Shown here piece by piece: positions 1 through 37,122 of a stretch of DNA of 37,122 nt. The position numbers and the translations under genes were made by a program. Source of the DNA: a virus; the IMG/VR virus record IMGVR_UViG_3300008266_000198, positions 1 through 37,122 of that record; one strand, written 5' to 3'. Each line of letters opens with the position of its first letter. Within the stretch, counting starts at the first letter, position 1. The notes under the pieces were generated by a model, which had not been told where the DNA came from, ran no database searches, and saw only the letters and a program-made list of their open reading frames with translations.

Positions 1-2303
1 CCGCGCATCAATGTTGCAACGTACTGGCCTCTGCTGCCTTTGTCATACTGTGCAGGATTGGCCATGGTGCTTTTGAACTTAGTGCGAAGGCCCTCAATAA
101 CGTCTGAGTATTTCTTAACATCTCTAGCAACAGATTCTGAGAACTCGCTTGCAGATTTGTATTTAGTGTCTTCTAACTTGACACCAAAAGACTTTTCAAA
201 TTCTTCTGCCGTCATGTCCTTACCCATGTCTTTGATAGCGCGTTGCAACATGCCTATTGAGTTCGTTCTTTGAGCAGACGCTACTGCTGCAAGTAGTGCG
301 TTGTCGCGACCGTTTTCAAACTCATAGCGCAATCCTTTGGCTGCAGCTTCTGCCTGCTGTTGAGCAGCATCAGTCTGTGCCACAAAGTTTACGATCTTTT
401 CTTTAAAGCTGCCTTCTTTGGCCTGCTTGAAAAGTGCGTTCTGTATCTCAAGGTCTTTTTTGAACTGTTCTTCTGCACGCTTGTAGGGGTTAAGTTCAGG
501 AGTCTTTGCATACTCGCGGTTAATAAGTGCGCGATTAGCAGCTTCAAATGAACTGGAAGCAAGCGCTGTTGGCACGCGAATCAGTGATCCTGTAAACGCG
601 CCCATCAGAAACGTTTTCAGACCTTGCTTAGTAAACTGCTCACTGACACCTTTTCCAAAAGCGTCAGACAGTGAGGTTTCTAAACCATTGAATTGACCGG
701 CGTAGTAGTCACGCCATGCAGTAGCAGATGTTTCTTGAAGATTCTCTTGCAGACCTTCTGAGACTTCAAACTTCAAAAAGTCCTTAGTAAAAGCTTTAGA
801 GAACTGCCAGGCAGCTTCTTTTTTACCAAACTCTCTGGCAACCTTTCCAAGTACACCATAGCTGCCAAAAAAACCTGATTTGTTAATTAGCGCTTGGCCA
901 GCTTTAGAGTTGATAACCATTACGTTTTCTGCAGCTTCTGTCATAAACTTGTTGGCAGGAATAAACCTGTTAAACAAGTTTCCAAACTGAAGTTTGTTGG
1001 TAGCAAGAAGCAGTCCCAGGTTGGTGTTATAGTTAGCGGTACTTGCCTGCATTGCAAGACTTCTCATCTCTTCAAACTCTTCGGCTGTAGGTACAGCTCC
1101 CTCGTTGTCTACCTGATACTGCTTAACCATTTTATCCAGCGTATCACCATAAGAGGTCACTGCTTCAAAACTTGCCTCTGTACCTGCCATGTTAAGTTCC
1201 TGCGCCACACGACGCAGTCCTTGCAGTCCCATGCCAATCATTTGGCCTGTAGAGGCTCCTGCTTTAGAGGCCGCGGCAATTTTTTCACCATAGCGTACAC
1301 CAGTACCCACCAGCGGTGTTCCTTTCAGCAGGTTGGTGGCAACTTCTCCCAAGTTCTTTGACTTTGCAATGTTGAAAAAATTATTAGAGTACACAGTGAA
1401 CGTCTCAGACATTGAGTCACGCAATGCGCTGCGGCTCATGTTACCAAGGGCTGCTGTTTCATCAATCTTTCCTGCAACCTTTGCAGCTGCAGATATTTCA
1501 TCTACACTCTTGTTGCCATAAGAAAATCCTTTGCCTACGTCTGTCAGTGCATCTGCAAATCTAAATCCTGATTTTGCTGTCTGTGCAGCAGCTTGTTTTG
1601 CGCCCAGCCTTGCAGCTGTTGCGCCAAAACTTACAGCACCTGCGCCTCCAGTTGCAGCTGTAATGGCAATATCTGCTGCAATTTCAATACCAAGACCTGC
1701 AAAGGTTCCCAAAGCAAAACCAGCATTGCCTATAAACTCACTCATAGTGCGCTTAGAAAAAATGCTGTCTTCGTTTTCAGGTTGCTCAAACACAAAGTTG
1801 CGATTCATGTCAAGCTGATCTTTATAGTACTGCGTGGCAAGGGTTTCTTCATCAGGCTTCATGCGGTCCCAGTCCATGTGAACCAGTGCATCTGCCATAC
1901 GTCCATATCCTTTCCAGTAGTCTACAAAGGTGTTTCCAAACTTGTAAGCAAAACTATCAAGACCTTTACTCAGGGCTGAACCAAATGTTTCGCGGTCAGC
2001 ATACTTTTGGTAGTTTGTACTGCTCAGGGGGTTAAAAAAATTTGCATCAAAACCTTTCTGGTGGCGATAAGGTTCTATTGTCTCTTTTGGTGTATACGTA
2101 AAAGTAGATGGACCAACAGGCGCGTTAAAACGTTCTGTCAAAGACTGCGGGCGTAAAGCTTGCGCCCTTTCAAAATCGCTTTGCTGGTTAAGTTTCTGAA
2201 ACGCTACAGAAAACTCATCAGTCTGAGGTGTCTTACCTGTAGGTTCATTTCCTTCAGCGCCAAGCGTGTTGTCGTCCAGAAAGTTAAAAAGATTGTCAGC
2301 CAT
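1..2303 (-). CDS. Large internal virion protein, 3' end cut by window edge
   Basis: This frame is open from an ATG at 2303-2301 to the left edge, giving 767 visible codons and no stop. The ATG lies 6 nt after the TAA of the preceding 884-residue gene, and an AAGGATA stretch overlaps the junction as a possible ribosome site. The first ~185 residues are hydrophilic (begins MADNLFNFLDDNTLGAEG). A Gly/Ala-rich hydrophobic segment follows at about 190-235 (includes GFALGTFAGLGLEIAADIAI), then a long Ala/Lys/Gln-rich, mostly helical region. I recognise no catalytic domain. Position at the end of the cargo-gene series and the single hydrophobic stretch suggest a protein packed in the capsid and ejected with DNA. 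crAss-like phages also encode giant virion RNA polymerase proteins near here, but I see no polymerase motif in the visible part. The reading frame is certain; the function is inferred. Confidence 0.85.
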   Translation of the reverse strand, partial: MADNLFNFLDDNTLGAEGNEPTGKTPQTDEFSVAFQKLNQQSDFERAQALRPQSLTERFNAPVGPSTFTYTPKETIEPYRHQKGFDANFFNPLSSTNYQKYADRETFGSALSKGLDSFAYKFGNTFVDYWKGYGRMADALVHMDWDRMKPDEETLATQYYKDQLDMNRNFVFEQPENEDSIFSKRTMSEFIGNAGFALGTFAGLGIEIAADIAITAATGGAGAVSFGATAARLGAKQAAAQTAKSGFRFADALTDVGKGFSYGNKSVDEISAAAKVAGKIDETAALGNMSRSALRDSMSETFTVYSNNFFNIAKSKNLGEVATNLLKGTPLVGTGVRYGEKIAAASKAGASTGQMIGMGLQGLRRVAQELNMAGTEASFEAVTSYGDTLDKMVKQYQVDNEGAVPTAEEFEEMRSLAMQASTANYNTNLGLLLATNKLQFGNLFNRFIPANKFMTEAAENVMVINSKAGQALINKSGFFGSYGVLGKVAREFGKKEAAWQFSKAFTKDFLKFEVSEGLQENLQETSATAWRDYYAGQFNGLETSLSDAFGKGVSEQFTKQGLKTFLMGAFTGSLIRVPTALASSSFEAANRALINREYAKTPELNPYKRAEEQFKKDLEIQNALFKQAKEGSFKEKIVNFVAQTDAAQQQAEAAAKGLRYEFENGRDNALLAAVASAQRTNSIGMLQRAIKDMGKDMTAEEFEKSFGVKLEDTKYKSASEFSESVARDVKKYSDVIEGLRTKFKSTMANPAQYDKGSRGQYVATLMR

Positions 2304-2309
2304 TATCCT

Positions 2310-4964
2310 TTAGCGTTGTTGGTTAATGTGTTTCTCATAAGCAGTTATGCTCATAAAGTGATTGGCATCTCTGTCAGCAATAAGCTTCAACACAGCGTCA
2401 ATAGACTCTACATTGCCAGGTTGATAAGGCATGCGCTCTGTCATTTGCTCTATCCTGTTGGTCTTTGGATTCTTGTACTTAAAGTTCACCATAATCTCAG
2501 GCTGTCCATTTTTACCAATAACACCTTGCGCAGTCCAGTCAAAACCTCTATTGCTGGAAGAAGCAGGCGCCATTACTGTAGCAGAAGGATTGGTAAGAAA
2601 CGGTGTCAGCTCGCCCAATGATGTACTGTTGACTGTATTGGTGTTGATGTACTTTTCAAAACGACCATACGCACCTCTGGAAGATTGGATATCTTCATAA
2701 GGAATCATTACCGTCAAGCTTTGAGCGCCTTTACTTACGCCCAATCTTTTGGCAAGTTCACCCTGCTGGCTGACATTAAGCTTTACTTTCACCTGGCGGT
2801 TAATAGCATCAAACGTCACATCTGCCTCGTCACCAAAAAGTTTTGCTAGATCTGCAGTGTTCATATTTTTAAACAACTCAGGATTAATAGTATTGCCATC
2901 AGAAGCCATTACACTAGAACGAGCCTCAGAATTTCTCAAAAGCAAATCTATTTCTGCAGCAGAAAGTTTGGTGTAGTTATAACGATTCATGACAGGGTAC
3001 TCACGGTCTTTAAAACCAGAAATCATCTTTGTAAGATTAGCTTTACCTACTTCACTTACAGCACTCAAGTCAATATCTTTAATTTGACCACCGGCACCAC
3101 TGCGTATCACAGCACCTTTGTAGATGCTTTTAATAGTGCCATCAGGATTAAGAATCTCTTTTGCTACGCGGCTAATGTCCTGTTCAAGCTTGTCATTTTG
3201 CAAGTCAATAGCATGAAACGCACGCATGCTTTTGCGAAAAGACTCAATGTAAGGGTTAAGTTTAGAAATCTTGTGCGCACGATCGTACTTGCTTAGTTCT
3301 TTTGTAGCTGCATTGTAAGTAAGACCCGCCAGGCTTTCAATCAATGCATTAGCTGTACGCGCACTATTTGGTACACCAATCCTTACACCTACCATCTTGC
3401 CATATTCTTGCAGATTGGCCACATCCTGTTGTGTAAGTTTTACATTTTGTCCAGCACCCATGTTTTTAATCTTGGCAATACTGGAATAAAGCCTGCTGTA
3501 CTCACTGGGGTCATCTACCACAAGTCTCATCAGACCATTCTCTGAGTTAAACGCTGCAAGATAGGCCTGCTCGCGATTTTGTGCAGTAGACTGGCTCAGT
3601 TGATCAGACGCAAAGAGCGGCTTGTCATTTGCATCCAATACAGCGCTTCCTACAAATGTTTCACCAGGAAGTTTGCCATCGGCTTTAAGTTCAAGCATTT
3701 TTAACTCATTGGCCATACCTGTTTTTTGCATGTCCCATTGCAGTTTTCGTTCCTGCATTGCAAGATTATTTGCAGCAACACGCTCTCGTGAAGCAATATT
3801 TGCCTTGGTAGCCCATGTAGTGTCAGGACGCATTTCAACAGACTGCTTGGCAGTAGCATAGCTTTGTGCAAAAGAAAGTGCAGTCTGCTCTTTAGCAGCT
3901 CTAGAAAAAATGCCATACAAATTAGATGCCACATACTGAACACCCTCTGTTTGCAATTTGCCTACTTCACTACGTGAGTTTTCAAGTTCTGCGTTGTACT
4001 GATCACGCGCTTCTACCAGTTTTTGGTACTCTTCTGCAATCTCAGGTTTTGCAGGAGGAAAACCGTTGGGGTACTCTTTTTCAAAAAACTTGATTTCTTT
4101 TTCCAGAGTTGCAAGCTCTTTGTCTGCAGCAATACCTCTTGTAGATTCTTGTATATTGATCTCTGGTACCAGTTTGTTGGAGATAGTTCTGATAGCTTCG
4201 TCCCTGGACACACCCATAGTCTGTATTGTATTGCGTATGGCACTCTCTGCGTTCACTCTTCCCATGACTGCAAACTGCCGGTCAAAACGCTGACCCATTA
4301 CAGATGCTGCCCAGCTGTTAAAAATAGGAACAGCACCTATACCATTTGTACGTTTAAGCATGTATCCTCTTCCATCAGGACCGCTTTGTGTAATCTCTAA
4401 TCCTTGCTTTTTGGCTTCTGTTCTTAAGTACTCTTGCACATCCTCAAAAGGTGTAAACTCTCTTGGTTGTACCTGGCGAATACTTCCATCACCGCGTTTG
4501 GCGTTGGCGAGATCTTCTTCTGCAAACTGAATGTCCATGCGTGAAATATCACTGTACATGGCCCGCATCTTGGGGTCAGTAGAGTTGCGATAGGTTTCCA
4601 TCAGCTGCTTTTGCTTTTGATGAAACCTTGTGACGCTCATGTCATATGCAAGTTCTTCATCCTTACTGATAGGATCTATCAGTGTTTGTGCACGCATCAC
4701 GTTGGCAGGATTAGAAAGATCCACGTTGGACATGCTCTTCAGAGAACCTTGCAGTTTCTTAAATGCCTCCTGTCTGAATTTTTCGTTTTCTTGGTTGGTG
4801 ACACTGTTGTTCAATACAGAGTTGTACAGTGACTTGACCATGTTGAACCCACGATCATACTGCGCCTGCCTGGTACCATAGACCTGAGTCAAAAACTGAT
4901 AGTCAGGCCTGTACAGCTGCAGCGGACCAAATTGATCTGTTACGCCTTTTATAAAAGTTGCCAT
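2310..4964 (-). CDS. 884-aa internal virion (cargo) protein
   Basis: A full-length frame from ATG to TAA. The N-terminus (PLQLYRPDYQFLTQVYGTRQ, then YDRGFNMVKSLYNSVLN) resembles, from memory, a conserved family of large internal proteins in crAss-like phages, where residues ~15-100 carry a pattern of 'D(F/Y)xF...L..RQ.QYD.GF..VKS.YNS.LN.P.T..EN'. The protein is predominantly helical and charged, with a likely coiled coil around residues 280-340 (KELATLEKEIKFFEKEYP and onward). No signal peptide or clear membrane helix is visible. It sits between two other very large genes, with 21 nt to the upstream gene and 5 nt to the downstream one, so it is co-transcribed. Likely role: capsid cargo or ejection protein. 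No enzymatic motif was found. Start choice is simple, as the ATG is the first in frame, though no Shine-Dalgarno sequence is seen. Confidence 0.85.
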   Translation of the reverse strand: MATFIKGVTDQFGPLQLYRPDYQFLTQVYGTRQAQYDRGFNMVKSLYNSVLNNSVTNQENEKFRQEAFKKLQGSLKSMSNVDLSNPANVMRAQTLIDPISKDEELAYDMSVTRFHQKQKQLMETYRNSTDPKMRAMYSDISRMDIQFAEEDLANAKRGDGSIRQVQPREFTPFEDVQEYLRTEAKKQGLEITQSGPDGRGYMLKRTNGIGAVPIFNSWAASVMGQRFDRQFAVMGRVNAESAIRNTIQTMGVSRDEAIRTISNKLVPEINIQESTRGIAADKELATLEKEIKFFEKEYPNGFPPAKPEIAEEYQKLVEARDQYNAELENSRSEVGKLQTEGVQYVASNLYGIFSRAAKEQTALSFAQSYATAKQSVEMRPDTTWATKANIASRERVAANNLAMQERKLQWDMQKTGMANELKMLELKADGKLPGETFVGSAVLDANDKPLFASDQLSQSTAQNREQAYLAAFNSENGLMRLVVDDPSEYSRLYSSIAKIKNMGAGQNVKLTQQDVANLQEYGKMVGVRIGVPNSARTANALIESLAGLTYNAATKELSKYDRAHKISKLNPYIESFRKSMRAFHAIDLQNDKLEQDISRVAKEILNPDGTIKSIYKGAVIRSGAGGQIKDIDLSAVSEVGKANLTKMISGFKDREYPVMNRYNYTKLSAAEIDLLLRNSEARSSVMASDGNTINPELFKNMNTADLAKLFGDEADVTFDAINRQVKVKLNVSQQGELAKRLGVSKGAQSLTVMIPYEDIQSSRGAYGRFEKYINTNTVNSTSLGELTPFLTNPSATVMAPASSSNRGFDWTAQGVIGKNGQPEIMVNFKYKNPKTNRIEQMTERMPYQPGNVESIDAVLKLIADRDANHFMSITAYEKHINQQR

Positions 4965-4985
4965 GTAAAATCTGTGCTTTAAGTT

Positions 4986-7900
4986 TTAGTCAAGTTCCAC
5001 CCAGGGCAGATACATCTCACCACCATATTCGCGTAATGGAACAGGTAATGTCAGTCCTTGTGCAGACATTTGATTGAATTGTTGACGAGGAGTCATTCCC
5101 ATGACTTGTCTTTGTTGAGCTGACATCATTTGATTGACAGCATTAGTAGCATAGCGCTTGGCTTCTTGATCTCCCATGGTTGCTCTAGCTTCCTGATAAA
5201 TTTGGTTCCACTGGTCAACATTTGCTATTGGATTCATAGCTACCTGACGTGACATATCTGCATACGCTGGTGAGTAAGTATCAGGACCAAAAGGGTCACG
5301 ACCCTGGTCAGAAAAATCTACGTCACCTGTGATAGGATCAGTGTAAACCTGAGGAAACAGCACCTGCTCCATTTGCTTTTTGCGGAACCAGTTGGTAGTG
5401 CCGTTGTTGAAGGCTGCAATCTGACGCCACTTCTTTTGCTGTTCTGCGTTATCCATCTGCTGGTTCAGCGTGGCCATGTCTTCCACATACTTCTGACGAC
5501 CGGTTTCATTGGCAACAGCTTCTTGGTTGTTGATCTGGGCATTGGTCATATAGGCCTGGTTGACAATGCCTACATTGCGATTTTCTGTATCTGCAAGCAC
5601 ATTGGCTGCATTAGCAAAACCCTGACCTGATGCGCCCAGCATAGAGGCCATCGCTACATTACCATCGGTAGTGTTCATTGCCTGGTCCTGCAAACGAGCC
5701 ATTTGCTCTTGATTAGCAGCAAGCTGGCGCGTGGGATCAAGAAGTGTGTAACCAGGTGTCTGAAGGTCTACTCTTCCTTGGGTAGGTTCATAGCGGTTTA
5801 CCCTGTCAGTAAGGGTGCCTGTGAAGTTTACAATGTCTTGTAACCACCATGGTCCTTGTTTGCGTGGCTGTGGAGGTGCTGGTTCTCCTACAGTAATCTC
5901 AGCTGGTTTTTTAGGTTCTGCAGGAGTTTCTGCTTTAGGCTGCTCTTTGGGTGGATCAAAAAAGCGTGGGACAGAATAGGTCACTTGACCAAACTTGCTG
6001 TCACGCTTGTAAGGAGATCTGCTAGGATCATTTGCGTCAGCAAAGTAAGGAACCCCAAACTTCTGGATGCTTTTCTCATTGATCTTGTCCTGGAACCAAC
6101 CAGCAGCCTTGTCACCGGTTTCTTGACCAGCAAGCAAATCTTTTTTGTATTGCTCAAAACCACCAGTGTATTCTTTGTCTAACCAGTCGCCATGGCGGTC
6201 TTTGAAGTCCTGCCACTCTTTTTCAGAAAGATCACCGCTCTTGCGCGCAGCAGCGTTGCCAGAAGACATGTAGATCCCTGTATTACCAATTCTAGGTTGA
6301 TTACCAAAAGAACCAAAGTTTGTTTCAGTGTAACGTACATTGGGCGTTTTAGCCAGCAACTGGTTGATGTTTGTTGAACCGTATTGTGAGAACTGAGTGT
6401 CTGTCCGTGTGCCGCGGGCAAGAATGTTTCCTGAGCTGTCTTTGACATACTTTTCACTTCCCTTGTAGTAAGCCTGTACAACGGTGCCGTCTGCCAGCTC
6501 AATATTACCCACAAAGATCTCCTGGTTAGGGTCCACACGCTGATTAGCCTTTTCAGCAGGCGGGTTCTGTGCAGTGCCTCCACCTTGATAGTTACCCAAC
6601 TGACCACCATACATAAAGTAGTTCAGCGCTTCCTGTGCAGTCTTGGGTTTACCAGCAGGTCTGGGTGTTGCAGCAGGTGCAGAAGATGCAGGAGCTGTAG
6701 TTCTTGCAGGTGCTGCAGAAGGAGCAGCATTTGTATTAGTAGTAGTAGTAGGAGCAGATGCTGGTGCAGGCTGTGCAATAGGTGAAACTCCTCCAGGAAC
6801 GTCGGCACCAGGCGCCTGATTTTGAGAAGCCGCGTTTGCAGAAGGCGTTACACCTGTCAGCCTATTGAACTCTTTAAGAGGAACAAGCGTCTCACCAAAC
6901 TTAGTGTCAACAAAAGAACCAATGTTTCGGTCAGGGTCACTGATCTGCTTTACACGCACTGCTCTGCGGTTACCGCCTTCTGTACCATAAGGACTATAAA
7001 CTTGCGCATCTACTACTTCGTAGGTTTTGTTTCCTACTTTGTACTGGTAGCCAGGCTGATACTGAGGGTTGCTTTTTAGTTTAGAAATTGTAGGTTGTGT
7101 GGCAGAGTAAGCCAGCGTATTATATTTTACACCACGACCAATGTCTGTAACAGAGCGGTCCTGGTTCCATGCCGTAAGATTGTCAATAGAAGTGTAAGCA
7201 TTAGGTGCAATAGCGTTGTCCTGGTAGCCTACTTGAAGCATTCCTTTAGATGACAGCTTGTTCCAATCGCTCAGTTTCATTTCAGTCATCTGATCAGGGT
7301 TGCCATCTTCATCCAAAACATTTACAGGCTTTTCAAACACCACCCATTCATCGCCAAAAAAACCTTTGTAACGATTAGAGATTTTGTTTGATTTACCATT
7401 GATGTAGAAAGAGTGCCCAACCTCACCAGCTTTCTGGTACTTAATAATGCCACCATACTTTGCATCTGGCATCTGAGCTTGTTCTTCAGGCTGGAGTCCT
7501 GCCATTACTGATTCAGCAATTGCTGGAACACCATCAGGAAAACCTTTCATAGACTCTTGTACAAGAGCCAGCATACCCAGCTTTTCCATGTTGTTGGCCA
7601 GCATCTGGGTGGCAGAACGCTTGGTAATCGCATCACTGTCAGGGCTTTTCAGATCCTGGATGTATTGGTTAATTTGATAACGCTTGGCAATTTCTGCAGG
7701 CGTGTATCCTCCTGCTTTGTGATTGAGCCCAAAGACCTGCTTGAGAATCTCTTTGTCTTTGATCTTAAGTTTCTTGGTGTCTGAGAAGATGAATGATCCC
7801 TCAGGGATATTTGCCGGCATGCCGCCCTCTGAGTGACGTTTGCCTACAAAAGTCATATGCTCTAGAAAACCATCGCGGTTGACATCACCTACTACAGTCT

Positions 7901-8069
7901 CTCCGCCCTCTACTTCAATATTAGCATCGCTTGGAGGAACTGCACCCATGGTGTTCTTTACAGGAGTGTTGGCGTCACCTTCACCAATGTAGTGAACTTG
8001 CCTGTGTACCAGTGAGTAATCTCTCTGATCTCCAGTTTTGGGTGACTTTGTTATCCTTATTTTTCTCAT
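4986..8069 (-). CDS. 1027-aa internal virion protein with 'HSEGG' N-terminal domain
   Basis: An ATG-to-TAA frame. Residues ~49-103 form a compact domain (ANIEVEGGETVVGD..., GKRHSEGGMPANIPEGSFIF, SDTKKLKI) that I recall at the N-terminus of large virion proteins of crAss-like and other Bacteroidota phages. A Pro/Ala/Thr/Ser-rich linker spans about residues 424-477 (nt 6640-6800), separating two halves. The second half is Gln/Asn-rich and helical (residues ~800-1000). The C-terminus ends in EYGGEMYLPWVELD, similar in style to the GGExYM ending of the neighbouring 769-residue protein. Several YGG/KAGE/QGG motifs punctuate linkers. Upstream lies a 106-nt spacer with a promoter-like motif at 8107-8128 and inverted repeats at 8073-8093, so this gene probably begins its own transcript. 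Probable role: cargo or ejection protein; no enzyme activity is visible. Confidence 0.85.
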   Translation of the reverse strand: MRKIRITKSPKTGDQRDYSLVHRQVHYIGEGDANTPVKNTMGAVPPSDANIEVEGGETVVGDVNRDGFLEHMTFVGKRHSEGGMPANIPEGSFIFSDTKKLKIKDKEILKQVFGLNHKAGGYTPAEIAKRYQINQYIQDLKSPDSDAITKRSATQMLANNMEKLGMLALVQESMKGFPDGVPAIAESVMAGLQPEEQAQMPDAKYGGIIKYQKAGEVGHSFYINGKSNKISNRYKGFFGDEWVVFEKPVNVLDEDGNPDQMTEMKLSDWNKLSSKGMLQVGYQDNAIAPNAYTSIDNLTAWNQDRSVTDIGRGVKYNTLAYSATQPTISKLKSNPQYQPGYQYKVGNKTYEVVDAQVYSPYGTEGGNRRAVRVKQISDPDRNIGSFVDTKFGETLVPLKEFNRLTGVTPSANAASQNQAPGADVPGGVSPIAQPAPASAPTTTTNTNAAPSAAPARTTAPASSAPAATPRPAGKPKTAQEALNYFMYGGQLGNYQGGGTAQNPPAEKANQRVDPNQEIFVGNIELADGTVVQAYYKGSEKYVKDSSGNILARGTRTDTQFSQYGSTNINQLLAKTPNVRYTETNFGSFGNQPRIGNTGIYMSSGNAAARKSGDLSEKEWQDFKDRHGDWLDKEYTGGFEQYKKDLLAGQETGDKAAGWFQDKINEKSIQKFGVPYFADANDPSRSPYKRDSKFGQVTYSVPRFFDPPKEQPKAETPAEPKKPAEITVGEPAPPQPRKQGPWWLQDIVNFTGTLTDRVNRYEPTQGRVDLQTPGYTLLDPTRQLAANQEQMARLQDQAMNTTDGNVAMASMLGASGQGFANAANVLADTENRNVGIVNQAYMTNAQINNQEAVANETGRQKYVEDMATLNQQMDNAEQQKKWRQIAAFNNGTTNWFRKKQMEQVLFPQVYTDPITGDVDFSDQGRDPFGPDTYSPAYADMSRQVAMNPIANVDQWNQIYQEARATMGDQEAKRYATNAVNQMMSAQQRQVMGMTPRQQFNQMSAQGLTLPVPLREYGGEMYLPWVELD

Positions 8070-8072
8070 GAT

Positions 8073-8093
8073 AAACTTTTGAAGTTTAAACTT
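8073..8093. promoter_or_regulatory. Overlapping inverted repeats in the 5' leader of the 1027-aa gene
   Basis: Reading the plus strand, AAACTT-TTG-AAGTTT at 8073-8087 can form a 6-bp hairpin. Sharing its right arm, AAGTTTAAACTT at 8082-8093 is a perfect 12-bp palindrome. The three half-sites allow two mutually exclusive structures only a few nucleotides from the start codon at 8069. This could be an operator for a dimeric repressor or an RNA switch affecting ribosome access. AT-rich DNA produces such palindromes by chance fairly often, so the functional claim is weak. Confidence 0.4.
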
Positions 8094-8106
8094 GTGTGAC
8101 CTTAAA

Positions 8107-8128
8107 CCTCCTACATTTAGAATTTACG
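8107..8128 (-). promoter_or_regulatory. Promoter-like motif (family member 1)
   Basis: On the minus strand this spacer carries CGTAAATTCTAAATGTAGG followed by AGG. It closely matches the motifs at 21361-21381 (GTAAATTCTTATTGTAAGG) and 26626-26645 (GTAAATTCTAATGTAGAGG), each also upstream of a gene. Here it lies 38 nt upstream of the ATG of the 1027-residue gene. The match to the Bacteroidota housekeeping -7 box (TAnnTTTG) is only partial, so a phage-specific RNA polymerase or factor is a possible reader. Confidence 0.6.
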
Positions 8129-8175
8129 AATTTAATTCTGTTTTTCCTAACATAGAGGACTTAAAAATGCAGTGA

Positions 8176-10485
8176 TTAGTCCATGTATTCTACTTCTCCA
8201 CCATTAGCTAAAATAGCTTCAATTTCATCTTCTGACATGTAATACTCACCACCTTCTTTGTAAGAACTTGTTCCTCCATATCTTGCTGATGCCATGCTTG
8301 TACCAAAGTCTTGAATAGGAGTGTTAGCAATTAAAGCAAAATTACTAGCAGGACCTGCGTTTAGTGTATAATTTCCAAAAGGATTAACAGAATTTGATGC
8401 ATTATAGCGATTGTCAGTATTTCCTGTTCTGCGCAACATCTCTTCATATTCTTTGGCATAATTACGTTCACTAAGAACATCATTCAGCATGCCAAAACCC
8501 GCAAGAGCATTATTGGCAGCAATCTGTCCAAATGGATCACCATAAGTTACTTGCTGCGTTTGTGGTAATTGTACGTAAGGATTTTGAGTCTTGATCTGTG
8601 GTTCAGGTACCGGAATCTGTGTAATTTGACGCATTGGTATCTTTGACACTTGCGGTGTTACAGGAACATTTGCCAAAGGACTAGTGACAATTGAAGGAGT
8701 TCTCTGAAGCTGCTGAAACATGTTTGGAGGAGCAGCCTGAGGCATTGCAGTTCCTGAATTAGATAATTCAGGCGCAGATACTTGTGAAACAGACAAAGGT
8801 GTCATAGGTGTTACAGAACTTGTTCTTGGCGATTGTCCTTCAGGAGTACTAATGTTCAAAGAACCTATAAAAGAGTTTAAGTAGTTCTGATAACCTGCAA
8901 TATCATTACGTCTAAATACAGGATTTTCTGCAGCCCATTCTTGAAATGTTTTAGCTTTTTGACCACCTGCTTGAAATTTTACAGTTTGACTATAAGGATT
9001 ATTGTTTACACCAAGCAGTTTACTGTAACCTAATGCTGCTCCAGAAAGACCTGCAGCAGCTCCTGCAATACCTTTAAGTGTTCCTAAAAATCCTCTATTT
9101 GGTAATGCCCATATCATATTGCGAGGATCAGCCAAGGTGTTTGCAGTCACAAGACTTTTATTCAAAGCATTTGGAGTAAGATTTGCAAGAGTGTTCTCAT
9201 AACTTGTAGTCATTGCACCACCCTGCTGAGCCATGTTTCTCAAAATCTTATTTTGAACTGCTTCTGGTAGTGCCTGAAAACCTGCATTCTGAGGTTCACC
9301 ACCTTCTGCCCAGGTGCCAAAACGCTTGTGCCAATACAGCGGAGAAAAAGGATCCTTTGCTTTTGAAGAATCTCTACCACCCATGCGATCCCAAAAACGC
9401 TCTTTGCGTTTAGGATTGCGATGTTGTGTAAAATCTTTCATGCCCTTCCAACCACCATGCACCACCTTGTACTGGTCGCCTTTCTTTGCAAGCACCATCC
9501 ACTTTTTACCAGGACGCGTTGACTTTCTTTTAGCACCTACTTTTGTGAAACCCATAGTACGATAGCGCTGAGGAATACCACCGCCATCTTTATACTGGGT
9601 CAAATCATAAATTTCACCACCAAGTTCTCTAGCAAAGTTTTTAGCAAAGTTTGCTTTCTTTACCATAGCAGGTGAGTACTTTTCTTTGTGACGCAAAATG
9701 TAGTCTGCAGCTTCCTGTACGCTCATGCCCATTTTGGTGGCCTGTGCTTTGAAAGTACCTTTTTTAGCAGGATTAATTTTGATAGAACCACCATCACGCA
9801 TTTTTTCTGCAGAATCTATAGAATAAAGTTCTTCATCATCTTCTGCAACTTGCTCCTGCATCATTTGCTCTTCTTGGTCTTCAAACTCCTGCATTTCATC
9901 ATTGTTCATAGGAACATCTTCTTCTTCCATGTCTGTCTCTTCAAGACCTTCCATGGCTTCTTCTAAGATGTCTAGAGCATAGTCTTCTTCCACACCATTT
10001 TCTATGAGCATGCCATAGATCTCGTTGGGGTCATCACCCTGCATGATCATCTTTGAAATCTCACCAATTGCAGCACTCAAGTCAGGTTGTTCCTGACCAC
10101 TCTGATACATTTGGTCATTTTGACCACCCTCTTGGTAAAACATCTCCATTGGGTTTACACTGTATTCTGCAATAGGGCCGCCTTGAGACATCTGTCCACC
10201 GCATTCCATGCAACCACCCATTTCTGCTTTGCGCCATCCACCACCACGTTCTTTATACCACTTGGCAGCAAAACCATTCGCGTAGGCCGAAGGGTACACA
10301 TCGTACTTTTGTTTGGCAGCAGCTTTTGCTCTGCTCCACAGTTCAGGATTGGTAGGTACATTGCCACCTTCTTTCATCATGTTTGCTTCAGGATGTGCAG
10401 CAAAGAATGATTCTTCAGTAGGATACTTTTGGTAAAACTCTTTCTCAGAGTTCACACCAGCTATTTTCAGAAATTGTGTTTTCAT
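8176..10485 (-). CDS. 769-aa multidomain virion protein rich in double-glycine linkers
   Basis: An ATG-to-TAA frame built of short modules joined by Gly-Gly linkers. Residues ~15-35 read FYQKYPTEESFFAAHPEA; ~47-85 hold PELWSRAKAAAKQKYDVYPS with AYANGFAAKWYKERGGGWR. A very acidic stretch covers ~150-220. KKGTFKAQATKMGMSVQEAA at ~241-260 leads to YSPAMVKKANFAKNFA. Residues ~325-395 include GKKWMVLAKKGDQYKVVHGG and DPFSPLYWHKRFGTWAEGG. A hydrophobic Gly/Ala stretch lies at ~465-492 and a Pro/Gln-rich region at ~545-650. I recall these modules from other crAss-like and large Bacteroidota phages without an assigned function. GG occurs at about 17 sites. The start lies directly after an 11-bp tandem repeat and lacks a Shine-Dalgarno sequence. 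Its neighbours are other cargo proteins, so an internal virion role is likely. Confidence 0.85.
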   Translation of the reverse strand: MKTQFLKIAGVNSEKEFYQKYPTEESFFAAHPEANMMKEGGNVPTNPELWSRAKAAAKQKYDVYPSAYANGFAAKWYKERGGGWRKAEMGGCMECGGQMSQGGPIAEYSVNPMEMFYQEGGQNDQMYQSGQEQPDLSAAIGEISKMIMQGDDPNEIYGMLIENGVEEDYALDILEEAMEGLEETDMEEEDVPMNNDEMQEFEDQEEQMMQEQVAEDDEELYSIDSAEKMRDGGSIKINPAKKGTFKAQATKMGMSVQEAADYILRHKEKYSPAMVKKANFAKNFARELGGEIYDLTQYKDGGGIPQRYRTMGFTKVGAKRKSTRPGKKWMVLAKKGDQYKVVHGGWKGMKDFTQHRNPKRKERFWDRMGGRDSSKAKDPFSPLYWHKRFGTWAEGGEPQNAGFQALPEAVQNKILRNMAQQGGAMTTSYENTLANLTPNALNKSLVTANTLADPRNMIWALPNRGFLGTLKGIAGAAAGLSGAALGYSKLLGVNNNPYSQTVKFQAGGQKAKTFQEWAAENPVFRRNDIAGYQNYLNSFIGSLNISTPEGQSPRTSSVTPMTPLSVSQVSAPELSNSGTAMPQAAPPNMFQQLQRTPSIVTSPLANVPVTPQVSKIPMRQITQIPVPEPQIKTQNPYVQLPQTQQVTYGDPFGQIAANNALAGFGMLNDVLSERNYAKEYEEMLRRTGNTDNRYNASNSVNPFGNYTLNAGPASNFALIANTPIQDFGTSMASARYGGTSSYKEGGEYYMSEDEIEAILANGGEVEYMD

Positions 10486-10529
10486 CTTAGTCGTTACTTA
10501 GTCGTTACTTAGTCGTTACTTGGTCGTCA
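10486..10529. repeat. 11-bp tandem repeat across a gene junction
   Basis: CTTAGTCGTTA occurs three times exactly in tandem (10486-10496, 10497-10507, 10508-10518), followed by a diverged fourth copy, CTTGGTCGTCA (10519-10529). On the coding strand the array covers the last codons and TAA of the upstream gene (10505-13945) and runs to the nucleotide before the ATG of the next gene at 10485. The unit is not a multiple of three, so copy-number changes would alter the upstream C-terminus or the spacing before the downstream start. It probably arose by slippage. Confidence 0.9.
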
Positions 10530-13500
10530 TATTTGTTTAACCAGTTCTTTGCCTCATTAAAAACAGGAAGATCAATTTTAACAAAAGGATTCTCTTGCAT
10601 TTCCATGTACTTTTGTAGACTTCGCAAGCTTGACTTTACAACAGGCGCTAATGCACTTTTTGCAAGACCTGCTGAAAAACCTCCAACTACAGATTCTACT
10701 GCAGGAACATAGTCTACGTTGCCGGCAGCAGGTGGACCAAAAAGTTGGTCAATCTTCTGTCTGTTTTTCTTTGTATTCTCATACTTGTCAAGCCACTCTC
10801 CACCATCCTGCTTGCGCTTATGCTGGTAGGAGATTCTTTCACTTGAAGTTTTAGAACGCTTAAACTTTTCTTTTTCTGAACTGCTGAGTTCAGAGGCTGT
10901 CTTGGGTGTATCTTCTGAGATGCGCTTTGAGGGTCTGCATGCAGGATAACCTGCGCGCTTTTCACCTTCTTGCCTGCCACACTCTTTGCCTGTTTTGATG
11001 TCTACCCACTTCTCAGCAAACCAACGGTCAAGACCACCGTGCTGACCACCTTTTTTATAGTACAAGGGTGTTGGTGCATTGATGCCAGACTTATATCTGC
11101 TCATGTCAAGATGCTCTGGTCTATTGGGTTCTGTGCCAAACATCCACTGATAGTAATCAGGACCGTACATCTGTAACGTTTGCTTAGATGGTTGATATCC
11201 TCCTTCATCTGTCCAGTTACCACCATACCAACCATCAGCGCCATGATACCTTGAGTGATTGCTAAACGTAGGATGATTAGGTTTCTTCCAAGTATCACTG
11301 CCGTGATTGTCTTGGTCCATTCTTTTGTAGTCACCAGACTTCCAAAATCCCCTTACATCATATGAACCCATATCCATCAAGATGTCTCTACCTTGACGTT
11401 TAGATTCTTTAGCAGCCCATCTATTAAATTTTCTTTCTTCTTCAGGTTTCAGTAGTGTATTATACTTATCCCTAAACATCATTTCAGGATCAGGCTCACC
11501 ACCAACCTGTTTAGAAATATATCCACCTAATTTATATTCTTGCATAGTAGGTTGCGCATCTTGCTTTTTTGAAGCAGCAGCTGCACCGGCAACTACTACT
11601 GGTGTCACGCCCCATAAGCGGTTAAACATGTTGCTAAGTTTTTGAGGATCATTGTCAAAGACTTTGAAAAAACCTTCAGAGTCAATGGGGCGCTTATGTC
11701 TAGGCATAGCGCTAAGATGATTCATAACCTTTTGAGCATACTCTGGAGTAGAAACAAAGTCTGGTGTATGTCCCAGATACTTTCTAAGCTCCATGATTCT
11801 TGCATGTTGTTCTGTAGGATCAGCAAGATATGCCTGGTACCTTCTTTTCTTTCCCAAGTCTGCTCTTGTTTTGTCATCACCATGTCTTCTCCAATACTCC
11901 AAATCCTGATGTATCTCAGGATTGATGCTGCGCTCTAAAAACTCTCTTTGACCAGAAGCTTCTAAACCAAACCTGCTTGTCCAGTCGTGTGTACCTTCAT
12001 GGATGGTTGTGCCTACTCTTTTTTCATAAGGCAGATCCAAAGTCCTTGAGATAAAGCTGCCATGCCATATAGGAGCATCCATTTGACCTTGTTCAATCAT
12101 GCGCCGGGGCATTGGATCTACACCATGCAGGTAAGACACACCCCAGTTACCTTTGTTAGGGTAAAATCCTTTGGCAAGTTGCACTGACAAAGGGAGCTCT
12201 GTAGAAACTGGTGTAAAATTTTTTGCTTGCTCGTATCCTAAATCATAAACATCTTTGACAAAACTTCTGTTGATCTTATCTGCAAAGTCATTGTCTATCT
12301 TGGCCTGAGTAGCTGGATGCTGGATCCAGTTTCTGAGCCATTCGTTACCTTCTGCAATTGCTCTTTTGTTTGCGCGATTGTTAAAAAGATAGCCCAGTGA
12401 CTGATCATAGATGTGACCCAAGTCTTGCAAACCTGATTTGATGTCACCAAAGAGTGATGATCTTGCTGCAGCATTGGCAGCAAAATCACCAGTACCAGCT
12501 AAAGGAAATGCTCCTGTTGCTACAGGAATTTCTTTATATCCTCTTAGCCAATCTTTTTTATAAATTTTAAAATTTGATAAATCACTATACTTAGGATCAA
12601 GAACACCAGTACCTCCTGTATAATCTCCTAAAAACTCTTCTCTAGTTAAATATTTATCTCTGTATCGAGGAAGTATTGCTTCATCTGGTAAGTTCCCCTC
12701 AAATAAATATTTTACATCAGATGCAGCAGTTTTGCCTCTACCAAATCCTGTCCTATTAGAAATGGGAAAAAATAATTCACCTTTTTGAAAAAACGCAGCT
12801 ACTTTTGGTTTCTCTAAACTAAAAAAACCTGTTTTATTTTTATAGCCAGTAAGCTTATCGTAATCATCCCAGTAGTTAAATTCTGGATTTTGCTCTAAAA
12901 ATTCTTTTTGACCTTTTGCTAAAACTCTATTTTCTTGTATGGCATTTAAGTATCCTGGTTCCCCAACCTGTCTATAATACATGTTTGGTTTGGGTTTAAA
13001 TGCCCAACGATTAATCATATAAGCATTTTTCAAAGGAGTTTTTGTTGTCAAAAACTGACCAGTACCTGCCAGAGGATTTGCAAGATTGTTTACAAACTGT
13101 CCAGCACTCTTTGCGCCAAGTCCTGCTAATGCTCCTGTTGCTACAGGAATTGCAATATCTAATGCTGCAGCACCATAGTTACCTTGCTTCACATTAAGCG
13201 GGATTCTCCCTAAACCAGATGCCATATCTCCCACCATTTTTAAGGGATTTAGATAGTCATCAATAAAACTATCAGGGTCATTTGGAAAGAATCTGAGTTT
13301 ATCACCTGTAGCACCAGTTTCTTGAGCTAAGTTTTCTGGTGTCAAACGTTCTCTAAGAGGTTTTGAAGCTGCTGCTTGACTAGCCTGTATTGCCTGTCTT
13401 CTTCTAGCTAACTCCTGTGCATTACGTTGTGCTTTAAGCTTTTCAGCAGTTTGCACAGTCATTATTGGTGTATAGTTTGCACCTGTAGATTCAGCAGCAG

Positions 13501-13945
13501 GTGTATAATACTGTTGAAATGTTAATCCACCACGTTGCATGCGCACCTGAGCCATCTTCTGAAACTCCTGAAGGTCATACTTTACACCTTCGCGTTTGAA
13601 GTCACGCACCATTTCTGCTGCAATCTGGCGACGGTTTACAGGATCTTTTACCATGGTAAGGATATCGGCAATACCTTCTACCATTTCACGGTCGTTGTTG
13701 GTTTGCCCACCACGTTGCATCATAGGTGTTTCTACAACATAATCGCCTGGAAAGAAATACTCTCCTCCAGGTACCATGAACATTTCATTACCTAAGTTAT
13801 CAACACCTCTCACAGGAAAGTCAACATCCTGCATGGTTATTCTACCAGAAGGAATAACATTTAGTGGCCTGTTAACATCAGGACTATTGCGCTTATACCC
13901 TTGAGTGGATATAAACTTCATGAGTATATCCTTGCTATTTTTCAT
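10505..13945 (-). CDS. 1146-aa virion protein with zincin (HEGTH) motif and inserted domain
   Basis: The chosen ATG at 13945 overlaps the TGA of the muzzle gene (TGATG). Another start, MKFISTQGYK at 13921, has a better-placed AAGGA. N-terminal linkers include MQRGGQTNN and MQRGGLTFQQYY. IPVATGA occurs twice, at ~266-272 and 473-479, enclosing an AT-rich insert with MYYRQVG (~322) and GFFSLEKPKVAAFF (~373). HEGTH at ~649-653, followed by DPTEQHARIMELRKYLG at ~709-725, resembles a zinc metallopeptidase core with a downstream Glu. A segment around 860-945 is rich in Trp, Tyr, His and Gly. GGLDRWFAEKWVDIKTGKEC at ~970, followed by YPACRPSKR, resembles a domain I recall as DUF5872 (number uncertain). 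It is likely a capsid cargo protein; peptidase activity, perhaps in maturation or against the host wall, is inferred from motifs only. Confidence 0.85.
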   Translation of the reverse strand: MKNSKDILMKFISTQGYKRNSPDVNRPLNVIPSGRITMQDVDFPVRGVDNLGNEMFMVPGGEYFFPGDYVVETPMMQRGGQTNNDREMVEGIADILTMVKDPVNRRQIAAEMVRDFKREGVKYDLQEFQKMAQVRMQRGGLTFQQYYTPAAESTGANYTPIMTVQTAEKLKAQRNAQELARRRQAIQASQAAASKPLRERLTPENLAQETGATGDKLRFFPNDPDSFIDDYLNPLKMVGDMASGLGRIPLNVKQGNYGAAALDIAIPVATGALAGLGAKSAGQFVNNLANPLAGTGQFLTTKTPLKNAYMINRWAFKPKPNMYYRQVGEPGYLNAIQENRVLAKGQKEFLEQNPEFNYWDDYDKLTGYKNKTGFFSLEKPKVAAFFQKGELFFPISNRTGFGRGKTAASDVKYLFEGNLPDEAILPRYRDKYLTREEFLGDYTGGTGVLDPKYSDLSNFKIYKKDWLRGYKEIPVATGAFPLAGTGDFAANAAARSSLFGDIKSGLQDLGHIYDQSLGYLFNNRANKRAIAEGNEWLRNWIQHPATQAKIDNDFADKINRSFVKDVYDLGYEQAKNFTPVSTELPLSVQLAKGFYPNKGNWGVSYLHGVDPMPRRMIEQGQMDAPIWHGSFISRTLDLPYEKRVGTTIHEGTHDWTSRFGLEASGQREFLERSINPEIHQDLEYWRRHGDDKTRADLGKKRRYQAYLADPTEQHARIMELRKYLGHTPDFVSTPEYAQKVMNHLSAMPRHKRPIDSEGFFKVFDNDPQKLSNMFNRLWGVTPVVVAGAAAASKKQDAQPTMQEYKLGGYISKQVGGEPDPEMMFRDKYNTLLKPEEERKFNRWAAKESKRQGRDILMDMGSYDVRGFWKSGDYKRMDQDNHGSDTWKKPNHPTFSNHSRYHGADGWYGGNWTDEGGYQPSKQTLQMYGPDYYQWMFGTEPNRPEHLDMSRYKSGINAPTPLYYKKGGQHGGLDRWFAEKWVDIKTGKECGRQEGEKRAGYPACRPSKRISEDTPKTASELSSSEKEKFKRSKTSSERISYQHKRKQDGGEWLDKYENTKKNRQKIDQLFGPPAAGNVDYVPAVESVVGGFSAGLAKSALAPVVKSSLRSLQKYMEMQENPFVKIDLPVFNEAKNWLNKYDDQVTTK
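12507..12530. repeat. 24-nt direct repeat, left copy
   Basis: These 24 bases are identical to 13128-13151. Both copies are in the same reading frame and encode IPVATGA. The copies are 621 nt apart, exactly 207 codons, and lie within one gene. Next to this copy is the PLAGTG-coding sequence (12488-12496), which is echoed beside the other copy at 13058-13066. Confidence 0.9.
13128..13151. repeat. 24-nt direct repeat, right copy
   Basis: This is the second perfect copy of the repeat at 12507-12530, at the N-terminal side of the inserted domain. The DNA between the copies, especially 12540-13020, is visibly more AT-rich than the flanking coding sequence and encodes many Lys, Tyr, Phe and Asn residues. 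This pattern suggests domain acquisition or duplication by recombination at the repeats. Confidence 0.9.
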
Positions 13946-16900
13946 CACCTTGAGCTGTTGATGTGCTTGCTATTTGTGAGTTTTAATACCATCTTTTTGT
14001 CACCGCTGACGTTTTTGCGCAAGATAATGTTGTTACCATAGTGACGAAACTTCTTGTGTTCAAGTGGTGACTTAAAGTAATCAATGTAGTCAGGGTTAAT
14101 AATCTTCTGAACACCAGCACATTCTGTATTCCACATTGGTTCACGCGCAGTTGTAAATTCACCGCGATCTTTTGTAACATCCCAAAACTGATTAAACCTG
14201 TACTTGTTTTCTTCTTTTGAAAACAGAATCTCTATACCACTGGTAGAAATTTGTGGGTAGTTGACCAAGTCTAATGGAGCATTCTTGCCTTTAATTCTTA
14301 ATTTAAGAAGCCCTGATATTTGCTCAGAATTGTAAAGCACAGCCCTGTCAAAATTCTCATCAATAACATGATGAAAATCTTTCCCGTCATTGTAAAACTT
14401 GTAAACATCCAAGGTGTATTCTACACTTCTAAGGGTGGTTACAGCGTTTGGCGTAACCACAGGATACTCAATTTCCCATGCGTAGTTTGTGCCATAGTAA
14501 TTGCAATAGCTATCCCAGCGGTTGTTGTGCCTCCAAACAGCGTTGTCTTTGACTGAAAGAAAATGTCTAAAGGAAGGTATTAACAGAGTTGGTTTCCAAT
14601 CATGAAAACTTATCCACTGCTTATTTTTAGGATCATAGCTCACTGTCCAGTGACAAGGCTTGAATACAGCAGCATTGTCAAAAGTGCAAAAAGTTTTGGT
14701 GATTACAGGATTGTTTGCAAAACCAGAAACAGTCACAAAGTAAGGCACGCCTGAAGGATCATCAAACAGCAGGTCGTTTCTCAAAGGCACATAGTCACGC
14801 TTTGTAAAATACACAAGTTCATATTGTGGATCATATACAGCTTGTACACCAATACCTACAACAGGGTTGTCATAATATGGGTAATCAGGATATGCTTTTA
14901 AAAACTTGCTAGGAAGATTTTCATTAAACCAAAATTTCATGCCATTGCGTGAAATTTCTGTCATTCCTCCAGCATACTGCATGATTTTACCAGACTGCTG
15001 TGAAACAAAAAATAAACCATGAGGTGTGTTAACTGCTGCTCTAGATGATATGCTACTTGCATATCCAATGGTGTCATCAGCATTAACAAGGGCTTGCATG
15101 TTTCCTTGAAACAGACCTCCATCACCAATGGTCAGTTTGACACCCCCTGTTGTCTGAAGCTGATCTACACCTACAAACATTACAGGTTCAGCATCCTCAA
15201 AAAGAATCATAGCGCCTGTAGCATTAAGATTCTTAATTGTACTTATTTTTCCTGAGAAGTCTTTGTAGTTAAGCGCAAGATAATTTCTCCAATTATCTCG
15301 TCTAAGTCCAGACTGCTGTTGGAGGGAGTATATTCCTCTGTCAGGGTAATATTCAAAGCATGTGGTGTATAGCCTAGGGTCGTAGTCACGGGGGAGTATA
15401 GAAGCCCAGGATGCAAAGTTGTTGAAAAGTTTTGATGCGCTGAGAGATAAGTCATACTTAAAAAAGATTGGTTTTGTAATAAGATCAGATCTGAACATTG
15501 TGCTCAAATCATTAAAGGAGTTTCCATAAACATCATAGAATTTCTCATAAGGTTCCTGACCATAGTCGCGATACGCCATGTTTAGTTCACTTTCTGTAAA
15601 GAAATCTCTCACACCATTGTGAAACAAATACGCATAACTATTTCTTACTGTCAAAACCCCTGTTATAGAACTTGGACGATCTAAGCGATGAAAGTCGCTT
15701 GGTGTGTTAAGATCAATTATAGGTAATGTAAAAATACCATTTGGAAAAACGCTTATGTTAAAGTCTTGTGCGTCATACTTCTCAAAATTAACCCAATAGC
15801 GTGGTGCAGGACCATTAACATAGTTGCGATAATCATATTCAGTCCTATTTGGCATGTCATACATCCAGGTGTTAAAGAACATGTAAGGATTCTTTTCTGT
15901 GTAACGATTTATGTACACATCTCCGCCAAAAATTGCACCTGATATAAATTTTTGCTCTGTTTCACTTGAGGTTAAAAACACACATGATCCTGTAGGAAGC
16001 TGTACAACTGAACTTAACTGACCATATTGGTTTTGAAAATCTACCTTTACAGCACCGTAATAAGCAACAGTAGTTGTAGTGATTTCATTTTTCAAAGGTT
16101 CACTGTGAGTAACACCACCATCTTTTACTCTATGCTTTGTATTATCTTGTCCACTCACAGGGTCTGACACAGTTGATGAAAGTTTTAATGCTACATACTT
16201 GTTGCGATTAAGATTGTTAATCCTATATGTTGCATCAAAATCGTGCAAGCCTGATCCTACATACTTGGCAGATGATGGTACAATTTGACGTCTAATAGAC
16301 TTCTGTAATCCTCCTGGCACAGAACTATTACTCACATTAGAAAAACTAGAGTAAAATCCATGAGAATTATACTGCAGCATGTACTGGCGATCTTTAGACA
16401 GGTTTCTCAAAACTTCTAAAACCTGGTCTATTCCTTGACCAAAATAGTAAAGACTGCTGCTTGCTGCCAATAGTCCAACACCAACAGCATTAACACCAGC
16501 GCCTACAGGATTTTGAACTGCTCCTGCGATAAGCGCAGGTAAAATAGTGGCAGGTCCAGACTCTGTTGAAGATCCTGTAGAAGCACCTGCAACAACAACT
16601 CCTGCTTCAACTGTACCTGAATAAGTTGTTTTACCAAGAGCATTTAGTAACGCTATACCAGCTCCAACAACTGCTGCAATAGCAAAAGCTCCGTCTGAAA
16701 GCAATACATGTTTGGGGTGCTTTTCTGGAAATTCATAACGACCTGTAACAGTGCCTCTCTCTTCTGTGTAAAGCTTTACGTAGTTTCCACCCAGGTAAGG
16801 TTTTACAAAATTTGTCTCAGGAGAGTGAAAAGAAAAAATATCTCTTTTGTAGTTAGAGAGCTTTGATGCTGCCTCAATTGTGCCTGGGTTAGCACTGCCA

Positions 16901-18615
16901 CTATCTAAAACAGAATAATCATCTGTCAGAAAGTTATCTGGACGCAGATCATTATAAGGATAGTTCTGAATAAGACCTTTTCTTGAGTTGTTACCTGCAA
17001 GATTATACTCCAGCATGTTGTTAAACAAGCCTTTTGCAACAATAGTGCGGTTGCCTTCACGCGAACCTCTCAGAATCTCATAACCAATAATGTCTGTTAT
17101 TGGCTGATTGTTTTCATCTACAGGGTGCGCAATATTGTAAAACTCAACACCAAGAACGATAATTTTTGTACCTCCCTGATTGTGAATATGAATTGTTTCA
17201 TTAGAAGGCATTTTGTGGTGCCTAATAGGTTTGCCACATAATGTGTCCCAAACAGGTTCTTTGTCATCAGGATAACGCTCTGTAGACTCCCAGTATGCCA
17301 TGTCACCCTTAGCAATAATAACGCCGCCATCAGCTGTTGTTCCACTGGCGTTGTACCTTGTAGAAGTATCATACACCTGCCACACCTTGTTTTGAGAAGG
17401 TGTCAGTAAGTCTGGACCAGAAACAGTAGTTATGTCAAGTGAATTAGCTGCACGTCCTGGTATATGATAAGATGCTGAACGCGCACCAGTTCTGTATACC
17501 CAACGTATAAAAAATGGGTAGACTTCATCTCGCATGTAACCAACAGTATTTCCTCCACCCCAGTAATAGTCAGCAGGATACTCAGCGGCTACCCATAAAG
17601 CTCTAATCTGATTTGCTAAAGGCTGATAGTTAAAATATGGTTGTGTAGTAACACCAGTTCTGATGAGATAGTCGTTTACCTCAAACATTTTTTCACTCTT
17701 CTCATATACCACAGATTTAAGTGGTATCTGACCAATGTCAACTGTTGGCAGACTTTGCAAAAACAAATCAAGCGTAACTTTGCTTTGTCGTATAGAGTAA
17801 TATCCAATCTTTTTGGCTATAGTCTGTTGGTTGACAACAGCTATTACTACCAATTCATATTCCTCAAAATTCTGGTCAAGATTTGTAACAGTAATGTCAA
17901 TAGAACCACCAATACCTGAGTGATCCCAAATAGTTTGGGGATTGCTTGGAATAGAATAGTCTGTAAGACGCACTCCATTTTCAGAATAAGCTACACATGC
18001 TATATAACTACCATTGTTCAGCTGACCGGCACCTTGAGCCTTGCTAACATTCACACAAGGTTGTGTAACCAAAGGATGAAGCCTTAACGCATCACAGTCC
18101 AGCTCTTCTGAATAAAGTGGTTCATAGCAATTAGGATCAGGATTTGCATCTCCTATTACCTTGTATGGCACACGATCAAGATTCAGAACACGATCAGGAT
18201 TCAGGTTGTCTGCAAAATATACAGAAGTAGTACAGTCATAGTTACCTTTGACTACTGCACTAATCATGTGTGTTTTTTTGAAATTAAGACATGCTGCGTT
18301 AACAACTAACGAGTAACTGCAGTCACTTTCATCAAAAATTCCTATCTCTGAAGAACTGTCATTGGTAGAAAATATCACCCAGCGGGTCTGAGAGATATTA
18401 GCAAAACCTATAATGCTGTAAGGAACAGTAGCACAAAACTCATTAGAAGGTTCGTTTCCAATAGAGCCTGACTCTCCATAATGAGAGTTGTTGATAGCAT
18501 TCACAGCGTTAAGCCAAAGCCCCTCTGACATATAAATGTCAGTATAGTCTTTGACCATACCTTTGTGAAAACTGTTCGTCTCAGTTACACTGCTTTTGCT
18601 AAAGTTCTCGCTCAT
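13945..18615 (-). CDS. 1556-aa tail stabilisation / muzzle protein (P22 gp10-like Tstab)
   Basis: The N-terminus NSFHKGMVKDYTDIYMSEGL, then NAVNAINNSHYGESGSIGNE and PSNEF, fits the 'N.F.KGM.KD......G....A.N.......G..G...NEPSN' signature I recall for crAss-like stabilisation proteins. These are distant P22 gp10 relatives forming the tail tip or muzzle. Length agrees with the giant crassvirus versions. Much of the protein is beta-rich with Tyr/Asp/Asn repeats, consistent with propeller-like domains. An unusual Gly/Ala/Val hydrophobic region lies at ~636-729 (FAIAAVVGAGIALLNALG and onward). Its ATG overlaps the TGA of the upstream peptidase-like gene (ATGA) and its own TGA overlaps the next start, so translational coupling is likely. 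It follows three ring/neck-type genes. Role: tail tip assembly and host-surface engagement. Confident at fold-family level, less so about exact position in the tail. Confidence 0.8.
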   Translation of the reverse strand: MSENFSKSSVTETNSFHKGMVKDYTDIYMSEGLWLNAVNAINNSHYGESGSIGNEPSNEFCATVPYSIIGFANISQTRWVIFSTNDSSSEIGIFDESDCSYSLVVNAACLNFKKTHMISAVVKGNYDCTTSVYFADNLNPDRVLNLDRVPYKVIGDANPDPNCYEPLYSEELDCDALRLHPLVTQPCVNVSKAQGAGQLNNGSYIACVAYSENGVRLTDYSIPSNPQTIWDHSGIGGSIDITVTNLDQNFEEYELVVIAVVNQQTIAKKIGYYSIRQSKVTLDLFLQSLPTVDIGQIPLKSVVYEKSEKMFEVNDYLIRTGVTTQPYFNYQPLANQIRALWVAAEYPADYYWGGGNTVGYMRDEVYPFFIRWVYRTGARSASYHIPGRAANSLDITTVSGPDLLTPSQNKVWQVYDTSTRYNASGTTADGGVIIAKGDMAYWESTERYPDDKEPVWDTLCGKPIRHHKMPSNETIHIHNQGGTKIIVLGVEFYNIAHPVDENNQPITDIIGYEILRGSREGNRTIVAKGLFNNMLEYNLAGNNSRKGLIQNYPYNDLRPDNFLTDDYSVLDSGSANPGTIEAASKLSNYKRDIFSFHSPETNFVKPYLGGNYVKLYTEERGTVTGRYEFPEKHPKHVLLSDGAFAIAAVVGAGIALLNALGKTTYSGTVEAGVVVAGASTGSSTESGPATILPALIAGAVQNPVGAGVNAVGVGLLAASSSLYYFGQGIDQVLEVLRNLSKDRQYMLQYNSHGFYSSFSNVSNSSVPGGLQKSIRRQIVPSSAKYVGSGLHDFDATYRINNLNRNKYVALKLSSTVSDPVSGQDNTKHRVKDGGVTHSEPLKNEITTTTVAYYGAVKVDFQNQYGQLSSVVQLPTGSCVFLTSSETEQKFISGAIFGGDVYINRYTEKNPYMFFNTWMYDMPNRTEYDYRNYVNGPAPRYWVNFEKYDAQDFNISVFPNGIFTLPIIDLNTPSDFHRLDRPSSITGVLTVRNSYAYLFHNGVRDFFTESELNMAYRDYGQEPYEKFYDVYGNSFNDLSTMFRSDLITKPIFFKYDLSLSASKLFNNFASWASILPRDYDPRLYTTCFEYYPDRGIYSLQQQSGLRRDNWRNYLALNYKDFSGKISTIKNLNATGAMILFEDAEPVMFVGVDQLQTTGGVKLTIGDGGLFQGNMQALVNADDTIGYASSISSRAAVNTPHGLFFVSQQSGKIMQYAGGMTEISRNGMKFWFNENLPSKFLKAYPDYPYYDNPVVGIGVQAVYDPQYELVYFTKRDYVPLRNDLLFDDPSGVPYFVTVSGFANNPVITKTFCTFDNAAVFKPCHWTVSYDPKNKQWISFHDWKPTLLIPSFRHFLSVKDNAVWRHNNRWDSYCNYYGTNYAWEIEYPVVTPNAVTTLRSVEYTLDVYKFYNDGKDFHHVIDENFDRAVLYNSEQISGLLKLRIKGKNAPLDLVNYPQISTSGIEILFSKEENKYRFNQFWDVTKDRGEFTTAREPMWNTECAGVQKIINPDYIDYFKSPLEHKKFRHYGNNIILRKNVSGDKKMVLKLTNSKHINSSR

Positions 18616-18986
18616 TGTTCTTTGATGTTGTAGTTTTTAGATTTCAACACCTTGTATACTTCTTCTGTAAGATATCCTATAAGCCATGCTGTAGACTCTT
18701 CATCTTTTATTTCAATGTCAGAAGTCATCTTTACAGCAAGGTGAAAAACCTCGTGCGCAATGAGATTGTGAGAAAGTTGTTCTTCAACCAGAACTATGTA
18801 ATATTCATGCCCTTTAGAACTAAACAACTCAAAAACAACGCCGTCTGCGTCCATCACATCTATCATTCCGTTGCACTTCTTATCAAGTTGAGCCTGCATA
18901 TCTTCCATGTTCTTTACAACACAAAGATTTGCGTACCTGCTATAAATTGAAACAGGTATTTTGCGCTTAAATATTTTACTGGCCAT
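18612..18986 (-). CDS. Small zincin-like metallopeptidase (HEVFH)
   Basis: A 124-residue protein with IAHEVFHLAVKMTSD: an HExxH helix at residues 78-82 preceded by hydrophobic residues, and an acidic EES at 96-98 about 14-16 residues later that could give the third zinc ligand. The N-terminal half is a short alpha/beta region ending in YYIVLVEEQLSHN, the usual edge strand before a zincin active-site helix. No signal peptide is visible. It starts 4 nt after the TAG of the ring-type gene and overlaps the muzzle gene by 4 nt, so it is embedded in the tail module. This suggests processing or assembly of tail proteins, or a virion peptidase acting during entry. The family is recognised by motif only; catalytic activity is not proven. 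Confidence 0.7.
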   Translation of the reverse strand: MASKIFKRKIPVSIYSRYANLCVVKNMEDMQAQLDKKCNGMIDVMDADGVVFELFSSKGHEYYIVLVEEQLSHNLIAHEVFHLAVKMTSDIEIKDEESTAWLIGYLTEEVYKVLKSKNYNIKEQ

Positions 18987-18990
18987 TGCA

Positions 18991-20085
18991 CTATCTCTTA
19001 AACATGTTGTAGTACTTGTGGTATTGAGCCTTGCGGTTCATTTCCCACACCTGCTTAAGTTCTCTGAAATCTGGTGTATTAACAAAGGATAGTGCATTAT
19101 TTCTGGCCGCCCTGAGTCTTTGCTCTACTAGTTGCATGAAATTTGCCACATTTTCACCACTCATGTACAGGTTCTCATAAATGCGCTGTTTGATTGCATA
19201 TTCATAGAACTCGTTTACTAAAGGATGATCCATCACCATAAGGTTTCCATCGTCATCCTCCATTAAAGACTGATAGTTTATGTACACAACACCCTCATCA
19301 AAGTTGGTCACCAAAAAACCATTCTTTATAACAGCTGTATGCCAGTCATTACTGTTAATATTGATGCAGTCTGGTGATACACTTTTGGATTTTTCAATGC
19401 GCATAGGTGTAAGCACATTGTAAGTATGTCGTCTTCCTGGCGTGTTATATGCCATAATGTGCTTTCCATCATGATCTTGCTCAATGACAGCTGAATTTAC
19501 TCCTGTAAAAACAGGTCTTGATGCCATGATGATAATCTTAGCATTAGAAATACTGACAGGAGCATCAGAAATAATTTGAAGCAACGACGTAGTTGGTGTA
19601 AGTATGTTGAATGAAAGAATAGTATCATCAGGCCCTATAACTTGCACTATAAGGTTCTGAGAGTCTAAATTGTGACTAATATTGTTTACGCCAGGCGCAA
19701 GCGTTTGAATAACTGTCTGTTGCTGTACCACGTTTCCAAGTGCATAAAACGCAGACTGTTGACCCATAGCAGCACCTTCCAGCAACCCTTCTGTATAAGT
19801 TTTTGTTTTGTCAGGATGCTCTATGTCATGCACGTTATGTCCTTCGCAAAGCAGCGCAAAGTTGAGTACGTAAAAGTCGTTAGGCAATTTACCCTTGCCT
19901 TTGTGTATCTCTATAGCTTTTGAACGCGAAGGATTAACCCTAAGGCCAAGCTCATAATTCACTCTTATAGCAACCTTGATAAGCTGTTGAGCATCAATCA
20001 TACCCTCAAGATCAAAGCCTCTTAGATCAATCCTGACACTGTCAAGAACATCGTCAAAGTTTCTATATTGTACTTCAGTCATCAT
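18991..20085 (-). CDS. 364-aa tail ring / tubular-type structural protein
   Basis: An ATG-to-TAG frame, showing that TAG is a true stop here. N-terminal RIDLRGFDLEGMIDAQQLIK is followed by VAIRVNYELGLRVNPSRSKA and then KLPNDFYVLNFALLCEG. These resemble conserved proteins in the ring/neck cluster of crAss-like phages that I recall. The central part is beta-rich (repeated V/I-x-V strands around residues 130-250). The C-terminus is helical and basic (QLVEQRLRAARNN). It lies 12 nt downstream of the 223-residue gene and just upstream of the peptidase and muzzle genes, the usual place for tail hub or ring subunits. Exact equivalence to a numbered crassvirus ring protein cannot be set without a structure comparison. 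Confidence 0.7.
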   Translation of the reverse strand: MMTEVQYRNFDDVLDSVRIDLRGFDLEGMIDAQQLIKVAIRVNYELGLRVNPSRSKAIEIHKGKGKLPNDFYVLNFALLCEGHNVHDIEHPDKTKTYTEGLLEGAAMGQQSAFYALGNVVQQQTVIQTLAPGVNNISHNLDSQNLIVQVIGPDDTILSFNILTPTTSLLQIISDAPVSISNAKIIIMASRPVFTGVNSAVIEQDHDGKHIMAYNTPGRRHTYNVLTPMRIEKSKSVSPDCININSNDWHTAVIKNGFLVTNFDEGVVYINYQSLMEDDDGNLMVMDHPLVNEFYEYAIKQRIYENLYMSGENVANFMQLVEQRLRAARNNALSFVNTPDFRELKQVWEMNRKAQYHKYYNMFKR

Positions 20086-20097
20086 TGCTTAACTTGT

Positions 20098-20769
20098 TTA
20101 TCGTGCCACGTGTCTGTTATCTTGCTGAGTATCCTGAGGTATTTGAAGCATTACTCCAAGATCTCTCAAGACAAGTTGTTCAATTTCTGAAAACAAAAAT
20201 TCAGGAACATTGATAGTCTTATTCTGAACAGAAACACAATTGTCAGAAGTTGTGCAATTATATTGGCTGATGTCACCTTCAAATACACCTTCTATACGTA
20301 TTGCATCCCACTCAAGATTTGGAAAGTAGAGATAACCGTTAAGAAACCAGTAGTATTTCTTTTTGTTGTACTTAAAGGTTTTTTGGCGACTCATCTGCTC
20401 ATAAGTAGTAGGAAAAGTAGGAGTGAGTTCCTCAGAAAAATCAATAGAGGTTACAGACCTAATTAGAGGTCCATAATAACCTTCTATCATTGCTGGAAGC
20501 TTTTCTTTGGTGCGTTTAATGTAACAGTCTGAAGTAATGCAGTGACAATCAGCTTGAGCCCGGTCAACTTCTATAAGTTCAACAAAGTCAAGCACTTGAA
20601 AAACAGAGTTAAACTTCATAATGCGGTTCAGATTATCCTGACGACGCATTAAAAGTTTTGCATGCTTCATGATCAGCGAATACAAAAACCTGTCAGTCAC
20701 AAAAGCATCTTGCTTTACAGCTTTTATGAGGTTACGTACTCTAGATACAGCTTCTGATATAGTAATCAT
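20098..20769 (-). CDS. 223-aa ring/connector-type virion protein
   Basis: A complete ATG-to-TAA frame. The N-terminal ~75 residues are helical (SEAVSRVRNLIKAVKQDAFV, then TDRFLYSLIMKHAKLLMRRQ), followed by a beta-rich domain with a Cys-containing section (DCHCITSDCY at ~84-93) and a Tyr/Trp-rich core (KKKYYWFLNGYLYFPNLEWD at ~146-165). A C-terminal helix (SEIEQLVLRDLGVMLQIPQD) closes the domain. The layout of helix, beta-sandwich and C-terminal helix is typical of head-to-tail adaptor or ring proteins, and similar proteins are part of the crAss-like ring cluster as I remember it. It is separated from its neighbours by only 5 and 12 nt. Confident as a structural-module gene, moderate for the ring role. 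Confidence 0.65.
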   Translation of the reverse strand: MITISEAVSRVRNLIKAVKQDAFVTDRFLYSLIMKHAKLLMRRQDNLNRIMKFNSVFQVLDFVELIEVDRAQADCHCITSDCYIKRTKEKLPAMIEGYYGPLIRSVTSIDFSEELTPTFPTTYEQMSRQKTFKYNKKKYYWFLNGYLYFPNLEWDAIRIEGVFEGDISQYNCTTSDNCVSVQNKTINVPEFLFSEIEQLVLRDLGVMLQIPQDTQQDNRHVAR

Positions 20770-20774
20770 TTTTC

Positions 20775-21356
20775 TTAAAGTTCAAACTCATTGTATGTAT
20801 CAACCTGCGCTTTTGCTGATTCTTGTCTATCCATGTGATATTGCAATGAACGATAAAGCCCTGCCATTTTCATATTAGGGTCTACCTGCACATACTGTTT
20901 CCATCTTTCAGGATAGGTCTTTCCTACAGTACGTTTAAAATCTCTGGTAGGCACAAAACCATAGAGCTCGTTGTTCTTAAAGCGATACTTAGTCCCATAA
21001 GTAGTAAAGAATATCTTGGCAAGATGTTGGTCACTTTCCCAGTTACGGTGCTGAATGACCTTCATGTACTCAAGTGTGGTTTTGTAGTCCACATTCTTAT
21101 GCTTCTTAGGAGGACAAGTTCCTATAAAAAGATGCCCAATTTGCTCTGGGATTTCTACCCCATCACGCTTGTCAACTACCATTTGCCACATCACCCCATT
21201 GAAAGTGCTGATAATTTCTTTAATTTCAGCAGCTGTCAGATTCTTAGCAGCAGGTATACTTTCTCTAATAATGCTGATAAACTCTCTATTAAGGGTTCCT
21301 TCAGCAATTCTTCTGAAACGAGGCGCGTGGAGATCAAGCTTTTTTGCGTCTTTCAT
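20775..21356 (-). CDS. 193-aa conserved structural-module protein
   Basis: A basic protein (starts MKDAKKLDLHAPRFRRIAEG) with helix HLAKIFFTTYGTKYRFKNNE and then WGFVP-type sequence (LYGFVPTRDFKRTV). I recall a matching pattern of 'GVEIPE.IG..FIGTCP' and 'NW..D..L.KIFY..Y..KYRF' from crAss-like phages without an assigned function. Here GVEIPEQIGHLFIGTCPPKK lies at ~66-85. It is the first gene after the metallophosphoesterase unit, and its ATG lies only 4 nt beyond a promoter-like motif (21361-21381). A very short or absent leader is therefore possible if that motif is the core promoter. The Lys/Arg content would suit nucleic-acid or head-tail junction contact. Function unassigned. Confidence 0.65.
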   Translation of the reverse strand: MKDAKKLDLHAPRFRRIAEGTLNREFISIIRESIPAAKNLTAAEIKEIISTFNGVMWQMVVDKRDGVEIPEQIGHLFIGTCPPKKHKNVDYKTTLEYMKVIQHRNWESDQHLAKIFFTTYGTKYRFKNNELYGFVPTRDFKRTVGKTYPERWKQYVQVDPNMKMAGLYRSLQYHMDRQESAKAQVDTYNEFEL

Positions 21357-21360
21357 AGTC

Positions 21361-21381
21361 GCCTTACAATAAGAATTTACG
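21361..21381 (-). promoter_or_regulatory. Promoter-like motif (family member 2)
   Basis: The minus strand reads CGTAAATTCTTATTGTAAGG, matching motif members at 8107-8128 and 26626-26645 at most positions. It ends just upstream of the ATG of the 193-residue gene and directly follows the metallophosphoesterase gene, a natural point for a new transcript through the ring and muzzle genes. Confidence 0.6.
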
Positions 21382-21409
21382 TAAAAAAATGGACATTTTG
21401 TGCATGTTT

Positions 21410-21426
21410 GGTCTACAAATTACACA
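21410..21426 (-). repeat. 11-nt direct repeat copy at the metallophosphoesterase stop
   Basis: On the minus strand TGTGTAATTTGTAGACC spans the TAA (21422-21420) of the metallophosphoesterase gene. The core AATTTGTAGAC is identical to that at 22792-22802, 29 nt upstream of the same gene's start. The two copies bracket the gene exactly. Confidence 0.7.
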
Positions 21427-22763
21427 GTGTACACAAACTCTGATATCAGACCCTTTTCAGCTTCATGCAGGTGCAATAGTGCTGAACGCTTGTTGCCTAC
21501 AAACTTGTTGTGATAATGATAATAGTCTGAGTTGGTCAATGCAGGTATGATCCTGGAAACAAAACCATGTTCTTCGTTTTCTGTGATAAACTCTTTGGTT
21601 TTGCGTCCATGATAGTGTCCTGTATAGAGCATGCGGTGCCTGGAAGCACCCCATTGCTGGGGATACTCTACAGCATAGACTAAAGGGTTGTTCTTGGCAG
21701 TGACGTCCCCGTGTTCAAAACAAAGCATGTTGTCCCCATAGGTGATCACTTTTCGTTCTGCGTAGTCAATATTGAACACTGTATTGGGCCATTCTTTGAA
21801 TGTCTGTGACAGCGCGTGTAATAGGTGAAAAGAAGACAGCCTGTCGTGGTTCCCTGAAATAAAGACTACCTCAAGGTTTTCACAAAACTGTCTGACATGA
21901 GCAATTGTCCATGCCAGCGCTTCAAAAGCTTTTAAATACGCCTCTGTGGCCATTTCTGAGTTCTCTACCGGTGTACCCTTAGTAGTGGTTCCAGAAAACG
22001 TATCCATGTTAAGCGTGTCAGGACCAATGATCATGATCACTTTTTCCATCATGTAGTTCTTATAACCCTTGGCCACCAGGTACTCAATGGAGTTTTTTAG
22101 GATCTCACCCATGTCTTCATTGCCCACTTTGCCAAAATGCAGATCCTGTAAAGAAAGAACCCCGCAAACTCTTTCTGGCGACATGGCGTTGATCCAGAAA
22201 GCTGCGGGGTCAATGGGCTCAAACTGAGGAAGTTTGTATTCTGAGAGCAGTTCTAAAAAGTTGTTCTGTACCTGCTCTGCCTGTGGGATCCTGGTCACCA
22301 GGGCTGATACCAGCCACTTAGTGCCTTTTTCTTTGTTCCAGTACTGCGAAAGCTTCCACTTGGTAGTATCTATCTTAAGGATCTTGATAATCTCTTCTGC
22401 ACTGCGAGGTTCTGTAGCAGAGATACCGGTGATCTTAGAGGTACCGCTTTCCAGGTCCTCATGTACTTCTACCACAGAAGTAGGTTTATCAGCATGATAG
22501 CGCATATCACCTGTAATGCCCAGCTGCTGTTCCATTTCAAAAAGCTGTTCTTCTGCAGAAAGCTCTGATTTGGCGCCAGAAAGATTGTTTTGTACCAGCT
22601 TTAAGACGATATCATCCATCTGCTGGCCTACTTTGTTGACCACTGTGATGATCTCACTTCTTACTTTTTGATACTGGCTCAAGGGTATACCCAGGCGCTC
22701 AGCTTCAATATCAGCTGATTTTTTGCGCTTCAGGCTATGATAAACTGCTTCAATGATGTTCAT
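21420..22763 (-). CDS. Calcineurin-like metallophosphoesterase
   Basis: The 447-residue protein carries the full ordered set of metallophosphoesterase motifs: DLH at 207-209, a GPDTLNMD variant of the GDxxD motif at 247-254, GNHDR at 304-308, HGD at 351-353 and GHYHG at 382-386. These ligate two metal ions and hydrolyse phosphodiesters. The 'D.L..D....TT.GT' context after motif II (TLNMDTFSGTTTKGTP) is familiar from phage homologues, often with nuclease-like annotation. The N-terminal ~160 residues are extra and mostly helical, perhaps DNA-binding (LKRKKSADIEAERLGIPLSQ). The gene stands alone between a strong terminator upstream and a promoter-like motif downstream, and is bracketed by 11-nt repeats, unlike its tightly coupled neighbours. 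It may act on nucleic acid during packaging or entry; substrate unknown. Confidence 0.9.
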   Translation of the reverse strand: MNIIEAVYHSLKRKKSADIEAERLGIPLSQYQKVRSEIITVVNKVGQQMDDIVLKLVQNNLSGAKSELSAEEQLFEMEQQLGITGDMRYHADKPTSVVEVHEDLESGTSKITGISATEPRSAEEIIKILKIDTTKWKLSQYWNKEKGTKWLVSALVTRIPQAEQVQNNFLELLSEYKLPQFEPIDPAAFWINAMSPERVCGVLSLQDLHFGKVGNEDMGEILKNSIEYLVAKGYKNYMMEKVIMIIGPDTLNMDTFSGTTTKGTPVENSEMATEAYLKAFEALAWTIAHVRQFCENLEVVFISGNHDRLSSFHLLHALSQTFKEWPNTVFNIDYAERKVITYGDNMLCFEHGDVTAKNNPLVYAVEYPQQWGASRHRMLYTGHYHGRKTKEFITENEEHGFVSRIIPALTNSDYYHYHNKFVGNKRSALLHLHEAEKGLISEFVYTV

Positions 22764-22791
22764 AGGATAAGGATAGGGTTAAGTTAGCAAA

Positions 22792-22810
22792 GTCTACAAA
22801 TTTACAAATG
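22792..22810 (-). promoter_or_regulatory. Promoter-like motif ahead of the metallophosphoesterase (member 5)
   Basis: The minus strand reads CATTTGTAAATTTGTAGAC. It shares GTAAATT and GTAGA with the other motif members and also contains TAAATTTG, a perfect fit to the Bacteroidota -7 consensus TAnnTTTG. No convincing -33 TTTG element lies at the expected distance. It sits between the terminator (22833-22867) and the start codon at 22763, where a promoter is needed. Confidence 0.5.
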
Positions 22811-22832
22811 TTTTGTAGAAATTGTTTCTGTC

Positions 22833-22867
22833 AATAAAAAAGAAGACCCCTGGCTTTTGACCAGGGG
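22833..22867 (-). terminator. Rho-independent terminator
   Basis: The minus-strand transcript would form CCCCTGG-TCAAAAG-CCAGGGG, a 7-bp GC-rich perfect stem with a 7-nt loop (22847-22867), followed by TCTTCTTTTTTATT. This is a classic intrinsic terminator. It closes the appendage operon that ends with the gene at 22953 and insulates the metallophosphoesterase. Confidence 0.85.
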
Positions 22868-22939
22868 CTCCCTCATCATATTACTGGAAAACCAACAAAC
22901 CAGCGCAATGAATATCTAAACAAAATATGCAACTTAAGA

Positions 22940-22971
22940 ACCACACTCAACTTTAACCACACTCAACTTTA
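22940..22971. repeat. 16-bp tandem duplication at a gene's 3' end
   Basis: ACCACACTCAACTTTA occurs twice without a gap (22940-22955 and 22956-22971). The right copy encodes the last residues (KVECG) of the 80-residue protein; the left copy covers its TAA and the sequence just beyond. It looks like a recent slippage duplication, like the array at 10486-10529. Confidence 0.9.
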
Positions 22972-23195
22972 TAGGCAAGAGTTGTGACTTCAGTAGACTC
23001 ATTTGTAGCACATATTTTTTTTACTTTAACATCATAACTAGTACCACAAACAATTCCTTGAGTGATTACAATTGGAAGAGTAACACTAGCAGGATATGTC
23101 TGACAAATCCATGTGGGTGATGTATCAGGTTTATGACAAACTTGAAAATCTACTGCACCTGTTCCCTTGGTGAAATTTATATTTAACTGTGGCAT
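22953..23195 (-). CDS. 80-aa Ig/FN3-like virion protein
   Basis: A short beta-rich protein with four cysteines (ends KVECG). The strand pattern around residues 1-80 (MPQLNINFTKGTGAVDFQVC and SYDVKVKKICATNESTEVTT) fits one immunoglobulin- or fibronectin-type sandwich, though I cannot name a family. It is the last gene of the appendage cassette, 12 nt after the FN3-like 182-residue gene and followed by a duplicated 16-bp sequence and a strong terminator. It is probably a fibre or capsid-surface component working with its neighbours. The duplicated sequence means that loss or gain of one unit would not alter its reading frame before the stop. Confidence 0.65.
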   Translation of the reverse strand: MPQLNINFTKGTGAVDFQVCHKPDTSPTWICQTYPASVTLPIVITQGIVCGTSYDVKVKKICATNESTEVTTLAYKVECG

Positions 23196-23207
23196 ATCGT
23201 TTTATGT

Positions 23208-23756
23208 TTAAGAAACTGTGGCTACAAGATTTGTAACAGCTGCGCAAACTGGTTGAGCAGGAATGGTAAAAGAACCATTGCATGTCAGTGTTTGAGCACA
23301 ACCTACCGTCTGAATTGTAGCAGTATATGTATAAGTTGTATCCCATTCAAGATCTCTTGTAAATGTATAAGGACCTGCTGTGCCAATGAGTTCTAAATGC
23401 GCACTTACTAAACCTGGCGCAAAAATTTGAACAGTTGTATATATTACATCTTGTCCACCAATGGCCGGTAACGTAAAAGTCACATCATCTAACGTAATAG
23501 AAGTTGTAATTGTAGGACACACCAGTTTTGCTGCACAAACATCAGCTCCATCTGTCGGACCACCAACAGCACACTGTGTAACAATTTGATACAGATAAAC
23601 CGTATTATTGACTGCTGTAGTATCACTGTAACTGCTTGCCGTAGCATTGAGAGTTGCAATTGTAGAAAAACTAGTACTAGAAGTTTTTCTTTGAACAAGC
23701 TGGCCTGTAACATTTGCACCTGATGCAGGTGTCCAACTAAGATTAATTGTTGCCAT
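23208..23756 (-). CDS. 182-aa FN3/Ig-like appendage protein
   Basis: The start MATINLSWTP at 23756 is preferred over an upstream in-frame start at 23804, which would overlap the 91-residue gene. The first ~90 residues look like a fibronectin type III domain: INLSWTPASGANVTGQLVQR with strand pattern and a conserved Trp, then YLYQIVTQC. A second beta-sandwich follows (TFTRDLEWDTTYTYTATIQT at ~130-150). Cysteines recur throughout. There is no signal peptide or membrane helix. FN3 domains are common on phage fibres and decoration proteins, where they bind surface carbohydrates. It lies 8 nt after the 91-residue gene. Most likely it is part of a head or tail appendage; the receptor is unknown. Confidence 0.75.
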   Translation of the reverse strand: MATINLSWTPASGANVTGQLVQRKTSSTSFSTIATLNATASSYSDTTAVNNTVYLYQIVTQCAVGGPTDGADVCAAKLVCPTITTSITLDDVTFTLPAIGGQDVIYTTVQIFAPGLVSAHLELIGTAGPYTFTRDLEWDTTYTYTATIQTVGCAQTLTCNGSFTIPAQPVCAAVTNLVATVS

Positions 23757-23764
23757 TATTAAGG

Positions 23765-24040
23765 TTATTGAGGAGTTGCTGTAAGATTTGTAGCTGCCAA
23801 ACAACTTGTTGGAAGTTGTCCATCACAACACTGACATATTTTTGTAGCAAGAAGTTGCAAAATTTGGTTAAAATCCATACCTGTAGTAACATTTATACAG
23901 GGAATATTTGGACCAGTGTATCTTACACAAGGTCCAGTAATTACCTCAGGACACGCCTCACCAGTACACGCGGGTGGCAATGGAATATCTACAGGCGGCA
24001 GCTGTTGCTGACAGGGTTGACAATTTTGATTATTAGACAT
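23765..24040 (-). CDS. 91-aa Cys-rich appendage module protein
   Basis: The sequence is Cys- and Pro-rich, with GPNIPCINVTTGMDFNQILQ leading to LLATKICQCC. This is recognisably the same module as GPDIPCINVCQGDSIDSVVH followed by QLAELLC in the 521-residue protein encoded upstream: a shared pattern G-P-x-I-P-C-I-N-V, about 12 residues, L-A-x-x-x-C. I recall this 'P-C-I' module in fibre genes of Bacteroidota phages, but no function name. The N-terminus (NCQPCQQQLPPVDIPLPPAC) is Pro/Cys-rich. The C-terminus stops just as an FN3 pattern begins (AATNLTATPQ), so the gene looks like a module split from, or joinable to, the following 182-residue FN3 protein. Possibly a fibre tether. Confidence 0.7.
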   Translation of the reverse strand: MSNNQNCQPCQQQLPPVDIPLPPACTGEACPEVITGPCVRYTGPNIPCINVTTGMDFNQILQLLATKICQCCDGQLPTSCLAATNLTATPQ

Positions 24041-24063
24041 TGTTTATTTATTTACAAAAAATG

Positions 24064-25629
24064 TTAACATGAAGTGACAGATGGGTTCAATACTACTGAG
24101 GTAGAACTCAAAGACACTACACACGAGAATGTTTTAAGTTCTGGAGTACAATGATTAGTTGTGCATTCTTTGAATCGTTCTCCAACATAAGTATATGTAG
24201 CAGAAGATTGACCTGTAGGAATTACAATTGAAACATCATCTGTAGCAGGACTTGGGCAATTACCAGTAATAGCAAATCTTAGCACAGCTGTAATTGCAGG
24301 ACCAGTATTTACAACAACTTGACCTGTAGCAGGGCTATAAAGTGTAATAATAGCAGCACGTTGAGTAGCAGGAAGATTCTCATTATTACAAGGATACGTT
24401 ATCTGAGCTGTTGTAGTTTGATCATCAACACCTAACCTATACAAAATGGAGTTTAATCTGACCGGTCCAATAGCGTAACCATTTTCTGAATTGCCACAAG
24501 TGTAAGCAGCGTATACTTCAGCAATATAAAACTTGGAAGTATTTCCTACATTTGCAAAAACATGATTTGTTGCTGGATGATTTACTGTAGCTGTTGCAAC
24601 AGGATTACCTACTTTTGCAATACCATTCCACTCTGTAATTGTAACTACATATGCCATAGGATCTTCGTAAGGTCCTGTTAATGGATGATTCCAAGTAACA
24701 GTACAACCTGTTGAAGTAAGACTAGTTATTTGTACATTGCTTGGAGCAATAGTTATGCATTCAGTTACTCCGGTTACAATTAAACTTTGTACTGCACAAC
24801 GCATGTCGCAAATAGTAAGCCACATGTTAGTAAGAGAATCTGAAACTGTGACTGGTGTTGCAACCCAACCTGGTAAAGCAGACATCAATAATTCTTGATT
24901 GCACAACTGAGACGCTTGGTCAAGATCTGGGCACTCTTTGTTAATAGCAGCTGTTAGTGAAGCAAGGCTTCCTAGCAAAGACTGTAATTGACAAAATTTT
25001 TGTTCAAAGTTAGAAAATGCTGTTGCAATTGGGAGTGTCAGACCAGGCGAATTACCACTAGCACATTGTGTAGTAACAGTAATTGTAGGAGGTGTAGCTT
25101 CACTTAATTCTTCAAGTGTGTTTTCAACAGTTGTAACTCTTGTAGTTAAAGAAGTAAGCGCTGACTGCACACTTGCAATTGTAGTAAGAATTGTACAAAT
25201 TCTATCTGCAAGATATGCACTGTAAACATTTGGAAGCAACTGAGTTATCTGATCTCCATTTTGCGTAAAGTAAAGACATGCCGGCAATGCTATTGGACCA
25301 GCAGGAGAAGAAGTTGTTGTATCACCACAACAGTTATCTTCAATATTACAAACTTTATTAATCAACTCTTGCAATACTTCCAAAAGTGTATCAGGAGTTT
25401 GTGAGTTTTGATCAACTATGCATTTAAAATCAAGTGATGTCACATCAATTACACCTATTGTGCTTTCACAAAGCAACTCTGCAAGTTGATGCACAACACT
25501 GTCAATAGAATCTCCTTGGCAAACATTAATGCAAGGAATGTCTGGACCATTCCAAATAACGCATGTAGATGCCACAGGTATGCATGCATCCTTTGCGTTT
25601 ATACTAGTATTGCTATTAACAGGTATCAT
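24064..25629 (-). CDS. 521-aa Cys-rich fibre/appendage protein with FN3 domain
   Basis: Residues ~15-55 hold the P-C-I-N-V module (GPDIPCINVCQGDSIDSVVH, then QLAELLC). A related unit follows at ~70-100 (KCIVDQNSQTPDTLLEVLQE). Residues ~140-185 form a likely coiled coil (SVQSALTSLTTRVTTVENTL), typical of trimeric fibres. A Cys-containing helical region spans ~190-290. An FN3-like domain begins near residue 295 (APSNVQITSLTSTGCTVTWN). The C-terminal ~130 residues are beta-rich and low in charge. Its ATG overlaps the TAA of the 73-residue gene (TAATG). Together these suggest a trimeric head or tail fibre. The Cys content is high for a cytoplasmically made virion protein; metal binding or disulphides after release are both possible. 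Confidence 0.75.
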   Translation of the reverse strand: MIPVNSNTSINAKDACIPVASTCVIWNGPDIPCINVCQGDSIDSVVHQLAELLCESTIGVIDVTSLDFKCIVDQNSQTPDTLLEVLQELINKVCNIEDNCCGDTTTSSPAGPIALPACLYFTQNGDQITQLLPNVYSAYLADRICTILTTIASVQSALTSLTTRVTTVENTLEELSEATPPTITVTTQCASGNSPGLTLPIATAFSNFEQKFCQLQSLLGSLASLTAAINKECPDLDQASQLCNQELLMSALPGWVATPVTVSDSLTNMWLTICDMRCAVQSLIVTGVTECITIAPSNVQITSLTSTGCTVTWNHPLTGPYEDPMAYVVTITEWNGIAKVGNPVATATVNHPATNHVFANVGNTSKFYIAEVYAAYTCGNSENGYAIGPVRLNSILYRLGVDDQTTTAQITYPCNNENLPATQRAAIITLYSPATGQVVVNTGPAITAVLRFAITGNCPSPATDDVSIVIPTGQSSATYTYVGERFKECTTNHCTPELKTFSCVVSLSSTSVVLNPSVTSC

Positions 25630-25850
25630 TACAGTGTATTGATTTTTTCTTCAATAGTAGACAACCCACAACAAAAAACTCTATTGCAAGATTTCATTTC
25701 TAATGCTCTTTCATGTATCTCTTTAAGATCACTAAGCATATCAGCACTATACGTCACTTTGCATTTTTTAATGCCGTAACGCTTTTTTTTGTACGCCGTG
25801 TAAACAGCATCCGCAAATAGTCTATTAATGCTAACAGATGCGAGGTTCAT
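25629..25850 (-). CDS. 73-aa small protein of the appendage cassette
   Basis: A short, basic, mostly helical protein (MNLASVSINRLFADAVYTAY, KKKRYGIKKCKVTY) with three cysteines near the end (SCNRVFCCG). I do not recognise a family. It is joined to both neighbours by TAATG overlaps, at 25850 with the 58-residue zinc-ribbon gene and at 25629 with the 521-residue fibre gene, which strongly supports real translation. It could be an assembly factor or minor virion component. Nothing in the sequence indicates secretion or a membrane location. Confidence 0.65.
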   Translation of the reverse strand: MNLASVSINRLFADAVYTAYKKKRYGIKKCKVTYSADMLSDLKEIHERALEMKSCNRVFCCGLSTIEEKINTL

Positions 25851-26026
25851 TAGGATGTTGTCTTAAGAGGATAAATACTTTGCAAGCTGTCTAAAGAACT
25901 CTTATTCTCAATTTGCTTTAAATTTTGCTCATAAGCAGTAATGCAATTTGAGCAAACTTGAGTTCCGTTTGATGCAGTTTTCAACTGACAACTGCAAGAA
26001 AGTTTTGTGTGACAATTTGGGCACAT
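25850..26026 (-). CDS. 58-aa zinc-ribbon-like protein
   Basis: I read this small frame directly. ATG is at 26026-26024 and TAA at 25852-25850, which overlaps the next ATG (TAATG). The protein begins MCPNCHTKLSCSC and has CSNC at ~25-28: a CxxC, CxC and CxxC arrangement within 30 residues, as in zinc ribbons. A helix follows (AYEQNLKQIENKSSLDSLQS). It starts 25 nt after the TAA of the 188-residue gene, in the same transcript. Zinc ribbons often bind nucleic acid or hold small proteins together; which applies here is unknown. Its tight coupling and ordered Cys pattern make it convincing despite its length. Confidence 0.75.
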   Translation of the reverse strand: MCPNCHTKLSCSCQLKTASNGTQVCSNCITAYEQNLKQIENKSSLDSLQSIYPLKTTS

Positions 26027-26051
26027 ATTTTTGTTGGTTGTTGGTTATTGA

Positions 26052-26618
26052 TTACTGGTTATGACATGATACACACGCACCTGTCATGTATGATCTTAAA
26101 AGTTTTTCAGCATACGCAAGCATTTCTACACCTTGTTTAGGAGCATGACAATACTCTGCTTTTGCCTTAGCTGCATCAATATACATTTTAATATAACGCA
26201 GGTCATGAAGTTTTTGATGCTGCTCTGGGCCAGGTTCACAAGGTTCAAGCTGAACCTTACAAATTTCCTGGTGATACATGTTTACAATGTTTGTTGTCCT
26301 CAAGTGATAGTATTCTACAAATACTTTGTCATTTGGTGAAACACTGTAACGAATTTTGTAAAGACCATCTGGAAGACTCACAGGTGTGTCTGACAAAGGA
26401 TGTTGTAACCCCAAGTCTATAGCGTTAAGGTTTTTGACAAAATCAGCTTGTAGATCAGTGTAGTACTTTGGCACTAAAAAACCTGGTAGCCATATATCTA
26501 GTCGTGGGCAGTCTACATCAAGACCCTGGCCATACACAGATGCATCCCAAACGCGAAGAATGGTGTCACATGCTGTGTCAGGAATGTCTAGTGCAAGTGT
26601 GTGTCTGATAGTTGCCAT
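26052..26618 (-). CDS. 188-aa conserved structural-module protein
   Basis: The opening MATIRHTLALDIPDTACDTI, then DCPRLDIWLPGFLVP and later LPDGLYKIRYSVSPNDKVFV, matches a protein type I recall from several large Bacteroidota phages, always near structural genes and without an assigned function. The first ~115 residues look like a beta-sandwich; the rest is helical (IKMYIDAAKAKAEYCHA). The extreme C-terminus, CVSCHNQ, has a CxxCH pattern, more likely metal-binding or structural than haem-binding because no export signal exists. It is the first gene after a terminator and a promoter-like motif (26626-26645), so it heads the appendage operon. The promoter motif ends 7 nt before the ATG, hinting at a very short leader. 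Confidence 0.7.
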   Translation of the reverse strand: MATIRHTLALDIPDTACDTILRVWDASVYGQGLDVDCPRLDIWLPGFLVPKYYTDLQADFVKNLNAIDLGLQHPLSDTPVSLPDGLYKIRYSVSPNDKVFVEYYHLRTTNIVNMYHQEICKVQLEPCEPGPEQHQKLHDLRYIKMYIDAAKAKAEYCHAPKQGVEMLAYAEKLLRSYMTGACVSCHNQ

Positions 26619-26625
26619 GATAAAA

Positions 26626-26645
26626 CCTCTACATTAGAATTTACA
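26626..26645 (-). promoter_or_regulatory. Promoter-like motif (family member 3)
   Basis: The minus strand reads TGTAAATTCTAATGTAGAGG. It matches the motifs at 8107-8128 and 21361-21381 and lies between a strong terminator (26663-26706) and the start of the 188-residue gene at 26618, exactly where the appendage operon needs a promoter. Confidence 0.65.
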
Positions 26646-26654
26646 AAATTTTTA

Positions 26655-26706
26655 GGGTAAAAGCAAAAAAGGAGGGAAGAGAATTGACCCTTCGCCTCCT
26701 TTTTGC
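26655..26706 (-). terminator. Rho-independent terminator
   Basis: The minus-strand transcript can fold GCAAAAAGGAGG (26706-26695) with CCTCCTTTTTTGC (26675-26663), apart from one bulged base, around a ~19-nt loop; the descending arm contains the T-tract and TTTTACCC follows. It begins 22 nt after the stop of the 454-residue gene. The A-tract on the other side would also allow function in the opposite direction. Confidence 0.8.
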
Positions 26707-26727
26707 AATTAGAATTGTTTGTAAGCC

Positions 26728-28092
26728 TTAAAGCTGTACTGCAAGTTGTACATGATTGCCGGCACTGGTTAGCAAAGTGTTCATGTAAGTCTCAAAATTA
26801 GTATTCCGAGCAGACACAACAACTTTTACCAGATACTGGTCAGCATCCATCGTTCCAGATGGGTTGCTTGTGCGAGGTACACTGTGCAGAATGTGATAAG
26901 CAAAGTAACGAGTAGTGCGGCTCAAATCAGACAATGTGGTGTCATCCAATACTTCACGCATGCGTGGATCAGTTTGGAATGGCTCCTGAGCATAACGCTT
27001 AGAAAGAATAAGTTCACGAATCAATGTTTCACCAAAACCTTTGCCTTGATATGCACTCTGCAATTCAGTGACAGTAAAACAAGAAGTTTGACAAGGATCA
27101 CCTTCAGTATCTACAACAGCTGCATAAATTTGAATAGGCTCAAGTTCATAATGATCCATTGGAGAGAAAGAGCAGTTGCCAAATGTAGTGTCAACATAGG
27201 CACCGGTCAAAACCAACATTGCGTCATTAGTATCAGGAGCAGAAGCACCTGTTTCAAGAACGTAGCTTGAAGTCAAAACTTCCTCGTATACTTTCAAAGC
27301 AACAGTATTACCAGCAACTGTAGCAGCTTTGCTCAAGGTTAGTGTGCCACCGGAAACAGCAGTAATAAAGGTGTTTTGTGGAATACCAGCACCAGTGATC
27401 ATCTGACCTACAGCAAGATTTGCAGGAGTAGATCCAGTTGCGCCAGACGTGTCGTCAATGGTCAATGTAGTGCTGTTGGTAGTAGCAGCGCCAGCAAAAC
27501 CTCCAACTTTAAAGTTGAAAACTTTTGCATTGACAAACTCTTTCAAAATGGGAGACTCGTTAATCTGATCTTTCCACTGAAGCAATACACCTACAGGATC
27601 TGCATTGTTATTATCTGAATCACAGCAAGGAGTTTTTGCATCAAGCGTCTGATACAAGTTATGAGTCAGAAAACGCAGTGCTGGCGAACCTTTTACATCA
27701 AGACGCAGACGATAGGTAGTGTCACAAGCAATAGTTGTACAGTTAAGTACAGATACGCCAACAACCTCATTGACAGGGGCAGCAGGCTCAGTAACGTAGA
27801 AAGCACTGACGTACTTTGGGTTGATGCCTTTTGACTTTACAGTCTCTTTGTATCCACCATGGAAAGGACCAATCTTGTCGGTAGTGTGAAAACTACCCTG
27901 GGCAAGATAAAAAAGTGGATTGCCTGAAGAACCTGTGTAGGTAGGAGTACCTGCAAGGTTTTGAATTTGGTGGTCAGAAGCTCTGACAACGCCAATTTGG
28001 CCAGCAGTCAACGTAAGAGTGCTGCCAGGAGTACTGTTGAAACCAGCGGTTCCAACAAGCATTTTTTGAAATGCGTGGGGAAAATAAGCCAT
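26728..28092 (-). CDS. 454-aa virion structural protein
   Basis: N-terminus MAYFPHAFQKMLVGTAGFNS. A loop-rich beta domain at ~200-265 holds the phrase VGQMITGAGIPQNTFITAVS, a small sandwich often seen inserted in phage coat, tube and fibre proteins. The C-terminal third (ELILSKRYAQEPFQTDPRMR and RTTRYFAYHILHSVPR) is mixed alpha/beta. Cysteines appear in pairs (TPCCDSD, DPCQTSCF). It has 48 nt before it, and a strong terminator directly follows, consistent with an abundantly made product. In crassviruses an auxiliary capsid protein is encoded in this general region, and this is a candidate. I cannot exclude a tail role. The gene call is firm; the role is inferred. Confidence 0.7.
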   Translation of the reverse strand: MAYFPHAFQKMLVGTAGFNSTPGSTLTLTAGQIGVVRASDHQIQNLAGTPTYTGSSGNPLFYLAQGSFHTTDKIGPFHGGYKETVKSKGINPKYVSAFYVTEPAAPVNEVVGVSVLNCTTIACDTTYRLRLDVKGSPALRFLTHNLYQTLDAKTPCCDSDNNNADPVGVLLQWKDQINESPILKEFVNAKVFNFKVGGFAGAATTNSTTLTIDDTSGATGSTPANLAVGQMITGAGIPQNTFITAVSGGTLTLSKAATVAGNTVALKVYEEVLTSSYVLETGASAPDTNDAMLVLTGAYVDTTFGNCSFSPMDHYELEPIQIYAAVVDTEGDPCQTSCFTVTELQSAYQGKGFGETLIRELILSKRYAQEPFQTDPRMREVLDDTTLSDLSRTTRYFAYHILHSVPRTSNPSGTMDADQYLVKVVVSARNTNFETYMNTLLTSAGNHVQLAVQL

Positions 28093-28140
28093 TTTGTTAA
28101 AAGATTAGGGGTTAAAAGAAAAAAAGGGTTAAAGGGTTGT

Positions 28141-28584
28141 TTATTGTAAGAACAAGAGTTTATACTTGGTTGAATTGATCAGACTCTTGATTAAATCAAG
28201 ATCATTCACAATCTCTGAGTAAGGCATTACTGTCTGTAACTCATTGACCATTGTATAGAGCTCTCTCATATAATTTACACAATCTTCTACAGAATACAAA
28301 GACCTTGGTGATTTTTCTGAAGAACAATCAAGAAGCATTTCACGTGCGCCCTGAAAACCTTCAGCAATACTGTCAACCATGCCTGGAAGTCCTTCATAAA
28401 AAGAAGCCAGTGCTGTATGGGCAGCATATGAACCAGGCCCTGTTATCTTCAGATGAAATTTGTGGGTAGATACAGAAGCGTTCATCAATTCTGATACAAG
28501 AGCTGCTGTTTTGCCCTCCAAACTATCAGCAACAGGCGTTGCCATGGGACGCTTAAGTCTATAAGTAGCTAAAGATGTTTCCAT
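28141..28584 (-). CDS. Dps/ferritin-like 147-aa protein
   Basis: Residues 41-76 read HKFHLKITGPGSYAAHTALA followed by SFYEGLPGMVDSIAEG. Aligned by eye to the E. coli Dps core (H51...H63...D67...D78...E82), the spacing matches exactly at H44, H56, D71 and E75. D67 is replaced by Ala60. The G-x-x-F/Y turn and the helix ending in D-x-I-A-E are also alike. The rest is helical, with a Cys pair (C86, C102) absent from Dps. I recall a phage family of this kind annotated as DUF5856; that number is from memory. It overlaps the 232-residue gene by TAATG. Possible roles: metal or oxidant protection of DNA, or a purely structural four-helix protein. Fold is likely; ferroxidase activity is uncertain because one ligand is missing. 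Confidence 0.7.
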   Translation of the reverse strand: METSLATYRLKRPMATPVADSLEGKTAALVSELMNASVSTHKFHLKITGPGSYAAHTALASFYEGLPGMVDSIAEGFQGAREMLLDCSSEKSPRSLYSVEDCVNYMRELYTMVNELQTVMPYSEIVNDLDLIKSLINSTKYKLLFLQ

Positions 28585-29282
28585 TAGTTATTTGTTTGTG
28601 CGTTTGTCTTAGCGCGTTGATACTGGTTAAATAGTTCTGTGTCACCGGCCAAGATAGAAGCTGCTTCGTCAATGATCATCTCAACAATATCATCTTTGAG
28701 TTCTGACTCTACATTTGCAGTAACAGCACCTGTAGCAGGATTTACACAATTTAGAAAACTTACAGGAGTAGGAAACCTATAGAATGTAAGACGTGGGTTG
28801 ATCACTTGAAACTCATCATTATGATAGATTCTCAAACGATTACCCTGCATCGTTACAAAAGTTTCACCCCAATCTGCACTAGGTTTTCTAAATGGATCTG
28901 AAAGCAAAGAACTAACATCTGCAACCGCTACCAAATAGCAACTCATCATTGCATCAGGACAACACTCTGTTCTACTATCAATTACTAATGACTTGAAATG
29001 CAAGTAATTAGACGGAAGAGTAGTTGTTTCAAAATGCAAATTCTGATTTGTACCAGTCATAGGAACTTCTGTCAGAAGTGTTTGCAAGTCATCTATCAGC
29101 ATGATGGTAGACTCATCACCTTGTTTCCTGAGGTTGTTACCTTGCAACTGACGTCGCACCCACTCTATCTGAGCCTTGTTAAACGCTTCAGCAATCTGCC
29201 AACACTCAATGTTGTCATAGTCCAGAGAAGCAAGCTTGTTAAGCCGCTGCTTGATCTTTATCTGTAATAGATTGTTGTTCAT
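28584..29282 (-). CDS. 232-aa head-tail connector-type protein
   Basis: A helical N-terminus (QIKIKQRLNKLASLDYDNIE, then CWQIAEAFNKAQIEWVRRQL) is followed by a beta-rich middle (residues ~75-185) and a C-terminal helix (DDIVEMIIDEAASILAGDTE). This is the organisation of head-completion or adaptor proteins, and the position four genes after the portal supports it. LPSNYLHFKSLVIDSRTECC at ~89-108 resembles 'LP.DY......' segments of crAss-like connector proteins from memory. It ends in a TAATG overlap with the Dps-like gene and starts 18 nt after the 338-residue gene. Likely binds below the portal. Assignment is by layout and position, not a sequence search. Confidence 0.65.
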   Translation of the reverse strand: MNNNLLQIKIKQRLNKLASLDYDNIECWQIAEAFNKAQIEWVRRQLQGNNLRKQGDESTIMLIDDLQTLLTEVPMTGTNQNLHFETTTLPSNYLHFKSLVIDSRTECCPDAMMSCYLVAVADVSSLLSDPFRKPSADWGETFVTMQGNRLRIYHNDEFQVINPRLTFYRFPTPVSFLNCVNPATGAVTANVESELKDDIVEMIIDEAASILAGDTELFNQYQRAKTNAQTNN

Positions 29283-29300
29283 TTCTCAGTAGGGCACTGA

Positions 29301-30317
29301 TTAAGCGTTCCAGAGTTTTTCAACATTTTTGGTGATATCTGTAAGAATTTCCTCATTTAGAGGATTTTTCAGATATTCAACCACATCAGAAGCGTTTTTG
29401 CCTAGCATAGAACTGCTCTTCATGTGGTATATGAAGCCATCACCACGCGTAGCAATGATCTTATAGAAATTTGCGTCTTTCACCATAGAACGCAGTTTGA
29501 GCGTTTCCATATCCAAAGAAACAACTTCTAAAAAGCGCTGTGCTGTTTTACGCTTGTCTTTGTCAACTGTTTCTCCGTTGATATATTTATCCATGTTGTC
29601 ATAGAGAATATCAAGTGGAGTAGACTTTTTGTATTGTGTGGAATTAGGATCCACAACCTTGCATACATAAAGCAACTTGTTAGCGTTTTTGTCAAATAGC
29701 TTTTGAAGCTCTGCCAAAGCCTTGTTACGCATCTTTTTAACTTCTGTACGAATAGAAGCTGTCTCTTCATAACGATCAAGATAAAACTTGAAAGGAATGG
29801 CAGAAGAACGCGCTTCTTCAAGACTTTTTGCAACAATAGAGAAACCTCCTGCTTCAATTGCTCTGAGTTTAATCAAGTCATAAGGATCTGAAGAAGCGTC
29901 TAAAAAGATTGGCTCATTGCCAAAACGCATCACAATCTTACCCCAAAACTCATCATTGTCTGGACGTAGCAATCTTACTTTGTTCCAAAAATCCTTGTCG
30001 TCAGGGTCAATGATGTTTGCTGCAAGTTCTTTTTCAAGCTGTGATACTGTCATACGAATCTGCTTGATGGCAGCTTCACGCTCATCTTCATTCATTTGCT
30101 TTATTTCAGGAGCAAACTCATTAAGTCCTGTGACATAGCGTTTGATGCCATTGTACTCCAGACATGCTAATTGTTCCTCGTGGAACACACCTTCAAAAAG
30201 TACCATTTGATACTTTTCAAGGCCCATGTTGGCGTTTGCATTGTCAACAAACGGTCTAACAGCAATCGTACTGTTGGTTTTAAAAGCTTGATGCTTTTCA
30301 ATCATTGATACTTCCAT
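29301..30317 (-). CDS. 338-aa conserved capsid-module protein
   Basis: A soluble, charged alpha/beta protein. DPDDKDFWNKVRLLRPDNDE at ~103-122 leads to FWGKIVMRFGNEPIFLD, DPYDLIKLRAIEAGGFSIVA and NKALAELQKLFDKNANKLLY. These fit a conserved protein I recall directly after the capsid gene in other Bacteroidota phages, with no assigned activity. No catalytic signature is seen. The ATG at 30317 gives MEVSMIEKHQ; an ATG four codons later is possible. A 228-nt hairpin-rich spacer separates it from the capsid gene, so its expression relative to capsid may be reduced. Likely a minor head protein or assembly factor. Confidence 0.7.
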   Translation of the reverse strand: MEVSMIEKHQAFKTNSTIAVRPFVDNANANMGLEKYQMVLFEGVFHEEQLACLEYNGIKRYVTGLNEFAPEIKQMNEDEREAAIKQIRMTVSQLEKELAANIIDPDDKDFWNKVRLLRPDNDEFWGKIVMRFGNEPIFLDASSDPYDLIKLRAIEAGGFSIVAKSLEEARSSAIPFKFYLDRYEETASIRTEVKKMRNKALAELQKLFDKNANKLLYVCKVVDPNSTQYKKSTPLDILYDNMDKYINGETVDKDKRKTAQRFLEVVSLDMETLKLRSMVKDANFYKIIATRGDGFIYHMKSSSMLGKNASDVVEYLKNPLNEEILTDITKNVEKLWNA

Positions 30318-30545
30318 AGGTTTTTAAAGGTTGGTTTTTGGTTTCTGTTCTGCTGGCTATTGGTTAAAAGCTCCTGAACCACGTCAAGGTTGTCAGCTCT
30401 CAGGAGGACACCTGGCTTTTACACCAGGTGGATCTGCAGGTGCTACCTACAGAGGGGCACAAGGGAGGTGGAATGTGCATCTATTTTATGCAGTGACCAG
30501 GGGGAATCTCACCCCCTGGTTTGCACAGCGCCTTCAGCAGTCGTT
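30318..30545 (-). other. Noncoding, hairpin-rich spacer downstream of the capsid gene
   Basis: No minus-strand frame of useful length is present. Three stem-loops are visible: 30496-30520 (9-bp perfect GC-rich stem ACCAGGGGG/CCCCCTGGT, 7-nt loop), 30409-30430 (7-bp CACCTGG/CCAGGTG, 8-nt loop) and 30371-30406 (7-bp CTCCTGA/TCAGGAG around an inner AACC/GGTT pair). None is followed by a T-tract, so they look like mRNA-stabilising, attenuating or processing elements rather than simple terminators. A small regulatory RNA is another possibility. Plus-strand frames here appear spurious. Confidence 0.6.
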
Positions 30546-32189
30546 TTAGAACGAGCCGCCAGTGATGGGGTTCCTCATCACAATCTTAAGAACCTTAGTA
30601 GGGTCTTTCACCCAGATGGAAGGCATAGTCTGGGTCATGAATACGCGGTATCCATTAAAGTTTCCAGAAGAAGCGAACCCTTGAGTACGACCCATGTAAT
30701 CCATGGTACCGTTTTGATAGAACCATTTGAGCTCACTGTCCCACTTCAACTTCAGCAAGAAGATGTTGTCGTTGGTGTTGTCAGTGATGTCAAACACGAT
30801 GAAGTTGTAAGAAGACAATGGGAAGCCATCAATGATGGGATTCTCAATGTCGTTGGTATGTACGTTGTCAAACGCTGGGTTCAACACGAACTTTACGTTT
30901 GCCAAGAAAGGAATAGTATAGCTGGTGAAAGCAAAACCAAAGTTCAGGTCCATGGCGTTGCTACCGCTGATAGCGTTCAAACCAGACTTGTCAATGTTGG
31001 CAACCAGACCAGTACCTACAGTGTTAAAGGCTTCTTTCTTGATAGCTTCATTGACCATCTTCATACCGGCCATGCCAGTTTGAACAATGATCTGACGCTG
31101 AGGATCTGGGCCTTTGAACTCAACTTTACCATTGTAGAAGTTGAAGATCTCAGAGCGGAACAACTCAAGGTTGAAAGAGCTCTTATTGTAAATACGCTTA
31201 AAAGAGTTGTCAAGCTGGCTCCACAAACCTACAGACAGGCGAATGTCGTCTGGACCATCTTGCTTAATGCGTCCACCTTGTCCCCACATGAGGTAGGTTT
31301 CAATGTCATTAGCAATTTTGGTCAAGTGAGCAGCTTCCATCTTGGTGACAAAAGAACGAGTCAAGGTTCCAGAGTCATAAGCCTTCTTGATGTATTCTTT
31401 ACCCATCTTAGACACCATAGCGTCAATGTTGGTCAAAGAAGGATCTTTGGCAATGTTGGCGTCAAATGAGCGCCAGATCTCTGTAACAGGTACAGTACCA
31501 TCAGCGTTCATGCCACCTTTCATCATAAGCTCTGCACGGCTAGAAACAGAGTAGTGAACGTGAGCTTCTGCGCCACCTACAAAGTTGTAGAACTCGCGGA
31601 AGCCAGCACTCAGTTCTCCGATGTCAGAAAAACGCTCACCATACTCCCCGCGGGCAGAACCTTTGCGGAAGAATTTGGTGCCAGGCTTAAGGTACACTTT
31701 GCTCAAAGTCTTCTGATTGTCGTTGTTCACCAACTGAACAGTGTATACGAAACCATCGCCAGAAGGAAGAATGTCCTCAGCTGTAATGTAAAGTTCAGCA
31801 CCTTTGTACTTGTCATAGGTGATGATGTCACCATGACCAAAGCTGCGCTTATTCAATTTGATCTTGAAGGTTGTACCATCTTGACCAAGAGATGTTAAGC
31901 TAGGCTCTACGTCCTCTACAATGTAGGGAAGGTCCTGAACAATTGGGGTTTGCCACTTGTATTCACCACGAGGGTTGTCTACAGTGATGGTGTTCTTGCC
32001 ACCGAAAGATGCCATCTGGTAAAGAGGCATTTCTACCTTTTGGGTCATGGCCCAAAGATCAACAGGACCCAAGTCCATGGGTTCTGCGCTCTTCAGCATG
32101 TTCACCAAGTGGTAGCTGTCCACGTGCGAACTAACCTTGTAGTTAGTGTCGCGCAGGAAGAGACCGTTGTTTAAAACTGGTGTGCTCAT
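30546..32189 (-). CDS. Major capsid protein (HK97-type, crAss-like)
   Basis: The 547-residue protein is encoded two genes after the portal and directly after the scaffold-like gene, the standard position for the major capsid protein. The N-terminal region (GLFLRDTNYKVSSHVDSYHL, then LGPVDLWAMTQKVEMPLYQM) and the central TMRF-like part (AEAHVHYSVSSRAELMMKGG) fit crAss-like capsid proteins as I remember them. Composition is balanced, without Cys-rich or low-complexity regions, unlike the appendage genes. GC content appears higher and codon use more regular than in the appendage cassette, as expected for a highly expressed gene. A strong hairpin begins 26 nt after its TAA. HK97 fold and role are inferred from synteny and pattern; a virion mass-spectrometry test would be decisive. 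Confidence 0.8.
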   Translation of the reverse strand: MSTPVLNNGLFLRDTNYKVSSHVDSYHLVNMLKSAEPMDLGPVDLWAMTQKVEMPLYQMASFGGKNTITVDNPRGEYKWQTPIVQDLPYIVEDVEPSLTSLGQDGTTFKIKLNKRSFGHGDIITYDKYKGAELYITAEDILPSGDGFVYTVQLVNNDNQKTLSKVYLKPGTKFFRKGSARGEYGERFSDIGELSAGFREFYNFVGGAEAHVHYSVSSRAELMMKGGMNADGTVPVTEIWRSFDANIAKDPSLTNIDAMVSKMGKEYIKKAYDSGTLTRSFVTKMEAAHLTKIANDIETYLMWGQGGRIKQDGPDDIRLSVGLWSQLDNSFKRIYNKSSFNLELFRSEIFNFYNGKVEFKGPDPQRQIIVQTGMAGMKMVNEAIKKEAFNTVGTGLVANIDKSGLNAISGSNAMDLNFGFAFTSYTIPFLANVKFVLNPAFDNVHTNDIENPIIDGFPLSSYNFIVFDITDNTNDNIFLLKLKWDSELKWFYQNGTMDYMGRTQGFASSGNFNGYRVFMTQTMPSIWVKDPTKVLKIVMRNPITGGSF

Positions 32190-32236
32190 AGGATTTTGTT
32201 GTTAAAAAGTGAATTTAAAGGGTTAGTGTATGCGGG

Positions 32237-33487
32237 TTATCGTTTAAAAATGTTTGCAGCAGGTCGTGGAATCTTTCTCACAGGTGCTTTGTCTTCTTCC
32301 TCTTCTCTGACATTGGACGCGATTTTGCGTGCTTCTTCAGTTTTTAGTTTTCTGACAGTGTCCTGTGTCACCTCGTTTTTAGCTTGCTTTCTGATATTTT
32401 CCTTGTAATCATCAGGATCAGATAGCAACCACAGAGTTTCAGCAATAAGGTCATAGCGGGGGGTTTTTCCAAATTGGTGGTCTTCTAAGAGCTTGCCCAA
32501 CAGGTTTGTAGGGCGTCCAGTCATGCTTTGGTACTTGGCTGTTGTCAGCTCCTCCCAGAGGAACTTCTGACGCTTGGCGTCTAGCTTGATACCGTTAACT
32601 TCAGCAGGTTTTAAGGTGTTGTAGATGTTTTCCATGTACTCTTCCTTTTTACGCTGCTGCTCCTGACGGAACTGCTCTTGTTGCTGAAGCTTGGATTGGA
32701 TCATTTCTTCCTGCATGGCATCAAGTTTTGGCTTGAACTGCTGTGCTTTTTTTGCAATGATCCCTGATTCCAACCACTCTTGGACTTGTTCTTCCATCAA
32801 TTCCGCGTCACCATTGCCAAATCCAGTGGCTTGTAAGTACTGTCTTACAATAACCTCCTGGTGCTCAGGTGTCGCAGGGTTAAGTTCACGCACTTCCTCA
32901 GTCTGAGCAAGTGCCCTAAATAACCCCTTGATGTCAGTGCCGCCCTTTGCTACGTATTCTGCAGCATACTGCAACTCTTGAGGTAACGATTCAAAGAACT
33001 CTTTTGGAGTCTGTTCTCTCAGAGATCTCTCTCTTTCTTCCAGGTTGGCAGAGATCAACTCTTTCCAATCCTTTACTGAGTATTCCTCCAGTGGTTTTTC
33101 ATCTTCAAAAGGAACTAGTATACCTTCTTCAAAAAGTTTGGAGAATGTTTCTACCAGTCCACTTTTGTCAATCTTCTTGCGACCAGGTTTCTGTTTTGAG
33201 GCAGAATCCTCGTCATCATCTTCTAAATCTGCGTCTAACTCAGCAATAGCTGCCTGAGTTGTTGCAGCATTTGGGGTTTTTTCTTTGCCATCAGGATCAT
33301 CGCCATCATTTTGGTTTTCATCAAGAAACCCTAGATCTGGAGAACCTTCCTTAGAAAAGAATCCTGGTTTTGAGCTTTGATCATCATCTGCGGTCACAAC
33401 GCTTTCAGCTCCTGGCATTGGTAAAAAATCATCAATACTGTCAAGACTTACGCTGGATACAGATGTTTGTTGGTTGTTACTGTCCAT
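32237..33487 (-). CDS. Scaffold-like acidic/coiled-coil protein
   Basis: The 416-residue protein has a disordered, highly acidic N-terminus (Asp/Glu-rich at ~55-100, with LDADLEDDDEDSASKQ). A charged helical middle follows, with a Gln/Glu coiled coil at ~260-285 (QQQEQFRQEQQRKKEEY). The basic tail, VRKIPRPAANIFKR, would suit capsid binding. Acidic N-terminus, coiled coil and basic C-terminus, encoded between portal and capsid genes, is the classical scaffold arrangement. No protease motif is seen. Its promoter-like element (33541-33555) and a 119-nt spacer separate it from the portal gene, so scaffold and capsid can be made at higher levels than portal. The gap to the capsid gene is 47 nt. 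Confidence 0.75.
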   Translation of the reverse strand: MDSNNQQTSVSSVSLDSIDDFLPMPGAESVVTADDDQSSKPGFFSKEGSPDLGFLDENQNDGDDPDGKEKTPNAATTQAAIAELDADLEDDDEDSASKQKPGRKKIDKSGLVETFSKLFEEGILVPFEDEKPLEEYSVKDWKELISANLEERERSLREQTPKEFFESLPQELQYAAEYVAKGGTDIKGLFRALAQTEEVRELNPATPEHQEVIVRQYLQATGFGNGDAELMEEQVQEWLESGIIAKKAQQFKPKLDAMQEEMIQSKLQQQEQFRQEQQRKKEEYMENIYNTLKPAEVNGIKLDAKRQKFLWEELTTAKYQSMTGRPTNLLGKLLEDHQFGKTPRYDLIAETLWLLSDPDDYKENIRKQAKNEVTQDTVRKLKTEEARKIASNVREEEEDKAPVRKIPRPAANIFKR

Positions 33488-33540
33488 AAGTAGGTTTAAG
33501 TTGGTTGTTTTTCTTCTTCATATATAATCTACCAAATAAA

Positions 33541-33555
33541 CCTCTAAGATTTACA
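33541..33555 (-). promoter_or_regulatory. Promoter-like motif (family member 4, weaker)
   Basis: The minus strand reads TGTAAATCTTAGAGG, keeping the TGTAAAT and AGAGG ends of the 26626-26645 motif but with a shorter middle. It overlaps a small inverted repeat (ACATCT/AGATGT) and lies 54 nt upstream of the scaffold gene, in the spacer after the portal gene. The rest of the 33488-33606 spacer holds only this element and the hairpin at 33585-33604. Confidence 0.45.
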
Positions 33556-33584
33556 TCTGGCAGATGTATGACATAAAATATTTT

Positions 33585-33604
33585 GCACTATATCGCTATA
33601 GTAC
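33585..33604 (-). other. Stem-loop just after the portal gene
   Basis: On the minus strand GTACTATA-GCGA-TATAGTGC forms an 8-bp stem (one G-T pair) with a GCGA (GNRA-type) loop, 2 nt after the portal stop codon. The following AAAATATTTTATG is AT-rich but lacks a clean T-tract. It may be a weak terminator or 3'-end stabiliser. Confidence 0.5.
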
Positions 33605-33606
33605 TT

Positions 33607-36336
33607 TTACTTTTTGTCATATTTGTTTTTATTAGTACGCGCAACTTGCAATTCTTTCTCAGCAATGCGCTCTTTAGAGAGTAATTCTTGACGCTTAAGC
33701 TCTAGTTTTTTCTGTTCTGTAACAGTGCGATTTAACTCGCGATCTCTGGCAATGGCCTGATCAGTTTCTTTTGCGTTTTTCTTGTCAAGATATTCCAAAG
33801 TGTCAATGTAGTCGTTCTGCTGGTTCATGTCGCGATCGTTCATGGCAGTGTAACCTGCAGCTCTGATTTCTGCAACGCGCTCCTGGGTCTCACGATCCAG
33901 CGCGTTTTGCTCAGCTTCAAAACGTAACTTAGCTTCAAGACGCTCTGTTTCAGCTTGTTGACGCATCTGCTCTGTTTGCTGCAAGGCTTCTGTTTCCTGC
34001 ATCTTGGCCCTGGTAGTTTTCTCTTCAATACCTTTCATGACGTGGGTAATTTCAGCCATGGAGTCAGCCTTGACAATGTTGCCCAAATCATAGATAGAAG
34101 CGCCAGAAGTGTTGTTGTTGATGGCAAGACTTCTGATCTGTTCGATAACCTGGCGCTGGTTGACCTTGGTAGAGATAAAGATATTCAGCTCGCGGGCCAG
34201 TAATTCTGTGCCATTCATCTGAAAGTTTACCTTTTCATCCATAGATGTCACATACTGCAAACGCAGCGAAGGACGATTAGAGTGATAGTACTGTGAAAGA
34301 TCTGTGCGCATCTGATGTACGCGCGGCATCAGGTATTCAGAGTGCTGCGTAAAATACACCTCTGTCTGTGAGTAGCTCATGTTGATAGCCTGCTCAATAC
34401 CCTGGGCAGTTTCCTGTGCGTTTACTGCACCCAGACGCTGCGGTGAAATACCTATAGACTCAAAGCACTGGTTCTTAAAGTAGCTGGCTAGTTGTACCCT
34501 TGACATTAGGCGCTGCGTCTGCTCAAGGTTAAGAACCTGGTAGTGCTGAAAGTTCAGTGCGTTTTCTGTGTTGGTGATAGATGTGTCTAGCGGCAACATC
34601 TGAAAGTTCTTCATGGCCACATACGCCTTAGCGTAGTTGTTTTTGCCCCAATCCTCTCCCATGGAGTGACGTGGTAAAGCGTTCTGATCCAGCATAATTA
34701 CTGTGCCAAGCTCGTCAATCAAAATGTCAGCAATTTGGTTGTTGACAAGGTTGTATCCAATCTGGTATGGTTTCATCTTGTCTACCAATGACATAGACTT
34801 GGTGTTGCGTTCTGTAAACACAGCACCTTCTACCGGCAGCTTGCAGCCATACAACGTAAAGTCACCCTTAAACTGAAAGCGCAAGGGTTTTACGTTTAGA
34901 TACAGTGGCTGAAATCCAAAAGTGTCATTATTGCCAAAGAATGCAGGTCTGTTGGGGCCAACCTTAGTACCTCCCCACACTTCATTAATCCATATCCAAT
35001 CAACATGTTCACCAAAAACAAGGTTCTCACGACTTTTTTTCTTAAGTACTGAAGTGTCATATAGGGGTTTAGTGGTAATCTTGTAGTTCTCATCAACAAT
35101 CATGTCAGTAAGCTCACCATTCTCGTCTACTTTAGAAAGATGTCCTACCATGCGCTGGCTTTTCCAGTAACAAGTTGTAACTCTCAGAAGACTAATGTCT
35201 TGAAAATCCTGAACACTTTCAGACTCATTTACAATTTTCATGATAATATCATCACCAGTGTTCATAAATGCATCACGTGCACTTAAAAACTGCCGCATTC
35301 CTAAAGATGGACCTTGTGTATTCCATTCATGAGAACGTGTAGCATCATAAAAAGAACCATCATTTTGCAGTCCTGGGATCAGATAACCTGCTGAATGTAC
35401 AGGGTAGATCGCCTCTAAAGAAGCAAGCTCCTCGTCTGTCATCATGTAACCATATTTGTCAATGACATCAGCAATGGTCATCAGATCCACACGGCCTACC
35501 CAGTTTGACTGTGATATGTACCTGGCCTCAGGAGACTTGTGGTAAAAAGTAAGCACTGGGTTCCAAAGCTCCACCTCGTAATCATCTTCATTCATCTTAA
35601 AATGCCAGAACTCGCGATCAGCAATGAGCATGTCTTTAAAAGCGAGGTTTTCTAACTCTTTCATGGTGAAACGCTCTTCGTCTACCTCATGCTGGTGTGT
35701 AGCCCATTCCTCTACCATGGAACGGTAATCTTTCTTGAAGAACTCCTCAATTTCTGGCAGAGACTTGAGGCTTTCTGGCGACATCATTTGCTGTGCCTGA
35801 GCAGCCTGCTCTTCATCTTCCATGTTCAGACCCATAGCCTCAATGGTCTGTTGCATCTTGACCTCCGCCTGGCGCACCAGCACTTCCTCCACCATCATTC
35901 GCTTAGCTTCCATCATCTCATTGTAAGACAGATCATCTACTGCTCTATAGGTAATCTTGTCATTGCGCTTAGCAAACTCCCCACACATTACGTTGATAAC
36001 GTTAGGAATGATGGGAAAAAACTTTAGTTCAAAGGCTGACTCATCTTGCTTGGTCAACACGTCAATCAAATCTGCTACTTCATTGTCTTCTTCTACAATG
36101 TAGTCTGTCTTGTCAATGATACCATTAGCCAGCTTGTAGTTTTTTAACAACCTGCGGGCGTTTCTGCGAATCTGCTTGAGACCTTGCATTTCCAACCAGT
36201 CCATGTTCCACGCGCCCCATGCTTCGTCTTTGTCTTTTCTGTTCAAAAACTGCACAGGTTGGGTCAAGGTGCCCATTCTGTTATGGTCTACCTTAGCTCC
36301 ATTCTTGAGCTGTAGTGCGTTGTATACTTTAGGCAT
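33607..36336 (-). CDS. Portal protein (crAss-like)
   Basis: The 909-residue protein directly follows the terminase gene (20-nt gap). Residues ~75-105 (FELKFFPIIPNVINVMCGEF, AKRNDK) fit the 'YPIIPP..N...GE..KR' pattern I recall for crAss-like portals. The central region (~200-640) is alpha/beta with Trp and Tyr content typical of portal wing and stem. From ~755 on it is a long, charged coiled coil (QTEQMRQQAETERLEAKLRF and onward), which would form the C-terminal barrel or crown. Length is within the range of crAss-like portals. It forms the dodecameric DNA channel at the capsid vertex and docks terminase. ATG start; TAA stop with a small hairpin immediately after. Confidence 0.85.
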   Translation of the reverse strand: MPKVYNALQLKNGAKVDHNRMGTLTQPVQFLNRKDKDEAWGAWNMDWLEMQGLKQIRRNARRLLKNYKLANGIIDKTDYIVEEDNEVADLIDVLTKQDESAFELKFFPIIPNVINVMCGEFAKRNDKITYRAVDDLSYNEMMEAKRMMVEEVLVRQAEVKMQQTIEAMGLNMEDEEQAAQAQQMMSPESLKSLPEIEEFFKKDYRSMVEEWATHQHEVDEERFTMKELENLAFKDMLIADREFWHFKMNEDDYEVELWNPVLTFYHKSPEARYISQSNWVGRVDLMTIADVIDKYGYMMTDEELASLEAIYPVHSAGYLIPGLQNDGSFYDATRSHEWNTQGPSLGMRQFLSARDAFMNTGDDIIMKIVNESESVQDFQDISLLRVTTCYWKSQRMVGHLSKVDENGELTDMIVDENYKITTKPLYDTSVLKKKSRENLVFGEHVDWIWINEVWGGTKVGPNRPAFFGNNDTFGFQPLYLNVKPLRFQFKGDFTLYGCKLPVEGAVFTERNTKSMSLVDKMKPYQIGYNLVNNQIADILIDELGTVIMLDQNALPRHSMGEDWGKNNYAKAYVAMKNFQMLPLDTSITNTENALNFQHYQVLNLEQTQRLMSRVQLASYFKNQCFESIGISPQRLGAVNAQETAQGIEQAINMSYSQTEVYFTQHSEYLMPRVHQMRTDLSQYYHSNRPSLRLQYVTSMDEKVNFQMNGTELLARELNIFISTKVNQRQVIEQIRSLAINNNTSGASIYDLGNIVKADSMAEITHVMKGIEEKTTRAKMQETEALQQTEQMRQQAETERLEAKLRFEAEQNALDRETQERVAEIRAAGYTAMNDRDMNQQNDYIDTLEYLDKKNAKETDQAIARDRELNRTVTEQKKLELKRQELLSKERIAEKELQVARTNKNKYDKK

Positions 36337-36356
36337 AATTATTTTCAGTTAAGTCC

Positions 36357-37122
36357 TCACCTCATGTTTTTAAAAGGGCTTCTGGGAACCTTAACCATAG
36401 TAGAGGAGTTGTGAACGTTTCCCATATGACGGAAAGGGGTCACTCTTAATTTAGCATGTTTTTTAGAGTTATCCAAATTAGAATCCTCACGTTCTACACG
36501 CTTAGAGTATCCTCTGTTAGATTCCTGCACCTTTGCAAAAGCTACCAGCGCACAGAAAGCCACCAGTCTGTCCACGTTTAGTCCATCGCGATACGCTGCC
36601 ATCTCTTTTAGCAGCATAATGTCAGGGATGCGCTCAATACCATAGGTTGTCTTGACAATCTCTCCATTGGGCTTGGTCTCCACATCCAACTGCTCTTCCA
36701 GGAACTGGATTGCGTAGGAGATCAGGTTGGTTTTAAAGATTGTTCCTACGTTGCGCCAGCCATACTCCTGGAAGACGTTGGTGTTGCTTTGCAGTTCTTT
36801 TAAAAATAGGATCTGATTTTTAGGAACCAGATAGCGTTGTTTACGCCTGGAGATCATATACTGGATAAACAAGCTGACGTTGTTTTCCACAATGGTCCAT
36901 GCGTTGTAGTATTCAATAAGCATTTCCAGGCGCTCATGGGTCTTGGTAAGGTCATCAAACCTGCCGCACCATGACGCCACAATACCATCGCGCTCAATGT
37001 GCTGCTCAATGGAGCCGTCCATCTTGTGCTTAGTAATCTCCTGCGCGGTCTTGTAGACAAATATGGAGCAGAGCGACTCAGAAGTCGTTGTCTTTCCTTC
37101 GCTAACAGGGTCAATAGACGCA
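36357..37122 (-). CDS. terL: Terminase large subunit, C-terminal part (5' end cut by window edge)
   Basis: The frame is open to the right edge (255 visible codons) and ends in TGA. The visible start reads ASIDPVSEGKTTTSESLCSI, then FVYKTAQEITKHKMDG: the first nuclease strand with catalytic Asp in an S-I-D-P-V context, as in RNase H-like terminase nucleases. LLIEYYNAWTIVENN-type sequence (MLIEYYNAWTIVENNVSLFI) has the Tyr-Tyr-Asn-Ala/Glu-Asn-Asn pattern of crAss-like terminases. GLNVDRLVAFCALVAFAKVQ near the C-terminus supplies the last conserved Asp. The ATPase domain lies outside the window. It packages DNA and cuts concatemers, docking onto the portal encoded next. An internal ATG at 37022 is not the real start. 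Confidence 0.9.
   Translation of the reverse strand, partial: ASIDPVSEGKTTTSESLCSIFVYKTAQEITKHKMDGSIEQHIERDGIVASWCGRFDDLTKTHERLEMLIEYYNAWTIVENNVSLFIQYMISRRKQRYLVPKNQILFLKELQSNTNVFQEYGWRNVGTIFKTNLISYAIQFLEEQLDVETKPNGEIVKTTYGIERIPDIMLLKEMAAYRDGLNVDRLVAFCALVAFAKVQESNRGYSKRVEREDSNLDNSKKHAKLRVTPFRHMGNVHNSSTMVKVPRSPFKNMR

Follow-up and report, generated by a model that had tools for sequence, protein, structure and literature searches.

A Dps-like protein in the virion module of crass-like phages and its N-terminal tag resembling the end of the scaffold-position protein

Gene order and occupancy of the slot

The window, i.e., the whole stretch of 37,122 nucleotides that was analyzed, is a fragment of a crass-like phage. 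The crass-like module order TerL-portal-gene77-MCP-gene75-gene74 is present, with the places of genes 77, 75 and 74 assigned by order (Table 1). The ring gene overlaps the start of a gene encoding a Dps-like protein by one base. That this gene belongs to a virion module had been claimed by an earlier, sequence-only reading of the window and was borne out by the capsid, portal, TerL and ring neighbours.

Table 1. Features of the virion module in the window, in the order of their coordinates from the terminase gene onwards.
Feature	Coordinates	Strand	Basis or remark
C-terminal part of terminase large subunit	36357..37022	-	phrog_6681, 2.2e-18
Portal protein	33607..36336	-	phrog_6547, 1.5e-88
Scaffold-position protein, between portal and capsid genes	32237..33487	-	putative scaffold
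C-terminal motif KIPRPAANIFKR of the scaffold-position protein, tag-like	32240..32275	-	
Major capsid protein	30546..32189	-	Pfam Crass_capsid, 112.8 bits, cut-off 27
Conserved gene between capsid and ring genes	29301..30317	-	crAss gene-75 place, by order
Ring (adaptor) protein gene	28584..29282	-	homologue annotated 'ring protein' in csAssE-Sib
Dps-like protein, 147 aa	28141..28584	-	DUF5856 / phrog_858; ATG start
Tag core R-L-K-R-P, residues 9-13, in the low-confidence tail	28546..28560	-	
Stretch with four conserved Dps ligands H44, H56, D71, E75	28360..28455	-	Ala60 at the D67 place
Next gene, capsid-auxiliary place	26728..28092	-	homologue is 'structural protein' of Cellulophaga phage phi17:2

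The profiles of the ring and the next gene gave no significant match to solved structures, so the capsid-auxiliary place of the latter is a designation by gene order alone. The protein encoded between portal and capsid (416 residues, 86 acidic and 58 basic) is probably the scaffold, judged from its place. In the record of phi17:2, names are given to the neighbouring portal and capsid genes, whereas the gene at this place is listed as hypothetical; the crAss001 atlas makes no mention of gp31. Elsewhere in the window, positions 18612-18986 encode a 124-aa protein with the HExxH-like stretch HEVFH (phrog_1365 at 6.8e-10); the annotation of crAssphage cr11_1 includes a gene for a zincin-type protease.

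The position between the ring gene and the next structural gene, here called the slot, was compared among the best 80 of 112 Dps loci. Of these, 78 have an identifiable ring gene, which precedes Dps by -1 to 18 bp in 75 cases and by 631 bp in the other 3, where a ferritin gene stands between ring and Dps. The next structural gene was located 28-133 bp downstream of Dps in 77 of the 80 loci. The two loci without a ring gene are L016, whose contig begins just before Dps, and L076, where Dps is found elsewhere, near a muzzle-like gene. Dps or ferritin genes beside muzzle-like and cargo-like genes were seen in other crass-like contigs as well (L076:5962-6438, L237:5950-6498). Eleven genomes outside the clade whose capsid gene is related, namely three named phages and eight contigs, were queried for Dps, though not for ferritin, and gave no match. 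The ring and the next gene adjoin in 10 of these 11 genomes; in the remaining one they are separated by a 270-aa ORF, which is read as a homing endonuclease.

Loci were also chosen by their capsid protein. The window's capsid protein as query (set A, best 80 loci) yielded 50 assessable loci after removal of 21 without a ring gene and 9 that were cut off. Their slots contained Dps in 46 cases, ferritin in 2, both in 1 and neither in 1 (49/50 occupied). The capsid protein of a deeper member (set B, best 80 loci, 32 plus 7 not assessable) left 41 loci with Dps in 28, ferritin in 4 and neither in 9 (32/41 occupied); the sets share contigs, and their counts are not additive. Since 10 loci (1 in set A, 9 in set B) have neither Dps nor ferritin in the slot, the protein is not essential. 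In one such slot (L370:10428-11459) there are two ORFs, whose sequences are basic, with many Ser, Gly, Asn and Lys residues. Contig G007 (135,860 bases; L366, L042) carries two similar, non-identical virion modules near its two ends, possibly due to a chimeric or permuted assembly.

Gut anaerobes, proposed as hosts in the earlier reading, found no support: the named phages with a related capsid infect Leptolyngbya boryana or Cellulophaga, or are derived from the human gut. One contig of a bacterial genome, a Sphingomonadaceae MAG, encodes a relative. The same virion genes are present on it, so it is probably a binned phage contig, and no host was deduced from it.

Family, fold and ligand site of the Dps-like protein

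The 147-aa protein matched DUF5856 (PF19174) with 54.1 bits, compared to a curated cut-off of 34.6, and phrog_858 with an E-value of 1e-18. phrog_858 is labelled 'starvation-inducible transcriptional regulator', and RB49 rI.-1, Vi01_092c and Sajous1 gp217 are examples of the family. All 54 submitted members matched DUF5856 and 26 of the 54 matched Pfam Ferritin, both at E up to 0.01. PDB chains of the Dps family were reached by a profile search with the family at 3.2e-5. Positions 18-74 of the family profile pair with residues 27-83 of chain 1f30_A, the stretches being equal in length. From this offset H44, H56, A60, D71 and E75 (codons at 28453-28455, 28417-28419, 28405-28407, 28372-28374 and 28360-28362, respectively) were assigned to chain positions 51, 63, 67, 78 and 82.

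An AlphaFold model was calculated with 54 aligned proteins of 81 as input, copies and near-copies being omitted. It reached a mean pLDDT of 77.8 and a pTM of 0.69, with residues 1-17 below a pLDDT of 50. The helices (22-46, 52-76, 78-87, 99-119 and 125-145) follow the order known from Dps. Among the 50 Foldseek matches listed, all were Dps or other ferritin-like proteins, with a probability of 1.00 and a best E of 2.4e-3, none being below 0.001. A second structural aligner gave Z 15.4 to 8hwz (Dps2 of M. smegmatis) and Z 13.8 to 1dps (Dps of E. coli). In both PDB comparisons the matches listed were Dps or other ferritin-like chains almost throughout. According to the aligner's own note, helical bundles of any kind can come near Z values of this size, and the fold call is therefore based jointly on sequence and structure. 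Taken in this way, a Dps/ferritin four-helix fold with a conserved site is predicted for the protein with near certainty. In the BFVD, three uncultured phage proteins named prohead protease partly match the Dps model, which may point to fusions of Dps domains with head proteins.

For the ligand positions, the window and the best 80 of 112 relatives were aligned (81 proteins, 62 distinct). H41, H44, H56, D71 and E75 are invariant in 81/81, and position 60 is N in 72, A in 7 and G in 2. As 36 of the 147 positions are invariant in this close set, invariance alone is not rare there, and the wider sets give the stronger result. The same five residues are kept in all 43 distinct Dps proteins from capsid-chosen loci, with identities to the window down to 26%; here, position 60 is N in 28, G in 7, D in 4, A in 2 and Q and K in 1 each. 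The four ligands are also kept in 12/12 other aligned proteins, eight of them remote relatives from T4-like, jumbo, other environmental and crAss-like phages (DSL-LC05 being among the sources), and position 60 may also be E or R in this set.

The ferroxidase ligands of Dps are H51, H63, D67, D78 and E82 in E. coli numbering. Four of the five are present and the D67 equivalent is absent, which suggests a weaker second iron site rather than a dead one. Iron oxidation by the Dps-like protein is expected on this pattern, possibly weakened by the loss of the fifth ligand. The sequence-only reading had placed H44, H56, D71 and E75 in the register of E. coli Dps, with Ala60 at the place of D67. ORF, codons and profile offset agree with this assignment, the predicted structure is a four-helix bundle with Dps chains as best structural matches, and the four ligands do not vary freely among homologues (81/81; 43/43).

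The protein thus shares with the Dps family the four-helix fold, the helix order, the equivalents of H51, H63, D78 and E82 and the best structural matches. It differs in the loss of the D67 equivalent in most members, its length of 147 aa, the C-terminal signature PYSEIVNDLD..KS..NS..YKLLFL, the N-terminal tag and the location in a phage virion slot. RB49 rI.-1, Vi01_092c and Sajous1 gp217 belong to the same family by score, and the four ligands are kept in the RB49 and other remote aligned members. In contrast to the slot proteins, these three members show no such tag by eye and have other gene neighbourhoods.

Slot ferritins, N-terminal tag and scaffold-position end

The ferritin encoded within the 631-bp stretch of L025, L037 and L039 has 208 aa; two of the three were scanned and matched PF00210 with 74 and 81.7 bits. 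In L025:5327-5953 and L037:5366-5992 this gene between ring and Dps has a tag of its own, MDNSAxTRMLKR. A ferritin query yielded 66 loci from 68 relatives. In 39 of them the gene follows the ring gene immediately, at a distance of no more than 26 bp; the other 27 do not show this arrangement. No Dps stands alongside in 36 of the 39 slot ferritins, although three of these 36 (L188, L205, L207) are on contigs that break off ahead of the next gene. Across all 48 distinct ferritins, whether in the slot or off it, the ligand-type residues E66, E98, H101, E142, Q175 and E178 do not vary.

When 95 distinct ring proteins (57 with Dps, 26 with ferritin, 2 with both and 10 with none) were placed on a tree, parsimony required 13 changes of the occupant, or 12 without the outgroup. 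The well supported branches force at least 5 changes for Dps and 4 for ferritin; the change count is approximate, since the tree comes from a short search and has long branches. Judged from this tree, the slot occupant switches repeatedly between Dps and ferritin.

The residues preceding the first helix carry a short motif, in which residue 10 is L or I in 80/81 and residue 12 is R or K in 81/81 of the window protein and the best 80 of 112 relatives. Most Dps N-termini hold a core like K-L-K-R-P, M-L-K-R or K-I-P-R-P, with varying length and sequence. Slot ferritins begin similarly (MEKPRILKRPE in L204, MKTIPRPTVF in L343), and MAIQKIPRPTIF is a similar start of the slot-ferritin type from a locus outside the assessable count. 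A variable linker follows the motif in slot Dps and most slot ferritins. Within the first 20 residues, the core L[KQ][RK] was identified in 19 of the 25 distinct slot-ferritin tails (mean of 0.56 and maximum of 4 in 2000 shufflings) and in 0 of the 20 distinct off-slot tails. Of the 54 distinct Dps tails, 47 contain it (mean of 1.5 and maximum of 7 after shuffling). This simple core is absent from 6/25 slot-ferritin and 7/54 Dps tails. The off-slot phage ferritin tails are shorter (median 16 vs. 52 residues, distinct tails), a few of them being long (L189, L212, L217). Across the 571 ORFs of five contigs, the tag pattern was found in 4 of 5 Dps genes and in 4 other ORFs.

A similar motif was found at the C-terminus of the scaffold-position proteins, which end in R-K-[IL]-x-R-P-x-N-I-F-K-R or near it. 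In some genomes, for example that of L030, the likeness reaches the last letters (Dps MQKINRANIF, scaffold RKIQRNTNIFKR). Among the same 571 ORFs, a first C-terminal pattern was confined to the scaffold-position gene (4 of the 5 genomes), and a second one occurred in 5 ORFs, 4 of which are scaffold-position genes. Because these patterns were derived from the same proteins, a separate test was made with a matrix trained solely on scaffold C-termini, the threshold being the 99th percentile of 523 other N-termini. In the best 80 loci chosen by capsid, where a position in the slot was no requirement, the threshold was exceeded by 34 of 48 distinct Dps/ferritin N-termini (AUC 0.95), compared to 4.9% of shuffled tails. 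In the other sets 22/54 Dps, 6/25 slot-ferritin and 0/20 off-slot tails passed, so the resemblance to the scaffold is uneven.

The tag-scaffold similarity score on 48 distinct pairs was 14.9 vs. 11.0 ± 0.43 for shuffled tails, and five other N-termini from the same loci reached 9.8-12.3 against the scaffold end. Own partners exceeded swapped ones only modestly (14.9 vs. 13.8 ± 0.45; maximum of 200 permutations 15.0), and relatedness among the genomes inflates every p-value of these comparisons. Both cores were present in 59 of 122 distinct pairs. The first core residue of tag and scaffold was T/T in 8, T/K-R in 9, K-R/T in 3 and K-R/K-R in 39 pairs (one-sided Fisher 0.001), a co-variation that is suggestive only, as related genomes were counted separately.

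All 10 genomes whose slot lacks both Dps and ferritin keep the scaffold end [IMF]F.R (10/10), in agreement with a scaffold function borrowed by the cargo. The scaffold-place proteins of six sister loci and of crAss001, cr108_1 and cr11_1 end differently and lack the motif, so it may instead mark the clade and serve another purpose. The C-terminal motif of the terminase, examined as another possible instance of the tag, was considered different; TerL of the window (36357-37022) and of G003, G010, G013, G016 and G017 ends in PF[KR]N[MIL][RK].

Proposed role in the phage particle

Related genes are found in several other places of phage genomes. A second clade (L219, L228, L229) shows the order TerL, portal, ferritin and/or Dps, scaffold-position gene. 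The adjoining Dps and ferritin of L228:4297-5241 both start with MALDINK; in L219:6010-6968 the neighbouring Dps and ferritin, located between portal and scaffold-position gene, start with MIDINK and MALDINS. For the DSL-LC05-like group (L086:9992-10354 and L096-L175), the best 80 of at least 596 loci were compared, and 78 of the 80 have a DUF5856 gene that overlaps the stop codon of the portal gene. The structural block of cr108_1 contains a DUF5856-type gene with 32.7 bits, just under the cut-off of 34.6. These placements indicate that such genes settled in head modules more than once. Away from virion genes, the RB49 member lies beside rI and the cr127_1 member between ligase and thymidylate synthase.

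Sajous1 gp217 (DUF5856 at 100.3 bits) is identical to Vi01_092c over 117 residues, and its gene sits two genes before the primase gene. The authors call this Kuttervirus protein a 'ferritin' and report its detection by mass spectrometry, with 10 retrievals, in phage purified on CsCl; low counts, they state, are indistinguishable from cell debris. In the same text, similar infection efficiency is given for TonB- and FeoB-deficient hosts. The Ferrojan horse idea resembles the present case in that a DUF5856 protein was reported with purified phage, and differs in the location of the gene. Phage-borne Dps, along with Mn-catalase, was likewise proposed for iron and oxygen handling in Gratiaviridae and Flandersviridae; in the accessible parts of that work, a slot, a common tag and a swap with ferritin are not described. 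The literature behind these comparisons includes PMC8008677, PMC10172136, PMC7886860, PMC11054128, PMC10136315, PMC10892097, PMC6669764 and PMC7354516.

In the literature, phage Dps genes were read as helpers of host metabolism. The constant slot, the swaps between Dps and ferritin and the scaffold-like tag point instead to a cargo of the particle itself. A virion-linked role of the Dps-like protein is likely on this basis, and for the tag a procapsid docking peptide is the best available reading. The Dps-fold protein of the ferritin superfamily would be made alongside the capsid proteins, and its tag and the scaffold end may occupy one putative binding site on the coat. Subunits or assembled cages would thereby be drawn into the procapsid and remain in or on the virion. 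There, or after release into the next cell, the protein would bind and oxidise ferrous iron, and peroxide/iron damage to DNA would be reduced. We give this course of events as a whole somewhat better than even chances. Packaging had already been suggested by the sequence-only reading and gained indirect support from the fixed slot, the common tag and the one published mass-spectrometry record for a family member. The N-terminal tag and the exchange with ferritin were not part of that reading.

Alternatively, the protein could act late in infection as a cytosolic antioxidant or iron store that never enters the virion, the slot providing late and high expression. We regard this as unlikely, yet it has precedents: help for anaerobic hosts against oxygen was proposed for gut-phage (Gratiaviridae) Dps enzymes (Benler et al.), a Lactobacillus phage carries a ferritin-like gene near replication genes, and other DUF5856 genes and off-slot phage ferritins lie outside virion modules. 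A cytosolic store leaves unexplained, however, why slot Dps and ferritins have a tag that is absent off-slot (0/20) and why this tag resembles the scaffold-position C-terminus.

It is improbable that the protein is packaged as a DNA binder, compacting or shielding the genome and handling iron as a secondary function. E. coli Dps binds DNA via its N-terminal tail, and the tail found here is mildly basic (mean 3.5 K/R, net +1.8). This charge is small, however, and the body carries a net charge of -4.7 on average. Moreover, the protein is replaced in the slot by ferritins, which as a rule are not DNA binders. A replacement of IHF by Dps was rejected, since weak IHF-like matches persist in the contigs of 5 of 20 relatives, one of them over the cut-off; no match to PF00216 (IHF) was found in the 37-kb fragment and no IHF-like match in the 10 sister-clade records searched.

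Least probable of all is a four-helix factor that assists assembly of the capsid or portal vertex without binding metal, the inactive assembly protein of the earlier reading: it would suit the constant place in the virion module and the lost fifth ligand, but is disfavored by four ligands that are invariant down to 26% identity and in 12/12 other aligned proteins, and by swaps with ferritins that conserve their ligand-type positions (48/48).

The reading as a tagged cargo of the procapsid has a known counterpart in the encapsulins. Encapsulins load ferritin-like cargo by short targeting peptides. The comparison is one of function: a ferritin-superfamily protein, in the phage a putative cargo, has a short terminal peptide and goes with a capsid-type shell. 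In the phage, this shell is no dedicated nanocompartment but a capsid that packs a genome and has a portal and a terminase, and the peptide, whose docking is putative, is N-terminal and resembles the C-terminus of the scaffold-position protein. A more general scheme, in which interchangeable Dps and ferritin are loaded in an encapsulin-like manner by a peptide mimicking the scaffold end, and this iron device of the virion protects the genome or enters the next host, is tentative, and we put its chances slightly short of even. The second clade may do likewise with a different tag (MALDINK in L228).

In the open-licence literature searched, no description of Dps or ferritin in crass-like virion operons and no mention of DUF5856 could be found. 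If the proposal is true, a functional link would exist between phage capsids and encapsulins, which are HK97-fold shells, some with ferritin-like cargo. DUF5856 would gain a fold and a role, and iron in phage particles would become directly testable.
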